Shown here: positions 1 through 64,000 of the stretch, in pieces
How the letters are laid out: each line of letters opens with the position of its first letter
Numbering within the stretch: the stretch's first letter is position 1
Made by a program: the position numbers and the translations under genes
Source of the DNA: an uncultured Idiomarina sp.
GTDB taxonomy: Bacteria > Pseudomonadota > Gammaproteobacteria > Enterobacterales > Alteromonadaceae
NCBI GenBank assembly: GCA_946885915.1
Contig: CAMPHF010000001.1
Location: forward strand, 248,001 to 312,000
Direction of reading: 5' to 3'
DNA: 64,000 nucleotides
The notes under the pieces: generated by a model
What the model was told of the DNA's origin: nothing
Databases searched by the model: none
What the model saw: the letters and a program-made list of their open reading frames with translations, nothing else

Positions 1-2
1 TG

Positions 3-458
3 ATTCCCTTTATGTTCGCGCAACGTGAGCGGATCTGGCTGGTGGCGACCGTGACTTTAGCGGGCTGTTTGGTCGGTGCTAGTATCGGCTACAGCGTAGG
101 ATTGTGGCTATTTGACTCAGCCGGGCAGTGGTTGATTGATCATTTTGGTATTCAAGGCGCTTATCAAGACTACGATGCATTTTTTGCCGAGTACGGATTT
201 TGGGCAGTCGTTGCAGCTGGTGTAACACCGATTCCGTTTCAGGTGGGGATGTTGACGGCCGGCGCAGCAGGATACCCGTTTCTGCTCTACATGCTGGCCT
301 CAATTATCGCCCGAGGGATTCGCTATTATGGCTTGGCAGCACTGGTGTTATGGTGTGGTGAGCCGGCCCTGAAACTATGGCAACAACATTCGCGGCAAGT
401 GGGCTTGGCGCTCACCGTGCTGATCGTGGCGATTGTGAGCGCGTTGGTGATTATGTAA
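3..458 (+). CDS. YqaA-family (VTT/SNARE-associated) inner membrane protein, 5' truncated
   Basis: The reading frame is open to the left edge, so the true start lies outside the window; an internal ATG is at 12. The visible part holds about three hydrophobic segments and the stretch TPIPFQ-GMLTAGAAGY followed by a conserved RGIRYYGLA, which matches the re-entrant and C-terminal part of the small YqaA branch of the DedA/VTT superfamily. Members are inner-membrane proteins; DedA relatives are linked to lipid-carrier flipping and membrane homeostasis, but YqaA itself has no firm role. It ends 6 bp before the converging SDR gene, with no terminator visible between them. Confidence 0.75.
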   Translation: MPFMFAQRERIWLVATVTLAGCLVGASIGYSVGLWLFDSAGQWLIDHFGIQGAYQDYDAFFAEYGFWAVVAAGVTPIPFQVGMLTAGAAGYPFLLYMLASIIARGIRYYGLAALVLWCGEPALKLWQQHSRQVGLALTVLIVAIVSALVIM

Positions 459-464
459 GGCGTG

Positions 465-1229
465 TTAAGCAGTCATGCCACCATCTAAGGTAAGGCATTG
501 GCCGGTCATGAAGCTACTTTCATCGGTTGCGAGCCAGGCGACCGCATTGGCTACCTCACTTGGTTGACCAAAGCGCCGCATGGGATTGGCGTGGAGCAGG
601 GCAGTTTGCGTTTTCTCTGGCATGTGGGTAAACGCGCGTTGCATCATTTCTGTTTCAATCAGCCCGGGACAAACGGCATTCACACGAATGTTATGGCGTG
701 CATATTCCATCGCTACACTGCGAGTTAAGCCAACCACGCCATGCTTACTTGCGGCGTAGGGTGTTAAGTTTGGTGCCGCTCGTAAACCGGCCACTGAAGC
801 TACGTTAATAATATGTCCGCCTGCGTTCAGCATGTGTTGCACTTGTTGCTGCATCGCAAAAAACACCCCTTTTAAATTCACATTAAGGGTGTGGTCCCAA
901 TCCGCCTCAGTACAGGCAAGTAAAGGCTTTGGCGGATGCTCAACACCGGCATTATTAATGGCAACGTGCAACACCTGTTGGTGTTCTTTAAGCCAGTCAA
1001 AAACCGCTTGTAATGCATCTGCTTTGCGCATGTCGGCACCAAAAAAATGCAGGCGCTCAGGTTTACTCTGGGCTAACTCGTGCCCTTTATCCTGTTGAAT
1101 ATCGGTCACTAATAAGGTTGCGCCGGCAGCGTATAAACGCTCGACAATCGCTCGCCCTATGCCTTGTACTCCGCCGGTGACGAGAATATTTTTGCCGGAT
1201 AATGAATTGCTTGCTGGTGCCGTTGCCAT
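465..1229 (-). CDS. Short-chain dehydrogenase/reductase (SDR), classical type
   Basis: A 254-residue NAD(P)-dependent oxidoreductase. Visible SDR signatures are the nucleotide-binding TGGVQGIG near residue 18, the structural NNAG near residue 92, and the catalytic Tyr-x3-Lys in PYAASKHG near residue 158 with the preceding Ser in NVASVAGL. The C-terminus ends in the common TGQCLTLDGGM. An acidic residue (VTDIQ) at the end of beta-2 suggests NAD(H) rather than NADP(H). The substrate cannot be read from the sequence. It is the last gene of a minus-strand series (cstA-like, small CC protein, arsA-like, SDR) and lies 42 bp after the ATPase gene, so it is probably co-transcribed. ATG start. Confidence 0.9.
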   Translation of the reverse strand: MATAPASNSLSGKNILVTGGVQGIGRAIVERLYAAGATLLVTDIQQDKGHELAQSKPERLHFFGADMRKADALQAVFDWLKEHQQVLHVAINNAGVEHPPKPLLACTEADWDHTLNVNLKGVFFAMQQQVQHMLNAGGHIINVASVAGLRAAPNLTPYAASKHGVVGLTRSVAMEYARHNIRVNAVCPGLIETEMMQRAFTHMPEKTQTALLHANPMRRFGQPSEVANAVAWLATDESSFMTGQCLTLDGGMTA

Positions 1230-1271
1230 ATTGCTCTTGCCCTATCTTCTATAAGAATGAGTAGCTTGCCG

Positions 1272-2309
1272 TTATAGGCCGCGTTGTTCAAGTCGCGCAG
1301 CCATTTCTGTGAGTGCATCGAGCCCTTGGACATCGGTTGCAAGTAACGGAATGTACCAGCGTTGGAGCGGTTTGAATAGGGTCTCAATATCAGCCAGATA
1401 ATGTTGTTCTTGAGCTCGACGCTTGGCCATAAATTCACCATCGGCTTCTTCCGGCAACACCCGGTTGACGAGTAAACCAGCCAAGGGTAATTGCTCTTTT
1501 TGCAGCGCAGCGACTGCGCGCTCGGTTTCTAGTATCGGCAGTTTTTCGGGGGTTAGGACAAACATCAGCGCGCTCACTTGTTTATCCATCAGAATTCGAC
1601 GTGTGCGTTGAAATAGTTGTTGGCGTTGGCGGAGTGATTCGGCAATGAGTTTGGTTTTATCAGACAAACCCACTGTTTCGTGTTGATTAGGGTCCGCCAT
1701 CGGATTATTCACATCGCGTCCGCGCTTTGGTGCAAGATGACCTAGCACTTCGTCTAACTGATTGGCTTTATCGGTTTGCTTGAGCATTCCCTGAGTCCAA
1801 GCTGCCATCGCCTCGGGTAAACTCAATAAGCGCAAGGTATGACCGGTTGGTGCGGTATCAAAGACAATTAAATCATAGTCGTTAAGGCCCTGGTCAATGA
1901 GCTTAGCAATGCGCTCCAATAATGCTGCCTCTTGAGCTCCCGGGGATTGTTGGGTGAGGCGCATTTGCCGCTCAATCTCTGGATACATGTCGGGCTTAGT
2001 AAAACGCTTCATTTGCGCCATCACGCGTTCGACGTGAGCATTAACCTCTTTATCGGGATCAATTTCAAGGCCGTCTAAATTGGGGGCCAGTCGGGTGATA
2101 TCATCACCAATTGGTCGGCCAAACGCATCCGCAAGACTATGGGCCGGATCGGTACTGACAATTAATACACGCTTATCGCGTTGCGCGGCGAGCAGGGCGA
2201 GTGATGAGGATAAAGTGGTTTTACCCACGCCACCTTTACCACCAACTAGCAATACTCGTTTATTAGCAAGCACAGAATCAATGGGGCGACTAACGTTCAC
2301 AGTGAACAC
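1272..2309 (-). CDS. ArsA/GET3-family ATPase without cysteines
   Basis: A 345-residue SIMIBI-class P-loop ATPase. The deviant Walker A GGKGGVGKTT is near residue 23, STDPAHSL (switch I region) near residue 52 and DTAPTGHTLRLL (switch II) near residue 150. These define the ArsA/Get3/TRC40 family, which couples ATP hydrolysis to arsenite extrusion or to tail-anchored protein handling. The protein contains no Cys at all, so it lacks both the arsenite-binding Cys triad of ArsA and the zinc CxxC of Get3. No arsB, arsR or arsC is nearby, so an arsenic role is unlikely. The farthest start is GTG at 2309; another GTG at 2300 sits 8 nt after an AAGG and may be the real start. It lies 34 bp after the small CC-ending gene. 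Confidence 0.88.
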   Translation of the reverse strand: MFTVNVSRPIDSVLANKRVLLVGGKGGVGKTTLSSSLALLAAQRDKRVLIVSTDPAHSLADAFGRPIGDDITRLAPNLDGLEIDPDKEVNAHVERVMAQMKRFTKPDMYPEIERQMRLTQQSPGAQEAALLERIAKLIDQGLNDYDLIVFDTAPTGHTLRLLSLPEAMAAWTQGMLKQTDKANQLDEVLGHLAPKRGRDVNNPMADPNQHETVGLSDKTKLIAESLRQRQQLFQRTRRILMDKQVSALMFVLTPEKLPILETERAVAALQKEQLPLAGLLVNRVLPEEADGEFMAKRRAQEQHYLADIETLFKPLQRWYIPLLATDVQGLDALTEMAARLEQRGL

Positions 2310-2343
2310 CTTGGTCGTAGGAAAATTGCGGGCATAAACCCGT

Positions 2344-2616
2344 TTAACAACATCTGAAGTTGTCGAGTGGGGAATGTTCCATCCCCATTCGTAAATGCCA
2401 TTCGTGGAAGCGCTCGAGCAACAATGGCTGTAACTCTAGGGTATAATAAGTGGCTGGATTAGGCACACCCATCATGTCCGAAAACACCAGCAGCATAAAC
2501 AAATCGTCCTGTTCGCGCTTGGCGCGAGCAATCGCGGACCGATATGGTGCGTTGTAGACCTCCTCCGCGAAGGAGGAGGCCGTTTGCAACCATTGTTTAA
2601 TTTGCTGGATTTTCAT
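2344..2616 (-). CDS. Small CC-terminated protein (cory-CC-star-like)
   Basis: A 90-residue soluble protein with no signal peptide or membrane segment. It is rich in aromatic and acidic residues and ends in Arg-Cys-Cys-stop. The C-terminal Cys-Cys and the position between a CstA transporter and an ArsA-family ATPase fit my recollection of the uncharacterised family named cory-CC-star; this name is from memory and unverified. It starts 3 bp after the stop of the transporter gene with no clear Shine-Dalgarno sequence, which suggests translational coupling. A perfect 8-bp hairpin lies inside the coding sequence (2559-2579). The function is unknown; a partner or cargo role for the adjacent ATPase is speculation. 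Confidence 0.7.
   Translation of the reverse strand: MKIQQIKQWLQTASSFAEEVYNAPYRSAIARAKREQDDLFMLLVFSDMMGVPNPATYYTLELQPLLLERFHEWHLRMGMEHSPLDNFRCC
2559..2579 (-). other. Intragenic hairpin with SD-like GGAGGAGG arm
   Basis: CCTCCTCC and GGAGGAGG form a perfect 8-bp stem around a 5-nt loop. In the minus-strand mRNA the 3' arm is an extremely strong anti-anti-SD sequence within the coding region of the CC-ending protein, and it would be sequestered by the stem. No start codon follows at a suitable distance, so it is not an internal ribosome binding site for a recognisable gene. Confidence 0.45.
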
Positions 2617-2619
2617 AGG

Positions 2620-4296
2620 TTATGACTGATTCGCGGCTTTGCGTTCTTTCAACATGCGAGTCAAGGTTGACCCAGCTTCTAACGCAATCCAAATCGCAGC
2701 GACTAAGATTAGCAAATCAAGTCCGAACAAGAACCAATCTGATTTCTCATAGAAGCTCTTGAGCTGAATGATCAGCGCGAAAATCGTCATAAATAACAAG
2801 AAGATGAGCGGCAACAGGGTAACCAACATCGGCCGTCCACGCTGCACTAACATCACCGTGATCACTAGCAAAGTTAAGCCGGCTAACAATTGGTTGGTGG
2901 TGCCAAATAGCGGCCAAATCAACATCCCACCAGAACCGCCAGCACCGGCGCCAAAGGCTAGCAATAAACAGGTTCCGACTGCCAATAAGGTAGCTGGTAA
3001 TGCTTTACCCATCCATTTGATACCGTATATTTCGGCCCACTCTTGGAAAATGTAGCGTTGTAAACGCAAGCCCGTATCCATGGTGGTGCCAGCAAACAAT
3101 ACCGCCATAACGGTGAGAATAGTTTGCGAGATTTCGATATCGAAACCGATGCCGTTACTCAAGATATTGGCACCGCCATTAACGAATGCTTGCACACCGC
3201 CTTGACCAAACGAGTGGTAGACCGCTTGCCAATCTGCGAGGGTCGCAAAACCTGCGGTCGCGGCGATAATAGTGGCCAAGGATAACGAACCCTCGCCAAT
3301 CGCACCAAAGTAGCCGACAAACCGAATGTCGGTTTCTTTATCGACTTGTTTTGAGGTTGTGCCAGAGGCGACCAAACCATGGAAACCGGAGATGGCACCA
3401 CAGGCGATGGTCACGAATAACAGCGGTAACATCGATGGTGTACCCTCTGGGGTATCCATGTTAATCGCCGGTGCGACAATGTCTGGACCGGTGATGAGTA
3501 CCGCGGCATACAGCAGGATAAGACCAATGAACAACTGCAAACCGTTAATGTAGTCGCGTGGTTGTAGCAACATCCACACCGGTAACAGTGAGGCAATGGC
3601 CGCATACACGAACAAAATGACAACCCACTGAGCACGATCGGTTAAGCCGACAAAGGTTTCAGGTAATGCGAGTGGGAATGACGGGCCCGCAAAAATAAGT
3701 GCGTACAGCGCAATCACGCCAAGCACTGAAACCATGCCAAGTCCCATCCACTTACGGAAGATCACTTGACCAATGATCAAGGCGACAAAAATCGCACCCC
3801 AAACTGGTACAACTGAACTTGGGAAGCTCACTAACAGACCAGAGATAGCGGTCGCAAATACTGCGTTCACCATCAGCAAGACGAGGAAGATGACGATCAT
3901 AAACAAGCTACGAGCGCGCTTACCGACGACGTCACCGGTTAATGCGCCAATCGACTTAGCTTTGTTGCGGTTTGATGCCCAAATGGCACCTGCATCGTGT
4001 ACACCGGCAAAAAAGATGGTACCAAAGATGACCCATAAGAACGCCGGAACCCAACCCCAGATGACCGCAATTGCCGGACCGATAATAGGTGCTGCGCCAG
4101 CAACAGAGGTAAAATGGTGACCCCATAACACGAATTTGTTGGTCGGCACGAAATCTACGCCGTCTTCGAATTCATGTGCAGGTGTCCGGAAATTTGGATC
4201 AAGTTTAAAAATCTTCTCAGCTACAAACTTCGAATAAATGAAGTAGCCGAGTGCCATGGCAACGATGCCGAGTAACATCATAAATATTGCATTCAT
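2620..4296 (-). CDS. cstA: CstA-family carbon starvation transporter
   Basis: A 558-residue polytopic membrane protein with about 14-16 hydrophobic segments. The N-terminal part carries the CstA core: NKFVLWGHHFTSVAGAAPIIGP near residue 53, GVHDAGAIWASNRNKAKSIG near residue 100, and later GAISGFHGLVASGTTSKQ. CstA proteins import pyruvate or peptides during carbon limitation. E. coli CstA is about 700 residues; this belongs to the shorter branch that lacks the extra C-terminal extension. It is first in a probable operon with the CC-ending protein, the ArsA-like ATPase and an SDR. A sigma-70-like promoter is visible upstream (4366-4394). Confidence 0.92.
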   Translation of the reverse strand: MNAIFMMLLGIVAMALGYFIYSKFVAEKIFKLDPNFRTPAHEFEDGVDFVPTNKFVLWGHHFTSVAGAAPIIGPAIAVIWGWVPAFLWVIFGTIFFAGVHDAGAIWASNRNKAKSIGALTGDVVGKRARSLFMIVIFLVLLMVNAVFATAISGLLVSFPSSVVPVWGAIFVALIIGQVIFRKWMGLGMVSVLGVIALYALIFAGPSFPLALPETFVGLTDRAQWVVILFVYAAIASLLPVWMLLQPRDYINGLQLFIGLILLYAAVLITGPDIVAPAINMDTPEGTPSMLPLLFVTIACGAISGFHGLVASGTTSKQVDKETDIRFVGYFGAIGEGSLSLATIIAATAGFATLADWQAVYHSFGQGGVQAFVNGGANILSNGIGFDIEISQTILTVMAVLFAGTTMDTGLRLQRYIFQEWAEIYGIKWMGKALPATLLAVGTCLLLAFGAGAGGSGGMLIWPLFGTTNQLLAGLTLLVITVMLVQRGRPMLVTLLPLIFLLFMTIFALIIQLKSFYEKSDWFLFGLDLLILVAAIWIALEAGSTLTRMLKERKAANQS

Positions 4297-4596
4297 GGTT
4301 CCGCCCCAGTTAGATTGTGAAGGTAAGTCGTTATGGTCATCTTATAACGTTTGATAAACCCCAAAACTATACCCCATGCGGACATTTCTGTGACATTCGA
4401 CTAAAGTCTAAAAATGCCAAGTAGAACATCCAAACGCCGCTCACGAACGTTTTAAGTTATTGAATTACCCTTGAGCAACCGAATCCTCGAACAATGAACA
4501 ATGCTTTAGCCAACATCATCGAAAGTTTCGTAAAGGTATTGTGTAAGTGTGGATTAATACCGGCATTCTAGCCAAATCGATCAAAAGGAGAGCTTC
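4297..4596. other. Divergent intergenic region between cstA and MBL hydrolase
   Basis: About 300 bp without a supported gene. It holds the predicted minus-strand cstA promoter and, for the plus-strand hydrolase, a strong ribosome binding site (AAAGGAGAG, 6 nt before the ATG at 4597). I see no strong inverted repeat. Confidence 0.6.
4366..4394 (-). promoter_or_regulatory. Predicted sigma-70 promoter of cstA
   Basis: Read on the minus strand, GTCACA (-35, 4 of 6 matches) and TATAGT (-10, 5 of 6) are separated by 17 bp, with the -10 about 70 bp from the cstA ATG. The -35 overlaps TGTCACA, a CRP half-site core. E. coli cstA is CRP-dependent, but no second half-site is clear here, so CRP control is only a suggestion. 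Confidence 0.4.
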
Positions 4597-5580
4597 ATGA
4601 AGAATGTATTTGTAGCGGGTGCGCTTAGCGTCGTGATGAGCGGCGGCGTAGTGCCCGCATTTGCCCACAATCATCAAGTTACGGCAGAAAGCCCGCAAGT
4701 AGAAACGGCAACAGCTGGTTTTTACCGCTTTCAAGTTGGCGAATTGACGGTGACGGCGTTAAGTGACGGAACCGTGAAATTACCAGTTGATAAGCTTTTA
4801 CAAGGCATGCCAGCGGCGCAAATTACGCAGCAATTGGCTTATCATTACCAAGCGGCACCACTCGAAACTTCGGTGAATGGCTACGTGGTGCAAGATGGCG
4901 AACATACTGTATTAATTGATGCTGGTGCGGCTGGGTTATTTGGCCCAACCTTAGGTAAATTGAATCAAAACTTGGTAGCGGCAGGGATAGATCCGGCCAG
5001 CATTGATGAAGTCTACATTACCCACTTGCACCCCGATCATGTGGGCGGCTTGCTTCACAATAACGAGCCCGCGTTTCCCAATGCCCGAATTCGCATGGCA
5101 CAAGCCGACTATGATTTCTGGCTTAGTGAGGACAACATGAATGCGGCGGCTGAGGCTGACAAAGGATTTTTCCAAGGCGCAATGGTGTCATTACAACCCT
5201 ACGTAGAACGGGGTAAAGTTGCCCCCTTTGCCACTAATGAACAATTGCTGGCCGGCGTTCAGGCTATTGATAATCATGGCCATACACCCGGGCATACGGT
5301 TTACAGCATCGCAAGTAACGGTGAAAAACTGTTGTTTTGGGGCGATTTAATGCACGTGGCAGCCGTACAATTTGAGCACCCGCGGGTGACGATAGCTTTT
5401 GATTCAGATCAAACCCAAGCTCGGGCTCAGCGTTTGAAGGTATTTGCCGAGGCGGCGCGTGAGGGCTATATGGTTGCCGGCGCACATTTAAGCTTCCCTG
5501 GTGTCGGCCGTTTACGTGCTCAACAAGATGGTTACGACTTTATTCCACTTAATTTTTCCCCCACTGGTTTTACTAAATAA
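4597..5580 (+). CDS. Secreted metallo-beta-lactamase-fold hydrolase
   Basis: A 327-residue protein with a Sec signal peptide (hydrophobic residues about 5-24, likely cleavage after AFA), so it is probably periplasmic. The MBL metal motif THLHPDHVGG is near residue 142 and the later ligands are in DNHGHTPGHT and FWGDLMH, giving a dinuclear metal site. The arrangement resembles the MBL branch that includes lactonases and related esterases, in which an alcohol- or lactone-type substrate is plausible. The real substrate is unknown. A clear SD (AAAGGAGAG) decides the start. A rho-independent terminator follows at 5633-5667, so it is probably monocistronic. Confidence 0.88.
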   Translation: MKNVFVAGALSVVMSGGVVPAFAHNHQVTAESPQVETATAGFYRFQVGELTVTALSDGTVKLPVDKLLQGMPAAQITQQLAYHYQAAPLETSVNGYVVQDGEHTVLIDAGAAGLFGPTLGKLNQNLVAAGIDPASIDEVYITHLHPDHVGGLLHNNEPAFPNARIRMAQADYDFWLSEDNMNAAAEADKGFFQGAMVSLQPYVERGKVAPFATNEQLLAGVQAIDNHGHTPGHTVYSIASNGEKLLFWGDLMHVAAVQFEHPRVTIAFDSDQTQARAQRLKVFAEAAREGYMVAGAHLSFPGVGRLRAQQDGYDFIPLNFSPTGFTK

Positions 5581-5632
5581 GCGACGAGTGGCAGCTAGCT
5601 CAGCTCGTGAATTGAGTGTTTAGCCATTGACT

Positions 5633-5667
5633 AAAGCGAGGCGGCGATAGGAACCCCTCGCTTTTTT
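5633..5667 (+). terminator. Rho-independent terminator after MBL hydrolase
   Basis: AAAGCGAGG pairs with CCTCGCTTT across a 14-nt loop, and the 3' arm runs into a T tract (TTTTTT). It lies 53 bp downstream of the hydrolase stop and before the ABC exporter gene. Confidence 0.8.
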
Positions 5668-5728
5668 ATCAGCTGCAATCCCAGCCCTAAATGCGTTAAA
5701 CTAGCACCATACACACGAGGAGTTAGTT

Positions 5729-7567
5729 ATGTTGACTAGGTTGTTCCGCTGGTTTGAAAGTCGTCTTGAGCCATTTCCACCCACTAACCTGCAGACGCCA
5801 CCGCAAACGCTCCTCAAGTTTTGTTTATATTACAGTCGTGGTGCATGGCCATTTATCATTGCGGCCGGGCTGCTGATGGTTTGTATTGCGCTTACCGAAG
5901 TTTGGCTGTTTAGTTTTATCGGTAGTATTGTCGACTGGTTAGCGGCGCAAGATCGCGAGACTTTCTTGCAAAATGAGTGGCCCCAGCTGGCTGCTATGGC
6001 GGCACTGGTGATGTTTGGTTTACCGACCGTTGTGTTCATTCATTCTATGTTTACCCATCAAAGCCTACTGGGTAATTACCCAATGCGGATCCGCTGGCGA
6101 TTACATCGTTATTTGTTGGAGCAATCGCTGTCTTTCTATCAAGACGAGTTTGCCGGACGTATAGCCACTAAAGTCATGCAAACGGCTCTCGCGGTGCGAG
6201 AATGTGTCATTAAACTCGTTGATGTACTCAATTACGTCACCGTTTATTTTCTTGGCACCCTGTTGATCGTCGGGCTGGCAGATTGGCGCTTAGTGCTACC
6301 GTTAATTGTATGGGTATTACTGTATGCCGCGCTGCTACGTTATTTTTTACCTAAGTTGCGCGAGGCATCCGCTGCGCAAGCCGACGCGCGCTCCATCATG
6401 ACTGGCCGAATTGTCGACAGCTATACCAATATTCAAACCGTTAAACTGTTCTCGCACGCCCAACGCGAAAGCCAATTTGCACAGGATGGCATGCAATCAT
6501 TCTTAACCACTGTGCATTGGCAAATGCGGCTAGTGACTAAGCTTTATGGCTGTTTGTATGTATTAAATTCAACCCTGTTAGCGTTCATGGGTGGCTTGGC
6601 TATTTGGTTGTGGCTAGGCGAATTTATTAGCCTTGGTGCGATTGCCGTAGCGCTTGCCCTGGTGTTGAGGTTGTGGGGGATGTCGCAATGGATCATGTGG
6701 GAGATTTCGGCATTATTTGAGAATATTGGTACGGTTCACGATGGCATGACCACGGTTGCCGTTCCCCAACATATTGTCGATGAGCCAGCCGCTACCGAGT
6801 TAAAGGTTAGCCAAGGCCTGATCGAGTTTAAGCGAGTGAATTTTGCTTATCAGCCCGATTTACCGGTACTAAAAGATTTTGATTTACGTATAGCGCCGGG
6901 CGAAAAAGTGGGCGTTGTGGGGCGCTCTGGCGCAGGCAAGTCGACTTTGGTGAACCTGTTGTTACGTTTCTACGATGTGAATGACGGCGCCATTGCGATT
7001 GATGGTCAAGATATCCGCCAGGTAACCCAAACCAGTTTACGTGAACACATCGGGATGGTGACGCAAGATACGTCGCTGTTGCATCGCTCCGTGCGCGGTA
7101 ATATTACCTATGGTCGACCGACGGCAACAGAGGCCGAAATTGCACATGCCGCCGCACGGGCCGAGGCGGATGCGTTTATTCCGCAGCTTAGTGATTCAAG
7201 CGGTCGTAGCGGCTATGATGCGCACGTGGGCGAGCGTGGAGTAAAACTCTCAGGTGGTCAGCGCCAGCGCATTGCTATCGCGCGCGTCATGCTAAAAGAT
7301 GCGCCGATTTTGATCCTCGACGAAGCCACATCGGCGTTAGATTCTGAGGTTGAAGCCGCGATTCAGAGTAATTTATATAAGTTGATGGCAGGCAAAACCG
7401 TGATAGCAATCGCCCACCGATTATCAACAATTGCTGCGATGGATCGCTTGATCGTGATGGACGAAGGTCGCATTATCGAGCAGGGGACGCATCAGGAACT
7501 GCTGGCGAAAAATGGATTGTACGCGCAGTTATGGGCGCATCAATCTGGCGGTTTTCTAGAGGAATAA
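5729..7567 (+). CDS. ABC exporter, fused permease and ATPase
   Basis: A 612-residue half-transporter that should homodimerise in the inner membrane. Residues about 35-340 form a six-helix exporter-type transmembrane domain; residues about 355-610 form the ATPase, with Walker A GRSGAGKST near residue 398, Q-loop in MVTQDTS, signature LSGGQRQR, Walker B ILILDEATSALD and H-loop AIAHRLST. It is of the MsbA/Mdl/lipid- and drug-exporter type. The substrate cannot be assigned. The SD CGAGGAG precedes the ATG. It has no obvious partner gene and ends before a hairpin at 7600-7629. Confidence 0.92.
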   Translation: MLTRLFRWFESRLEPFPPTNLQTPPQTLLKFCLYYSRGAWPFIIAAGLLMVCIALTEVWLFSFIGSIVDWLAAQDRETFLQNEWPQLAAMAALVMFGLPTVVFIHSMFTHQSLLGNYPMRIRWRLHRYLLEQSLSFYQDEFAGRIATKVMQTALAVRECVIKLVDVLNYVTVYFLGTLLIVGLADWRLVLPLIVWVLLYAALLRYFLPKLREASAAQADARSIMTGRIVDSYTNIQTVKLFSHAQRESQFAQDGMQSFLTTVHWQMRLVTKLYGCLYVLNSTLLAFMGGLAIWLWLGEFISLGAIAVALALVLRLWGMSQWIMWEISALFENIGTVHDGMTTVAVPQHIVDEPAATELKVSQGLIEFKRVNFAYQPDLPVLKDFDLRIAPGEKVGVVGRSGAGKSTLVNLLLRFYDVNDGAIAIDGQDIRQVTQTSLREHIGMVTQDTSLLHRSVRGNITYGRPTATEAEIAHAAARAEADAFIPQLSDSSGRSGYDAHVGERGVKLSGGQRQRIAIARVMLKDAPILILDEATSALDSEVEAAIQSNLYKLMAGKTVIAIAHRLSTIAAMDRLIVMDEGRIIEQGTHQELLAKNGLYAQLWAHQSGGFLEE

Positions 7568-7599
7568 TTTGCCCCAAGATAACATCCATTAACGTTCCT

Positions 7600-7629
7600 G
7601 CAGTGCTAGTTACCGAGTAGGAGCACTGC
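7600..7629. terminator. Convergent hairpin, possible terminator
   Basis: GCAGTGCT and AGCACTGC form an 8-bp stem with a 14-nt loop, exactly between the stops of the converging ABC exporter and diguanylate cyclase genes. There is no T tract on either side, so it is a hairpin at the right place rather than a proven intrinsic terminator. Confidence 0.4.
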
Positions 7630-7630
7630 G

Positions 7631-10600
7631 CTAGGGGGCGTGGATATCGGTCTGGCTTGATGGCTTACTCGCTGCCACACATACTTGATTGCGGCCTTGA
7701 TGCTTCGCTGCATAAAGGGCTTGGTCGGCGAGTTTCACTAACAGTCGGCGATCGTTAGTACGGGTATTGTCGGCCAAGCCAATGCTGACGGTTATTTTGA
7801 GCGACGCTTGAGGAAACTCTAATGCCGCAATTTGCTCACGAATGCGTTCGCAAACTAGAGTAGCTGCCGCTAAATCCGTATCTGGTAGTAACACAGAAAA
7901 TTCCTCGCCACCCCAGCGGGCCACAAAGTCTACTTCCCGCACTGCAGTTTTTAAGGTAGCGCCAACTTGCTGTAGTACATAATCACCGACGTCGTGTAAG
8001 TAGATATCGTTCACCGCTTTGAAAAAATCGATATCAATAATCGCGACACACAATGAACGCGGATAGCGCTGCGCCCGCTCTAATTCCTGTTGTAAGCGTT
8101 CATCGAAGGCGCGTCGATTGGCAAGTTTGGTTAGCACATCCTCGCGCGCAAGTTGGTTTAGTTCATGGGTTTGTTCGGCAACTAATTCGCTGAGTTTCGC
8201 TTTGGCATTAGCCAGTGCTTTTATTCGCCAGGCAACTGACAAATAGCCGATAAATGTCAAAGTGGCGGCAGCAAGTAGCCAAAATAGCCAATGCGAGGTT
8301 ACTCCCGCTTGTTTATAAAAACTAAAGCTAGCAGGCTCACTCCAATTTCCACTTGGGTAGGCGGCACGTACTTGAAACTCGTAAGCGCCTGCTGGGAGCG
8401 CGGTATACTCAACGTAGCCAAGTCGGCCGCGTGGTTCCCACTGGTCTTGGAAGCCTAGTAATCTGACCTGATAGCGAATTTGCTCTGGGTTACGATAACC
8501 AATCCCCACAAAGGTAAAATCAACGCGGCCGGAATTAGCGGTCAGCTCCGCATTGGTGGTGATGGGTTGATGATTCACGTGAGCCGTTTCTATATATGGG
8601 CGTGGTGGCGGTGCTTGTTGATATTGTTGGGCTAACTCAGGCAGGGCGACGCGAGTTACGCCGCCAGCGGTCGCAAACCAAAGTTCATCATGGTCAGTCA
8701 GATGAAGTGCAGGGCCACCACTATTTAACTGACTATTGATGAAACCATCGGTAGCACCAAAATGCTGATAAGTTTGCTGCACCGGTTGCTGTGCTCGAAG
8801 CGCTGTCAACTGCTCGTCAAGTTGGTTTAAGGGTAACTTTATTGCACCATTGCTGGTTCCCAACCACACCTCGTTATGCAGGGCTTTAACACTAAAAAAC
8901 TTGTCGGTTGGTAAGCCAGTGTCGCGATTAAATAAATAAACAATGGGCTGGCTGAGATTTCCATTTGCCGCACGCGGCATAAATAATAAACCGCGATCGG
9001 TCGCGACCCAAATGCCCAGCTCATTGTGGTCAATATCAAACATTAATTCCGGTAAGCCTAGTGCCGCGCTCGCGTTGGCTCTATACATATTGCGCAGGTC
9101 AATATTGGTGAGGTCATGGATTTTCTCACGCGCATTGGCAATGTGAACTAGCCCTGAGACTGTTCCTATCCACAATTCATTTGGCGTGCCAAGTGGGTCA
9201 TGGTGTAACGCGGTAATATATTGATTCGGCAGCCCTTGTGGAATGGCAAGATGCGTGGCAACCGGCTGCTCGAATGGGGCGATGATGCGTGTGACACCGC
9301 TCGACGTGCCGACCAGAATAGTGCCATCGGACAGTATTTGCAGTTGTCGCACTTCGTTGCTACGTAGCAAGTTGCTGGTTGAAAAGTTCGCACTGATCTC
9401 ATGTTCGCCGTCGGGCTTTAGTTCAAAAGCCAGTAATCCTTTGGTGTAGGTGCCAACTAATAAATATCCGGCAGGATGAACAGCAAGTGACAATATTGAG
9501 CCTTGACCAAGTTCTAGAACGTCGAAGCGCTGTTGGCTGTGGTCATTTTCATCTTTCACAGAACTCAACCGAGTGACGCCCGCGCTAGTGCCAATCCACA
9601 CCTTAGTGGTCGCCCCCGAGTCCGTGGTGTGTGAGGTAATAGCTCGCACGTAATCGCCGCGCAGCCCATCACGCTCGCTATAACTCTGAAACACCGCTTG
9701 GCGTAGTTGAGTCAGCCCCCCATGTGTAGCTATCCACATGCTGTCTTCGTCGTCCTGAAAAATATCCAGCACATGATTGTTCGCCAGGCCATGTTCCTGA
9801 CCTAAATAATCTATATTGCTTGGCGCGGATGGATAGAAGCGACCCACACCGTGGGTGTGTGAGCCAAACCAAATGGCACCGTCCTTCGCCTCAAACAAGT
9901 TGGTAAAACTATGCGGCAAAGCACTGAAGTAAGGTTGAAACCCAGTTGCCAGATCACCTCGGTACAAGGTATTCCCGATAGCGACCCAGACATCACCCGT
10001 GCGTGAAACTAACAGACCTTGTACGAGAGCCTTGGGCAAGCCCCCAACGGCAACGAATTCGCTCGCATCGCCAGCTTTTACCGCCAACCCTTGATTGGTC
10101 GCAACCCATAAATGGCGACTATGATCGTAGCTGACTTCAAATACAGAATTGCCGGGTAAGCCCTCAGCTTCCGTATAAAATGTCCGCTTTCCTGCGCTGG
10201 TTTGCCAAATAAGGCCTTGCACGTTAGTTGCAACCCAAATGCCATCAGTGGCATGGGGCTGAATGTCATTCACAAAGGGTGGTAGTGGCGCTTGAGGATG
10301 CCATTTACCCTGTTGGTAATAGCCGATGCTGCCGCGGCCTCCACCAAACCATAGTTGTTTACGATCAGCCGATCGTGTCACCGTATAGATTGCATTGTCG
10401 GCAAAACCGGTCACCCGCATGTCATTAAAAACTTCGAAGCTGCGGCCATTAAAGCGGACTGGGCCTTCCCATGTTGCCAGCCACAAATAACCGTTATGGT
10501 CTTGGCTAATGTGGTTGATAGAGTTGTGTGGCAAGCCGTCTGTAGTGGTCCAGTGCTGACGGACATATTGGGAAAGCAAGGGCTCAGATTGCGCATCAGT

Positions 10601-10696
10601 CGCTGTATCAGCTAGCGCGTGTGAAGAAGTCACTATTGAGCCCAATAGGGCGAGCGCTACAAGTAGCCGATGCAGTCGCCACTGATGCTGGAACAT
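7631..10696 (-). CDS. Periplasmic beta-propeller sensor with GGDEF diguanylate cyclase
   Basis: A 1021-residue membrane protein. It has an N-terminal signal peptide (residues about 8-30), then many two-component-regulator propeller repeats marked by LWLATWEG, IWVATN, LWVATNQG, IWFGSHTHG, MWIATHGG and LWIGTVSG, then a Y_Y_Y module near residues 710-780 and one transmembrane helix near 795-818. The cytoplasmic GGDEF domain follows (about 850-1005) with an intact RWGGEEF active site and an RxxD inhibitory site (REVD) five residues before it. It should make cyclic di-GMP in response to a periplasmic ligand. The propeller/Y_Y_Y front end is usual in hybrid histidine kinases sensing polysaccharides; here a cyclase replaces the kinase. 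Confidence 0.93.
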   Translation of the reverse strand: MFQHQWRLHRLLVALALLGSIVTSSHALADTATDAQSEPLLSQYVRQHWTTTDGLPHNSINHISQDHNGYLWLATWEGPVRFNGRSFEVFNDMRVTGFADNAIYTVTRSADRKQLWFGGGRGSIGYYQQGKWHPQAPLPPFVNDIQPHATDGIWVATNVQGLIWQTSAGKRTFYTEAEGLPGNSVFEVSYDHSRHLWVATNQGLAVKAGDASEFVAVGGLPKALVQGLLVSRTGDVWVAIGNTLYRGDLATGFQPYFSALPHSFTNLFEAKDGAIWFGSHTHGVGRFYPSAPSNIDYLGQEHGLANNHVLDIFQDDEDSMWIATHGGLTQLRQAVFQSYSERDGLRGDYVRAITSHTTDSGATTKVWIGTSAGVTRLSSVKDENDHSQQRFDVLELGQGSILSLAVHPAGYLLVGTYTKGLLAFELKPDGEHEISANFSTSNLLRSNEVRQLQILSDGTILVGTSSGVTRIIAPFEQPVATHLAIPQGLPNQYITALHHDPLGTPNELWIGTVSGLVHIANAREKIHDLTNIDLRNMYRANASAALGLPELMFDIDHNELGIWVATDRGLLFMPRAANGNLSQPIVYLFNRDTGLPTDKFFSVKALHNEVWLGTSNGAIKLPLNQLDEQLTALRAQQPVQQTYQHFGATDGFINSQLNSGGPALHLTDHDELWFATAGGVTRVALPELAQQYQQAPPPRPYIETAHVNHQPITTNAELTANSGRVDFTFVGIGYRNPEQIRYQVRLLGFQDQWEPRGRLGYVEYTALPAGAYEFQVRAAYPSGNWSEPASFSFYKQAGVTSHWLFWLLAAATLTFIGYLSVAWRIKALANAKAKLSELVAEQTHELNQLAREDVLTKLANRRAFDERLQQELERAQRYPRSLCVAIIDIDFFKAVNDIYLHDVGDYVLQQVGATLKTAVREVDFVARWGGEEFSVLLPDTDLAAATLVCERIREQIAALEFPQASLKITVSIGLADNTRTNDRRLLVKLADQALYAAKHQGRNQVCVAASKPSSQTDIHAP

Positions 10697-10897
10697 TATT
10701 AACCTAACCGGTTATTTCATTTGGTATTTTGAGTCTAATCGGTGGTTAAATATGCGTCAATCACCAACTCACATAATTGCTGTGGATAACCTCGATAGTC
10801 CTTTTTGCTTTACTCTCATCGGTGCTACTCTGGGAACCATGAATTTTGACTTACAGCTCGTCTGGAGTTAACTGGATGTTCAATAAGGAGTAGTTGG

Positions 10898-12775
10898 ATG
10901 ACGAATTTGTCGGCGCTTGCGCTTATAGGTGTGCTCTCAATTTTATGTCAATGGGGAGCTTGGCGGCTCAAAATACCGGCAATTTTACCCTTATTGATTA
11001 CTGGTTTAATGCTGGGGCCGCTGTTCGGCGTGCTGGTACCCGACCAAGTGTTTGGCGACATACTGTTCCCACTGGTGTCGCTGTCGGTGGCCATCATCTT
11101 ATTTGAAGGCGCATTAACGCTGCGATTTGAAGAAATTCGTGGACATGGACGGATGGTGACCAACTTGGTCAGCATTGGCATGGTCGTCACTTGGATTTTG
11201 ATAGCGATTGCCACTCATTTTCTGATGGGCTTTAGCTGGGAAATATCGGCACTGTTTGGTGCGTTAGTCGTCGTGACTGGCCCTACGGTGATCATGCCGA
11301 TGCTCCGTTCGGTGCGACCGCTGGCCAAATTAGGCAATATTTTACGCTGGGAAGGCATCATTATTGACCCCATAGGTGCCTTACTTGCGGTGTTGGTATA
11401 TGAGTTTATTTTAGCGCAACAGGGGCAGGGTGCACTGCAAGCTTTGCAAGCCTTTGCCACTACGTTGCTCGTCGGTTTTGCGCTAGGTTGGTTGGCGGCA
11501 TGGCTACTTGGCAAAGCGCTACAACATGGCTGGTTCCCACATTATTTGAAAAATGTCGCGACCTTGGGTGCGGTGCTCGGTGTGTTTGCGCTGTCGAACG
11601 CGTTGCAGCATGAATCAGGTTTACTCACAGTCACTGTGATGGGCATGGTGATGGCCAATAATCGTAAGATCGAGATTGATGACATTTTAGAGTTTAAAGA
11701 AACGCTCAGCGTACTGCTGATTTCTGGGCTATTTATTATATTAGCTGCGCGAATTGATGCGGCCGCCTTTACTCAGTTGGGCTGGCCAGCTGCCACTTTA
11801 ATTGCTGTGATTATTTTTGTGGTACGTCCGTTGAGCGTTTGGCTATCTGCGATTGGTACCCAGCTAAATGTGCGTGAAAAAATCTTATTAGCGTGGATTG
11901 CGCCACGCGGGATAGTGGCAGCCGCAGTATCCGCATTATTTGCATTGAAACTGCAAGAGGCCGGATACGAAGGCGCCAACGTCTTGGTGCCACTGGTATT
12001 TTTAGTGATTTTAACTACCGTGGTACTGCAAAGTTTAACCGCAAAACCATTGGCGCATGCGCTGACATTGCGCGAGCCGCCTGCGCATGGATTTTTAATT
12101 TTTGGTGGCTCGCAAATAGTTCGAAAAATTGCCACGGCATTAAAACAGAACGATGTGCCAGTGCTCCTGACAGATACCAACTGGGAAAATATTAAAGCGG
12201 CGAGAATGGCGGATTTGCCCGTTTACTTTGGTAACCCAGCCTCTGATCATGCCGAGCAGCACATGGATTTAACCGGCATCGGTCGGGTATTAATTATGTC
12301 GCCATACAAACAACTTAATCCTGATATTGCAGCGCATTTTGAAGATTGGTTTGAGGGTGACAAGATTTTGGGATTACCGACGACCGACGATGAAGGCTCA
12401 TCGCGCCGCTTGCAGTCTGAGCGTTATCGTAACAAGTTGCGGTTGTTTGGCAAGGGCTTCACTTTTTCTAAGCTAGCCAGTCTTGATTTCCAAGGTGCCG
12501 AGGTAAAAACCACGGTACTGAGTGATTCATTTAATTTTATTGATTATCAAACCCAGTATGGAAATCGGGCGATTCCGCTATTTGCGATTGATGAACAAGA
12601 AAAAGTGCAGGTGTTCACCACCGAGCAAAAATTTGAGCCAAAATCTGGTTGGTCGATTATTGCCTTGATTACCGCCGACGAAGTGGCGCGTAAGAGTGAG
12701 CAAAAGCTTGAACAAAAACAAGCTCAGATGTCTGAACGTTCGCAATCTGAACGTGATTCCTCGGAACAGGAATAA
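10898..12775 (+). CDS. CPA1-type Na+/H+ antiporter with cytoplasmic C-terminal domain
   Basis: A 625-residue protein with about 12 transmembrane segments in residues 1-395, including the motif GPTVIMPMLRSVRP and a later AWIAPRGIVAAAVSALFAL typical of NhaP/CPA1 exchangers. The cytoplasmic part begins with a Rossmann-like TrkA-N-type segment (FLIFGGSQIVRKIA, LLTDTNWENIKAA) and ends in a highly charged Gln/Glu/Ser/Lys tail. It probably exchanges cytoplasmic Na+ or K+ for protons, perhaps gated by nucleotide binding. SD AAGGAG lies 7 nt before the ATG. It leads a tight three-gene run with the beta-CASP protein and the SLC13 symporter. Confidence 0.9.
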   Translation: MTNLSALALIGVLSILCQWGAWRLKIPAILPLLITGLMLGPLFGVLVPDQVFGDILFPLVSLSVAIILFEGALTLRFEEIRGHGRMVTNLVSIGMVVTWILIAIATHFLMGFSWEISALFGALVVVTGPTVIMPMLRSVRPLAKLGNILRWEGIIIDPIGALLAVLVYEFILAQQGQGALQALQAFATTLLVGFALGWLAAWLLGKALQHGWFPHYLKNVATLGAVLGVFALSNALQHESGLLTVTVMGMVMANNRKIEIDDILEFKETLSVLLISGLFIILAARIDAAAFTQLGWPAATLIAVIIFVVRPLSVWLSAIGTQLNVREKILLAWIAPRGIVAAAVSALFALKLQEAGYEGANVLVPLVFLVILTTVVLQSLTAKPLAHALTLREPPAHGFLIFGGSQIVRKIATALKQNDVPVLLTDTNWENIKAARMADLPVYFGNPASDHAEQHMDLTGIGRVLIMSPYKQLNPDIAAHFEDWFEGDKILGLPTTDDEGSSRRLQSERYRNKLRLFGKGFTFSKLASLDFQGAEVKTTVLSDSFNFIDYQTQYGNRAIPLFAIDEQEKVQVFTTEQKFEPKSGWSIIALITADEVARKSEQKLEQKQAQMSERSQSERDSSEQE

Positions 12776-12802
12776 ACCGCGCGAGCTAACTGGAGAGTCC
12801 TG

Positions 12803-14161
12803 ATGCGGATTACATATTTAGGCGGTGCACAAACGGTTACCGGGTCAAAGTACCTGCTCGAGACTGAACATACCCGCATTCTGCTAGATTGTGGTTTATT
12901 TCAAGGTTACAAATGGTTGCGCCAGCGTAACTGGCAACCACTGCCACTGGGCATCGAGAAGGTTGATGCGGTGGTGTTAAGCCATGCTCACCTTGACCAT
13001 TCAGGTGCTTTACCCATTTTATACAGTGCTGGTTACCGTGGGCCGATTTATACCCATCATGCGACCGCCGCATTGTGCGGACTATTACTGCCTGATAGTG
13101 GACGAATTCAAGAAGAGGATGCGAAGTACTTAGGTAAGCATAAACTGAGTAAACATGAAAACCCGAAACCTCTCTATGATGAGGCAACCGCGCAAGCTTG
13201 TCTGCGGTTGTTTAAGGGCGTTGATTTTGGGCAGCAGCTGGTCATTGGCGATATCAAAGTAACGATTCACCCTGCTGGTCATTTACTCGGCGCGGGGTTT
13301 GTAGTTGTCGAAGCTGATGGTAAGCGGTTAGGGTTTAGTGGTGATGTGGGGCGCCCCCATGATGTGTTAATGGAAGCGCCGCAACCACTGCCACCGCTGG
13401 ATATGCTGCTATTAGAGTCGACTTATGGTGACCGTTTGCATCCGCCTTACGACGATCCGTTTGCGCAATTAGAGCAGATCATTAATGAGGCCAGTGAGCG
13501 TGGTGGTGCCATTTTAATTCCAAGTTTTTCAGTGGGGCGCGCGCAGTTACTGCAACATATGCTGGCAACCCTAATGGATGCGGGGCGGATTCATAAACTA
13601 CCGATCTTTTTGGATAGCCCCATGGCCATTCGGGCAACGGCCGTATATCAACGTTACCATGAACACCATAAATTAAGTTCGGCGCAGTGCGACCGGGCAG
13701 AGCATTATGTTACCTACACCCAGCATGTTGAAGATTCAAAAGCGATTGCCGAACAAACCGGACCACACATTATTATTGCGGGTAGTGGCATGGCGACGGG
13801 GGGGCGCATTTTGCATCATTTTAAACATTGGCTAGGTGATCATCGTGCAACGCTGGTGTTTGCAGGACATCAGGCTGCGGGTACTCGTGGCGCCAAAATA
13901 CAGCAAGGCGTTCCTTCCATAAAAGTTCATGGGCAGTGGTTGGCTGTGAAAGCGCAAGTGCGGAGCCTAGAGGGGTTATCCGGACATGCCGACTACCAAG
14001 AGCTGCTGCAATGGTTGCAAGCTTCTGCGCAAGCGCCGGCACTCCAGATCCGGCTCGTGCACGGCGACGAACCGGCGTTGGAGCACTTACGCGACCACCT
14101 ACTTGAACACACAGGGTATGCGGTCGAAGTCGCCGAATATATGCGAATAGAGAATGTTTGA
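12803..14161 (+). CDS. MBL-fold beta-CASP RNase-like protein
   Basis: A 452-residue predicted zinc-dependent nuclease. The MBL core has SHAHLDHSG near residue 60, HPAGHLLGAG near residue 157 and FSGDVGRP near residue 177. The beta-CASP insertion starts around LLLESTYGDRLHPP and ends with IIIAGSGMATGGRILHH, followed by the RNA-specificity segment with LSGHADYQELLQWL near residue 393. Homologues are CPSF73-like exonucleases/endonucleases; bacterial members of this branch are mostly uncharacterised. It lies 27 bp after the antiporter with its own SD (GGAGAG) and overlaps the symporter gene by one base, which suggests co-expression. Confidence 0.9.
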   Translation: MRITYLGGAQTVTGSKYLLETEHTRILLDCGLFQGYKWLRQRNWQPLPLGIEKVDAVVLSHAHLDHSGALPILYSAGYRGPIYTHHATAALCGLLLPDSGRIQEEDAKYLGKHKLSKHENPKPLYDEATAQACLRLFKGVDFGQQLVIGDIKVTIHPAGHLLGAGFVVVEADGKRLGFSGDVGRPHDVLMEAPQPLPPLDMLLLESTYGDRLHPPYDDPFAQLEQIINEASERGGAILIPSFSVGRAQLLQHMLATLMDAGRIHKLPIFLDSPMAIRATAVYQRYHEHHKLSSAQCDRAEHYVTYTQHVEDSKAIAEQTGPHIIIAGSGMATGGRILHHFKHWLGDHRATLVFAGHQAAGTRGAKIQQGVPSIKVHGQWLAVKAQVRSLEGLSGHADYQELLQWLQASAQAPALQIRLVHGDEPALEHLRDHLLEHTGYAVEVAEYMRIENV

Positions 14162-15546
14162 TGAATAAGCATTTAATTGGCGCGCCAGTAACTGCTGCGC
14201 TGGTGTTATTGGTCGCTAAGCAACTGATGCCATTCGCGGCAGCCTATACGCTGGCGCTTATTGTGTGGGTAGCATGGTGGTGGATTAGTGAAGTGCTGCC
14301 TCTAGCGATCACCGCATTGCTACCTATGGTGCTGCTCCCACTTGGCGGCGTATTACCCATGCGTAGCGCAAGTGCTGCGCTCGGCAACGACATTATCATT
14401 TTATTTATGGGTGCATTTATGTTGGCGAAGGCGGTGGAAGCCAGCCAAGTACATAAACGTATTGCACTTAATTTAATTCAGCGGATAGGTGCCAGTGACG
14501 GCAAGCGCGTGGTGTTTGCTTTTATGCTTGCCACAGCATTTATTTCGATGTGGATATCTAATACCGCGGCAGTGTTGGCGTTGTTACCGGTTGCGCTGGC
14601 CATTAGTGACGCCAGCGAAAATAAGAACTTCCAGCGTGCACTGCTGTTGGGATTGGCTTACGCAGCCTCGGTTGGTGGAATTGGTACGCTCATTGGAACG
14701 CCACCCAATCTTATTTTTGCCTCAGTCTATGAACAATCTACGGGCGCGAGTTTTGGTTTTAGTCGCTGGTTGTCGATTGGTATTCCCTTGGTCGTTATTG
14801 CGATTCCACTGATGGCATGGTGGTTATCCCGCCGCGTACAGTTAACTCAGCCGTTAGTCTTGCCGGAACTTGGTGACATGAGTCACTACGAACGCCGCGT
14901 ATTGTGGGTGTTTGGTGCTGTGGTTGCTGCTTGGGTGTTGCGAACCGCGCCCTTTGGTGGTTGGAGCGCCTGGTTACAACTGCCCGAGGTGAGCGATGCT
15001 ACCGTAGCCCTCGCTGGGGTAGTGGCGATGTTCATGATCCCGAGTCGGCCACAAGTTGCGGACGCACCCGCGCCACCACGATTGCTGACTTGGACTTTGG
15101 CAGGCAATATTCCATGGTCTATTTTACTACTGTTTGCCGGTGGCATAGCCTTGGCACAGGGCGTCACTGCCAGTGGTTTAAGCACGGTGCTAGGGCAAGC
15201 GCTCGCCGGTTTAGCGGTATTGCCACTTTGGTTATTGGTTTTTTGCCTAACGTTATCTGTGTCTTTGTTGACTGAAGTTACCTCTAACACGGCCACCGCA
15301 ACTTTGCTGATGCCAATTTTAGCGGCGTTAAGCGAGGCCTTACAGTTGCCACCAGAAGTGTTAATGATACCTGCTGTGATTGCTTGTAGTTGTGCGTTTT
15401 GTTTACCGGTGGCAACTCCGCCAAACTCGATTGTATTCAGTTCGGAGCGCGTTACAGTGCGAGAAATGGTACGAGAAGGGATGGCGTTAAATGTGATGTT
15501 AGCGGTGATTACCACCGGCTTGGTCATGTTATTAATTGTTGAGTAG
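14161..15546 (+). CDS. SLC13/DASS-family sodium:anion symporter
   Basis: A 461-residue inner-membrane transporter of the divalent anion:Na+ symporter family. Both inverted-repeat signatures are visible: ISNTAAVLALLP near residue 140 and EVTSNTATATLLMP near residue 375, each Ser-Asn-Thr, with the paired TPPNLIFAS and TPPNSIVFSS loops. Likely substrates are C4-dicarboxylates, sulfate or related anions. The preferred ATG at 14161 shares its A with the stop of the preceding gene (TGATG); a TTG one codon upstream is also possible. A bidirectional terminator follows at 15610-15636. Confidence 0.92.
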   Translation: MNKHLIGAPVTAALVLLVAKQLMPFAAAYTLALIVWVAWWWISEVLPLAITALLPMVLLPLGGVLPMRSASAALGNDIIILFMGAFMLAKAVEASQVHKRIALNLIQRIGASDGKRVVFAFMLATAFISMWISNTAAVLALLPVALAISDASENKNFQRALLLGLAYAASVGGIGTLIGTPPNLIFASVYEQSTGASFGFSRWLSIGIPLVVIAIPLMAWWLSRRVQLTQPLVLPELGDMSHYERRVLWVFGAVVAAWVLRTAPFGGWSAWLQLPEVSDATVALAGVVAMFMIPSRPQVADAPAPPRLLTWTLAGNIPWSILLLFAGGIALAQGVTASGLSTVLGQALAGLAVLPLWLLVFCLTLSVSLLTEVTSNTATATLLMPILAALSEALQLPPEVLMIPAVIACSCAFCLPVATPPNSIVFSSERVTVREMVREGMALNVMLAVITTGLVMLLIVE

Positions 15547-15609
15547 AGCGGCAGTTATTCTGGTTTTAGTTCGGTCAGTTGACCGCTGACGAGTTAAAAG
15601 CCGCGCAAT

Positions 15610-15636
15610 AAAAAAGGAGCCGATGGCTCCTTTTTT
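15610..15636. terminator. Bidirectional rho-independent terminator
   Basis: An A6 tract, GGAGCC, a 3-nt loop, GGCTCC and a T6 tract form a symmetric hairpin. It can terminate both the plus-strand symporter operon and the converging minus-strand cold-shock gene. Confidence 0.9.
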
Positions 15637-15655
15637 GTACAAAACTGACTGTGAT

Positions 15656-15865
15656 TTACAGTGCAGTGATGTTCTCAGCTTGTGGGCCTTTAGGACCTTG
15701 CGTGATGGTGAACGATACACGTTGACCTTCAGTTAAAGTTTTGAAGCCAGTTGAAGCGATTGCGCTGAAATGTGCGAACACATCGGCGCCGCCTTGGTGC
15801 TCAAGAAAACCAAAACCTTTTGCTTCGTTAAACCATTTTACTACGCCAGTTACTGTATTAGACAT
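15656..15865 (-). CDS. CspA-family cold-shock protein
   Basis: A 69-residue single cold-shock domain. [15 protein letters not shown] contains RNP1 (KGFGFL) and DVFAHFSAI is RNP2. Such proteins bind single-stranded RNA/DNA and melt secondary structure. The frame continues upstream to 15934, but the ATG at 15865 is the family start, giving [12 protein letters not shown] and the usual length; its SD is AGGATG, overlapping an extra upstream ATG. The number of csp paralogues cannot be judged from this window, so no specific symbol is given. A long region with no gene lies upstream, which would leave room for a structured 5' UTR of the type known from cspA. Confidence 0.95.
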
Positions 15866-18538
<2,673 letters not shown>

Positions 18539-18559
18539 TCAGCGGCCAGTGAGTTAAAC

Positions 18560-18593
18560 AAAAAAGCGCCTCATAAGTGAAGGCGCTTTTTTT
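18560..18593. terminator. Bidirectional rho-independent terminator after icd
   Basis: AAAAAAGCGCCT and AGGCGCTTTTTT pair across a 9-nt loop. Flanking A and T tracts allow termination of icd (plus) and of the lipoprotein operon (minus). Confidence 0.92.
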
Positions 18594-18613
18594 ATGCCCT
18601 AAACAAGCAAAAG

Positions 18614-19663
18614 TTAACGTAAGGCGTTGGTCACGTCGGAAAAGGTCACGCAGTTACCGAACATCTCCATCCCACCAGCATCGCATTTGTTGTGCTTCAT
18701 TTTGACAATGTCACCAAGCAACAATTTGCGAACTAACTCGCTATCATTTACATGTACATAGGCGGCGTCAGCGGCGATATCTGCCGTAAATTCACCTTCG
18801 CCCAAATATACTTCTTCAATCGATTTCGCGCCAGTTAGCTGGTTGATACGTTCCTCCAAGCGGAAAAACTCAACGGTTGCACCTTCTCGTGCGCCGTTGG
18901 TAGTGCCGATGCTGACGCGGAACAAGGCGTCACTGGCACCCGGCGCTTGGCGTGCGTCCAATATATAAGCTTTTGGTGCAATCGAGTTCAGTAGTTCAAA
19001 TTGTCCTTCTGCAATAGCTCGGTCAATTGCTTTTTGTTTTAAGCTCGCCACGGACTGCTCGCTAATTGGACAGCGTGAGTTGCTATCCTCGCGCACTTCT
19101 GACTCATCGGCTGCGAACGTATAGGTGCCAACTTGTGTCATGCTTGGCAAGCGATAAACACGCACGCTAATATTAGCGCTGCTATCAAAGGTACACTTGG
19201 GTGGAATAATGACCCAATCACCATCCTCATTTTGATAACGACTACGCTCACGATAATCGAAACTGAAGGTAGGGTCGCTCAGTTTTGCCATGATTGCGAT
19301 ATCTGCAGCATTCAACGTAGTTGCTGAACCGCCACCTTGTTGCATTTCAATCAGTAATAATTCTTCACCGAGCTGCTGGGCCAATGAGCGCTCAAGCACA
19401 TCATTACCGGCGGCGAGTAATCCTTGCTCAATTCCAGTGGTTGCATGTTGCGCATAAATAATTCCTTCAGCGCCTGTTGCTTCTACCGGTACCACAATGA
19501 TTTTTTGATTTTTAGCACCGCTTAGTTCTTCTGCAGAAGGCAAAATGGCGGCCTTTTGTAGTTGCAGCGGCTGTGTTTCCGATACTCGCGGCGTCGACAT
19601 ACAGGCCGTCATCATGGCTGCAGCAACTAACATGATTGAGGTTTTTGTAAAGTTTTTCATCAT
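18614..19663 (-). CDS. Putative lipoprotein, FlgO/CsgG-like accessory
   Basis: About 349 residues with a lipoprotein signal peptide (MMKNFTKTSIMLVAAAMMTAC; lipobox MTAC), so it is likely anchored in a membrane, most probably the outer one. The mature part starts with a predicted alpha/beta domain (KIIVVPVEATG, GIEQGLLAAGNDVLERSLAQQL) reminiscent of FlgO/CsgG-type assembly domains, and ends in a small beta-rich domain. Reported similarity is by eye only. The frame opens at 19690, but the ATG at 19663 has an AAGGA seven bases upstream and avoids overlapping the preceding gene. It is second in a two-gene operon with the LPP20-type lipoprotein and ends at a shared terminator. Confidence 0.7.
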   Translation of the reverse strand: MMKNFTKTSIMLVAAAMMTACMSTPRVSETQPLQLQKAAILPSAEELSGAKNQKIIVVPVEATGAEGIIYAQHATTGIEQGLLAAGNDVLERSLAQQLGEELLLIEMQQGGGSATTLNAADIAIMAKLSDPTFSFDYRERSRYQNEDGDWVIIPPKCTFDSSANISVRVYRLPSMTQVGTYTFAADESEVREDSNSRCPISEQSVASLKQKAIDRAIAEGQFELLNSIAPKAYILDARQAPGASDALFRVSIGTTNGAREGATVEFFRLEERINQLTGAKSIEEVYLGEGEFTADIAADAAYVHVNDSELVRKLLLGDIVKMKHNKCDAGGMEMFGNCVTFSDVTNALR

Positions 19664-19673
19664 TCTTTCGTCC

Positions 19674-20681
19674 TTAGGGTTGAAGACCAAACGTCGTCCA
19701 TACGCTGTCCTGCGTTATTTTATTGATGACGCTGTTGATAGCACCGTTGTCGGCCGCGTCGTAACTTGCGACAGAACCGGCTTGGGCACGCATATCAGCA
19801 TTGGCTACTACAGTTGTTCCTTCGGTGACCGTGCTTTGGAGGAACATATTGCTGATGAATTGTCCAAACATGCTTTGCCGTTCAAAGCCACTGCTATAGG
19901 ACAATACGATCGGGCAACTCGGTGGTTGGCAGGTTTTCAAGCCCGCTGTTAAAAATGCTTGCTCAATGGCGCGGTTCAAACGCTGATGCTCACCCTGAAC
20001 GCCAATTTCAAGTTGGTGCGAAGCAAGTTGTTGCTCCGTAGCTTGGTAGGCGCTTGGTGCCAATGGCGTGCCGTTTAACACCAACAGGCTGGCACGCAAG
20101 GTATCAATTTCCTGTGCTTTGGGTAACATATTTCGCAAAGCTAACCAGCCACGTAAACTGCTAATTTGTTGCGCGGTTAACATGGGGAGTAGCTGCGCTT
20201 CTAGAAAATCGATGCGCTCGCGCCATAGATTCGCCAATTTGGTCTTGTCAAGGCGGATCAAGACTCGTTCATAGTTGCGATTTTGGGCGGTTTTAATAAG
20301 CTCAAATTGGCCCAGTTCAATCGCACTCACGCGGGTAACCATATCGCGTTGGATGCGATCAATCGTATTATCGTTTTGAATGTTGGTGCTGCGCGCCAGC
20401 GAGGCCGTGACCTCGGTACTTAAACGTCCAGCAATATCTGCCAGCGCCTGTTGTTGAGCAAGCTCGCGATTATAAGCTTCTCCAACCCCATACATAAACT
20501 GTGGGGTATCTTGAGGTGGTTGGCTGTACCAATTGCTGCCGATAGCGTTGGCGGTCGCCTGTGCATTTATATTTGTCTGCGTGGCTGGCCGGCTATCGGC
20601 GTTAGTACTTGCACAGCCAAGTAATATTAGGGCGCAGCACAAAGCACTACCAATCAGACGCTGTTGAGGGAATGCCGTCAT
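19674..20681 (-). CDS. LPP20-family lipoprotein
   Basis: 335 residues with signal peptide and lipobox LLGCAS (Cys near residue 23). Residues about 50-150 contain WYSQPPQDTPQFMYGVGEAYNRE and the following ALADIAGRLSTEV helix, the pattern of LPP20/FlgP-type lipoproteins in which this domain oligomerises at the outer membrane. No flagellar gene is nearby, so a flagellar role is not implied. The C-terminal half looks like a second alpha/beta domain with a Cys pair (CQPPSCP). It begins an operon with the lipoprotein gene 10 bp downstream and is divergent from the mechanosensitive channel gene. Confidence 0.75.
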   Translation of the reverse strand: MTAFPQQRLIGSALCCALILLGCASTNADSRPATQTNINAQATANAIGSNWYSQPPQDTPQFMYGVGEAYNRELAQQQALADIAGRLSTEVTASLARSTNIQNDNTIDRIQRDMVTRVSAIELGQFELIKTAQNRNYERVLIRLDKTKLANLWRERIDFLEAQLLPMLTAQQISSLRGWLALRNMLPKAQEIDTLRASLLVLNGTPLAPSAYQATEQQLASHQLEIGVQGEHQRLNRAIEQAFLTAGLKTCQPPSCPIVLSYSSGFERQSMFGQFISNMFLQSTVTEGTTVVANADMRAQAGSVASYDAADNGAINSVINKITQDSVWTTFGLQP

Positions 20682-20835
20682 ATTTACACTTCCATGTTGT
20701 TTAATCGCATCTTAACGCAATATTTACGTGGTTCAAGAGTGTTATTATAGTTAATTGTCATGACCAGGTTATTGTTAAGATTATTTTTCACTAAAACCGC
20801 TTTATCATCACCATCGAAACTGGCATCTTTAAAAT

Positions 20836-21726
20836 ATGAATCAACAACTTCAGCAATTTTTAGAAAACTTGCTCGCTAACATAGATATGTCTGGCGCGGC
20901 CTTGCGATTAGTTCTGAGCTCACTGGTGCTCATTATTGTCGTCGCTATTTTGCGCTCTATTGTGGCCAAGTTTATTCGCAAAAGTGTGAAGTCTACCGAG
21001 CTGCGCAAGCGCTGGTTAAAGCAAATTCGCACCGCGATGTGGTTGTTATTGTTGCTTGGTATGGTGATGATTTGGGGGGCAGAACTCAGAACCTTGGCTT
21101 TATCATTAGTCGCGATTGCTGTCGCGTTGGTGGTGGCCACCAAGGAATTGATCCTTTGTTTAACCGGTACATTGGTGAAAAACGGCGCGCGCTCATTTCA
21201 GGTAGGCGACCGTATTCAGGTGAAGGATTTTCGCGGTGACGTGATGGACCAGAATATGCTCGCCACCACAATTTGGGAAGTCGGGCCTGGCAAACTTACC
21301 CATCAACGCACTGGCCGGCGGATTGTGTTACCCAATTCGATGTTCGTGTCAGAACCGGTGGTAAATGAAAGTTATGCGAATGATTATGTTCTACATGTTT
21401 TTGTGGTGCCATTTTCGCGCGAGGATGATTGGCCGTTAGCGCAAGAGAAATTGTTGGAAGCCGCGAATAAACAATGCGAATACTATATAGAGCACGCTCG
21501 GCACGCCATGAAACGCTTACATGAAGCCAATGGCATGGAGCCGCCACACGTTGAACCGCGAGTGAGTTTGTTAGTACCGAGCGCGGCTGAAATTCATCTA
21601 GTGGTGCGCCTGCCAACCAAAGCGGTGAACCGATCTGGCGTGGAGCAGGCAATCTTAGCCGAAGTATTCAGTCAGCATAATTTTAAGAAAAAAGCTGACG
21701 TCAAAGGGACGCCGTCGTCGACTTAA
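20836..21726 (+). CDS. Small-conductance mechanosensitive channel (MscS family)
   Basis: 296 residues. Three hydrophobic helices lie at about 20-42, 65-85 and 88-112; the third is the pore helix and leads into the beta domain with SFQVGDRIQVKDFRGDV near residue 120 and RIVLPNSMFVSEPVVN near residue 157. The MscS beta domain normally follows this pattern (GDxI, PN). Channels of this family open on membrane tension to relieve hypo-osmotic shock. The C-terminal vestibule contains a helical insertion (EAANKQCEYYIEHARHAMKR region). Its 3' end overlaps the converging MHYT gene by 26 bp. Confidence 0.9.
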   Translation: MNQQLQQFLENLLANIDMSGAALRLVLSSLVLIIVVAILRSIVAKFIRKSVKSTELRKRWLKQIRTAMWLLLLLGMVMIWGAELRTLALSLVAIAVALVVATKELILCLTGTLVKNGARSFQVGDRIQVKDFRGDVMDQNMLATTIWEVGPGKLTHQRTGRRIVLPNSMFVSEPVVNESYANDYVLHVFVVPFSREDDWPLAQEKLLEAANKQCEYYIEHARHAMKRLHEANGMEPPHVEPRVSLLVPSAAEIHLVVRLPTKAVNRSGVEQAILAEVFSQHNFKKKADVKGTPSST

Positions 21727-24241
21727 CCGCTACCGGTTGAGCAGTTATGCGATAGCTGTCTAGATATTGACAAAAATCATGAACAGGCATGGGCTTGCCG
21801 AATAAATAGCCTTGATATTGGTGGCAGCCCAGCTGTTTCAGATAATCATGTTGCGCCTCGGTTTCGACACCCTCTGCTACCACCAACATGTTTAAACTGT
21901 GCGCTAAACTAATAATGTTTCTCACGATGGCGGCCTTGGTGTGGCTGTCGAGCATATCGCGTACGAAGGACACATCAATTTTTAGGGTTTGGAAGGGTAG
22001 CCGAGTCAGATATGACATGGACGAGTAGCCGGTACCGAAATCGTCGAGCGCAAACTCAATGCCAAGGCCAGCTAATTCCTTCATTTTGTGAATATGCGCA
22101 TCAACATTTTCAAGTAACAAGGATTCGGTGAGTTCAAACTTTAACTGGCCCGGCTGTATCTGGTACTGACTAATAATACTCGCCACTTCAGTGACGAATT
22201 GAGGCCGCTGAAATTGTCGTACACTCACGTTCACCGATACTTGAATGTCGCTCAATTGCTGCTGTTGGATCCAGGCGGCAACAAATTCCAATACATAATG
22301 CCCAAGCGGCACAATTAACCCGGTTTCCTCGGCAATTGGAATAAATGCGGCGGGTGAGACAAAGCTAGCATCTGCTCGAGGCCAACGAATAAGGGCTTCG
22401 GCGCCAACGCAGCGGCCGTCGGAATCAATTTGTGGTTGCAAATAAACAACCAGTTGGCGGCGTTCAAGTGCTGTTCGCAACTCTTGTTCCAGCCGCAATC
22501 GGTCACGCAGTAGCTCAGCCATGGTCGGAATAAAGAAAACTGGTTTAGCTGCATGATCACGCTTGGCGGTACTCAGGGCTAAACTTGCTTCCGTCATCAC
22601 GTCCGCGGCAACCAATTGCTTGCCACTGAAGACGGTCGCCGCGCAGATGATCTGACAACTGTGTTGATGATCGAGTAAATCATAGGGTTGCTGCAATTCA
22701 CGTAGCATCAGCTGCAACTGGTGGCGTACTTCGTCGCGCCACATGACATCCGAAATAGCCGATTGGCCGCGCATCAAATAAGCAAATTCATTGCCACTTA
22801 ACCGCGCGACGCGGTCTTGCGGACGTGCCATAGCTAGCAGACGCTCGGCAAAGGCCCTTAACAGTGCATCACCAAAATGCGAACCTAAATTGTTGTTAAG
22901 TAATTTAAACTTGCTAATGTCGAATAGTGCCAGCGCCCCCAAACAGGTGCCCGTTTGGCAACCGGCGATCACATCTTCAAGCTTGTCCTGCAACGCGCGG
23001 CGATTGGCTACCCCGGTCAATGCGTCATGATATGCCAAAGAACGCATTCGCTGCTCAGTGGCCTTTTGTTCAGTGAGATCAGTGAGTGTTGCCACGACAT
23101 GACTAAAGTTTTGTTGCTTATAATTCACGGTAGCAACCGCTAAACTCACCGGTAAGGTGCTAGTTTGCCCCGATTTTAAATGCACTTCGCCACGCCAGTG
23201 ACCAGCTTCGGCAAGCGCTGATCGAATGGTGTTAATGAGGTCCGCGCCATCGGCCAGATAGTCGTGTAGTTGCAGGGGATTTTGCTGCAAATCATGCCTG
23301 CTGCGGCCAAGCATTTGCACAAAAGCCTGGTTGGCGAACAGCACTTTGCCGTTGGGCTCGAGCAAGGCAACACCATCATTTATGGAACCTACCATTTCAT
23401 ACATTTGCTGGCCAGAAATGCGCAGTTGTTGGGCATTTTTCTGGAGCTGTTTATCTATCCGAGTGGCAACAATCGCCATTAATGCGAGCAATATAGAACT
23501 AATACTCACTGCGTAAGCAAGCCACTCTCCGTGTTCCATGACTTGAACTGTGCTGAAGCTCTGGGTGGGATATACTCTAGCGGCAAGCATTGCGGTGTAA
23601 TGCATACCTGATATTGCAGCGGCAATGACTGCGGCAACAGCTATTTGGCTCATGCGCCGCCGTTGAGCAGAAATATCAGCTTGTTGTAAGCGGCGATAGC
23701 CAAACATAGCTATCATACCGAGCACGACGGCAACGATAAGTGAAATAGCAAACCCAACCAAATCGTAGCGCAGAGCGCCTGGCAACTCCATGGCTGCCAT
23801 GCCGGTGTAATGCATCAGCCCAATACCGACACCTAAGGCTACGCCTGCGCCCAAAGTGGCAGGTGCGCTTGCGATGTTACTGCGCGAGCTTTGCAATTGA
23901 GTGCGTAATGCCACCGCATTACCAATAATCGCCGGCAGGATGGAAACTAGGGTTAAGCCGATGGAATGGCTCATTGGCAGTGGAATTTGCCAAGCCAGCA
24001 TGCCAACAAAGTGCATACTCCAGACACCAAAGCCGGCTACAATAGCTGCAGTCGCTAGCCATATCTGCCGACTCAATCGGCGTTGATAAACTTGGGCACG
24101 CTCAAGTAACAACAGCGAAGTATAAGCAGCCAGCAAAGCTATCGCATAGGATAATATAACCAAACCAAGTTGATGTTCGGTAGCCACTGGGGACTGAGAA
24201 AATTGACCGAGGTCAAAAAAGGTATGGAGCAATGAAGTCAT
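21701..24241 (-). CDS. MHYT-PAS-GGDEF-EAL cyclic di-GMP phosphodiesterase
   Basis: 846 residues. The N-terminus has about seven membrane segments with MHFVGM, MHYTGM and MHYTAM motifs (residues about 70, 145 and 210), the MHYT sensor proposed to bind copper for O2, CO or NO sensing. A PAS domain follows (about 275-385). The GGDEF domain (about 395-560) is degenerate, with RLSGNEF in place of GGDEF, so it should not make c-di-GMP. The EAL domain (about 580-830) keeps EALIRW, NVSVRQ, ELTES, DDFGTGYSS, KIDVSF and EGVET, so hydrolysis is expected. Net role: sensor-controlled c-di-GMP breakdown. ATG start. Confidence 0.94.
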   Translation of the reverse strand: MTSLLHTFFDLGQFSQSPVATEHQLGLVILSYAIALLAAYTSLLLLERAQVYQRRLSRQIWLATAAIVAGFGVWSMHFVGMLAWQIPLPMSHSIGLTLVSILPAIIGNAVALRTQLQSSRSNIASAPATLGAGVALGVGIGLMHYTGMAAMELPGALRYDLVGFAISLIVAVVLGMIAMFGYRRLQQADISAQRRRMSQIAVAAVIAAAISGMHYTAMLAARVYPTQSFSTVQVMEHGEWLAYAVSISSILLALMAIVATRIDKQLQKNAQQLRISGQQMYEMVGSINDGVALLEPNGKVLFANQAFVQMLGRSRHDLQQNPLQLHDYLADGADLINTIRSALAEAGHWRGEVHLKSGQTSTLPVSLAVATVNYKQQNFSHVVATLTDLTEQKATEQRMRSLAYHDALTGVANRRALQDKLEDVIAGCQTGTCLGALALFDISKFKLLNNNLGSHFGDALLRAFAERLLAMARPQDRVARLSGNEFAYLMRGQSAISDVMWRDEVRHQLQLMLRELQQPYDLLDHQHSCQIICAATVFSGKQLVAADVMTEASLALSTAKRDHAAKPVFFIPTMAELLRDRLRLEQELRTALERRQLVVYLQPQIDSDGRCVGAEALIRWPRADASFVSPAAFIPIAEETGLIVPLGHYVLEFVAAWIQQQQLSDIQVSVNVSVRQFQRPQFVTEVASIISQYQIQPGQLKFELTESLLLENVDAHIHKMKELAGLGIEFALDDFGTGYSSMSYLTRLPFQTLKIDVSFVRDMLDSHTKAAIVRNIISLAHSLNMLVVAEGVETEAQHDYLKQLGCHQYQGYLFGKPMPVHDFCQYLDSYRITAQPVAVKSTTASL

Positions 24242-24328
24242 TTTGGCAGCATAGCAAAATTGAACGTTATTAGCCTATACGTTTCAGCTATTCGAAAGGT
24301 TTCAATGCAGCATTAACTTTTTTGAGCT

Positions 24329-24361
24329 GCGAGCAGACTAGGCGATATCCAGTCTGCTCGC
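24329..24361. repeat. 11-bp perfect inverted repeat (hairpin)
   Basis: GCGAGCAGACT and AGTCTGCTCGC pair perfectly around an 11-nt loop. It lies 14 bp after the stop of the minus-strand outer-membrane protein gene. No T tract follows on that strand, so it is either a 3' mRNA-stabilising hairpin or a weak terminator. Confidence 0.6.
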
Positions 24362-24375
24362 GGCACCAGAGAGAA

Positions 24376-25008
24376 TTAGAAGCGGTATTGAGCAGTAATG
24401 CTTACCACATCAAACTCGTCCCAGGTTTGGGTGGCTAATCCAAGCGAAAAAGATTCTGTAATACGATAACTTGCCGCCGCATTTACCCGCCAAGTCTCAC
24501 CTTCAATATCAACATAATTGGCTTCTAAAGATAGGTCGAGTACGTCCCAGAGTAATGCTTTGGCACCAAGACCCGCGCTAAAGCCCCATTCGTCTTCATC
24601 AGTAACTCTACCGTTATTTATGCTCGCATCTATGCCTAAATATTCGGCCTGAAAAATGCTGTAAAAATCAAGCTGATCAGTTTCGGCGAAAATATAACTT
24701 GCGCCAAACTGCGCAAAGTCATAATTCAAGTCAAAGTCAACCAGTTCGCCGCCAGGCGCAACTAGCGTATCGTTCGCGCTTAGCCGATCGTAATTACCAC
24801 GCAAAAATACCTTATCAGTCAGGTAATATCGAGCTGCTAAATTGAAACCTGCGGCGTCATCTGCGTCGGCCGTAAGTTGTAGATTAGAGTCGGAGATACC
24901 GAATTGCACATAGTTAGCGTTCGATTGCTCGTCCTGCGCATAGACAACGGATGAGCTAGTTAGTCCTACAAGGACGAACGCGGCACTGATTTTCGCTAAT
25001 GTTTTCAT
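24376..25008 (-). CDS. Outer-membrane beta-barrel protein
   Basis: About 210 residues. A Sec signal peptide (MKTLAKISAAFVLVGLTSSS..., cleavage after VYA) is followed by alternating beta-strand patterns such as FNLAARYYLTDKVFLRGNYDRLS and FAQFGASYIFAETDQLDFY. The protein ends in Phe (TAQYRF), the normal BAM recognition end for a barrel. It resembles the small 8-stranded OmpW/OmpX-like porins of marine gammaproteobacteria without matching one precisely. The frame also opens at 25020; the ATG at 25008 has better spacing from GGA. A stable hairpin follows the stop. Confidence 0.8.
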   Translation of the reverse strand: MKTLAKISAAFVLVGLTSSSVVYAQDEQSNANYVQFGISDSNLQLTADADDAAGFNLAARYYLTDKVFLRGNYDRLSANDTLVAPGGELVDFDLNYDFAQFGASYIFAETDQLDFYSIFQAEYLGIDASINNGRVTDEDEWGFSAGLGAKALLWDVLDLSLEANYVDIEGETWRVNAAASYRITESFSLGLATQTWDEFDVVSITAQYRF

Positions 25009-25353
25009 CATTATTTCCATCTTTGCTGTCGGTTTAAGAGTTTCCAGAATCTGCTAAGTGAAGTTTCATGAGCAATCCTTTGTAAAAAAACGAGTTGCCA
25101 TCTTGGCGTGCTGTGTCAATCCGCGCGCTAACAGCTGAGGTTAATTAGGCATACCAAACCGACCATTATACAACTCGGGCGGACAATAAGCGTCAAGCTG
25201 TTAAATACCAACCTGCTGTATTATAAACAATAAATCAACAATTCAATTGTAAAGATTTGTATAAAGGTACCCTGGTGTAGTTGTGATAGCCGTGCGTAAA
25301 CGCGTAGTTCTGGCATGCAACGATTCTTGTGATTCACCTAGGTTAGGATTAGA

Positions 25354-25364
25354 ATGTCGACAAT
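25354..25364. promoter_or_regulatory. Operator-like box 1 (ATGTCGACAAT)
   Basis: ATGTCGACAAT is a near-palindrome centred on GTCGAC and lies just upstream of a perfect -10 (TATAAT, 25373-25378), within the -35/-10 spacer. The same 11 bases recur at 25406. The size and symmetry suit a dimeric FCD-type GntR repressor such as the product of the following gene; this is inference. Confidence 0.6.
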
Positions 25365-25372
25365 CAGAGCAT

Positions 25373-25378
25373 TATAAT
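25373..25378 (+). promoter_or_regulatory. Predicted -10 box of the prp operon
   Basis: A perfect TATAAT on the plus strand 54 bp before the gntR start. The -35 is poor (TTAGAA at 18-bp spacing), as is common for regulated promoters. It lies between the two operator-like boxes. Confidence 0.55.
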
Positions 25379-25405
25379 TGGTAAAATCGTAGTTTTTTGT
25401 TCAAT

Positions 25406-25416
25406 ATGTCGACAAT
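25406..25416. promoter_or_regulatory. Operator-like box 2 (ATGTCGACAAT)
   Basis: Exact repeat of box 1, 52 bp downstream, which is five helical turns and so on the same DNA face. It would sit in the transcribed leader just before the gntR start. Two in-phase boxes flanking a -10 suggest repression by looping or roadblock. Confidence 0.6.
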
Positions 25417-25431
25417 TCAAGACGGCTGAAG

Positions 25432-26106
25432 ATGAATATGACCCAACCACTACATTTGACCACCAGCGATAGAGTGCTAGACGCGCTGCGGACAGCGATT
25501 GTTGAAGGTGACATTGCGCCAGGTAGTAAAATTAGTGAGCCTGAGCTTGCGCGGCGATTTGATGTTAGTCGTGCGCCATTGCGCGAGGCGATGGCAAGGC
25601 TTGAGCGCTGTCATCTCATTGAGCGTACGCCAAATGCTGGTGCACGGGTGGTAAAGTTGAGTTTGGCACGCTTACTTGAGTTGTATCAGATCCGGGAAAC
25701 GCTGGAAGGCTTGGCATGTCGGTTAGCCGCTAGTCACATGGCGACCGCTGAAGTGGAAGAACTTGGCCAATTGCTGGATCAGCATTTATCCACGCAGCGC
25801 GTGCGTGAAGGCGAGAGTTATTATCAAGAGGCTGGTGATGTCGATTTTCATTATCGAGTAATTTTGGCCAGTAAAAATCAATATCTCATCAATTTATTAT
25901 GCGATGAACTCTATCATTTAGTTCGCATGTATCGGGTTCAACTGGGCATGAATGGCCCCCGGGTGTCACGTGCATTTGACGAACATAAAGCTATTCTTAA
26001 TGCTATCGCCGCGCGCGATGGCGAACTCGCAGATTTGCTGATGCGCCGGCACATTGCGGCATCACGCAATAATATTGCTCTTAAACTAGAAGCTATGGGG
26101 AAGTAA
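25432..26106 (+). CDS. GntR-family (FCD) regulator of the methylcitrate operon
   Basis: 224 residues. The N-terminal winged helix is near residues 12-75 ([28 protein letters not shown], split recognition signature of GntR). The C-terminal FCD helical ligand domain is near residues 85-215, with the usual His/Asp metal-site residues ([17 protein letters not shown]). It is the first gene of the prp operon and ends one base before prpB. Its proposed sites are the two ATGTCGACAAT boxes upstream. The ligand is likely a methylcitrate-cycle intermediate. This is a different family from the sigma-54 PrpR of enterobacteria. Confidence 0.93.
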
Positions 26107-26107
26107 C

Positions 26108-26983
26108 ATGACCATGATCAGCGCGGGCAAAAAGTTCCGTCAAGCCATTACAGCCAACCAACCACTGCAAGTGGTGGGAACTATTAATGCCTACACCGCC
26201 ATGATGGCTGAACGAGTAGGGCATCAGGCTTTGTATTTATCAGGCGCGGGGGTGGCGAACGCCTCGTTTGGTTTACCCGATTTGGGGATGACCTCGCTCA
26301 ATGATGTCTGTGAGGATATTCGTCGGATCACGGGTGCTACTGATTTACCTTTGTTAGTGGATGCGGATACCGGTTGGGGTGGGGCGTTTAATATCGCTCG
26401 TACGGTGAAAGAAATGACGCGCGCTGGCGCAGCTGGTTTTCATATTGAAGATCAGGTGGCACAAAAACGCTGCGGGCATCGCCCCAACAAAGAAATTGTA
26501 TCGCAAGCGGAGATGGTCGATCGAGTGAAAGCAGCGGTTGATGCACGGCTTGATCCAGAATTCTTTATTATGGCGCGTACCGATGCGCTGCAACAAGAGG
26601 GGCTCGACGCTGCGATTGAGCGTGCCCAAGCTTGTGTGGAAGCCGGTGCCGATGCGATTTTTGCCGAAGCGGTGCATACCCTTGAGCAGTATCAAGCATT
26701 TACCGATGCGCTGAGCGTACCTGTACTGGCGAATATTACCGAGTTTGGTGCTACGCCGTTATTCAATAAAGATGAGTTAGCTGCAGTGGGCGTTGGCTTA
26801 GTACTTTATCCGTTGAGTGCGTTTCGCGCGATGAACAAGGCTGCACTGAATGTGTATGAAAACATTCTGCAACAGGGCGACCAAAAAGCTGTGATTGACT
26901 CGATGCAAACACGAGCTGAATTATATGACTTTTTGAACTATCACTCGTTCGAAAGCAAATTAGATCAATTATTCAAGAAGTAA
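26108..26983 (+). CDS. prpB: 2-methylisocitrate lyase
   Basis: 291 residues, family-typical length. It cleaves 2-methylisocitrate to pyruvate and succinate, the final step of the methylcitrate cycle. Visible features are the TIM-barrel N-terminus [27 protein letters not shown] near residue 82 (Mg2+ site) and the catalytic [13 protein letters not shown] near residue 119 with the nucleophilic Cys. It begins one base after the regulator stop and is 11 bp before prpC. Confidence 0.97.
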
Positions 26984-26994
26984 GGGAGCAGAAC

Positions 26995-28122
26995 ATGGTA
27001 GATAAAAAATTAACAGGCGCGGGTTTGCGCGGTCAAGTGGCTGGCGAAACGGCCTTATGTACAGTGGGTAAAAGCGGTTCAGGCTTAACCTATTATGGTT
27101 ATGATATTAAAGAATTAGCTGAAAAAGTAACCTTTGAAGAAGTGGCGTTTTTATTGGCTAACGGCGAATTACCTAACGCCCAACAACTAGCAGCCTATAA
27201 AGCACGATTAAAACAGCAGCGTGGCCTGCCGCAGGCACTAAAAGACGTGTTAGAGCGTATTCCTGCTGATGCACATCCAATGGATGTGATGCGCACCGGT
27301 TGTTCATTTTTAGGCAATATTGAGCCGGAGCAGGATTTCTCAGAAGCGGACAGCAAAATTGAGCGCTTGTTAGGCGCATTTCCGAGCATTTTACTGTACT
27401 GGTATCGGTTTACCCACGACGGAAAACGTATCGACACGGTCACTGATGACGACTCAATTGGCGCGCATTTCCTGCATTTATTGCACGACAAAGCACCCTC
27501 AAAATTACACGCTGATGTGATGAATACCTCACTCATTTTGTATGCAGAACATGAATTCAACGCATCTACTTTTACGGCGCGCGTATGTGCATCAACGTTG
27601 TCTGACATTTTTTCATGTGTGACCGGTGCGATTGGTTCATTGCGCGGACCGTTACATGGTGGCGCTAATGAAGCCGCTATGGAACTGATTGAAAATATGA
27701 AAGATGCCGATGACGCTGAGCGTACGCTGATGGGTATGCTAGAGCGCAAAGAAAAAATCATGGGCTTTGGTCACGCCATTTATCGCGAATTTGATCCGCG
27801 TAACGACATTATTAAGGCATGGTCGAAAAAGCTGGCTGATGAAGTTGGCGATAGGCGGTTATACGACGTATCTGTGCGCTGTGAGGAAGTGATGTGGCGG
27901 GAGAAGAAGTTGTTCCCGAATGCGGACTTCTTCCATGCTTCGGCATACCACTTTATGGGCATTCCAACCAAACTATTCACGCCGATATTTGTCATGTCAC
28001 GGGTGACTGGTTGGACAGCGCATGTGAAAGAGCAACGCGCCAATAACCGTATTATCCGGCCGTCTGCGGATTACACTGGCCCAGCCCCGCGTCAAGTTCC
28101 AGCCATTGCCGATCGCACTTAA
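26995..28122 (+). CDS. prpC: 2-methylcitrate synthase
   Basis: 375 residues. It condenses propionyl-CoA with oxaloacetate to 2-methylcitrate. Citrate-synthase-fold signatures are GSLRGPLHGGANEAA near residue 218, MGFGHAIYREFDPR near residue 255 and the NADFFHASAYHFMGIP segment near residue 304, which carries the catalytic Asp and the form typical of PrpC rather than GltA. Length matches PrpC (about 375-390). It follows prpB after 11 bp with the SD AGGGAG. Confidence 0.95.
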   Translation: MVDKKLTGAGLRGQVAGETALCTVGKSGSGLTYYGYDIKELAEKVTFEEVAFLLANGELPNAQQLAAYKARLKQQRGLPQALKDVLERIPADAHPMDVMRTGCSFLGNIEPEQDFSEADSKIERLLGAFPSILLYWYRFTHDGKRIDTVTDDDSIGAHFLHLLHDKAPSKLHADVMNTSLILYAEHEFNASTFTARVCASTLSDIFSCVTGAIGSLRGPLHGGANEAAMELIENMKDADDAERTLMGMLERKEKIMGFGHAIYREFDPRNDIIKAWSKKLADEVGDRRLYDVSVRCEEVMWREKKLFPNADFFHASAYHFMGIPTKLFTPIFVMSRVTGWTAHVKEQRANNRIIRPSADYTGPAPRQVPAIADRT

Positions 28123-28137
28123 GCGAGGGAGTTCTGT

Positions 28138-30735
28138 ATGAACGAGCAATACCGTAAAGCGCTGCCGGGCACGTCGTTAATTTATTACGATACGCGTGCG
28201 GCAGTGGAAGAAATTCAAACCGGTGCATACGACCAACTGCCATACACGCTGAAAGTGTTAGCCGAGCAGCTGGTACGCCGCTGTGAGCCGAGTATGTTGC
28301 GAGACTGTTTAACCCAGTTGGTTGAGCGTAAGCGCGACTTAGATTTTCCGTGGTATCCGGCGCGGGTCGTGTGCCACGATATTCTCGGCCAAACCGCACT
28401 GGTTGATTTAGCCGGTTTACGCGATGCAATTGCTGCCAAAGGCGGTGACCCGGCGAAGGTCAACCCGGTGGTGCCAACCCAATTGATTGTTGACCACTCG
28501 CTAGCCGTTGAGCACGCCGGTTTTGAAGCTGATGCGTTCGAGAAGAACCGGGCCATTGAAGATCGGCGTAACGATGATCGTTTTCACTTCATTAATTGGA
28601 CCAAAACGGCGTTCAAAAATGTTGATGTGATCCCGCCGGGGAACGGCATCATGCATCAAATTAACCTGGAAAAAATGTCGCCCGTAGTACAAGTGCGTGA
28701 TGGCGTTGCGTTTCCAGACACTTGTGTGGGTACCGATAGCCATACCCCAATGGTTGATGCACTAGGTGTGATTTCAGTTGGTGTAGGCGGTTTAGAAGCC
28801 GAGAGTGTCATGCTAGGTCGGGCATCCTATATGCGGGTGCCGGATATGGTTGGCGTTGAGCTCACCGGTAAATTACGACCGGGCATTACCGGTACGGATT
28901 TAGTGTTGGAACTCACTCATTTTCTCCGCAAAGAACGAGTGGTCGGCGCTTATTTAGAGTTCTATGGTGAGGGAGCGGACGCGCTGACCGTGGGCGACCG
29001 CGCCACTATTTCGAACATGACACCAGAATATGGTGCGACCGCAGCGATGTTCTATATCGACCAACAAACGATTGACTATCTAAAGTTAACCGGTCGTGAC
29101 GATAAGCAAGTGGAGTTAGTCGAACAATTTGCTAAACACACCGGCTTGTGGGCATCGGCAATGACGGCGGCTAAGTATGAACGCAGGTTAAGCTTTGATT
29201 TAAGCAAAGTAGAACGCAACCTGGCCGGCCCTTCAAACCCGCATGCATTGTTACCTGCATCGGAATTGAATAAACGTGGTATAGCGGCGGCGTGGGATCA
29301 GCCTGAAAACGGCCAAATGCCTGATGGCGCGGTTATTATTGCGGCTATCACGAGTTGTACCAATACCAGTAATCCACGCAATATGATTGCTGCTGGCTTA
29401 ATTGCACGGAACGCCAACAAGTTAGGTTTACTGCGTAAGCCGTGGGTGAAAAGTTCACTCGCACCGGGTTCAAAAACGGTCAAAATGTATCTTGAAGACG
29501 CCAATTTATTGCCTGAACTAGAGCAGCTTGGCTTTGGCGTTGTAGCGTTTGCCTGTACTACCTGTAATGGCATGAGCGGGGCGCTTGACCCGGAGATCCA
29601 ACAGGAGATTATTGAGCGGGATTTATACGCGACTGCAGTGTTGTCGGGCAACCGCAACTTTGATGGCCGTATTCATCCGTACGCTAAGCAGGCATTTTTA
29701 GCGTCGCCGCCATTGGTCGTTGCCTATGCAATTGCCGGTACCATTCGCTTTGATATCGAAAAAGATCCTCTTGGCTTTAGCGCAGATGGTCAGCCGATCA
29801 CGCTGAAAGATATCTGGCCGAGTGACGAGGAAATCGATGCGATTGTGAAACAAGCAGTGAAGCCTGAGCAGTTCCGTAAGGTTTATGATCCGATGTTTGC
29901 GCTTAACGTGGACTACGGTGAAAAAAATAATCCGCTGTACGAGTGGCGCCAGCAAAGCACCTACATCCGCCGTCCCCCCTATTGGGAAGGCTCCTTTGCT
30001 AAAGCCAACAGTTTGACCAATTTGCGCCCATTGGCACTTTTAGGTGACAACATCACCACTGACCATTTGTCGCCTTCTAATGCGATTTTGGCAGACAGTG
30101 CTGCAGGGGAGTATTTGGCGAAGATGGGCTTACCAGAGGAAGACTTTAATTCCTATGCCACCCACCGTGGCGACCATTTAACGGCGCAACGGGCCACCTT
30201 TGCGAATCCGAAGCTATTCAACGAAATGGTTCGTAACGACGCTGGGGAAGTGATTCAGGGTTCGTTGGCTCGAGTAGAGCCTAATGGCCAGGTCATGCGG
30301 ATGTGGGAGGCTATTGAAACTTACATGGAACGCAAGCAACCGCTGATTATTGTGGCTGGTGCTGATTATGGCCAAGGATCGTCACGAGATTGGGCGGCTA
30401 AAGGCGTACGCTTGGCTGGCGTTGAGTGCATTGTCGCAGAAGGATTCGAGCGTATTCACCGGACCAACTTAATTGGTATGGGCGTGTTGCCGCTTGAGTT
30501 TATGCCCGGTACCACGCGGTTAAGTTTGAAGCTTGATGGTACTGAAATTTATAGCGTAGAAGGTGATATTGAGCCGGGTGCAACCATGACGCTGATTATT
30601 GAGCGCGAGTCGGGGAGCACTGAACGCGTTGCTGTTAAATGTCGTTTAGATACCGCTGAAGAAGTGTCAATTTATAGCGCTGGTGGTGTACTGCAGCGCT
30701 TTGCACAGGACTTTTTAGAAGCGGAGGCGCACTAA
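28138..30735 (+). CDS. acnD: Fe/S-dependent 2-methylcitrate dehydratase AcnD
   Basis: 865 residues of the aconitase superfamily. It dehydrates 2-methylcitrate to 2-methyl-trans-aconitate, needing PrpF for the next step. The [4Fe-4S] cysteines are visible in ITSCTNTSNPRNM near residue 402 and in ACTTCNGMSGALD near residue 478; the latter form distinguishes AcnD from AcnA. The swivel domain has GDNITTDHLSPSNAI and GADYGQGSSRDWAAKG. It replaces the PrpD enzyme of other bacteria. It starts 15 bp after prpC and ends 2 bp before prpF. Confidence 0.96.
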   Translation: MNEQYRKALPGTSLIYYDTRAAVEEIQTGAYDQLPYTLKVLAEQLVRRCEPSMLRDCLTQLVERKRDLDFPWYPARVVCHDILGQTALVDLAGLRDAIAAKGGDPAKVNPVVPTQLIVDHSLAVEHAGFEADAFEKNRAIEDRRNDDRFHFINWTKTAFKNVDVIPPGNGIMHQINLEKMSPVVQVRDGVAFPDTCVGTDSHTPMVDALGVISVGVGGLEAESVMLGRASYMRVPDMVGVELTGKLRPGITGTDLVLELTHFLRKERVVGAYLEFYGEGADALTVGDRATISNMTPEYGATAAMFYIDQQTIDYLKLTGRDDKQVELVEQFAKHTGLWASAMTAAKYERRLSFDLSKVERNLAGPSNPHALLPASELNKRGIAAAWDQPENGQMPDGAVIIAAITSCTNTSNPRNMIAAGLIARNANKLGLLRKPWVKSSLAPGSKTVKMYLEDANLLPELEQLGFGVVAFACTTCNGMSGALDPEIQQEIIERDLYATAVLSGNRNFDGRIHPYAKQAFLASPPLVVAYAIAGTIRFDIEKDPLGFSADGQPITLKDIWPSDEEIDAIVKQAVKPEQFRKVYDPMFALNVDYGEKNNPLYEWRQQSTYIRRPPYWEGSFAKANSLTNLRPLALLGDNITTDHLSPSNAILADSAAGEYLAKMGLPEEDFNSYATHRGDHLTAQRATFANPKLFNEMVRNDAGEVIQGSLARVEPNGQVMRMWEAIETYMERKQPLIIVAGADYGQGSSRDWAAKGVRLAGVECIVAEGFERIHRTNLIGMGVLPLEFMPGTTRLSLKLDGTEIYSVEGDIEPGATMTLIIERESGSTERVAVKCRLDTAEEVSIYSAGGVLQRFAQDFLEAEAH

Positions 30736-30737
30736 CC

Positions 30738-31949
30738 ATGGCGCATGTTGGACAGCAGAAAATAGCCGCAACTTATATGCGCGGCGGCACCTCGAAAGGG
30801 GTGTTTTTCAAGCTTGATGATTTGCCCGCGGTGGCACAACAGCCGGGTCCCGCAAGGGATCGGCTGTTGTTGCGAGTGATCGGCAGCCCTGATCCATACG
30901 AAAAGCAAATCGATGGCATGGGCGGCGCGACTTCGAGTACGTCCAAAACAGTGATTGTGAGCCGCTCGCAACAACCAGACCATGATGTTGACTATTTATT
31001 TGGCCAAGTGTCCATTACAAAGCCCGTGGTGGATTGGTCCGGAAACTGTGGCAATTTGTCGGCGGCGGTTGGGCCATTTGCGATTGCTGCTGGCTTGGTT
31101 GACCAAGCACGAATTCCGCATAATGGTATTGCAGAAGTGCGGATTTGGCAGGCAAATATCAGCAAAACTATTATTGCACGAGTACCGATGACCAACGGAC
31201 AAGTACAGGAAACCGGTGACTTTGAGCTCGATGGTGTGACTTTTCCAGCGGCTGAGGTGCAACTTGATTTTGTCGATCCAGCCGATGACGGCGACGCCGG
31301 TGGGAGTATGTTTCCGACCGGTAACTTGGTCGACAAATTAGTGGTGCCCGGAGTCGGCGAGCTATCCGCCACGCTCATCAATGCCGGCATTCCGACGATT
31401 TTTGTGAATGCGGCAGATATTGGCTATCAGGGCACTGAACTGCAAAGTGCGATTAATGAAAATGCCGACGCGTTAGCTAGGTTTGAGTTAATTCGTGCGC
31501 ATGGCGCGGTAAAAATGGGCTTGATCAGCGACGTGAGCGAAGCCCAGCAACGTCAACACACCCCAAAAGTGGCAATGGTCGCACCCGCACGAAGCTATGT
31601 TTCTTCAAGCGGCAAGGCGATTGAAGCTGATACTATCGATTTGTGTGTCCGCGCCATGTCGATGGGCAAATTGCATCATGCGATGATGGGAACGGCGGCC
31701 GTCGCGATTGGTACCGCTGCTGCTATTCCCGGCACCCTGGTACATCAAGCCGCACAACAAGCTGCACTGCAAGAGAACGACACTGCACCGCGAGCTGCAG
31801 TCACCTTTGGTCATCCTTCGGGAACCTTGCGGGTGGGCGCGGAAGCGCGTGAAGTTGACGGCCAGTGGGTTGTCAAAAAAGCGAGCATGAGTCGCAGTGC
31901 GAGAGTGTTGATGGAAGGTTACGTTCGAGTGCCAGGAGATTGTTACTAA
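30738..31949 (+). CDS. prpF: 2-methylaconitate cis-trans isomerase PrpF
   Basis: 403 residues of the PrpF/diaminopimelate-epimerase-like fold. It isomerises the trans-methylaconitate made by AcnD to the cis form. The N-terminus IAATYMRGGTSKGVFF and the WSGNCGNLSAAVGPFA segment near residue 107 are characteristic; the first carries the Ser/Lys involved in substrate binding. It is tightly linked to acnD (2-bp gap) and its stop overlaps the next start (TAAATG). Confidence 0.96.
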   Translation: MAHVGQQKIAATYMRGGTSKGVFFKLDDLPAVAQQPGPARDRLLLRVIGSPDPYEKQIDGMGGATSSTSKTVIVSRSQQPDHDVDYLFGQVSITKPVVDWSGNCGNLSAAVGPFAIAAGLVDQARIPHNGIAEVRIWQANISKTIIARVPMTNGQVQETGDFELDGVTFPAAEVQLDFVDPADDGDAGGSMFPTGNLVDKLVVPGVGELSATLINAGIPTIFVNAADIGYQGTELQSAINENADALARFELIRAHGAVKMGLISDVSEAQQRQHTPKVAMVAPARSYVSSSGKAIEADTIDLCVRAMSMGKLHHAMMGTAAVAIGTAAAIPGTLVHQAAQQAALQENDTAPRAAVTFGHPSGTLRVGAEAREVDGQWVVKKASMSRSARVLMEGYVRVPGDCY

Positions 31950-32333
31950 ATGGCAGCGTGTCCCTGTGGTGGTGGCAAATACCAGAAGTGTTGTGGCCGC
32001 TATCATGGGGGCCAATGGCCGCCAACACCGGAAACATTGATGCGGTCACGGTTCAGTGCGTTTGCCCTTGGCAATGCCGAGTATTTGCTGCAGACCTGGT
32101 TACCGGCAACGCGGCCGCCAGAATTGGATTTAACCGATAACCCGCGTTGGACTCGGCTCGTGATCGAACACGCGAGTCAGCGGGGGGCTGTTGGTGAAGT
32201 GGTGTTTTGCGCTTATTTTACCGAAGCCACGGCAGGGTCAGATGTAGCGGCGCAAGCTGAGCATATGATGCGTGAACAGTCGTTGTTCAAACGAGTCGCA
32301 CAACGATGGTATTACGTTGGCGCTAAGTCGTAG
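31950..32333 (+). CDS. YchJ-family SEC-C motif protein
   Basis: 127 residues. The N-terminal CPCGGGKYQKCCGRYH is a SEC-C zinc-binding motif (C-x-C...CC), followed by a Ch-like cystatin-fold region (MRSRFSAFALGNAEYLLQTW). YchJ proteins are conserved but of unknown function. It starts directly at the prpF stop, so it is probably translated from the methylcitrate transcript even though no propionate role is known. It converges on the thioredoxin-like gene. Confidence 0.88.
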   Translation: MAACPCGGGKYQKCCGRYHGGQWPPTPETLMRSRFSAFALGNAEYLLQTWLPATRPPELDLTDNPRWTRLVIEHASQRGAVGEVVFCAYFTEATAGSDVAAQAEHMMREQSLFKRVAQRWYYVGAKS

Positions 32334-32377
32334 GGCTGAGCATCTACCTTCGCGAATATGTCACTCGCCACCATTGC

Positions 32378-32908
32378 TTAACTGTTTTTGGCCAACTGAT
32401 AACGCAGCCATATTCCAGGGTAAGTGGTAATGCCTTGGGTAAAGCTGGTGATTTCGCCTTGCTCAATGATCGCGATAGCCGGCGTACCTGCTACACCCCA
32501 TAATTTCGATATCTGTCCCGTGTCGTCATTCACGGTGGCAAAGTCATAGCTGTGATCGTTTAAGTAGTTTTTCAATTCCCGGCTACTGCCTGATTTGAGT
32601 GCGATGCTCAACACTTGAATGTCATCCGGTAGGGCATCAATACTAGGAGAGGTAACACTGCAGTAACTGCACCAAGTCGCCCAAAAATAAATAACTAGGG
32701 GTTTATCGCGGCTGAGTTTTTCTAAATCCCAAGTGCGGCCGTCAATATCGGCAAGTAAGGTGCTCGGTAATGCATTACCAAGCCGCTCATGGTGACGCCA
32801 ATAGTCGATTGCGGTATGCACAGCGATAGCGAGAAGGATGAATAAGCACCACTGACGGAGGCGTGCAAAAAAGGTTTTCTTGGGGGCAGGTTGCTTCGCT
32901 TTGGGCAT
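32378..32908 (-). CDS. Membrane-anchored thioredoxin-like disulfide oxidoreductase
   Basis: About 176 residues. An N-terminal membrane anchor (residues about 18-36) places a TlpA/ScsD-like thioredoxin domain in the periplasm. The active site is WATWCSYCSV near residue 85 and the cis-Pro is in GTPAIAI. It probably reduces or oxidises periplasmic thiols. The frame opens with TTG at 32914, but the ATG at 32908, with GGA 8 nt upstream, is preferred. The CSYC dipeptide differs from the CPHC/CPYC of DsbA. Confidence 0.88.
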   Translation of the reverse strand: MPKAKQPAPKKTFFARLRQWCLFILLAIAVHTAIDYWRHHERLGNALPSTLLADIDGRTWDLEKLSRDKPLVIYFWATWCSYCSVTSPSIDALPDDIQVLSIALKSGSSRELKNYLNDHSYDFATVNDDTGQISKLWGVAGTPAIAIIEQGEITSFTQGITTYPGIWLRYQLAKNS

Positions 32909-32947
32909 GGCCAATATCCAGCAAGAGTGGTTTTACAGCCGAAGAAG

Positions 32948-33024
32948 TGGTGCGTCCGAGTAGACTCGAACTACCGACCCCCACCATGTCAAGGTGGTGC
33001 TCTAACCAACTGAGCTACGGACGC
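32948..33024 (-). tRNA. tRNA-Val (anticodon GAC)
   Basis: A 77-nt cloverleaf on the minus strand. The acceptor GCGTCCG pairs with CGGACGC, the D arm is AGCTCAGTTGGTTAGAGC, the anticodon stem CCACC/GGTGG encloses TTGACAT (anticodon GAC), and the T arm contains GTTCGAGTC. The CCA is encoded. It closely follows the E. coli tRNA-Val(GAC) pattern. It stands alone, without tRNA neighbours. Confidence 0.97.
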
Positions 33025-33071
33025 ACAACAGATTGAAAATGCTTGCTGCGGTTGTGCTGCAAGCGGCCGCT

Positions 33072-33100
33072 ATATTATGCATTCAGCTAATCAGGTGCAA
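33072..33100 (-). promoter_or_regulatory. Promoter of tRNA-Val with GC-rich discriminator
   Basis: On the minus strand TTGCAC and TAATAT are 17 bp apart and are followed by AGCGGCCGC, a GC-rich discriminator typical of stringently controlled stable-RNA promoters. The tRNA begins about 47 bp after the -10. Confidence 0.5.
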
Positions 33101-33157
33101 GTATTTTTTCCGAAACCACGCTCTAACTGGTGCTAATTTGTACAGTGATCATGGGGG

Positions 33158-33376
33158 CTAGCGAAGTTTAAGACCTAACCGGTCCTGCGCAATTAAGCGA
33201 AATACGTAGGAGAGTTTGAAAAGCCCGGCGAGCACAATTTGCAGCAGGTGCAACACCGCGACCAACATCAATGGCAAATCAGCCTCTAGAAACCATGCAC
33301 AGTAGGCCGTTATCAAAAACAGTATCAAAGTAACGACCATACTGACATTTGCACCGACAAGTAAGCGAGATCTCAT
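33158..33376 (-). CDS. Small two-helix membrane protein facing nsrR
   Basis: 72 residues from the preferred ATG at 33376. Two strong hydrophobic stretches (about 11-30 and 35-53) are followed by a basic C-terminus (FRLIAQDRLGLKLR). I do not recognise the family. Longer frames start at 33385, 33412 or 33496, but these would begin inside the NsrR-like sites or inside nsrR, and only the 33376 start (AGGT 10 nt upstream) leaves room for a promoter. Its divergent position across two NsrR-like sites suggests control by NsrR and a role in the response to nitric oxide; this is inference. Confidence 0.55.
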   Translation of the reverse strand: MRSRLLVGANVSMVVTLILFLITAYCAWFLEADLPLMLVAVLHLLQIVLAGLFKLSYVFRLIAQDRLGLKLR

Positions 33377-33378
33377 AA

Positions 33379-33397
33379 GATACATACCTAATGCATG
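33379..33397. promoter_or_regulatory. NsrR-like operator, distal site
   Basis: GATACATACCTAATGCATG matches 14 of 18 defined positions of the gammaproteobacterial NsrR consensus GATGYATTT-N-AAATRCATC as I recall it. It lies between the small membrane gene and nsrR, 27 bp (centre to centre) from the second site. Confidence 0.5.
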
Positions 33398-33405
33398 TTT
33401 AATAA

Positions 33406-33424
33406 GTTGCATTATTAATGTATC
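33406..33424. promoter_or_regulatory. NsrR-like operator, nsrR-proximal site
   Basis: GTTGCATTATTAATGTATC matches 14 of 18 defined positions of the same consensus. It sits about 53 bp before the nsrR ATG, suitable for autoregulation. The outer half-sites of the two operators (AAGATACAT and ATGTATCTT) are exact inverted repeats. Confidence 0.55.
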
Positions 33425-33476
33425 TTTAATCGAAGTCAAGTGAAGCAAAGTAAGCGCTGATATAGAGCCAAACAAC

Positions 33477-33929
33477 ATGCAATTAAAAAAATACACTGAT
33501 TATGGTTTGCGAGTGCTGATGTACCTAGCTAGTAAGCACCAGCCGCGGGCGTCTGAGCCACCACGAAGCCTCACCACTATTCGCGAAATTTGTGAGGCTT
33601 TTGAGTTGTCGGCTAATCATGTGAACAAAGTTGTACATCATTTGGGCCGGCTACAGTTGATCCATACTCAGCGGGGCAAGTTTGGTGGCTTCGAGTTAGC
33701 GCAGATCCCTGCCACCATCCGCTTAGATAAAGTGATCCGGCAGCTCGAGGGCGATGAGTATTGGATTGATTGTAAAACGCCCTTGTGTCGCGTGTTTCCA
33801 AGCTGTGAATTGAAGCATATTGTGAATGCTGGAAAAGAAACCTTCTACCGGCATCTAAGCCAATACACGCTAGCTGACCTGATCACGCCTGACATTCAAG
33901 CTGAATTAACCATTACAACGCTAACCTAG
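33477..33929 (+). CDS. nsrR: Nitric-oxide-sensing Rrf2 repressor NsrR
   Basis: 150 residues. The N-terminus MQLKKYTDYGLRVLMYLAS is the Rrf2 start; the winged helix spans about 1-80. The iron-sulfur ligands C99, C104 and C110 have the C-x4-C-x5-C spacing of NsrR, unlike the spacing in IscR. NsrR holds a [2Fe-2S] or [4Fe-4S] cluster and loses DNA binding on nitrosylation. Two NsrR-like sites lie just upstream. The last 9 bp overlap the converging VWA gene. Confidence 0.92.
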   Translation: MQLKKYTDYGLRVLMYLASKHQPRASEPPRSLTTIREICEAFELSANHVNKVVHHLGRLQLIHTQRGKFGGFELAQIPATIRLDKVIRQLEGDEYWIDCKTPLCRVFPSCELKHIVNAGKETFYRHLSQYTLADLITPDIQAELTITTLT

Positions 33930-35096
33930 GGCTTTAATTGCCTGACTAAGCCCGGCGAGCGTGAGCGGAAACATGCGGTTAGCCATTAACTGCTGCAAAT
34001 AGCCCACTGATGCATAATAATCCCAGCGTTCTTGTGGTTGCGGGTTTAACCAAGCTGCGTGGGGGAATTGTTGCAACAAACGTCCGAGCCATACTTGTCC
34101 CGATTCTTCATTCCAGTGTTCAACACTACCGCCGGGATAAGCTATTTCATAGGGGCCCATGGTGGCGTCACCAACAATGACTAATTTGTAATCACTGCCA
34201 TACGTGTGGATGACATCTAAGGTGGCCTCGCGCTCGGAAAATCTACGGTGGTTTTGACGCCACAAAAATTCGTAGGGGCAATTATGGAAGTAGAAAAACT
34301 CAAGGTGTTTAAATTCAGCCTTTACCGCGCTAAATAGTTGTTGGCATTCGTAAATGTGATCATCCATTGATCCGCCTACATCGAATAGCACCAACAATTT
34401 CACCGCATTATGACGCTCGGCCTGAAATTGTAAGTCGAGCAAGCCGCCGCGCTTGGCTGTCGCACCAATGGTGGCAGCTAAATCAAGCTCGGTGGGGTTG
34501 CCAGTACGGGCAAAACGCCGCAGTTTACGCAGCGCCATTTGCATCGTGCGGTGACTCACTTCCGCGTTTTCATCAAAGTCTCGAAATTCACGTTTATCCC
34601 AGACCTTTACCGCGCGCCGCGCACCCTCATAGTCCTCACCGCCACCAATTCGGATACCCTCGGGGTGATAGCCATGCGCACCAAACGGAGAACTGCCGCC
34701 AGTTCCAATCCATTTATTACCACCAGCGTGACGCTTCTGCTGCTCTGCCAGGCGTTGCTTAAATTGTTTCAGCAGTTCATCGAGCCCACCTAAACCCTGC
34801 AATTTAGCCTTATCTTCGTCACTTAGCGCGCGGGAGAACTCATGGCGTAGCCAATCGCTTGGAATCGCACTCGCAATATCTACCGCTTCAACCCCTTCAA
34901 AATACGCGGCACAAGCGCGATCGAAGCGGTCGAAGTGCTTCTCGTCTTTAACCAGCGCCAGCCGCGCGAGTTGATAAAATGCGCTCACGTCAATACTGAC
35001 AACTTGTTGTTCTAGCGCTCTCAATAAATCGAGTAATTCTGTCAGTGAGACCGGCACGCCGTGGCGGCGCAGACATAAGAAGAATTCAACGAACAT
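33921..35096 (-). CDS. VWA-domain protein (CoxE-like)
   Basis: 391 residues, cytoplasmic. The C-terminal von Willebrand A domain has a MIDAS-like LLVLFDVGGSMDDH near residue 237 (DxGxS rather than DxSxS, a form common in this group) and a downstream TYGSDYKLVIVGDATMGPYE. The N-terminal half is a helical CoxE-type region. Such proteins act with the neighbouring MoxR AAA+ ATPase as chaperones for metal-cofactor insertion or complex assembly. The MoxR gene is 15 bp upstream, so they form an operon. The client is not evident; no CO dehydrogenase or methanol dehydrogenase gene is nearby. Confidence 0.88.
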   Translation of the reverse strand: MFVEFFLCLRRHGVPVSLTELLDLLRALEQQVVSIDVSAFYQLARLALVKDEKHFDRFDRACAAYFEGVEAVDIASAIPSDWLRHEFSRALSDEDKAKLQGLGGLDELLKQFKQRLAEQQKRHAGGNKWIGTGGSSPFGAHGYHPEGIRIGGGEDYEGARRAVKVWDKREFRDFDENAEVSHRTMQMALRKLRRFARTGNPTELDLAATIGATAKRGGLLDLQFQAERHNAVKLLVLFDVGGSMDDHIYECQQLFSAVKAEFKHLEFFYFHNCPYEFLWRQNHRRFSEREATLDVIHTYGSDYKLVIVGDATMGPYEIAYPGGSVEHWNEESGQVWLGRLLQQFPHAAWLNPQPQERWDYYASVGYLQQLMANRMFPLTLAGLSQAIKALG

Positions 35097-35111
35097 GTGA
35101 GTTCCGCATCA

Positions 35112-35948
35112 TCATGATTGACGGCGCGCCATAAAGGCCAGTTTCTCGACTAACTCCACGTCCTGCTCGTTTTTCAACAGGGCGCCGAATAATGGCATAA
35201 GTCCGCCATGTTTGGGTTTTAAGTCGGCAGGCTCAAGTTGCTCAGCTAAAAGCAGTTTAAGCCAATCCAGTAACTCCGAGGTGGAGGGCTTTTTCTTTAA
35301 ATTTGGGAGCTGCCGCACATCAAAGAAAACTTCCAGCGCGGTGCTTAATAGTTGCGTTTGAATAGCCGGGTAATGGACACGAACAATCTCGCGTAAGGTG
35401 TCTGCCTCGGGAAATTTTATGTAATGAAAAAAGCAGCGCCGTAAAAACGCATCAGGTAACTCTTTTTCGTTGTTTGACGTAATGATCACAATCGGGCGTT
35501 GCACCGCTTTCACTTGTTCGCCAGTCTCATAAACGTGGAACTCCATTTGATCGAGTTCATGTAGCAAGTCGTTTGGAAACTCAATATCGGCTTTATCAAT
35601 TTCGTCTATCAGCAACACCGGACGTTCGGCGCTGGTAAAGGCCTGCCACAACTTTCCCGGGCGAATATAATTGGCAATATCATGCACTTTGTCGCTACCC
35701 AGCTGACTGTCTCGCAGGCGCGAAACCGCATCATATTCATAGAGCCCTTGTTGGGCTTTGGTGGTCGACTTTATCTGCCACCGCAACAGTGGAGCCTGCA
35801 GCGCACTAGCGAGCTGCTCGGCTAATTTGGTTTTACCAGTACCGGGTTCACCTTTTACGAGCAACGGCTTCTCCAGCGTGACCGCTGCATTCACGGCAAG
35901 TGCTAAGTCATCAGCAACAATGTACTGATCAGTGGATGAAAAACGCAA
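35112..35948 (-). CDS. MoxR-family AAA+ ATPase
   Basis: 278 residues. Walker A is GEPGTGKTKLAEQ near residue 35, Walker B VLLIDEIDKAD near residue 108, sensor 1 VIITSNNEKELPDAFLRRC near residue 152 with the arginine finger. MoxR ATPases act with VWA partners in protein-complex maturation, and such a partner follows 15 bp downstream. The start is TTG at 35948, preceded by a strong SD (AAAGGAG, 6 nt), so a weak initiation codon is compensated by a strong ribosome site. Confidence 0.92.
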   Translation of the reverse strand: MRFSSTDQYIVADDLALAVNAAVTLEKPLLVKGEPGTGKTKLAEQLASALQAPLLRWQIKSTTKAQQGLYEYDAVSRLRDSQLGSDKVHDIANYIRPGKLWQAFTSAERPVLLIDEIDKADIEFPNDLLHELDQMEFHVYETGEQVKAVQRPIVIITSNNEKELPDAFLRRCFFHYIKFPEADTLREIVRVHYPAIQTQLLSTALEVFFDVRQLPNLKKKPSTSELLDWLKLLLAEQLEPADLKPKHGGLMPLFGALLKNEQDVELVEKLAFMARRQS

Positions 35949-35959
35949 AATAAACTCCT

Positions 35960-37087
35960 TTAATCTGCGCTAACAAGCGCGCTATTTATAGAGCCTGATT
36001 CTGCCACGTTCGTGCCCGGGATAAAATCACAGTCACGGAAAAAAGCCTGCCAGTCGCGCACATGCGCCAGCGTGGTTTGCTTCAATCGCGCATCGAGTGT
36101 CACTAGTGTCATGAGGTGTTGGCGCAATGGGCTGGATAATTCAGTTGCGAGCAATAATTGTAACACCGGCTCCAGCTGCACTGCGTGACTGCTAAGCTGA
36201 GCTAAACGAGGTTGTACATTGCTGGCAAAAAACTTAGCAAACACCCTTTGTAACACCTCAGCTCGTTGCGGTACCCCCTGGCGACTGGCAAAGCAACCGC
36301 CACGTTCACTCAACTCTGCAGTTAACGGTTTTAATGCGGCCAAGTAAACTTCAGTATCAAACATGGTGCGCCAATAGGCGGCTAAATAATTTTGCTGCTC
36401 AAGCGTAGCCAAAGCGGTTTCAAGTTGGGCAAAGCTTAAGCTGTCGGCAAGGCTCATGCGCGTGGGTTCAACCTCTATGCGTAACAAGGTGACAACCCGG
36501 GTGAGCGCGTCAAGTTGTGGTGCTAGGGCGGCACTTGATAGCGTGTCAAGCCGGCTGGCGCCATAGGACAGGGCTTTTTGTAGCGCGATTTCAGTTGCTA
36601 TGGCGTTCAGCCGCCGAGCCGGCAGCGCTGACCTTAACGCCGCCGCGTGGCTGGCGAGCGCGGTGCGCATTGCTGCAGGTAGTTTACTATTTTGCGCGCA
36701 CTGTTGCAGTCCTTCCAATAAACGTAAATCTTGATAATAGCGGCGTAACCCTTGTTGTAGACGCCCGAGTGAGCTGTTACGTTCAGTAATAAGGGCCATC
36801 GCCGGGCATTCGTCCCAGCGCCATAGTTCCAGCAATGAAATATCGAGCTTAGGTTCACTAACCTGTAGCGAACGAACTGTTGGCCATACCGGTGGCCGCG
36901 GTAATTCAATGCTGAGTGGCGTTAAAGACTGCGGTCGAGCTACCCGCGCCTGATAATCGCTTAGTTCAATAAGCCCCGCGGGAGCCGGCTGACAGGCGCT
37001 CAGTAGCCAGGGCAACAGCAGTACCGGCCAACGGCGATAGCATAAGCGCGCCGAAGCACGTAAAATACCAGCGCAGAACCCATTCAT
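35960..37087 (-). CDS. DUF3080-family lipoprotein
   Basis: 375 residues with a signal peptide ending in the lipobox LLSAC (Cys near residue 31). The mature protein is mostly helical and Leu/Ala/Gln-rich, with no recognisable catalytic motif. It fits the DUF3080 family of gammaproteobacterial lipoproteins, which is uncharacterised. The frame remains open to 37348, but that would overlap the divergent riboflavin synthase gene, so the ATG at 37087 is chosen. It lies 11 bp before the MoxR gene and may be co-transcribed. Confidence 0.75.
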   Translation of the reverse strand: MNGFCAGILRASARLCYRRWPVLLLPWLLSACQPAPAGLIELSDYQARVARPQSLTPLSIELPRPPVWPTVRSLQVSEPKLDISLLELWRWDECPAMALITERNSSLGRLQQGLRRYYQDLRLLEGLQQCAQNSKLPAAMRTALASHAAALRSALPARRLNAIATEIALQKALSYGASRLDTLSSAALAPQLDALTRVVTLLRIEVEPTRMSLADSLSFAQLETALATLEQQNYLAAYWRTMFDTEVYLAALKPLTAELSERGGCFASRQGVPQRAEVLQRVFAKFFASNVQPRLAQLSSHAVQLEPVLQLLLATELSSPLRQHLMTLVTLDARLKQTTLAHVRDWQAFFRDCDFIPGTNVAESGSINSALVSAD

Positions 37088-37144
37088 ACCGGCTCGCCAT
37101 ACGCGGGCGGATAACCACTTTGCTGTTAGGGCACGGATATAGAT

Positions 37145-37777
37145 ATGTTTACTGGTATAGTGCAAACCCAAGCGACCCTCGTTGCGATTGAAGAAAAAGA
37201 CCAATTTCGCCATCTTACTATTGCCACTGAGGGAAAGTTTCTCAGTCAGTTGCAAATTGGTGCCAGCATAGCAATAAACGGCTGTTGTCTCACGGTGGTT
37301 CAGTTTGCCCTCGCTAACTCGCAATTTGGTGGGCAAGCGACGGTGCAATTTGATGTGATTGATGAAACCTTACGGCTGACTAATCTTGGCGCATTGCAAG
37401 TGGGTGATGCGGTGAACTTGGAGCGAAGCCTGAAGGTCGGCGATGAAATTGGTGGCCATCAGGTGTCGGGTCATATTCATACCTGTGCAACTTTAGTAGA
37501 GGTGAATGCCTCGGCTGATAATTGGGAAATGTGGTTAGAGTTTGACGCCAAGTGGTCGCGCTATGTATTTGCCAAAGGGTTTATTACGGTAAATGGCGCG
37601 AGTTTAACCATTGGCCAAGTGCGTGATCATCGATTTTCACTGCATTTAATTCCGGAAACCCTACGCTTAACCAACTTAGGTGAGGCGGCTATTGGTGATC
37701 AGCTTAACCTTGAGTTTGATCAGCAAACTATCACGATTGTTGAGACCGTTGAGCGCGTGTTAGCCGCACGTCAGTAA
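37145..37777 (+). CDS. ribE: Riboflavin synthase, alpha chain
   Basis: 210 residues with the two lumazine-binding repeats: MFTGIVQTQATL at the N-terminus with INGCCLTVV, and the second starting near residue 97 (GHIHTCATLVEV) with VNGASLTIG. It dismutates two 6,7-dimethyl-8-ribityllumazine molecules to riboflavin. Length is normal. It stands apart from other rib genes, and no FMN riboswitch is visible upstream. The last 7 bp overlap the converging zinc-ribbon gene. Called ribC in some genomes. Confidence 0.97.
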   Translation: MFTGIVQTQATLVAIEEKDQFRHLTIATEGKFLSQLQIGASIAINGCCLTVVQFALANSQFGGQATVQFDVIDETLRLTNLGALQVGDAVNLERSLKVGDEIGGHQVSGHIHTCATLVEVNASADNWEMWLEFDAKWSRYVFAKGFITVNGASLTIGQVRDHRFSLHLIPETLRLTNLGEAAIGDQLNLEFDQQTITIVETVERVLAARQ

Positions 37778-37980
37778 AAGTTTTCGTCATCACTTCTCAC
37801 CCGCACAAAAACTTTGTCGCGGACGGCGTCGACATTCACAATCAAGTGGATGTCACTGCCGCAATCGGGACATTCGTCTTGGTAATCTTGATCGCCGTTT
37901 GATGCATCGATATCGACATGAATTTGATGTCCACAGAATGGGCAATGTAATGCAGCATCGTGGAGTTCGTCGAAGTCCAT
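37771..37980 (-). CDS. CPxCG cysteine-rich zinc-ribbon protein
   Basis: 69 residues. Two knuckles, CPFCGHQ near residue 13 and CPDCGSD near residue 37, should bind one zinc. The rest is acidic. It matches the small CPXCG-motif family, whose function is not known. ATG start; it converges with ribE by 7 bp. Confidence 0.88.
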   Translation of the reverse strand: MDFDELHDAALHCPFCGHQIHVDIDASNGDQDYQDECPDCGSDIHLIVNVDAVRDKVFVRVRSDDENFY

Positions 37981-38059
37981 AGCTGACTCCTGTTAAGTGA
38001 CAGACATACTGTGAGTATGGCAAACCTGAGCGATTTTTCCTGCCTATGCGTGGGTGAAT

Positions 38060-38992
38060 TTATAAGCTACTAAATAACCAAATAATTCCGCTCAAAGCGA
38101 TGAGGGTGCCGCTAAGTGCTCGCCATGAGGTTCGGATGCCCAGCGACCATTGAATTGGGATAAGCCAAAGCGGGGCAGTCGCGAGTAAGGTTTGGGCCAA
38201 GCCAGGTGAGAGGGTGGTGAGGGCTAGTTGCTGCAGCCAAATCGCCCCAAAAGTTCCGAGCACGATAGCGAGCAGTAGCCACCGCCATGAAGTATGCCGC
38301 ATGGCGGCCCGAGTAGAACCAATAATAGCGGGTTTGAGCATGACCAGGGCGACGGTTAAGGCGACAGTGCCTGCACTCATTCGCAGTAAAGCTGCCGTTA
38401 ATGCCGACAATTCAAAGCTTTGCAGGGCATGAAACGCCATCACTAAGCCGACTGCTTGGCACAATGCGGCGGTGATGCCGAACAACACGCCACTGACAGA
38501 GGGCTGAGTTGGTGCACTAAGTTGGTTACTGCCTTGACGTTCAATGCGCTGGCTCTGTTGGCCGGTGATCACCCATATTACCCCGGCAATAACCACCGCC
38601 GCGGCGCCTACTTGGGTTAAGGTTAGGGTTTCCGCCAGCCACCACCAGGCCAGCAGCGCGGCAAATACTGGCGCAAGGTATTCAAGTAACATGGTCTGGT
38701 TTGGCCCCAAACGGCGCAACGCAGCGAAATAACAGGTATCGCCAATGGTGATACCTATTACGCCGCTCAACAGTAATAGGTAAAGCGCTGGGGAATCCGT
38801 CAGGCTAGCCACACTCAAGCTGCTCGGCAGCCACCAAGCTGCAAGCGCGAGTAAAGGCACCGCAACGACCCCTTTTACCCAATTTAATTGGGCTGCTGAG
38901 AGGTAACTTCCTGCTTGATTATAAAGCAGCGTTGCAACTGCCCAGAATAATGCCGCAGCCAGCGCTGCGATTGGGCCGATGTAGAGTTCCAT
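38060..38992 (-). CDS. EamA/DMT-family transporter
   Basis: 310 residues with ten predicted transmembrane helices in two EamA repeats (about 5-135 and 165-305). Family marks are ALFWAVATLLYNQA at the N-terminus and YLAPVFAALLAWWWLAETLT closing repeat one. DMT exporters move amino acids, nucleobases or drugs; no substrate can be assigned. It is transcribed away from thrS. Confidence 0.9.
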   Translation of the reverse strand: MELYIGPIAALAAALFWAVATLLYNQAGSYLSAAQLNWVKGVVAVPLLALAAWWLPSSLSVASLTDSPALYLLLLSGVIGITIGDTCYFAALRRLGPNQTMLLEYLAPVFAALLAWWWLAETLTLTQVGAAAVVIAGVIWVITGQQSQRIERQGSNQLSAPTQPSVSGVLFGITAALCQAVGLVMAFHALQSFELSALTAALLRMSAGTVALTVALVMLKPAIIGSTRAAMRHTSWRWLLLAIVLGTFGAIWLQQLALTTLSPGLAQTLLATAPLWLIPIQWSLGIRTSWRALSGTLIALSGIIWLFSSL

Positions 38993-39100
38993 AAGGGCAG
39001 TAATGATTGCAGCAAATGGCGCAACAAGCTATAGTGTCGGCTTCATTTTTTCGCATGTGACACTTGGTAGGTGCCACCACTGTAGATAAGGAATTTTTGC

Positions 39101-41017
39101 ATGCCTGTTGTAACCCTTCCGGATGGTAGTCAACGTTCGTTTGAGCAACCTGTTTCAATTTTAGAACTTGCCCAAGATATCGGCCCCGGTCTCGCTAAAG
39201 CGACCGTTGCAGGACGTATTGATGGTGAGTTGGTAGACGCGTGCGAACGCATTACCCACGATGCTCAAGTGCAAATTATCACCCCGAAAGATGACGACGG
39301 TCTGCATATTATTCGCCACTCTTGTGCGCATTTATTAGGGCACGCGTTAAAGCAGTTGTTTCCGCAGGCCAAAATGGCTATCGGCCCGGTTATTGACAAC
39401 GGTTTTTACTATGACGTTGAGCTCGATCGCGCGCTCTCGCAAGAAGACCTAGACGCGTTAGAAGCCCGCATGCAAGCGCTGGCGAAAACTGAATACGACG
39501 TGGTGAAAAAGAAGGTGAGCTGGCAAGAAGCACGGGAAACCTTCACCAAACGTCACGAACCCTACAAAGTGCAGATTTTGGACGAAGATATCCAGAAGTC
39601 TGATAAACCTGGGTTGTACCATCACGAAGAATATATCGACATGTGTCGAGGCCCGCACGTACCGAACATGCGCTTTTGCCAACATTTCAAAATCATGAAA
39701 AGCGCAGGTGCCTACTGGCGCGGTGATTCTAATAACAAAATGTTGCAACGTATTTATGGTACCGCATGGGCGGATAAAAAGGCACTTAAAGCCTATCTGC
39801 AGCGCTTAGAAGAAGCAGAAAAACGCGATCACCGGAAAATTGGTAAGGCGCAAGATTTATTCCATTGGCAAGAAGAAGCACCGGGGATGGTGTTCTGGCA
39901 TCACAACGGTTGGACGGTGTTCCAAGAGCTTGAGAAGTTTATTCGTGAAAAATTACGTGAATATAGCTATCAAGAGGTGAAAGGCCCGTTCATGATGGAC
40001 CGGGTGTTATGGGAAAAATCAGGACATTGGGAAAAATTCTCAGAGCTGATGTTTACCACCGCCTCGGAGAACCGCGAGTATGCCATCAAGCCAATGAATT
40101 GCCCGGGGCACGTGCAGATCTTCAACCAAGGTCTGAAATCATATCGTGATTTGCCACTGCGGATGGCGGAGTTTGGTTGTTGTCACCGGAATGAGCCGTC
40201 AGGCGCCTTGCACGGACTCATGCGGGTGCGTGGTTTTACCCAAGATGATGCGCATATTTTCTGTACCGAAGCGCAAGTACAGCAAGAAGTTGCGGGCTGT
40301 ATTGAGATGGTCTACGAGACTTACAAAGCGTTTGGTTTCGATAACATTGTGGTGAAACTGTCGACGCGTCCAGAACAGCGGCTGGGTGATGACGCAACGT
40401 GGGATCACGCCGAGCAAGCGCTCGCCGACGCGCTGAAAAGCCACAACATTGAGTTTGATTACTTGCCGGGTGAAGGGGCGTTTTACGGCCCTAAAATTGA
40501 ATTTACCCTGTTTGACTGTATTGGTCGTGCCTGGCAGTGCGGTACCATACAGCTTGATTTCGCCTTACCAGGCCGCCTCGGTGCGACTTATGTGGGCGAA
40601 GACAACGAGCGCCACGTGCCGGTGATGATCCACCGTGCAATTTTAGGCTCGTTAGAACGTTTCATGGGTATTTTAATCGAGGAATATGCCGGGCATTTCC
40701 CGGTCTGGTTGGCACCGAAGCAGGTGGTGGTGATGAATATTACCGATAATCAGGCCGATTTCGCGAAAAAAGTGGTCAAAGAATTGAATGAAAAGGGCTT
40801 TAGAGCATCAGCCGACTTGAGAAATGAGAAAATAGGCTTTAAAATCCGCGAGCACACTTTAAAACGTGTTCCATATTTGCTGGTTGTCGGCGATAAAGAA
40901 GTCGAAACTGGCTCGGTTGCGGTTCGTACTCGGAAAGGTGAAGACCTTGGTACGCTTAGCTTTGAAGCATTTTTAGCCGAGCTGAGTGAAACGGTACAGA
41001 CTCGCAAAATTGCGTAA
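39101..41017 (+). CDS. thrS: Threonyl-tRNA synthetase
   Basis: 638 residues. The TGS domain (residues 1-62), the editing domain with [16 protein letters not shown] near residue 69, and the class II core with [42 protein letters not shown] (motif 2) and the motif 3 region [16 protein letters not shown] are present, followed by the anticodon-binding domain. Length matches E. coli ThrS (642). SD AAGGAA precedes the ATG. It leads the thrS-infC-rpmI-rplT cluster; E. coli ThrS represses its own mRNA, but I cannot show an operator here. Confidence 0.98.
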
Positions 41018-41036
41018 CTTGTTGGAGGAATAACCC

Positions 41037-41579
41037 ATTAAAGGCGGAAAAAGAACTCAGAAAGCTAGCGACAAAAATCGTATTAACGAAGAAATTCGTG
41101 TCCCCGAGGTTAGATTAATTGGCGTTGAGGGCGAGCAAATTGGAGTCGTAAGTTTACAGGAAGCTCTTAGTGCATCGGAAGCTGCCGGTGTGGATTTGGT
41201 GGAAATTAGTCCGAATGCGGAGCCACCAGTTTGTCGTCTGATGGATTATGGCAAGTTCCTTTACGAGAAAGCGAAGAGCCAAAAAGAGCAGAAAAAGAAT
41301 CAGAAACAAATCCAGGTCAAGGAAGTTAAATTCCGTCCTGGAACTGATGAAGGGGACTATCAGGTAAAACTACGCAACCTGACTCGTTTCCTTGAGGGAG
41401 GTGACAAAACTAAAGTCACCGTTCGTTTCCGTGGCCGTGAAATGGCGCATCAGGAGTTGGGGATTGAATTGCTAGAGCGGATTAAAATCGATCTAGACGA
41501 AATCTCAACTTGTGAATCGTTCCCAAGACGGGCCGAAGGTCGCCAAATGATTATGGTTTTGGCACCGGCTAAGAAGTGA
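41037..41579 (+). CDS. infC: Translation initiation factor IF-3, ATT start
   Basis: 180 residues, identical in length to E. coli IF-3. It starts with the rare codon ATT at 41037, 8 nt after GGAGG, and reads M-K-G-G-K-R-T-Q from the first codon, as in E. coli. An ATG search alone would find only the part from 41190 onward. IF-3 binds 30S, discriminates against non-canonical starts and so represses its own AUU-initiated mRNA. The C-terminal domain has [16 protein letters not shown] and [13 protein letters not shown]. Confidence 0.98.
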
Positions 41580-41594
41580 TTGTGGTCTGCAAGT

Positions 41595-41610
41595 AGTGAG
41601 CTTGCTCACT
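41595..41610. other. Intercistronic hairpin before rpmI
   Basis: AGTGAG and CTCACT pair around a 4-nt loop (CTTG) between infC and rpmI. In E. coli, L20 represses rpmI-rplT through structured RNA in this area, so this hairpin may be part of such a control region. No T tract follows. Confidence 0.35.
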
Positions 41611-41650
41611 CACCCTGTCACACTTTTATTAACAATGCGGAGTAATTTTC

Positions 41651-41848
41651 ATGCCGAAAATGAAATCCAAAAAAGGCGCCTCAAAACGCTTTAAAAAAAC
41701 CGCTTCAGGCGGCTTTAAGTGCAAACAATCACATTTGCGTCACATTCTGACTAAGAAAAGCTCAAAGCGGAAACGTCACCTGCGTGCGAAAAGCATGGTG
41801 CACGAGTCTGATGTAGCGTTAGTCGCGCGCATGTTACCATTCGCGTAA
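41651..41848 (+). CDS. rpmI: 50S ribosomal protein L35
   Basis: 65 residues, very basic: [20 protein letters not shown] at the N-terminus and a C-terminal MLPFA. Length equals E. coli L35. SD GCGGAG lies 8 nt before the ATG. It is in the canonical position between infC and rplT. Confidence 0.98.
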
Positions 41849-41864
41849 GGAAAGGAGATAGCAA

Positions 41865-42218
41865 ATGGCACGAGTAAAACGTGGTGTGATCGCGCGTGCG
41901 CGTCACAAGAAAGTCCTGAAGCAGGCGAAAGGTTATTATGGTGCTCGTAGTCGCGTTTATCGCGTAGCTACCCAGGCCGTAACTAAAGCGGGTCAATACG
42001 CATACCGTGACCGCCGTCAGAAAAAACGTCAATTCCGTCAGTTATGGATTGTGCGTATTAATGCTGCGGCACGTCAAAATGGTTTGTCGTACAGCCGTTT
42101 CATCGATGGTTTGAAAAAAGCATCAGTGGAAATCGATCGCAAAATCTTGGCTGATATCGCAGTTCACGACCAAAGCGGTTTCGCAGCTTTAGTTGAGAAG
42201 GCAAAAGGCGCTCAGTAA
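41865..42218 (+). CDS. rplT: 50S ribosomal protein L20
   Basis: 117 residues, family length 118. [20 protein letters not shown] and the later [19 protein letters not shown] are typical. It organises 23S rRNA assembly and in E. coli is also an autogenous repressor of rpmI-rplT. SD AAAGGAG is 7 nt before the ATG. A strong terminator follows at 42246-42273. Confidence 0.98.
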
Positions 42219-42245
42219 GCGTTCGCTGCACTGCAACAGTTGCTT

Positions 42246-42273
42246 AAAAAGGGAGCTTCGGCTCCCTTTTTTT
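42246..42273 (+). terminator. Rho-independent terminator between rplT and pheS
   Basis: AAAAAGGGAGC, a TTCG tetraloop and GCTCCCTTTTTTT make a compact terminator. In E. coli this space holds the pheM leader peptide and attenuator. No Phe-rich leader peptide precedes this hairpin, so it looks like a plain (possibly partial) terminator. Confidence 0.9.
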
Positions 42274-42300
42274 ATGTTTTTTCAATCAGTTTTTGGCTAA

Positions 42301-43311
<1,011 letters not shown>

Positions 43312-43324
43312 TGGGTGTTGGCCA

Positions 43325-45712
43325 ATGAAATTCAGTGAACAGTGGTTACGAACCTGGGTAAATCCTGCGGTAGACAGCCAAACCTTAAGTGAACAACTTA
43401 GCATGGCAGGCCTTGAAGTTGATGGACTAGAGCCAGTTGCTGAGGCATTTTCTGGGGTCGTTGTTGGTCATGTTGTGGAATGCGGTCAGCATCCAGATGC
43501 AGATAAATTGCAAGTGACCAAAGTTGATATCGGTAGTGGTGAGTTGCAGGATATTGTGTGTGGCGCCCCAAACTGTCGTAAAGGCTTGAAAGTAGCGGTC
43601 GCGCAAGTTGGCGCGGTATTGCCGGGCGACTTCAAAATTAAAAAAGCGAAACTGCGCGGGCAACCTTCTAACGGCATGCTGTGTTCCGCTTCAGAACTGG
43701 GTTTAAGTGATGATCATGATGGCATCTTGGAGTTGCCGGAAGATGCACCGCTTGGCATGGATTATCGCGCCTATTTAAATTTAGATGATGTCAGTATAGA
43801 TGTTGATTTGACGCCAAATCGTGCCGACTGTTTAGGCATTCGTGGTTTAGCTCGCGAAGTCGGGGTGTTGAATCGGTTGCCGGTTACAGCGCCCGAGATG
43901 GCAGCGGTAGAGCCGCGTATAACGGCGCAACGTGCTGTTCATTTAGATGCGCCAACGGCCTGCCCGCGCTATTTAGGACGGGTCATCAAAGGTATTGATA
44001 TTCATGCCGTGGCACCAGTTTGGCTAACCGAGAGGTTACGCCGGAGTGGTATTCGCTCAATCGACCCGGTGGTGGATATTACTAACTATGTCTTGCTTGA
44101 GTTAGGCCACCCTATGCATGCCTTTGACCTGGCCCAAGTGGAAGGTGATATTCACGTGCGGATGGCTGCATCGGGCGAAACCCTGACCTTGCTGGATGGC
44201 CAAACCGTCACTTTAGCGGATGACGTGTTGGTGATTGCCGATAGCGAAAAACCGCTTGCTATGGCTGGTATTTTTGGCGGCGAGGGGAGCGGGGTGACGA
44301 CCTCGACTCAGGATGTATTCCTTGAAAGTGCCTTTTTCGCGCCGGCCGCCATTGCTGGTCGAGCACGTCGGTTTGGCTTGCACACTGATGCATCACATCG
44401 ATATGAGCGCGGTGTTGATCCTGAGTTACAGCGTACAGCGATGGAGCGCGCGACCGCGTTATTGCTAGAAATCTGTGGTGGTGAGGCTGGGCCAATCGTG
44501 GAAGCTGTTGCGCCTGACGCATTACCAAAGCCTGCGCAAGTAACGCTGCGCGCGGAGCGTTTACAACGTGTGCTTGGCGTAAGTATTGCGGCAGAAACGG
44601 TCACTGATATATTGCAGCGGCTGGGCTTTAGCGTGCAAGTAGAGCATGGCTTATGGTCGGTTGTTGTACCGACGTTCCGCTTCGATATTAGCATTGAAGA
44701 GGATTTGATTGAGGAAGTAGCCCGAGTTTTCGGTTACAACAATATAGCGGCCACCGCACCGGCAGCACAGTTGAAAATGATCCCGCGCCAAGAGCAGCAA
44801 CAGCCATTATTAAGATTTAAACATGGACTTGTTGACCGCGGCTATCAAGAAGCCATTACTTATAGCTTTGTGGATCCTAAACATCAGGCACTATTATTTC
44901 CTGAGTTAGCGGCGTTATCACTACCTCATCCAATTTCGGTTGAAATGTCCTCGATGCGTTTGAGCGTGTGGCCCGGTTTGTTAAGTACGGCAGCATATAA
45001 CCTAAAGCGCCAACAAGCGTCTATTGCGCTATTTGAGTCGGGCTTGACCTTTGTGCCTAATGCGAAACAAGCAAGTGGCGTCGATCAGGTGCAGGTACTT
45101 GGCGGCGTTCGTGCTGGTCGATTGCAGCATGAGCATTGGAGCGATGGTGATCGTTTCGTCGATTTTTACGATATTAAAGGTGATGTGGAAGCGCTGCTAG
45201 CACTGACCGGCGAGGCGCACTTGTTCAAGTTTGTTGCGGATGAGCACTCAGCTTTACATCCAGGTCAATCGGCCGCTATTTTCCGTGGTGAAAAGCGGGT
45301 GGGTTATGTTGGTGCGATTCATCCGCAGTTTGAGAAGTCGCTGGGGCTGAACAGCCGTGCTTATGTGTTTGAACTGGCGCTTGATGCATTATTACCTCGG
45401 CGCTTACCGCAGGCGCAGCCAATTTCGAAGTTTCCGTCAATTCGCCGTGACCTGGCCATTATTGTTGATGCCAAGATTGCCGTCGGCGAGATTTTTGCCG
45501 CGATTGAAAACATTGGCGTTAAGCACTTGGTTGGCCTAAACTTATTTGACGTTTACCAAGGATCGGGCGTGCCAGAGGGTAGTCGCAGTCTGGCGCTGTC
45601 ACTGACGTTACAAGATCACGAAGCGACGCTTGGTGATGACATCGTGAACGAGGCGATGGCCAAGGTAGTCGAAACCTTAAAAGTCGAGTTTGGTGCAACC
45701 CTACGGGAGTAA
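43325..45712 (+). CDS. pheT: Phenylalanyl-tRNA synthetase beta subunit
   Basis: 795 residues (E. coli 795). In order: N-terminal MKFSEQWLRTWVNP, the tRNA-binding/EMAP-like OB fold (GHVVECGQHPDADKLQVTKVD), B3/B4 editing domain (SIDPVVDITNYVLLELGHPMHAFD), B5, the catalytic-like core, and the C-terminal FDX-ACB domain (SKFPSIRRDLAIIVD). It forms the alpha2-beta2 enzyme with PheS and carries out editing of Tyr-tRNA(Phe). It lies 13 bp after pheS and 3 bp before ihfA. Confidence 0.98.
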   Translation: MKFSEQWLRTWVNPAVDSQTLSEQLSMAGLEVDGLEPVAEAFSGVVVGHVVECGQHPDADKLQVTKVDIGSGELQDIVCGAPNCRKGLKVAVAQVGAVLPGDFKIKKAKLRGQPSNGMLCSASELGLSDDHDGILELPEDAPLGMDYRAYLNLDDVSIDVDLTPNRADCLGIRGLAREVGVLNRLPVTAPEMAAVEPRITAQRAVHLDAPTACPRYLGRVIKGIDIHAVAPVWLTERLRRSGIRSIDPVVDITNYVLLELGHPMHAFDLAQVEGDIHVRMAASGETLTLLDGQTVTLADDVLVIADSEKPLAMAGIFGGEGSGVTTSTQDVFLESAFFAPAAIAGRARRFGLHTDASHRYERGVDPELQRTAMERATALLLEICGGEAGPIVEAVAPDALPKPAQVTLRAERLQRVLGVSIAAETVTDILQRLGFSVQVEHGLWSVVVPTFRFDISIEEDLIEEVARVFGYNNIAATAPAAQLKMIPRQEQQQPLLRFKHGLVDRGYQEAITYSFVDPKHQALLFPELAALSLPHPISVEMSSMRLSVWPGLLSTAAYNLKRQQASIALFESGLTFVPNAKQASGVDQVQVLGGVRAGRLQHEHWSDGDRFVDFYDIKGDVEALLALTGEAHLFKFVADEHSALHPGQSAAIFRGEKRVGYVGAIHPQFEKSLGLNSRAYVFELALDALLPRRLPQAQPISKFPSIRRDLAIIVDAKIAVGEIFAAIENIGVKHLVGLNLFDVYQGSGVPEGSRSLALSLTLQDHEATLGDDIVNEAMAKVVETLKVEFGATLRE

Positions 45713-45715
45713 ATT

Positions 45716-46015
45716 ATGGCACTAACTAAAGCAGAAATGGCTGAGCACTTATTTGATAAGTTCGGTGTCAATAAGCGTGATGCGAAAGAGCTCGTTGAAA
45801 ATTTCTTTGAAGAAATTCGCCTAGCACTTGAGCAAGGTGAGGTGGTGAAGTTATCAGGATTCGGTAACTTCGAGTTGCGGGAGAAGCGAGAGCGCCCTGG
45901 CCGCAACCCTAAAACGGGTGAAGATATTCCAATTTCTGCACGGCGGGTTGTGACTTTTAAACCTGGGCAAAAGCTGAAGCAACGGGTTGAGCATGCGAAA
46001 CCTAAAGCGTCCTAG
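45716..46015 (+). CDS. ihfA: Integration host factor alpha subunit
   Basis: 99 residues, as in E. coli. [34 protein letters not shown] forms the dimer helices; the DNA-intercalating arm has [17 protein letters not shown] with the key Pro. IHF bends DNA by about 160 degrees. It follows pheT by 3 bp, the usual gammaproteobacterial arrangement, and is closed by a strong terminator. Confidence 0.98.
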
Positions 46016-46045
46016 TAGTGCAACCTTAAGGTTTTAATAAAACAA

Positions 46046-46075
46046 AAAAGCCACATTCGCAAGAATGTGGCTTTT
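46046..46075 (+). terminator. Rho-independent terminator after ihfA
   Basis: A 13-bp stem, AAAAGCCACATTC with GAATGTGGCTTTT, is closed by a GCAA tetraloop. It ends the translation cluster. Confidence 0.92.
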
Positions 46076-46151
46076 GTTTTGGATGAGGCTGGGACTGCGT
46101 TTCTATCTAAAATCTCAATGAATCGCTAGTCGCGCTTCGCCAGTGTAGTCG

Positions 46152-46814
46152 TCAACGGAAAAATAGGCTGCTGAACGGGTTCAGCAAACGGCTAATTCCA
46201 GAGGTAAAGTGTAACGGCGCATCCAAGCAGGCCAAGGTTAGACAATCGTGGCTCTGAGTTTGCGGACTATGCACATGGTCATGATCGAGTAACATGAAAT
46301 CACCGTTGTGATAACTATCATGTTCGTCGTTGAAGATACCATTTAACACTAAAGTCGCTTCACTACCTTTATGGGTATGCTCTGGAACGTGAGCGCCTTC
46401 ATCCATATAGATAAGGTTCACGGAAGCGTCCTGGCACACTTGTAACGGCGCACGCCACAATTTGCCTACCATGTGCGTCCACGGACCGATGCGGTCATGG
46501 TTACGGGCTAGGGTAGGTGGTAATTGGAACCGCTTACCCTCTAAGCACAACATGGTTTCAGGCGGCACAATAATCGCTTGTTCAGCGGCATGTGACGCAA
46601 ATATAGCCTCTAACATCTGCTCCGCTTGCAGCATTTTTAGTGGTTCGTTAGAACCAAACTGCTTCTGGCAAAGATGCTCTTCAATATCTGTCACGTGATT
46701 CTGACAATGCGGACACATGTCCACGTGAGTTGCGACAACGAGTGACAGCGCTGGTGATAAATCACCGGCCACGAAGCGATACAAATAAGATTCTGAAGGA
46801 TGTGATTTAATCAT
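46152..46814 (-). CDS. chrR: ChrR-family zinc anti-sigma factor
   Basis: 220 residues. The N-terminal zinc anti-sigma domain has H5, H30, C34 and C37 (HVDMCPHC), matching the H-H-C-C ligand set of Rhodobacter ChrR. The C-terminal cupin has a second metal site (HVPEHTHKGSEAT, then HDHVHSP). ChrR holds its ECF sigma factor inactive until singlet oxygen or related stress triggers its degradation. The ATG at 46814 overlaps the sigma stop (ATGATTAA); an upstream TTG at 46823 is less likely. Both metal sites look intact. Confidence 0.93.
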   Translation of the reverse strand: MIKSHPSESYLYRFVAGDLSPALSLVVATHVDMCPHCQNHVTDIEEHLCQKQFGSNEPLKMLQAEQMLEAIFASHAAEQAIIVPPETMLCLEGKRFQLPPTLARNHDRIGPWTHMVGKLWRAPLQVCQDASVNLIYMDEGAHVPEHTHKGSEATLVLNGIFNDEHDSYHNGDFMLLDHDHVHSPQTQSHDCLTLACLDAPLHFTSGISRLLNPFSSLFFR

Positions 46815-47388
46815 GCGCAGCAATCAACTCTTTAAGTTTCTTTAAAGCCAAACGGGTACGGGACTTCACTGTTCCAAGTGGAATACCGAGGGAGTCCGAT
46901 ACTTCTTGCTGTGACTTACCTTCGATATAAATTTTTTCGACGACTTCGCGTTGCGCATCAGGTAACTGTGCGTAATACGCAGAAATCTCTTGCATCAGAA
47001 TTTGACCATCTAATGCATAGTCATCATCTAGGCTTTCATTAGTTTCGGCCAATACTGGCCAAAGTTCGTCAGCACTAATATCGTTCTGACGATGTTTGTT
47101 TTTGCGCAGAAAATCAAACCGAATATTACGCGCAATGGTAAATATCCAGGTTGAGGGAGAACCTTTATCTGCTTTGAATAGGTGTGCTTTGTGCCAAACG
47201 TTGGTCATGGTTTCTTGAACGAGATCCATGGCCGTCTGTTCGTTACCGAATTGGCGCGTCGCGTAAGCTTGCAGTTTGGGAGCAAAGTGATTGAAAAGCT
47301 CGGCAAAAGCCGTTCTACTTTTCGTAGCTGCAACCTGAGCAAGCAACTCAGCCGCATAATCAGCATTGTCCGGACGTTCACTGGTCAT
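46807..47388 (-). CDS. rpoE: ECF sigma factor, RpoE/ChrR type
   Basis: About 193 residues from the ATG at 47388 (SD GGAAAG), or 206 from the ATG at 47427. Region 2 has FAELFNHFAPKLQAYATRQF and DLVQETMTNVWHKAHLF...STWIFTIARNIRFDFLRK; region 4 has LPDAQREVVEKIYIEGKSQQEVSDSLGIPLGTVKSRTRLALKKL. Pairing and 8-bp overlap with chrR assign it to the ECF group controlled by ChrR (singlet oxygen response). This is not the E. coli envelope-stress RpoE. A matching promoter lies upstream at 47466-47494, so it is likely self-activated. Confidence 0.93.
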   Translation of the reverse strand: MTSERPDNADYAAELLAQVAATKSRTAFAELFNHFAPKLQAYATRQFGNEQTAMDLVQETMTNVWHKAHLFKADKGSPSTWIFTIARNIRFDFLRKNKHRQNDISADELWPVLAETNESLDDDYALDGQILMQEISAYYAQLPDAQREVVEKIYIEGKSQQEVSDSLGIPLGTVKSRTRLALKKLKELIAAHD

Positions 47389-47465
47389 AACTTTCCGTTG
47401 TGGTTCGTGAGCGGACGTTGTGAGCATAAGTGTATACCTGTTCCAAATTTCTACAAGTTATATTC

Positions 47466-47494
47466 GTTACGCACTTGGTTCACTCATTGGATCA
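47466..47494 (-). promoter_or_regulatory. Predicted ECF sigma-E/ChrR-type promoter
   Basis: On the minus strand TGATCC (-35) and CGTAAC (-10 region) are separated by 17 bp, 39 bp ahead of the first possible start of the sigma gene. TGATCC is the -35 element known for the ChrR-controlled sigma-E of Rhodobacter. This supports autoregulation. Confidence 0.65.
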
Positions 47495-47527
47495 CTACAA
47501 TGTAAAAAGTACACTGTTTGACCACAG

Positions 47528-48106
47528 CTACTGGATCAAGTTGCGAATGTAGTCACGCGCTTTCTTGCAGTCGCTCGGTTCCAACAATTTTTGTTTCATA
47601 GTTGGGTCGAGCGGCAAAATTTCAAGCCAACGCATGCATAACCAATCTACGCGGTTAATATCTTGCTGCGGACACAGCTCAACCAACTCCGGATATGCCT
47701 GATAAATTTCTTCAATACGATTCTTGAGGACGCAGTCTTCATCGGTAAGGCTGGCCGGCGGCCAGTCATCTAACGCTTCCACACTCGCCATCCGCAAGCC
47801 ATCATTTTCAATCTCGATGTGCTGAATGCGCATCCGCCGTTGACCAGCAACCGTAATACCTAGTAGCCCATCAGGTAGCGTTTCGAAATCTACAATTCTA
47901 GCCATGGTACCAATTGGCAAGATATGTGAATTATCTTCCTTATTGCCAAACGCATCGAGCATGCACATGCCGATGTCGCTGCCATGACGCATAGATTCCT
48001 TCACCATTCGAATGTAGCGCGGCTCAAAAATTCTCAGCTTCAGCTGGCCACCGGGCAATACATGAGAGGTGAGCGGAAACAAAGGAATACGTTTTACTTC
48101 TGACAT
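47528..48106 (-). CDS. LON N-terminal-like substrate-binding domain protein
   Basis: About 192 residues. It has the LON-domain pattern RIPLFPLTSHVLPGGQLKLRIFEPRY at the N-terminus and HILPIGTMARIVDFE near residue 63, but no AAA+ or protease domain. Stand-alone LON-domain proteins are conserved in gammaproteobacteria with unknown function. The frame starts at 48121, but ATG 48106 gives MSEVKRIPLFPL. A weak sigma-E-like promoter (AGATCC-N16-CGTAG) lies upstream. It is next to the ChrR locus, sharing its regulatory neighbourhood. Confidence 0.88.
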   Translation of the reverse strand: MSEVKRIPLFPLTSHVLPGGQLKLRIFEPRYIRMVKESMRHGSDIGMCMLDAFGNKEDNSHILPIGTMARIVDFETLPDGLLGITVAGQRRMRIQHIEIENDGLRMASVEALDDWPPASLTDEDCVLKNRIEEIYQAYPELVELCPQQDINRVDWLCMRWLEILPLDPTMKQKLLEPSDCKKARDYIRNLIQ

Positions 48107-48314
48107 AAACCATACGTCCACAAGTTAATTTGACTGATTTATGAACAACTACGAGTCTGGGCAAAGGGCGGATCTCAATCGGGATACAAATACCTGCAAA
48201 AATTTTGCGGTTTTATTCGTATTTTCTCAAAATTGTAAATCTATCAGCGGCAGCCGTGCGTAATCAGTGCATACTTGTTGCGCAATAAAACAATAAAAGC
48301 AAGCGCCTAAGGGG

Positions 48315-49106
48315 ATGAAACAACAAGTCATGTTGAATCAGTTGAAAGTTGGTATTAGCGCCTGTTTGCTGGGCGATAACGTGCGCTATGACGGTGGTCA
48401 TAAAGGCGCTACTTTTTGCCAAGATGAACTAAGTCGCCACGTACAATTCGTAAAATTATGTCCTGAAGTCGGCATAGGTATGTCGGTTCCGCGGCCTACT
48501 ATTCGGTTACAAACAACCGATAGTGATGCGGAGGCACAGGCGATTGTGTCGACCACTGGCGCTAATGTGACAACCCAGCTGCAAGCCTTTGCCGACCGTT
48601 CGCACCCGCAATTGCAAACAATTAGTGGTTATGTGCTGTGCGCCAAGTCACCCAGTTGTGGTTTGGAATCTGTCAAAGTATACGACACCAATGCCGACCA
48701 AGTTGCTAAAACGGGTACGGGCATCTTCGCAGCCCGGCTGCGCGAACGTTACCCAGCTCTCCCGTTGGAAGAGAATGTGCGCTTGCAAGATCCTCTTCTG
48801 CGCGAAAATTTTATTGAGCGGGTATACGTATATGGTGCTTGGCAAGCGCTAACCGATACCAGCCAGCGAGTGCCGACGCAACCACAGTTGCTAGAATTCC
48901 ACGAGCGAATGAGGTTGTTAGCGACACACTCGCAAGCTGAGTATCAAGCACTAGGCGCATGGCTTGCACAACAAGTACAGATCGATAAGGGACAAGCAAC
49001 CCATTACATCGAGCAGCTCATGGCCGTACTCAGTAAGCCGGTAAGCAGGGCGGACCACAGCGAAGTGTTACAACACATAAAAGGTTACTTTAACCAAGAT
49101 AATTAG
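48315..49106 (+). CDS. DUF523-DUF1722 protein (YbgA-type)
   Basis: 263 residues. The N-terminal DUF523 domain (about 8-150) has GISACLLGDNVRYDGGHK, KLCPEVGIGMSVPRPTIRL and KSPSCGLESVKVY, with conserved Cys residues (at about 13, 53 and 118). The C-terminal DUF1722 (about 155-260) has FHERMRLLATHSQAEYQALG. Such proteins often neighbour photolyase genes; the DUF523 cysteines are thought to suggest metal or iron-sulfur binding, not proven. The start may be 48315 or 48330. It opens the plus-strand photolyase cluster. Confidence 0.88.
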   Translation: MKQQVMLNQLKVGISACLLGDNVRYDGGHKGATFCQDELSRHVQFVKLCPEVGIGMSVPRPTIRLQTTDSDAEAQAIVSTTGANVTTQLQAFADRSHPQLQTISGYVLCAKSPSCGLESVKVYDTNADQVAKTGTGIFAARLRERYPALPLEENVRLQDPLLRENFIERVYVYGAWQALTDTSQRVPTQPQLLEFHERMRLLATHSQAEYQALGAWLAQQVQIDKGQATHYIEQLMAVLSKPVSRADHSEVLQHIKGYFNQDN

Positions 49107-49201
49107 CCTTATATCCAAGTGCTTTGCGCTTGAGTTACGGTCGCTAAAGTAACGGCTTAGGCAGGATTTTGAACAGCATTAAATAGGAAAGGGCAGTGAA
49201 C

Positions 49202-50641
49202 ATGACGGTAGAGGCAATTTGGTTTCGTGGCGATTTGCGGCGCCAGGATAATCCGGCGGTAGCCAAGGCTGTTAAAGCGCAGATGACGAACACTGAACGA
49301 TCAGTACCCGCGATATCAGTACCCGCGATATTTTTTGCCACACCAGAAACTTGGCAGGCCCACGCATGGGCGCCGCTTAAGATTGACTTGTTGTGGCGCC
49401 ATCTGGCCGATTTTCAGGCCGATTGTGCTGAGCATGGTATTGCGTTGAGTGTGGTTGTGGTCGACAGTTATGCAGATATACCTGCAGCGTTGGCTGATTG
49501 GTGTGCAGCGCAACAAGTGTCGACGTTACATTTTAATTATGAGTATCCACTCGATGAGGCGAAGCGAGATAAGGCTTGTCTTGCTGCACTTGAACAAGCG
49601 CAGGTCGCGACTAAGGCTTATCACGGTCTCTTGCTAGCTCCACCACAGCGCATTCAAACCCAGCAGGGCGGCTACTATAAAATGTTTACCCCGTTTAATC
49701 GTGCTTGGCGCCAATATCTCCAACAGAACTATCGCTGGCAGCCCCACCAACTGACCTGGCCTCCAGCGTGTGAATCGCCAGCGCTGCCCGATTGTCCGCT
49801 CCCGCGTCGTGACAGTAGCGAATGGCCGGTTGGCGAAGCAGCGGTGCTGCAACGGCTGCGCGATTATATTGATAGCAACGTGGCACATTACGCCGATGAG
49901 CGCGATTTGCCGGCACTTGATAGTACCTCGCGCTTGTCCCCGTATTGGGAGCTTGGCGTGTTGTCACCCTACACCGCGGCGCGCTTATTGAGCGAACAAA
50001 GCCCCGATTTCCCCCACGGGTTGAATAAAGGTGCTGACATTTGGCTCACTGAACTTGCCTGGCGCGAATTCTATCAACACCTGATGTTTCATGAGCCGAG
50101 ATTATGCACAGGCCAAGCTTTTCAGCGCTATACTGACAAGTTCCCATGGCGTGACAGTGAAGCCGATTTTAAACGCTGGTGTGAGGGGCAAACAGGCTAT
50201 CCGATTGTCGATGCGGGAATGCGACAATTAAAAGCTGAGGGTTTCATGCACAATCGACTCCGCATGATTGTGGCCAATTTTTTGGTCAAAGACTTGCGCA
50301 TTGACTGGCGTAAAGGTGAAACCTTTTTTATGCAAAATTTAATCGATGGAAGCTTTCCTGCGAACAACGGAGGTTGGCAGTGGAGCGCCTCGACCGGTAC
50401 CGACGCGGTGCCTTATTTTCGGGTATTTAATCCGACCCGGCAGAGTGAAAAAGTTGATCCCGAGGGTGAGTACATTCGTACTTGGGTGAACGAACTGAAA
50501 GGCGTGCCGACCAAGCATATTCATGCGCCGCACAAATGGCTGGCAGAACATGACTCGGCGTCGCAGTACCCCGCACCTATTGTTGACCATGGGGAAGCGC
50601 GGCAAGACTTTCTTGACACTTTTAAAGGACTGACTCAATGA
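49202..50641 (+). CDS. phrB: Deoxyribodipyrimidine photolyase (class I CPD)
   Basis: About 479 residues. Light-driven repair of cyclobutane pyrimidine dimers. The antenna domain starts at AIWFRGDLRRQDNPA; the FAD domain has ELAWREFYQHL near residue 285, CEGQTGYPIVDAGMRQL and the C-terminal NNGGWQWSASTGTDAVPYFRVFNPTRQSEK. Trp residues of the electron-transfer chain appear present. GTG at 49196 and ATG at 49202 are both possible; ATG is preferred. A perfect 15-bp tandem duplication (49301-49330) adds SVPAI twice in the antenna domain. Confidence 0.96.
   Translation: MTVEAIWFRGDLRRQDNPAVAKAVKAQMTNTERSVPAISVPAIFFATPETWQAHAWAPLKIDLLWRHLADFQADCAEHGIALSVVVVDSYADIPAALADWCAAQQVSTLHFNYEYPLDEAKRDKACLAALEQAQVATKAYHGLLLAPPQRIQTQQGGYYKMFTPFNRAWRQYLQQNYRWQPHQLTWPPACESPALPDCPLPRRDSSEWPVGEAAVLQRLRDYIDSNVAHYADERDLPALDSTSRLSPYWELGVLSPYTAARLLSEQSPDFPHGLNKGADIWLTELAWREFYQHLMFHEPRLCTGQAFQRYTDKFPWRDSEADFKRWCEGQTGYPIVDAGMRQLKAEGFMHNRLRMIVANFLVKDLRIDWRKGETFFMQNLIDGSFPANNGGWQWSASTGTDAVPYFRVFNPTRQSEKVDPEGEYIRTWVNELKGVPTKHIHAPHKWLAEHDSASQYPAPIVDHGEARQDFLDTFKGLTQ
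49301..49330 (+). repeat. 15-bp perfect tandem duplication inside phrB
   Basis: TCAGTACCCGCGATA occurs twice in direct succession, in frame, giving SVPAISVPAI near residues 35-44. Compared with E. coli PhrB, this part of the antenna domain is longer, so it looks like a recent slippage insertion. Confidence 0.9.
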
Positions 50642-50674
50642 CCTTGAGTCTCGTCATGACCGGCGGAGCAACAA

Positions 50675-51124
50675 ATGGCAGAGCATGACAAAGATATTGA
50701 AGCTTTAATTGAACGCATCAAGCAATTTTACGATGAATTCTCGGTCGATAAGCTCGATGGCCTAGACGCTATTTACACCGATGATGTTGGGTTCACCGAC
50801 CCAATCCATCAAGTAACTGGCTTAACCAAACTTCGCGAATATTTTCGTGGGGTCATGGAAAATGTCGAACACTGTCACTTTGCGTTTACCGAGCAAGCAT
50901 GCACTGGAGAATGGCTCTTCTTAGCATGGCAGATGAGATTTGCGCACCCAAAACTCGCAAATGGCCGGGAAATCGTGATGCCAGGCGTTAGTCAATTCCA
51001 TTTGCATGAGGGCAAAGTGCGAACTCAGCAAGATCATTATGACATGGGCGCGATGCTCTATGAGCATGTTCCGGTGCTTGGCTTCGTGGTGAATAAAATT
51101 AAACAACGGTTGGCAAACTCATGA
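50675..51124 (+). CDS. SnoaL-like (NTF2-fold) protein
   Basis: 149 residues of the nuclear-transport-factor-2 fold: an N-terminal helix (DIEALIERIKQFYDEFS), the strand YTDDVGFTDPIHQVTG and later beta strands (MPGVSQFHLHEGKVRTQQDHYDMGAM). Family members are cyclases, isomerases or non-enzymatic binding proteins. SD GGCGGAG precedes the ATG. Its stop overlaps the next start by 4 bp (ATGA). The role is unknown; its setting is the photolyase/fatty-acid cluster. Confidence 0.82.
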   Translation: MAEHDKDIEALIERIKQFYDEFSVDKLDGLDAIYTDDVGFTDPIHQVTGLTKLREYFRGVMENVEHCHFAFTEQACTGEWLFLAWQMRFAHPKLANGREIVMPGVSQFHLHEGKVRTQQDHYDMGAMLYEHVPVLGFVVNKIKQRLANS

Positions 51125-51846
51125 ATATACTCATCACTGGTGCCACCTCAGGGATAGGCAAACAAGTTGCACTCAATTACTTAGCGCAAGGCCATCGAGT
51201 ATTTGTTTGCGGCCGTAACCAAGAAGCGTTGGCGAAAATCGAGGCGGATTATCCACAAACAGCCACTACGGTTGCGGTTGATGTGAGTGAGTTAGACAGT
51301 GTTAACGAGGCGTTTGCGCCGTTACCTGACCTAGACATCGTGATTCTAAACGCCGGCGTGTGCGAATATCTCGACATTAATAAGTTTGAAGCAAAGCTAT
51401 TTGAGCGGGTGTTCAAAGTTAATGTCATGGGCACCATGAATTGCGTCGAAGCATTATTGCCTAAGTTAGGGTCCGGTAGTCGGTTAGTGATTGTCGGCAG
51501 TACGGCACGCTTATTACCCTTTACCCGAGCTCAGGCGTATGGCGGCTCGAAAGCTGCGTTGCAATACATCGCCCGTAGTTTAGAAGTGGATCTGGCACCG
51601 CGTGGCGTGCGGGTGATTACGGTATCTCCCGGCTTCGTAGAAACCCCGATGACTGACGCGAATGATTTCGATATGCCGATGCAAGTGAGTGTCGAATTCG
51701 CGGCAGACGCGATTATTAACGGCATCCGTAAAGAGAAAACGGATGTTGCATTCCCCACCTTGTTTAGTTGGTTTTTAAAGCTGCTCTCGCGGCTCCCACA
51801 AGCATGGCAAGTGGCTATTTCTAAGCGATTAAAATCAAAACAATAG
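51121..51846 (+). CDS. SDR-family oxidoreductase of the ChrR cluster
   Basis: 241 residues. TGATSGIGKQVA near residue 6 binds the cofactor; NAGVCEY and YGGSKAALQYIARS near residue 140 supply the structural Asn and catalytic Tyr-x3-Lys. The Arg in VCGRNQEAL suggests NADP(H). The C-terminal segment (FSWFLKLLSRLPQAWQVAISKRL) is amphipathic, possibly membrane-associated. It overlaps the SnoaL-like gene by 4 bp and lies 9 bp before the amine oxidase gene. Confidence 0.9.
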   Translation: MNILITGATSGIGKQVALNYLAQGHRVFVCGRNQEALAKIEADYPQTATTVAVDVSELDSVNEAFAPLPDLDIVILNAGVCEYLDINKFEAKLFERVFKVNVMGTMNCVEALLPKLGSGSRLVIVGSTARLLPFTRAQAYGGSKAALQYIARSLEVDLAPRGVRVITVSPGFVETPMTDANDFDMPMQVSVEFAADAIINGIRKEKTDVAFPTLFSWFLKLLSRLPQAWQVAISKRLKSKQ

Positions 51847-51855
51847 GAAGTTTGC

Positions 51856-53121
51856 ATGAAAATTGCGGTTGTCGGTAGCGGCATTTCGGGGCTGGCTGCA
51901 GCGCACTTGCTGAGCGCGAAACATGAAGTAAAAGTATTTGAAAAAAATGATTATATTGGTGGCCACACGGCGACCGTAGAGGTTGAGTTAGCGGGTAAAC
52001 AGTACGCCATTGATACTGGTTTTATTGTGTTCAATGATAAAACCTACCCGTTATTCCGCCGCTTAATGCGTGAGTTACAGGTGCCTTGGCGGGATACCGA
52101 AATGAGTTTTAGTGTGATGGATAAGGCGCAACGGCTAGAGTACAACGGCCACAACCTGAATACCTTATTTGCGCAACGACGGAATTTGTTCAAACCAAGC
52201 TTTTGGCGCTTGATCCGCGGCATTTTAACCTTTAATCGCGAGGCGAAGGCAGCGCTGGCTCGCGGTGAAGATCTTGATAACGTCACTTTGGGTGAGTTTC
52301 TGCAGCGACATCAATTACCCCAAGCAGTTATTGAGCAATACTTGCTGCCCATGGTTGCGGCGATTTGGTCGGCCAGTTTAGCTGAAGCTGAAGGGTTCCC
52401 ATTAGGCTTTTTCTTAAGGTTTTTCGAGAATCATGGCTTGTTAAATGTCGCCGACCGGCCGCAATGGGCGACTATTGTGGGTGGTTCTAAACAATACATT
52501 CCGGCGCTTACGGCTCGCTTTGCCGATAAAATTGAACTCAATACCACTTTGCAAGCGGTCACGCGAAAAGGTGAGGGGCAAGGCGTTGAATTACAATTTT
52601 CCGATGGCAGTGTGCAACATTTTGATGAAGTTATTCTGGCGTGCCATAGCGATCAGGCGCTGGAGTTGTTAACCGATGCAAGTGCGGACGAGCGAGCGGT
52701 GTTAGGCGCCATCCCTTATCAAAATAATGAAGTGGTACTGCATACGGATATCAATTTACTACCGCGCGCGCGTCTGGCGTGGGCAAGCTGGAACTATTTG
52801 TTACACACAGGTGCTGAGGCCCGGACTCGTCCCAGTTCAGTTACCTACAACATGAATATACTGCAGGGTATTGATGCCCCAGAAACCTTTTGTGTCACGC
52901 TTAATAATACCCAAGCTATCGCTCCAGATAAAATTCTGCGGCAATTTAACTATGCACACCCCGTGTATAGCGTAGAATCATTACAGGCTCGGCAACAGCG
53001 TGCACTCATCTGTGGTAAGCAACATACCCATTTTGCCGGCGCATACTGGTATAACGGCTTCCACGAAGATGGTTTACGCAGTGCGGTTGATGTCGCTGAG
53101 CGGCTAGGTGCAGCATGGTAA
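51856..53121 (+). CDS. FAD-dependent amine-oxidase-like protein
   Basis: 421 residues. The Rossmann dinucleotide motif VVGSGISGLAAAHLL begins at residue 4 and is followed by FEKNDYIGGHT, the usual flavin-amine-oxidase/desaturase pattern. The C-terminal end has FAGAYWYNGFHEDGLRSAVDVAERLG, the second FAD-binding signature. In Rhodobacter, related flavoproteins linked to a Cfa-type methyltransferase act in furan fatty-acid synthesis (UfaD); a similar role here is inference from context. SD GGAAG precedes the ATG. Confidence 0.88.
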   Translation: MKIAVVGSGISGLAAAHLLSAKHEVKVFEKNDYIGGHTATVEVELAGKQYAIDTGFIVFNDKTYPLFRRLMRELQVPWRDTEMSFSVMDKAQRLEYNGHNLNTLFAQRRNLFKPSFWRLIRGILTFNREAKAALARGEDLDNVTLGEFLQRHQLPQAVIEQYLLPMVAAIWSASLAEAEGFPLGFFLRFFENHGLLNVADRPQWATIVGGSKQYIPALTARFADKIELNTTLQAVTRKGEGQGVELQFSDGSVQHFDEVILACHSDQALELLTDASADERAVLGAIPYQNNEVVLHTDINLLPRARLAWASWNYLLHTGAEARTRPSSVTYNMNILQGIDAPETFCVTLNNTQAIAPDKILRQFNYAHPVYSVESLQARQQRALICGKQHTHFAGAYWYNGFHEDGLRSAVDVAERLGAAW

Positions 53122-53236
53122 GACGCCAGCTGACCTGAGCTCAACACGCAAATTGCGTAATAAATACTATGGTGGGTAGCGCAAATGAGCAGGGAAATTA
53201 ACGTTTGGCAAGTTCTTATGAGTGGCAAAAACTAGC

Positions 53237-54043
53237 ATGATCAGCAAAGTGTTATGGTCGCAAATCACGCATCAACGGTTTCGGCCAACCCAGCATCGCT
53301 TTGGTTACGATGTCGCGCAGTTTTGGCTAGCGCTTGATGAGATACCCACCATTGCCGCGTCAACTCGGCTATTTGCCTATCGTGCTAGCCAAGCTCACAA
53401 GCGCAGCTTTGCGCCACTGTGTTTTGACGAACGGCGGTTAGTGCCTGAAAGTATTGCGACAACGCCAGATTTATCTCAACGAGTGCTGAATAAATTGACC
53501 GAGCTGACCGGTACTAAAGTTACTGGGCGAGTGTTCTTTATGGGCAATCTCACGACCTTCGGTGCCTATTTCAGTCCCCTTAATTGCTATTTCGTGCAAT
53601 CGCATCCACACCAAGCTGAATGCAGTTATATGTTAGCGGAAGTGAGTAACACGCCGTGGCTGGAGCATCATTATTATGCGGTTCCGATGGCGGGGCTTCA
53701 ACTTCGGCAAGAGCATGAAAAGGCTTTTCATGTGTCGCCATTTAATCCGCTAGCAATGCGCTACAAGTGGCGAGTGCAATTACCTGAACAACTGTTTAGC
53801 AATGAAGCACTGGAAGCCGCTCAACCAGCTAGCGGCGTGATGCGCTTAGAGGCTTGGCAAGAGCACAAAGATTTCATGGCGAATGTGGAATTTAGCGCAG
53901 CGATGTTAAACCCAAAAATGCTTCGCCGCGTATTATGGAAATATCCGATACTAACGGTGCGGATTCTGCGCGGTATTTATTGGCAAGCGCTAAAATTGTG
54001 GTTCAAACGAACGCCGCTTTACACGCACCCTAAACAACGTTAA
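53237..54043 (+). CDS. DUF1365-family protein
   Basis: 268 residues from ATG 53237 (or 273 from GTG 53222). It starts with VLWSQITHQRFRPTQHRFGYDVAQFWLALDEIP, matching the DUF1365 beginning (HRRFxPxxHxFxY), and contains FFMGNLTTFGAYFSPLNCYF. DUF1365 proteins are almost always beside a FAD amine oxidase and a Cfa-like methyltransferase, as here. Function unknown. No ribosome site is strong at either start. Confidence 0.85.
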   Translation: MISKVLWSQITHQRFRPTQHRFGYDVAQFWLALDEIPTIAASTRLFAYRASQAHKRSFAPLCFDERRLVPESIATTPDLSQRVLNKLTELTGTKVTGRVFFMGNLTTFGAYFSPLNCYFVQSHPHQAECSYMLAEVSNTPWLEHHYYAVPMAGLQLRQEHEKAFHVSPFNPLAMRYKWRVQLPEQLFSNEALEAAQPASGVMRLEAWQEHKDFMANVEFSAAMLNPKMLRRVLWKYPILTVRILRGIYWQALKLWFKRTPLYTHPKQR

Positions 54044-54103
54044 ACGCATAAATGAACCAATTTCTGACGTATAAGTTCAAATGATTCTACAAGGAATGAC
54101 AGC

Positions 54104-55384
54104 ATGGCAAATGGTGAAACGGTGATGACCATGACAACCCAAATGGGGTGGGCTGACCGGCAAGCTCGGCGCGTATTATTGGCGCTGTTGAGTAAATTGC
54201 AATTTGGGCGCTTAACCCTGCTGGAGCACGGCAGTTTAGTGGCTACTTTTGGTGAAGCAGACCAAGACACCGATTTGCATGCCGAAGTAAATGTACTGCA
54301 TCCGAGTTTCTATCGGCGCATGCTATTCGGTGGCAGTATCGCCTCGGGCGAGTTATACGTCGACAACCATTGGGAAACCCCTGATTTAACGACCGTTATT
54401 CGTGTGTTTGCCCGTAACTTGCCGGCTCTAGATGCATTTGAAGCTAAATTCACTTGGTTGACCTTGCCGCTGCAAAAGTTCCAACATTGGCGTCGTAGCA
54501 ATACCAAAGTACGGGCGAAAGAAAATATATCAGCCCACTACGATTTGGGTAATCAGTTATATAAATCCTTTTTAGATCAGCGCTTACAGTATTCAAGTGC
54601 GGTTTATCCAAGTCCTGATGCCTCGTTGGAAGAAGCGCAAACCTATAAATTGAAACGCTTGTGCGACGCACTGGATTTGCAGCCGACGGATCATTTAGTT
54701 GAAATTGGCACGGGTTGGGGCGGGTTAGCGCTCTATGCTGCGCAGCATTATGGTTGTCAGGTAACCACCACCACCATTTCGGAAGAGCAATATAGTTACA
54801 CCCAAGAACTGGTCGCAGCTCATGGTTTGCAGGACAAAATCACCCTGTTGAAGCAAGACTATCGGGATTTGACGGGGCAATACGATAAATTGGTGTCGGT
54901 TGAGATGATTGAGGCGGTGGGTGAGAAGTTTATGCCTGCTTTTTTCAGTAAGTGCAGTGAGTTACTCAAGCCAAACGGGATCATGGCGTTACAAGCCATT
55001 ACCATCGCCGACCAGCGCCTACGTAGTTACGCTGATGGTGTCGACTTTATTCAAAAGCACATTTTCCCTGGTGGTTTTTTACCATCCATTCAGTTAATGA
55101 GCGACATGTTTACCCGCCATACCAATATGGTGATGCGCGCGGTGTCAGACATCGGTCTAGATTACGCGAATACACTGCAAGATTGGTTCGAGCGCTTTAA
55201 TCGACAAACCAAGTCATTACAAGCATACGGCTATGATGACCGGTTTGCGCGGTTGTGGAACTATTATTTATGTTATTGCGAAGGTGGTTTTCGTGAACGC
55301 ACTATCTCGGCGGTGCAATTAGTTGCGACGAAACCGAGTTGTCGGGCACCACTAAAAGGATTTGCCAATTGCGCGAAGGATTAG
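54104..55384 (+). CDS. Cfa-type fatty-acyl methyltransferase
   Basis: 426 residues. A 130-residue N-terminal lipid-binding region (FGRLTLLEHGSLVATFGE) precedes the SAM domain with EIGTGWGGLALYAAQHYGC near residue 200 and VSVEMIEAVGEKFMPAFFSKC, the CFA-synthase signature. It should methylate or cyclopropanate unsaturated membrane fatty acids. In Rhodobacter, a ChrR-linked Cfa-like enzyme (RSP1091) influences ChrR turnover; a parallel is possible. SD AAGGA lies 8 nt before the ATG. It overlaps the next gene by 16 bp. Confidence 0.93.
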   Translation: MANGETVMTMTTQMGWADRQARRVLLALLSKLQFGRLTLLEHGSLVATFGEADQDTDLHAEVNVLHPSFYRRMLFGGSIASGELYVDNHWETPDLTTVIRVFARNLPALDAFEAKFTWLTLPLQKFQHWRRSNTKVRAKENISAHYDLGNQLYKSFLDQRLQYSSAVYPSPDASLEEAQTYKLKRLCDALDLQPTDHLVEIGTGWGGLALYAAQHYGCQVTTTTISEEQYSYTQELVAAHGLQDKITLLKQDYRDLTGQYDKLVSVEMIEAVGEKFMPAFFSKCSELLKPNGIMALQAITIADQRLRSYADGVDFIQKHIFPGGFLPSIQLMSDMFTRHTNMVMRAVSDIGLDYANTLQDWFERFNRQTKSLQAYGYDDRFARLWNYYLCYCEGGFRERTISAVQLVATKPSCRAPLKGFANCAKD

Positions 55385-55890
55385 TAGCACAAATTAAACG
55401 AATTGCCGGCTTCCTGCTATTCGATCTGGTGTGGTTCGCCGCAGTTATTGGGCGCGAAGATTGGATATGGGTGACGCTGGTGTTGGTGCTCGGGCAACTT
55501 GCGCTCACTTGGAGCTGTGGCCGCTGGCATCCGCGGCTTATCGTGCAGTTAGCGCTTGGCGGTTTATTACTAGAAGCTATCTTGGCCACCATGGGACTGA
55601 TTGACTTTAGTGGTGATGCACTGCTGCCATTGTGGTTGGTGTTGTTGTGGTTAGGCTTTGCGGGCATGGCATTAACCGCGTTGGATTGGTTACAACACAA
55701 AGTTGCGGTAGCTGCGTTGATTGGATTTTTTGGTGGGCCTATTAGTTATGTGATTGGCGCCGGTGTTGATGCCGCCACTGCACCACAGGGCCTATGGTTA
55801 ATGAGTCTTGGTTATGCGGTTGCGTATGCTATTTATATGGCCTGGTTTGCGGTCATGGTCAAGCGCCAGTCAGGGTCCGCAACATCATAG
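55369..55890 (+). CDS. DUF2878-family membrane protein, TTG start
   Basis: About 173 residues with five to six predicted membrane segments (VWFAAVIG, WIWVTLVLVLGQLALTW, LIVQLALGGLLLEAILATMG, LWLVLLWLGFAGMALTAL and later). It fits DUF2878, always seen beside ChrR-linked fatty-acid genes to my knowledge. The chosen start is TTG at 55369 with AGGA 8 nt upstream; a longer frame begins at 55339. It overlaps the methyltransferase gene by 16 bp, so the two are translationally coupled. Function unknown. Confidence 0.8.
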   Translation: MREGLVAQIKRIAGFLLFDLVWFAAVIGREDWIWVTLVLVLGQLALTWSCGRWHPRLIVQLALGGLLLEAILATMGLIDFSGDALLPLWLVLLWLGFAGMALTALDWLQHKVAVAALIGFFGGPISYVIGAGVDAATAPQGLWLMSLGYAVAYAIYMAWFAVMVKRQSGSATS

Positions 55891-55928
55891 TGGGCTGGTG
55901 CAAGTAGACTGAGTAGGTGGAGACTGTG

Positions 55929-56504
55929 ATGAAAATATTATCGAAGCACTACTGCATGGGGTTGTTGTTGGGCAGCAGCCTTACCCTGCTGAGTGGCCCA
56001 GCAGCCAGCATGGCGATAAGTGACGGCAGCATGGGCGCTGCTAGCTGTGGTGCCGAGGTTACAGAAACCTTGGAAACCGTTGGTAGCACTCGCTTGAGCG
56101 TGATGTTCTGGGATGTTTATGATGCCACCTTGTTTAGTGACAGCGGTGCTTATGAAAGCGCTGAGCAGCTCGCCTTACGGTTAGAATATTTACGTGATAT
56201 TGATGCTGCAGACTTGGTGGAAACCACCGGTGAAGAGTGGGAAAAGCTCGATTACCAGATGGATGAGCAGGCGCAACAGTGGCTGCAACAACTAAACGAG
56301 ATGTGGCCAGATGTGCAAGAGGGCGACTGTATCACTTTGGTCGTGAATGCTGCTGGTGAATCTACCTTTTACGGTATCAACGGCCGGCTTGGCGAAATTA
56401 CCGATGCCGCGTTTAGCGAACGTTTTCTTGCCATTTGGTTATCTGCAAAAAGTCGTTTTGAAGACGAACGTAATGAGCTCATTGGCTCTGGAGGCAACGA
56501 ATAA
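55929..56504 (+). CDS. Periplasmic chalcone-isomerase-like protein
   Basis: 191 residues with a signal peptide (MKILSKHYCMGLLLGSSLTLLSG, cleavage near SMA). The mature protein has VGSTRLSVMFWDVYDATLFSDSGAY, the pattern of the bacterial chalcone-isomerase-like family, in which fatty-acid binding is known for plant and bacterial homologues. The frame opens with GTG at 55917; the ATG at 55929, with GGAG 6 nt upstream, is preferred. Its stop overlaps the following ATG (TAATG). Confidence 0.82.
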   Translation: MKILSKHYCMGLLLGSSLTLLSGPAASMAISDGSMGAASCGAEVTETLETVGSTRLSVMFWDVYDATLFSDSGAYESAEQLALRLEYLRDIDAADLVETTGEEWEKLDYQMDEQAQQWLQQLNEMWPDVQEGDCITLVVNAAGESTFYGINGRLGEITDAAFSERFLAIWLSAKSRFEDERNELIGSGGNE

Positions 56505-57061
56505 TGGTCGCTTTTTTTCGTAAGTTAAATGGCAGTGCAGTCGCCAAATTTTGGCTAGTGTTGGCTACTGTGGTTGGGATCAGTGGTTGTAGCGCGGCTA
56601 TCGAAGATTATCAAAATGATACGCCAAAATTAGCGTTAGAAACCTTCTTTAATGGCGATTTAGTTGCTTATGGCACCGTGCAAGATTACTCAGGGAAGGT
56701 CATTCAGCGCTTTCGAGCCGACATCGTTGGTACTTGGGATGGCAACTCGGGCGTGCTAGATGAGGTTTTTTATTATGCCGATGGGACGACCGATACGCGG
56801 GTTTGGAACCTCACCAAAACGGGCCCTAACAGTTATGAAGGAACGGCTGGTGATGTTGAAGGCGTTGCCAAGGGTACAACTGCCGGTAATGCGCTGCATT
56901 GGGTCTATGATCTCACGATTGAAATGGACGGCGAGCCATTGACCATCACCCTTGATGACTGGATGTATTTAATCGACGAAAACAATATGATTAATCGCAC
57001 CACCATGTATAAGTTTGGCTTGCCGGTCGGCGAAATCACCCTGTATATTGGTAAGCGTTAA
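56504..57061 (+). CDS. DUF3833-family lipoprotein
   Basis: 185 residues with signal peptide and lipobox ISGCSA (Cys near residue 29). The mature part is beta-rich, ending FGLPVGEITLYIGKR, like a lipocalin-type barrel that could bind a fatty acyl chain. DUF3833 is uncharacterised. It is the last gene of the cluster and starts inside the stop of the preceding gene. A nested palindrome follows at 57079-57119. Confidence 0.85.
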   Translation: MVAFFRKLNGSAVAKFWLVLATVVGISGCSAAIEDYQNDTPKLALETFFNGDLVAYGTVQDYSGKVIQRFRADIVGTWDGNSGVLDEVFYYADGTTDTRVWNLTKTGPNSYEGTAGDVEGVAKGTTAGNALHWVYDLTIEMDGEPLTITLDDWMYLIDENNMINRTTMYKFGLPVGEITLYIGKR

Positions 57062-57078
57062 GCAGCACAACCGAATTG

Positions 57079-57119
57079 CTAGTAGCAACAGACGCTCGAG
57101 CGTCTGGCAGCGCTACTAG
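57079..57119. repeat. Nested inverted repeat after the ChrR-linked cluster
   Basis: An outer stem CTAGTAGC/GCTACTAG encloses an 18-bp perfect palindrome centred on CTCGAG (CAGACGCTCGAGCGTCTG). It follows the last gene of the cluster by 18 bp. The downstream T-rich stretch is loose, so terminator activity is plausible but not certain. Confidence 0.7.
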
Positions 57120-57187
57120 GCTTGCTTAAGTTTTGCTGATTTTTGTCGATAGCTAAATAGTGGCAAGTAACCCAAGTGAGTAAATAC

Positions 57188-57442
57188 ATGGCAGTGCATG
57201 GACCGACCTTTTCGTATAATAATCCGCGAATTCAGGGTCAAACCGTGTTTGTAAAACGGGGTAAACATCAAGGCAAGTTAGGCTTAGTCGTGAAATCCGA
57301 CGGGGACATATTTACCGTATCTCAGGGTGATTTTGGGACTGACAAAATAGAATTCCGGCGGGAAGAGTTTTTGGTGCATCGATATCGAAAAATTAAAGTG
57401 CCGATTGATCGCGCTGCTGGGAAAAATCCCGACATGATATAA
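57188..57442 (+). CDS. Small KOW-like protein
   Basis: 84 residues (88 from GTG 57176). A KOW-type segment, GQTVFVKRGKHQGKLGLVVKSDGDIFTV, is followed by a basic C-terminus. KOW folds bind RNA or ribosomal partners (NusG, L24, L26); no specific family is recognised. A terminator follows immediately, shared with the converging histone-H1-like gene. Confidence 0.7.
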   Translation: MAVHGPTFSYNNPRIQGQTVFVKRGKHQGKLGLVVKSDGDIFTVSQGDFGTDKIEFRREEFLVHRYRKIKVPIDRAAGKNPDMI

Positions 57443-57469
57443 AAAAACCAGGCTTCGGCCTGGTTTTTT
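57442..57469. terminator. Bidirectional rho-independent terminator
   Basis: A6, CCAGGC, TTCG loop, GCCTGG, T6 form a symmetric terminator between the KOW-like gene and the histone-H1-like gene. Confidence 0.93.
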
Positions 57470-57487
57470 GTAAGCAACTTTACGAGG

Positions 57488-57889
57488 CTACATGCCGCGT
57501 GGTAACCGCGATTTTGAGGCTGCAGTTTGTAAGCGTTCAGCCCACAATTGCTTGGCAGTAAGTCCACCGTTGTTGCTTTTGCCGGCAGTTTTCTTCGCGG
57601 TAGATTTTGCTGCTGGTTTGGCCGTGGCCTTGGTGCTTGCTTTAGCTGGTGCTTTAGCTTTAGCAGCAGGCTTTGCTGCTTTAGCTTTACTGGCCGCTGG
57701 TGCTTTAGTGCCGCCAGCTTTGGCTTTAAGCGTAGCTGTTTCCTCTTCGAGTTGTGCTAGACGGACATTCTTACCACCGTCTACCGAGTACCAGCCACTG
57801 CTGCTTTCGATTTTGGGTTGTTTACCATGGGCCTGTTTGTAAGCCGCGGTAAACTCAGCAAGCACGGTGTCTTTGTCTAGTTTACTCAT
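57488..57889 (-). CDS. Histone-H1-like Lys/Ala/Pro-rich protein
   Basis: 133 residues. Residues 1-55 form a compact domain (LAEFTAAYKQAHGKQPKIESSSGWYSVDGGKNVRLAQLEEETATLKAK). Residues about 58-108 are a low-complexity tail of KAKAAKPAAKAKAPAKAS type, like eukaryotic H1 and bacterial AlgP/Hc-like tails, which bind DNA non-specifically. A short basic end follows (LTAKQLWAERLQTAASKSRLPRGM). The N-terminal part is close to the conserved gammaproteobacterial family of unknown function in front of such tails. Tail-repeat DNA is prone to length change. Confidence 0.75.
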   Translation of the reverse strand: MSKLDKDTVLAEFTAAYKQAHGKQPKIESSSGWYSVDGGKNVRLAQLEEETATLKAKAGGTKAPAASKAKAAKPAAKAKAPAKASTKATAKPAAKSTAKKTAGKSNNGGLTAKQLWAERLQTAASKSRLPRGM

Positions 57890-58119
57890 ATAATGTTTTT
57901 CCTATGTTCCAATATTATAAATAGATGTATGTGCTATCTACGTCGTCGCAGATGTACAACGCTAAACGACGAAAGTTCAAACGATTTGGCTATTTAACGT
58001 ACTTTTTATACCGTTTTTTTCGATCCATGTCTAATTTCGCGTAAACTAGCGGTTTGAAAGCGTTAAAAACTCGCTTAATCGCCGTATTTTAAGTGTGTCA
58101 CCGATGGAGTTTGTGAACG

Positions 58120-58878
58120 ATGTTAACCCGCGAATTACTGAACGATATTCTGCGCCAATTACTTGATACCGAACAGCTGCAAGATTATGCACCTAACGGC
58201 CTACAAGTGGAGGGCCGTGCGCAAATTCGCAAATTAGTGACCGGGGTTACAGCATCGCAAGCGCTCCTCGAAGCGGCAGTTGCAGCCGATGCTGATGCAA
58301 TTTTGGTGCATCATGGTTATTTTTGGAAAGGGGAGTCGGCGGCCGTCGTTGGCATGAAGCAGCGGCGTCTCAAAACGCTGTTAACGCACGATCTCAACTT
58401 ATTCGCCTATCACTTGCCTATAGATGTGCATCCAGTGCTAGGTAATAACGTCCAGTTAGGGCAAAAGCTCGGATTACAGGCATTAACGCCACTTGCGGGT
58501 TGCCAGCCTCACGGAGTCGTCTACAGTGGCAAATTTGCCGCGCCTAAAGCGCTAGCAACCGTGATTCATGAGCTGGAAGCATTACTTGATAGGCCGATCG
58601 TTTGTGCCGAGGATACCCAACGCCCAATTCAGCAGGTTGCTTGGTGTACGGGCGGGGGCCAGGGTTTTATTGACCAAGCGGCGGCGGCCAACATGGATTT
58701 ATTTATCACCGGCGAAGTGTCTGAGCAAACGATTCATAGTGCCCGAGAACAAGCTATTAGTTTTATTGCTGCAGGGCATCACGCCACAGAGCGCTTTGGC
58801 GTGCGTGCAGTTGGCGAGTATTTGCAAACTGAGCATGGCATAGTGCATGAATTTATCGACATTGATAACCCTGCTTAA
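58120..58878 (+). CDS. Nif3-like dinuclear metal centre protein
   Basis: 252 residues, the size of E. coli YbgI. NGLQVEGRAQIRKLVTGVTASQALLEAAV and DAILVHHGYFWKGE near residue 65, plus HHATERFGVRAVGE near residue 220, supply the His/Asp/Glu ligands of the dinuclear site. The family forms a hexameric toroid and is linked to GTP cyclohydrolase-like chemistry, but function is uncertain. It lies 15 bp before cmoM. Confidence 0.93.
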   Translation: MLTRELLNDILRQLLDTEQLQDYAPNGLQVEGRAQIRKLVTGVTASQALLEAAVAADADAILVHHGYFWKGESAAVVGMKQRRLKTLLTHDLNLFAYHLPIDVHPVLGNNVQLGQKLGLQALTPLAGCQPHGVVYSGKFAAPKALATVIHELEALLDRPIVCAEDTQRPIQQVAWCTGGGQGFIDQAAAANMDLFITGEVSEQTIHSAREQAISFIAAGHHATERFGVRAVGEYLQTEHGIVHEFIDIDNPA

Positions 58879-58893
58879 GTTGGCGTTGTAGTC

Positions 58894-59682
58894 ATGACAA
58901 AATCCAGCTCGCGTAAGTTGTTACCAAAGCCTAAAAATGGCAGTTTTGAAGGTATCAGCAACAAGTTCCAGAAGAATATTTATGCCACCATGAAAGGCCA
59001 AATTCGGTTAGCCGTGTTGGCACGTGACTTAGAACCTTGGCTGACAAACAGCTCACGCGTGTTGGATGTTGGTGCTGGCTTAGGTCAGGCCAGTCAACCT
59101 TTTGCGAAGGCCGGCGCGCGGGTAGTGCATACTGATATAGCCGCAGATATGGTGAGTGCAGCTCAGCAAGCCCACAGCTCGGCTGGCTTGGCATCTCAAT
59201 ATGAGTATGCGGTCTGTGCTATCACCGAATTAGCACAGCAGGTAAGTGGACAGTTCGATGTTATTTTGTGCCATGCGGTGCTGGAATGGTTAGCAGAACC
59301 TGAGCAATTGCTCAGCCAACTTAAGCCATTTTTAACCCCAACAGGTATCTTGTCATTGATGTTTTATAACCAAGATGCCAAACGCTTTGCCAATATGATT
59401 TATGGCAATTTTGATTACGTACAAGCCGATTTGCAGGTGAAGAAAACGGTGCGCTTAAGTCCGCACCATCCGCAGGCTCCAGCTCAAGTCTTGGCTTGGG
59501 CTGAAGTTGCCGGTTTCAAACGGCTGCATTATTCCGGTGTGCGCTGTATTCATGACTATTTACGAAACCCTCAACGCGATCAACATGCGCCGCAATTAAT
59601 GGCCCTTGAGTTGGAATACTCGACGCAATCACCTTATCGCGAATTGGGGCGCTATCAGCATTTTATCCTGCAGCAGCGGTAA
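58894..59682 (+). CDS. cmoM: tRNA wobble uridine carboxymethoxy methyltransferase CmoM
   Basis: 262 residues. Class I SAM methyltransferase with SRVLDVGAGLGQASQPFAKAGARV near residue 49 and the motif IV-like FDVILCHAVLEWL. CmoM (formerly SmtA) methylates the cmo5U34 carboxyl of tRNA, giving mcmo5U. The N-terminal and length fit CmoM; methyltransferase specificity can be misread, so the symbol is moderate. It follows the Nif3 gene by 15 bp. Confidence 0.8.
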   Translation: MTKSSSRKLLPKPKNGSFEGISNKFQKNIYATMKGQIRLAVLARDLEPWLTNSSRVLDVGAGLGQASQPFAKAGARVVHTDIAADMVSAAQQAHSSAGLASQYEYAVCAITELAQQVSGQFDVILCHAVLEWLAEPEQLLSQLKPFLTPTGILSLMFYNQDAKRFANMIYGNFDYVQADLQVKKTVRLSPHHPQAPAQVLAWAEVAGFKRLHYSGVRCIHDYLRNPQRDQHAPQLMALELEYSTQSPYRELGRYQHFILQQR

Positions 59683-59733
59683 CATTAATAGCTGCCAGCT
59701 AAGCATAAATGATCAACGACGGAGTACCTAAGC

Positions 59734-60618
59734 ATGACCAATGCAGTAATAGAGATGACTTGTGCCTTTATCGGTTTAGGCGTGATGGGCTATCCCATGG
59801 CCGGACATCTACAGCAGCGTGGTATCTCGACAACGGTTTACAATCGAACGGCGGCGAAGGCGGCGGCTTGGCAGCAGCAGTATGGCGGTAAAGTGGCAGT
59901 AACGCCCGCAGCTGCAGCGCAGGATGCACACATTGTGCTGCTTTGCGTTGGTAATGATGATGATGTTCGTAGCGTGGTTTATGGCCCCGAGGGCGTGCTT
60001 GCCACTATGGCAGAGGGGTCGTTGCTCATCGATCACACCACGGCCTCCGCTGACCTTGCGCGTGAATTAGCGGCTGCGTGTGCCGCACAAAATATTGGTT
60101 TCCTCGATGCGCCGGTATCGGGCGGACAAGCTGGGGCCGTGAATGGTGTATTAACGGCCATGGTCGGTGGTGAGCCCGCAGCGTTTGAGCGCGCTCAACC
60201 GGTATTGGAATGTTATGCCAAGACACGTCGCTTAATGGGCGCCGCTGGGGCTGGCCAATTGGCTAAAATGGTAAACCAAATTTGTATCGCGAATGTGGTG
60301 CAAGGTGTGGCTGAAGGCTTAAGTCTTGCGCGGGCAGTAGGTCTTGATCCGGATGAGTTAGTCGGTGCTATCGGGCAAGGTGCCGCGGGCTCATGGCAAC
60401 TTTTAAATCGTTATAAAACCATGTGGGAAGGTGAATACGAGCATGGGTTTGCGGTGGATTGGATGCGCAAAGATTTGGCTATTGCGATGCAAGAAGCATC
60501 ACGTCAGGGTGTCAGTTTGCCTTGCACCGCCATCATTGATCAGTTTTATGCTGAAATTCAGTCTATGGGAGGTAATCGTTGGGATACCTCAAGCTTGTTT
60601 AAACGCTTTAATCGTTGA
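59734..60618 (+). CDS. 3-hydroxyisobutyrate-dehydrogenase-family reductase
   Basis: 294 residues. The N-terminal FIGLGVMGYPMAGHLQQRG is the NAD(P)-binding fold; FLDAPVSGGQAGAVNGVLTAMVGG near residue 118 and GAGQLAKMVNQICIANVVQGVAEGL near residue 170 contain the substrate-binding and catalytic Lys signatures. Possible substrates are 3-hydroxyisobutyrate, tartronate semialdehyde or 2-hydroxy-3-oxopropionate. The symbol is left open. It ends at a terminator. Confidence 0.9.
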   Translation: MTNAVIEMTCAFIGLGVMGYPMAGHLQQRGISTTVYNRTAAKAAAWQQQYGGKVAVTPAAAAQDAHIVLLCVGNDDDVRSVVYGPEGVLATMAEGSLLIDHTTASADLARELAAACAAQNIGFLDAPVSGGQAGAVNGVLTAMVGGEPAAFERAQPVLECYAKTRRLMGAAGAGQLAKMVNQICIANVVQGVAEGLSLARAVGLDPDELVGAIGQGAAGSWQLLNRYKTMWEGEYEHGFAVDWMRKDLAIAMQEASRQGVSLPCTAIIDQFYAEIQSMGGNRWDTSSLFKRFNR

Positions 60619-60656
60619 GCGCCACCGGCGTTGTGAATGGCAGAAAAGCACTCAAT

Positions 60657-60682
60657 AAAAAAGGGCCTAATGGCCCTTTTTT
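60657..60682. terminator. Bidirectional rho-independent terminator
   Basis: A6, GGGCC, TAAT loop, GGCCC, T6 lie between the reductase gene and the converging DUF1329 gene. Confidence 0.92.
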
Positions 60683-60699
60683 TCACAACTGCTCTGGTC

Positions 60700-62052
60700 T
60701 TAACGAATACCCATCCGACGCAAAGCGTTGGTTGAGAACTCATCGCGCTCAGGCTCAATATCGAAGTTCATGTATTCTGACTCTTCGTTAGCAAGACCGA
60801 TGATCAAGTAACGTCCAGAGTTTAAGTCATACAGACCTTCGGCTGCCATCCACGGCACATTCTCGGTGTAGAACTGAGTGTTGTAAGCTTCTGCTACACG
60901 CCATAACTCACCACGGCCATCGTAATGGTCGATCACAGACGCAGTCCAAGTGTCTTCGTCTACGTACATAGTGCGCTTCGAGTAAATATGACGCTCGCCA
61001 TCTTTCAAGGTGCCTTCAACAACCCACACCCGATGCTTTTCATAACGAATGATATCTGGGTTCATGTAGCCCGCGTTCATCATTTCGTCATAAGTTAAGT
61101 CAGTGCTTAGCATCTGGTAGTTGTTATACGGAATATAAAGCTCTTTCTTGCCTTTTAATTCCCAGTTGTACTTGTCTGGCGCACCGTTGAACATATCTAA
61201 GTTGTCTGAGGTACGTAAACCATCTGCCGCAGTACCCGGACCGTCATAAGCAACGTTAGGGGCCCGACGCACACGACGTTGACCAGCATTATAAATCCAC
61301 GCTCGACGGCCTTCGCGAACTTGGTCAATCGTCTCATGCACAAGCAACACGGTACCGGTTAAACGCGCCGGCGCTAGTACTTCTTGAAGGAAGTAAAATA
61401 ATACGTTGTCGTCGGCTTCTTGACGGCCAGTCGCTAAGTATTCAGGGAACACTAAGGTTTCGCGCAGTTTTACCGGAACAAAGTCACCGTTGGCAAGCAC
61501 TGGGAACTGGTTAATTAAGCGCTGTACAGCACCGCCGCGATAACGCGTAATATGGTTCCACACTACTTCTAAACCATTTTGTGGAATCGGGAAGGGAACA
61601 CTTTTCTCAAAGTTAGCTAAGCCGTTACCACCAGCGACTAGCTCAGCTTGAGTGGCATTTTTCTTCGCTACATCGTAAATGTCTTGTGGATAAGCTGCGG
61701 TACGGCGGCTTTGATAGACATTCATTTGGTAATCAGGATACTTTGCAAACATCGCCAGCTGCCCAGGTGACAAATTGTCACGATATTCGGCGAGGTTCGC
61801 GTTGGTGATGGTGAACAAAATTTCATCGCTAGCAAACGGGTCTGCCGGACGCTCACGATTACCATTAGCATCAAAATAACCACCATCCCATGCAGGAATA
61901 GAACCGTCTGCATTGCCCGCTTTAACCGCGCCAATTGGCGTAAGGTCTTGGCCGAGTCGAGCAGCTTCTTGAGGGCCTACTTTCGCCACCACGCTGGCAG
62001 ACAGCACTGATAGCGCAAACACCCCAGCTTTCAGCATCGTTTTCTTCATCAT
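60700..62052 (-). CDS. DUF1329-family exported protein
   Basis: 450 residues with a Sec signal peptide (about 1-22, cleavage after VVA). The mature part has AARLGQDLTPIGAVKAGNADGSIPAWDGGY and DDNVLFYFLQEVLAPARLTGTVLLVHETIDQ, characteristic of DUF1329, an outer-membrane lipoprotein-sorting-like family of unknown function. In other bacteria it is next to DUF1302, Ycf48-like and RND genes. Here the Ycf48-like and RND genes are divergent on the other side, and DUF1302 is not visible within the window. ATG start; a second ATG follows directly. Confidence 0.88.
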   Translation of the reverse strand: MMKKTMLKAGVFALSVLSASVVAKVGPQEAARLGQDLTPIGAVKAGNADGSIPAWDGGYFDANGNRERPADPFASDEILFTITNANLAEYRDNLSPGQLAMFAKYPDYQMNVYQSRRTAAYPQDIYDVAKKNATQAELVAGGNGLANFEKSVPFPIPQNGLEVVWNHITRYRGGAVQRLINQFPVLANGDFVPVKLRETLVFPEYLATGRQEADDNVLFYFLQEVLAPARLTGTVLLVHETIDQVREGRRAWIYNAGQRRVRRAPNVAYDGPGTAADGLRTSDNLDMFNGAPDKYNWELKGKKELYIPYNNYQMLSTDLTYDEMMNAGYMNPDIIRYEKHRVWVVEGTLKDGERHIYSKRTMYVDEDTWTASVIDHYDGRGELWRVAEAYNTQFYTENVPWMAAEGLYDLNSGRYLIIGLANEESEYMNFDIEPERDEFSTNALRRMGIR

Positions 62053-62350
62053 GTTTATCCTTGTTGTTCTACATACTTATATGACGCTAGCGTACATCAC
62101 AATGAAATAAAATCCATCGATAAGCCTGTTATCTGCCCAAGTTTCTGGTAGCATCGGCGCATGTCAGTGGACAGACCTCTAGGTTCGTGTGCTAAGCATG
62201 TAACGCTGCGAACAATTTTGCAACTATTCTCATACGAATAGTTAGTGATTAAATTGTAATTGCTCGAGTTAGACGTGAAAGTCCGACTAAAGTTTAATCA
62301 AAATATGAATTTAACAGATTAAAACTCACGCACAAGGAGTTGTCTTTTAG
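62053..62350. promoter_or_regulatory. Divergent regulatory region, DUF1329 and Ycf48-like genes
   Basis: About 300 bp, AT-rich in the right half. It contains an 8-bp inverted repeat (62222-62243) and a strong AAGGAG 12 nt before the Ycf48-like ATG. No gene is supported. Confidence 0.55.
62222..62243. promoter_or_regulatory. Operator-like inverted repeat
   Basis: AACTATTC and GAATAGTT are perfect 8-bp arms with a 6-bp spacer, in the divergent region about 110 bp before the Ycf48-like gene. The dimension suits a dimeric repressor or activator. No regulator gene is nearby to assign it. Confidence 0.5.
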
Positions 62351-63583
62351 ATGCATTTACCTCTCTCTAAACGACGTAGATTTACGAGTTCAGCGTTAGC
62401 TGTTGCCGCATTGACCGCCACCTGGATGGTTCAAGCCGATCCCATTACCGATTATGAAGTCATTGACGCGCCGGCGATGAGTGCTCCCGAAGCCAATCGC
62501 GCCGCATTAATCGCGAGTACCACGCATGCTGGCCGAGTTTACGCGGTTGGAGATTACGGCGTGGTGTTGAGTTGGCCCACGGCTGATCCGAGCCAATGGC
62601 GACAACATGAGGTAGGTACCAGCGTGCTACTGACTGATGTTAGCTTCGCGCCGGCGGACGCTGCCTCTCAGGCATGGGCGGTAGGTCACCATGGGGTAGT
62701 GATGCACTCGGAAGATGGTGGTAACACCTGGACCCAACAAATCAGTGGCTTTGACTTACTCGATTTAGAGAAAACCTATTACGAAAGCGAGATGGCAGCC
62801 GCCCAAGCGGAGCTCGCAGCTGCTACTGACGATGAGGCTGTAGATGATCTCAGTTTCGCCGTCGATGAATTTGCTTATTTACTAGAGAATGTTGAATTAG
62901 CGCGAGAAGAGGGCCCGACCAAACCTTTATTAACGGTTCACGCCTTGTCTAATGAGCAGGTACTGGCCGCAGGTGCTTATGGTTTATTCATTGAATCAAA
63001 GGATGCGGGTGAAAGTTGGACGATGCGCAGTGGTGCGCTAGAAAACCCTAATGGTTTCCACTTGAATGTTATTACCAGCGGTCAAATCGGTGGCGAAGCG
63101 GTCATTATTATGGCTGGCGAGGCGGGACAGTTATTTCGGAGTCTTGATGGTGGTGAGAGTTGGGCGACGCTTGCCTCACCATACGATGGCTCGTTCTTCG
63201 GCGCTCACATTGCGAATGAACGGCTATGGGTTTATGGATTGCGCGGTCATATTTTTTATTCAGATGATGCCGGTGAATCTTTTACCCGGGTCATGGTGCC
63301 CACCACCGTGAATTTAAGTGGCGGCGTTACCCTTAGTAATGGCGATACCCTAATAGTTGGCCACTCGGGAACTATCATTCGGGTGAATGCTGACGCTGAA
63401 TTTAGCGCCATTTATACGCACCCAAGTAGTGCAGTGATTAGTGATATTGCGGTAACTAGCGACGATAAGGTTGCCTTAACCAGCCGTGGTGGGTTGTTAA
63501 CCTTTGCGTTTACTTTACCAACCGCTATTCCGACGACCACCACTAGCGCCCCGGCCGATGCCGCCGCGCGCGCACCGCAGTAA
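62351..63583 (+). CDS. Ycf48-like beta-propeller protein
   Basis: 410 residues with a signal peptide (cleavage after VQA near residue 29). The propeller blades are marked by repeated G-x-x-G-V/I patterns and Asp-box-like segments: GDYGVVLSW, VGHHGVVMHSEDGGNTW, AGAYGLFIESKDAGESW, AGEAGQLFRSLDGGESW, GHIFYSDDAGESF and VGHSGTIIRV. A helical acidic insertion (about 133-190) splits blades two and three. Such proteins sit beside an RND exporter in many marine bacteria; their function is unknown. Confidence 0.85.
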   Translation: MHLPLSKRRRFTSSALAVAALTATWMVQADPITDYEVIDAPAMSAPEANRAALIASTTHAGRVYAVGDYGVVLSWPTADPSQWRQHEVGTSVLLTDVSFAPADAASQAWAVGHHGVVMHSEDGGNTWTQQISGFDLLDLEKTYYESEMAAAQAELAAATDDEAVDDLSFAVDEFAYLLENVELAREEGPTKPLLTVHALSNEQVLAAGAYGLFIESKDAGESWTMRSGALENPNGFHLNVITSGQIGGEAVIIMAGEAGQLFRSLDGGESWATLASPYDGSFFGAHIANERLWVYGLRGHIFYSDDAGESFTRVMVPTTVNLSGGVTLSNGDTLIVGHSGTIIRVNADAEFSAIYTHPSSAVISDIAVTSDDKVALTSRGGLLTFAFTLPTAIPTTTTSAPADAAARAPQ

Positions 63584-63597
63584 TGAGGGAATCGCAC

Positions 63598-64000
63598 ATG
63601 CAACCAACTTTCGATGCCAACCGCGCCCCATTATTAGAGCGGCTGTTATTTAATGCGCGGCCACTGTGGCTAGTGTTCTTTCTGCTAGCGACCATTGTCC
63701 TCGGCTATAACGCAGCTCAGGTGCGGCCAGAAGCTAGCTTAACGAAGATGATCCCGACTAATCATCCGTTTATCCAAAATTTTTTCGAACATCAACGTGA
63801 CTTGTCGAGTCTCGGCAACGTCGTCCGTATTGCGGTAGCAACTGAGGACGATGATATTTTCTCTGCTGAATATCAGCAAACACTGCAAAAAATCACCGAC
63901 GAAGTGTTTTTTATTCCCGGTGTCAATCGGAGCGGGTTACGCAGCCTGTGGACTCCTAATGTCCGTTGGAGCGAAGTCACTGAGGAAGGTTTCGTTGGTG
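63598..64000 (+). CDS. RND-superfamily exporter, 3' truncated by window
   Basis: Partial reading frame starting ATG 63598, 14 bp after the Ycf48-like gene. The first 134 residues hold one N-terminal membrane helix (PLWLVFFLLATIVLGYNAAQV) and the start of the periplasmic loop (LTKMIPTNHPFIQNFFEHQRDL). This is the usual beginning of the MMPL/HpnN-type RND proteins seen with Ycf48-like partners. The rest lies outside the window. Confidence 0.82.
   Translation, partial: MQPTFDANRAPLLERLLFNARPLWLVFFLLATIVLGYNAAQVRPEASLTKMIPTNHPFIQNFFEHQRDLSSLGNVVRIAVATEDDDIFSAEYQQTLQKITDEVFFIPGVNRSGLRSLWTPNVRWSEVTEEGFVG

Follow-up and report, generated by a model that had tools for sequence, protein, structure and literature searches.

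What product would a set of ten genes serve when a photolyase is encoded together with enzymes that appear to modify fatty acids, and how closely is such a set tied to the anti-sigma factor ChrR, the gene for which lies nearby? The stretch of DNA analysed here, referred to as the window, comprises 64,000 nucleotides from an uncultured Idiomarina sp. A first-pass annotation suggested that the genes may make and handle an oxygen-scavenging fatty acid, and pointed to ChrR turnover and furan fatty acid synthesis. On the basis of the evidence presented below, we consider it quite likely that the cluster is a gammaproteobacterial operon for light or singlet-oxygen stress, built round a furan fatty acid pathway.

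The ten-gene set and its relatives

Listed below are the features of the locus in the window.

48315..49106, + strand: gene 1, TudS/DUF523 (2-thiouracil desulfurase-like) plus DUF1722 (Pfam 2.2e-40, 8.3e-11)
49196..50641, + strand: gene 2, deoxyribodipyrimidine photolyase, PhrB (Pfam 9.9e-83; NCBIfam NF007955 514.9 bits, cut-off 506)
50675..51124, + strand: gene 3, SnoaL/NTF2-like protein (Pfam SnoaL_2 3e-18)
51121..51846, + strand: gene 4, short-chain dehydrogenase/reductase, SDR (Pfam 1.8e-42; TGxxxGxG and YxxxK motifs)
51856..53121, + strand: gene 5, UfaD-like FAD-dependent methyl-acyl desaturase (Pfam Amino_oxidase 2.4e-24; GxGxxG at residue 7)
53222..54043, + strand: gene 6, UfaO-like DUF1365 protein, O2-dependent furan ring formation (Pfam DUF1365, PF07103, 1.4e-56)
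54104..55384, + strand: gene 7, UfaM-like SAM-dependent acyl methyltransferase of the Cfa superfamily (Pfam CMAS 3.8e-82)
55339..55890, + strand: gene 8, DUF2878 integral membrane protein (Pfam 1.3e-26; six hydrophobic stretches)
55917..56504, + strand: gene 9, divergent Chalcone_3 (CHI-like, PF16036), probably secreted (Pfam 5.5e-11, 43.3 bits)
56504..57061, + strand: gene 10, DUF3833 lipoprotein, predicted beta barrel (Pfam 5.7e-65; lipobox ISGC followed by S)
47528..48121, - strand: LON-domain protein gene (SO_1987 counterpart)
46807..47427, - strand: rpoE, ECF sigma factor of the RpoE-ChrR pair (NCBIfam sigma-70 ECF families)
46152..46823, - strand: chrR, zinc anti-sigma factor (TIGR02451 184 bits, cut-off 124.5)
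47466..47494, - strand: sigma-E type promoter of rpoE, TGATC-N18-CGTA (exact match)
48148..48175, - strand: candidate sigma-E type promoter of the LON gene, AGATC-N17-CGTA (one mismatch)

The ten co-directional reading frames of the ORF list (48315..57061) are separated by small or negative gaps, the largest being 100 bp, and those of the SnoaL/SDR, Cfa/DUF2878, and Chalcone_3/DUF3833 pairs overlap. Note that the gene 8 frame, as listed, overlaps gene 7, and its real start is uncertain. The adjoining LON-domain, rpoE, and chrR genes are oriented oppositely (48121-46152). In a profile search all ten products scored above the Pfam gathering thresholds of their families, which are, in order, 2-thiour_desulf plus DUF1722, photolyase, SnoaL_2, adh_short, Amino_oxidase, DUF1365, CMAS, DUF2878, Chalcone_3, and DUF3833. 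The gene set seen in the first-pass annotation, with its named families, is thus borne out, except that nine families were listed there for ten genes; the tenth is that of the first gene, DUF523/TudS plus DUF1722.

For the comparisons, 80 loci were retained of at least 578 related stretches, selected by similarity to the window's UfaO (gene 6), and 77 further neighbourhoods were selected by UfaO only. Nine plasmid records were examined, of 73 and 220 with a match; plasmid loci (L081-L089) lie outside the 77-genome counts, G001 (= L080) is within the 274-genome tallies and outside the 77-genome set, and L090-L099, whose genomes are duplicated as L100-L109, were left uncounted. The complete 13-gene order, with orientation, is shared by 29 of the 80 loci, and the cluster is therefore a conserved unit far beyond chance.

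The gene set is not new. As described, an operon of this kind in Shewanella oneidensis, SO_3386-SO_3374, is controlled by RpoE2-ChrR and has ybgA first, phrB and cfa inside, and an RpoE2-dependent promoter, TGATCC...CGTAAT; the LON gene SO_1987 adjoins rpoE2 (PMC4336711). By locus numbers rpoE2-chrR-LON lies elsewhere in S. oneidensis, whereas in the window these genes are adjacent to the ten. Eight Shewanella loci and one Salinivibrio locus display the gene 1 type, a gap of ∼1 kb, and then the types of genes 2-10 (T, P-S-R-D-O-M-m-c-l); in the window, by contrast, genes 1 and 2 are adjacent, and no consensus promoter precedes gene 1. In Aeromonas salmonicida six genes, NTF2-SDR-FAD-DUF1365-cfa-DUF2878, are reported in the window's order (PMC10012899). 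An Aeromonas plasmid copy (L084) continues with CHI-like and DUF3833 genes as in the window, but a MerR gene separates genes 1 and 2, and the CHI-like gene is preceded by a small Trp-rich gene. ChrR and LON are encoded at distant locus numbers in A. salmonicida, unlike in the window.

In the Pseudomonas loci, P. syringae PSPTO_1121-1116 and P. mendocina phrB-SDR-FAD-ufaM, phrB, SDR, FAD oxidase, and cfa/UfaM genes are described in one locus, and a homologue of RSP1090 (UfaO) is named for P. syringae (PMC5507510, PMC9758184). The types of genes 8-10 go unnamed in these descriptions, in which unnamed hypothetical genes are present, and the P. mendocina region is reported to be light-induced via LitR-type proteins, unlike the window. 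UfaD, UfaO (DUF1365), and UfaM types as in the window are also reported for R. sphaeroides (ufaM, RSP2144, and RSP1091-1087) and Rhodopseudomonas palustris (RPA2569-2571). R. sphaeroides further resembles the window in an SDR and a 186-aa protein (probably DUF3833), and is under the ChrR/sigma-E control proposed for the window, but its ufaM is separate from the operon. Its RSP1089 (402 aa) is too long for DUF2878 or a CHI-like protein, and the operon descriptions mention neither. The connection first proposed with ChrR/sigma-E and with furan fatty acids is supported, and it has been published before for relatives of the gene set.

The probable furan fatty acid core and its proposed control

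Judged by sequence, genes 5-7 match the types of the published furan fatty acid pathway, with the FAD oxidase corresponding to UfaD, the DUF1365 protein to UfaO, and the Cfa-type protein to UfaM. UfaO was published as a DUF1365 protein, and the enzymology of all three proteins, each step included, was shown in other species (PMC7380195). In Halomonas, ufaD-ufaO-ufaM are reported as consecutive genes, and its UfaM gave the 11-methyl product in E. coli (PMC12089945). Gene 5 belongs to the Amino_oxidase family, carries GxGxxG, and adjoins the UfaO gene, as expected of UfaD; the predicted structure of gene 6 has a pLDDT of 91. Alongside UfaO, UfaD is found in 79 and UfaM in 80 of the 80 loci picked by UfaO similarity from at least 578, and in 75 and 72, respectively, of the 77 neighbourhoods picked by UfaO alone. 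The fatty acid pathway first suggested is supported for genes 5-7, although the key oxygen-inserting DUF1365 protein had been listed without being recognized as UfaO. Co-conservation across genomes, proposed at that stage as a check, is strong for these three genes and partial for the others. When RSP1087 (SDR), RSP1088 (probably DUF3833), and RSP1089 were deleted one at a time in R. sphaeroides, furan fatty acid synthesis reportedly remained unaltered (PMC7380195). By analogy, only three of the ten genes would count as known requirements for the furan fatty acid.

The window's ChrR displays the zinc and cupin motifs, HxxxCxxC (HVDMCPHC) and HxHxxxE (HTHKGSE), of an ECF11 RpoE-ChrR pair. The LON gene is present in 68 and rpoE in 69 of the 80 loci fetched of at least 578. 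An exact promoter with a spacing of 16-18 precedes rpoE in 36/70 regions versus 32/3200 random windows; upstream of the LON gene a match with at most one mismatch is found in 62/69 regions, none of them exact, the commonest form being AGATC-N17-CGTA. Such a promoter also precedes 58 of 79 first genes, the window's counted among the 79, with 6 exact (background 260/3200, 32/3200 exact). Upstream of gene 1 in the window, no sigma-E consensus promoter was found even when one mismatch was allowed, and for this reason membership of the ten genes in the ChrR regulon is put forward here as a proposal. General sigma-70 and terminator scans gave signals no higher than shuffles. An exact TGATC-N17-CGTA upstream of gene 3 (30/41 loci; 50455-50482 in the window) was treated as a probable coincidence of photolyase coding; the examples printed lie inside the photolyase coding sequence, as judged from the DPEGEYIR peptide of the window's protein.

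ChrR is an optional partner of UfaO sets: all 10 ChrR genomes contain UfaO, and only 10/78 UfaO genomes contain ChrR. In these counts matches below the TIGR02451 cut-off, the case in 71 of 81 genomes with a ChrR match and mostly spanning just part of the model, were not scored as ChrR; the window's own ChrR passes. Since 68 of the 78 sampled UfaO genomes lack a ChrR over the family cut-off, ChrR turnover must be abandoned as the general purpose of the set.

The accessory genes

The remaining families are modular. In 21/26 neighbourhood copies the SnoaL gene is no more than 300 bp away from the SDR gene, the SDR being of the same family type as RSP1087, and DUF2878 adjoins a methyltransferase gene in 24/27. 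In the tallies of genome co-occurrence, the share found together with UfaO is 34/46 for DUF2878 (p 1.6e-12), 40/44 for the divergent CHI family (p 9e-22), and 38/42 for DUF3833 (p 2.6e-20). The association of Chalcone_3 is limited to the divergent group, strong matches giving 15/51 (p 0.5), where the division (strong, E <= 1e-40; divergent, > 1e-34) was chosen after the scores were viewed. Gene 9, at 43.3 bits against a gathering score of 27, is within the divergent-group range. A hydrophobic N-terminal stretch is present in 47/53 CHI-like copies, and the divergent family pairs with DUF3833 in 13/24. The DUF3833 lipobox is followed by Ser at +2 in 41/50 copies, and the gene 10 model (pLDDT 93.6) is a barrel of the nitrobindin/FABP kind by structural matches.

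Given this predicted barrel and the near confinement of DUF3833 to UfaO genomes, it is plausible that DUF3833 handles the furan product. DUF2878 looks more like a partner of the methyltransferase step than a carrier because of its usual neighbour. The carrier role first assigned to the last three proteins is partly supported, for the lipobox-bearing barrel and its CHI-like companion more than for DUF2878. A search of the open-access literature gave no molecular function for DUF3833 or DUF2878, and among the open-access matches listed nothing relevant linked furan acids with chalcone isomerase, singlet oxygen, dioxoene, or lipoprotein.

Two alternatives, both rather unlikely in our estimation, bear on these genes. 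Regulation alone may be shared, the operon being a light-stress regulon in which genes 1, 3, 4, 8, 9, and 10 stand outside furan fatty acid biology. Genes 1 and 2 and LON are indeed not lipid genes by family, RSP1087-1089 are dispensable as noted above, photolyase occurs in only 16/77 and ChrR in 9/77 neighbourhoods of UfaO, and six genes of the Aeromonas operon of the same type are reported to respond to riboflavin (PMC10012899). Yet co-regulation through ChrR would not by itself account for the distribution of DUF3833 and the divergent CHI family. Both are almost restricted to UfaO genomes even though 11/42 and 18/46 of their copies, respectively, are encoded at a distance of >9 kb from UfaO or on a different contig, and both are found in many gene orders where ChrR is absent. 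It is similarly doubtful that genes 8-10 and the SnoaL-SDR pair belong to synthesis, yielding in Gammaproteobacteria either a furan acid with additional modifications or another kind of oxygenated acid: R. sphaeroides still makes the known product without the SDR gene or the probable DUF3833 gene (PMC7380195), and 18 loci titled Alteromonas retain SnoaL-SDR-UfaD-UfaO-UfaM (S-R-D-O-M) without genes 8-10.

The gene 7 active site and the proposed pathway

In an alignment, Ser 165, Glu 270, Ala 271, Gln 297, Ile 299, and Tyr 354 of gene 7 correspond to positions 139, 239, 240, 266, 268, and 317 of E. coli Cfa. The two histidines of that enzyme, at 240 and 266, are thus Ala and Gln in gene 7, which is why it is probably no cyclopropane synthase. 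The Glu-Ala-Gln signature is found in gene 7 and 79 of 80 fetched relatives (of at least 578), the remaining one being gapped there, and in 120/120 relatives of a Rhodobacteraceae copy among the matches listed, Cereibacter changlensis included. In a survey in which adjacent meant within 400 bp of UfaO and class and plasmid proteins of <250 residues were omitted, it was observed in 65/69 adjacent class copies (the others being one E-A-H, two E-S-Q, and one with unknown residues) and in 6/8 adjacent plasmid copies, the other two being frames of one split gene. Glu-His-His characterizes E. coli Cfa and 10/12 non-adjacent class copies; 2/12 class and 1/3 plasmid copies are E-A-Q despite non-adjacency. 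The putative assignment of gene 7 to UfaM is based on its family and on the signature as compared among database relatives. Databases often label UfaM-type proteins cyclopropane synthases.

We consider it very improbable that gene 7 encodes a standard cyclopropane fatty acid synthase, with membranes hardened by cyclopropanation and photolyase as a second protection. In favour of this reading, the Pfam family of gene 7 is CMAS, its best NCBIfam model is the E. coli-type Cfa, and VC1122, its homologue in V. cholerae, has been described as a putative CFA synthase induced by blue light (PMC5241685). Against it, the NCBIfam Cfa score of 278 bits is below the cut-off of 400, both histidines are replaced in gene 7 and in most UfaO-adjacent relatives, and CmaA1 His 167, taken as the equivalent of E. 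coli 266, is reported to be a bicarbonate ligand that is strictly conserved among ring-forming enzymes (PMC9821293).

In the furan fatty acid operon that we favour, light stress or singlet oxygen would make ChrR release the ECF sigma factor. UfaM (gene 7) would then convert cis-vaccenoyl chains of phospholipids to the 11-methyl-12-ene, and UfaD (gene 5) would turn this product into the conjugated methyl-diene. With O2, UfaO (gene 6) would close the furan ring, which singlet oxygen would readily destroy, while the photolyase would repair DNA in parallel. At the inner membrane, DUF2878 (gene 8) is a probable helper of the methyltransferase. The SnoaL-SDR and CHI-like/DUF3833 pairs, the latter including a predicted outer-membrane lipoprotein barrel, are probably dispensable for making the furan acid and most likely act afterwards to bind, move, or process it or its oxidised products.

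The Glu-Ala-Gln signature provides a simple database discriminator between UfaM and Cfa. That most of the sampled gammaproteobacterial UfaO genomes are without ChrR suggests a use of the lipid beyond ChrR signalling. With its sensor pair and five unexplained partners next to the three genes for furan fatty acids, the cluster offers a compact test bed, and it bears on the fate of furan fatty acids and on the proteins that use them.

Gene content and conservation of the locus

The region flanking chrR contains ten open reading frames arranged head to tail, and all ten encoded proteins match Pfam families above the gathering scores. The features are as follows, with families in gene order and single-letter codes in parentheses.

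48315-57061, forward strand: 2-thiouracil desulfurase plus DUF1722 (T, TudS), photolyase (P), SnoaL_2 (S), short-chain dehydrogenase (R, SDR), FAD amine oxidase (D, UfaD), DUF1365 (O, UfaO), CMAS of the Cfa type (M, UfaM), DUF2878 (m), Chalcone_3 (c, CHI-like) and DUF3833 (l)
53222-54043, forward strand: UfaO, gene 6
48121-46152, opposite strand: LON-domain gene, rpoE and chrR
57189-57443: short reading frame of ~84 codons lying after the operon and before the next listed gene, noticed on visual inspection of the raw sequence

The reading frames and Pfam families thus confirm the ten-gene cluster beside ChrR described in the first-pass annotation, which named nine of the genes and left the tenth unnamed. 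The TIGR02451 score of ChrR is 184 bits (cut-off 124.5), and the protein contains HxxxCxxC and HxHxxxE motifs. For UfaO of the window, the closest named relatives belong to the Idiomarinaceae (~44-52% identity); one further relative is 83% identical.

Starting from an alignment of DUF1365 relatives (A1), we retrieved 80 loci in genomes of named species and called their genes by profiles seeded with the window's own proteins. Present in these are UfaO-like (80), UfaM-like (80), UfaD-like (79), SDR (75), SnoaL (71), ChrR (71), RpoE (69), LON (68), CHI-like (52), DUF3833 (49), DUF2878 (43), photolyase (40) and TudS (38) genes. The sole UfaD-less locus, L001, begins 43 bases ahead of the UfaO match. 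The search for the set across genomes proposed in the first-pass annotation revealed that 29 of these loci have all 13 genes in the order and orientation chrR-rpoE-LON / T-P-S-R-D-O-M-m-c-l. Of the 29, 28 carry the titles Idiomarina, Pseudidiomarina or Aliidiomarina, and the remaining one is a gammaproteobacterial MAG. In eight loci of Shewanella and one of Salinivibrio, T is followed by a gap of ~1 kb and then P-S-R-D-O-M-m-c-l, with rpoE not within reach; two of these nine show a weaker ChrR-like match ~2.2 kb upstream. The 18 Alteromonas-titled loci contain S-R-D-O-M only. Because the 80 loci were picked by similarity to UfaO, they are uninformative on how often UfaO stands alone.

Gene 7 and the furan fatty acid pathway

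In Rhodobacter sphaeroides and Rhodopseudomonas palustris, UfaM methylates phospholipid cis-vaccenoyl chains, UfaD desaturates the UfaM product, and UfaO, a DUF1365 protein, is responsible for an O2-dependent step leading to the furan acid (PMC7380195). The three ufa genes of Halomonas are consecutive, its UfaM yields an 11-methyl product in Escherichia coli, and cyclic acids were found in the ufaM and cfa strains alike (PMC12089945). As in Halomonas, the UfaM-, UfaD- and UfaO-type genes lie side by side in the window.

In a comparison with E. coli Cfa, gene 7 has S, E, A, Q, I and Y at Cfa positions 139, 239, 240, 266, 268 and 317, at which Cfa itself reads C, E, H, H, I and Y. The E-A-Q combination at 239-240-266 is found in 79 of 80 fetched relatives, the remaining one being gapped there, and, in the class sample, in 65 of 69 UfaO-adjacent copies; 10 of 12 non-adjacent copies have E-H-H. 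Among the matches listed for a Rhodobacteraceae copy, all 120 relatives, which are putative UfaM proteins, have E-A-Q, including that of Cereibacter changlensis. Position 139 is not diagnostic, with Ser, Ala and Cys each occurring among UfaO-adjacent copies. In CmaA1, His 167 is reported to bind bicarbonate and to be strictly conserved, and the bicarbonate site is reported to be essential for ring formation (PMC9821293). In our reading, E. coli position 266 is the counterpart of this His. The comparison of residues favors assignment of gene 7 as a UfaM rather than a Cfa.

UfaO clusters also occur on plasmid records of Shinella, Aeromonas, Acinetobacter, Azospirillum and Plesiomonas (L081, L084, L086, L087 and L088, respectively), with those of Shinella and Acinetobacter typed as mobilizable. 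Beside the cluster, the latter two carry another Cfa-like gene, this one with E-H-H, which adjoins a DUF1295 gene (L081, 3595-5444; L086, 8160-9997). In the Aeromonas copy, a gene for a small TIGR02450 Trp-rich protein (L084, 9476-9694) is positioned between the DUF2878 and CHI-like genes.

Promoter sites

Ahead of rpoE, a promoter matching TGATC-N18-CGTA exactly lies at 47494-47466 (minus strand); published forms include TGATC-N18-CGTAT in Vibrio cholerae and, as an example from Shewanella, TGATCC...CGTAAT. Exact sites with spacings of 16-18 occur in 36 of 70 rpoE upstream regions versus 32 of 3200 random windows. The LON gene displays AGATC-N17-CGTA (48175-48148, minus strand), the commonest form among its relatives, and an exact match is found in no LON upstream region. 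Upstream of gene 1 in the window there is no match with one mismatch or fewer; among 79 first genes, the window's included, 58 have such a match, only six of them exact and all six from Shewanella. On the basis of position and kinship, ChrR likely controls the ten genes.

An exact TGATC-N17-CGTA is located within the photolyase gene (50455-50482), and an exact match lies upstream of gene 3 in 30 of 41 loci. Conceivably it is an internal promoter for genes 3-10, but the match probably arises from conservation of the encoded peptide.

Association of the accessory genes with UfaO

In an evenly drawn sample of 274 gammaproteobacterial genomes, DUF1365 is found in 78, and surroundings were fetched for 77, the 78th being L080. 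Within 9 kb of UfaO in these 77 neighborhoods, several on cut contigs, are UfaD (75), UfaM (72), DUF3833 (30), DUF2878 (27), CHI-like (24), photolyase (16), RpoE (10), ChrR (9), TudS (7) and LON (1) genes, together with, as raw counts for two common families, SDR (36) and SnoaL (26). Gene order varies widely, yet sub-modules are kept: SnoaL adjoins SDR in 21 of 26 copies, CHI-like adjoins DUF3833 in 13 of 24, and DUF2878 adjoins a methyltransferase in 24 of 27.

The following tests take genomes as independent, although they are not. DUF3833 occurs in 42 of the 274 genomes, 38 with UfaO (p = 2.6e-20), and DUF2878 in 46, 34 with UfaO (p = 1.6e-12). Chalcone_3, present in 87, splits into strong matches and a divergent group by a cut set after the scores were seen, with some genomes containing both. 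The strong matches show no association (UfaO in 15 of 51 genomes, p = 0.5), whereas 40 of the 44 genomes with the divergent group, which gene 9 of the window resembles in score, have UfaO (p = 9e-22). Matches within 9 kb of UfaO number 31 of 42 for DUF3833, 28 of 46 for the divergent CHI-like group and 28 of 47 for DUF2878. ChrR exceeds the TIGR02451 cut-off in 10 genomes, all with UfaO (p = 2.3e-6), and in none of the other 68 of the 78 UfaO genomes; therefore, in this sample, ChrR accompanies UfaO but UfaO does not need ChrR.

The cluster is a further member of an already known operon type. The earlier suggestion that it may form an oxygen-scavenging fatty-acid pathway was correct in outline but not new, being in print for relatives. 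The present analysis adds five points not found in the open-access text consulted: gene 6 is of the UfaO type, a candidate sequence signature separates UfaM from Cfa, the cluster is modular, the DUF3833 and divergent CHI-like genes are tied to UfaO, and ChrR is rare among UfaO genomes.
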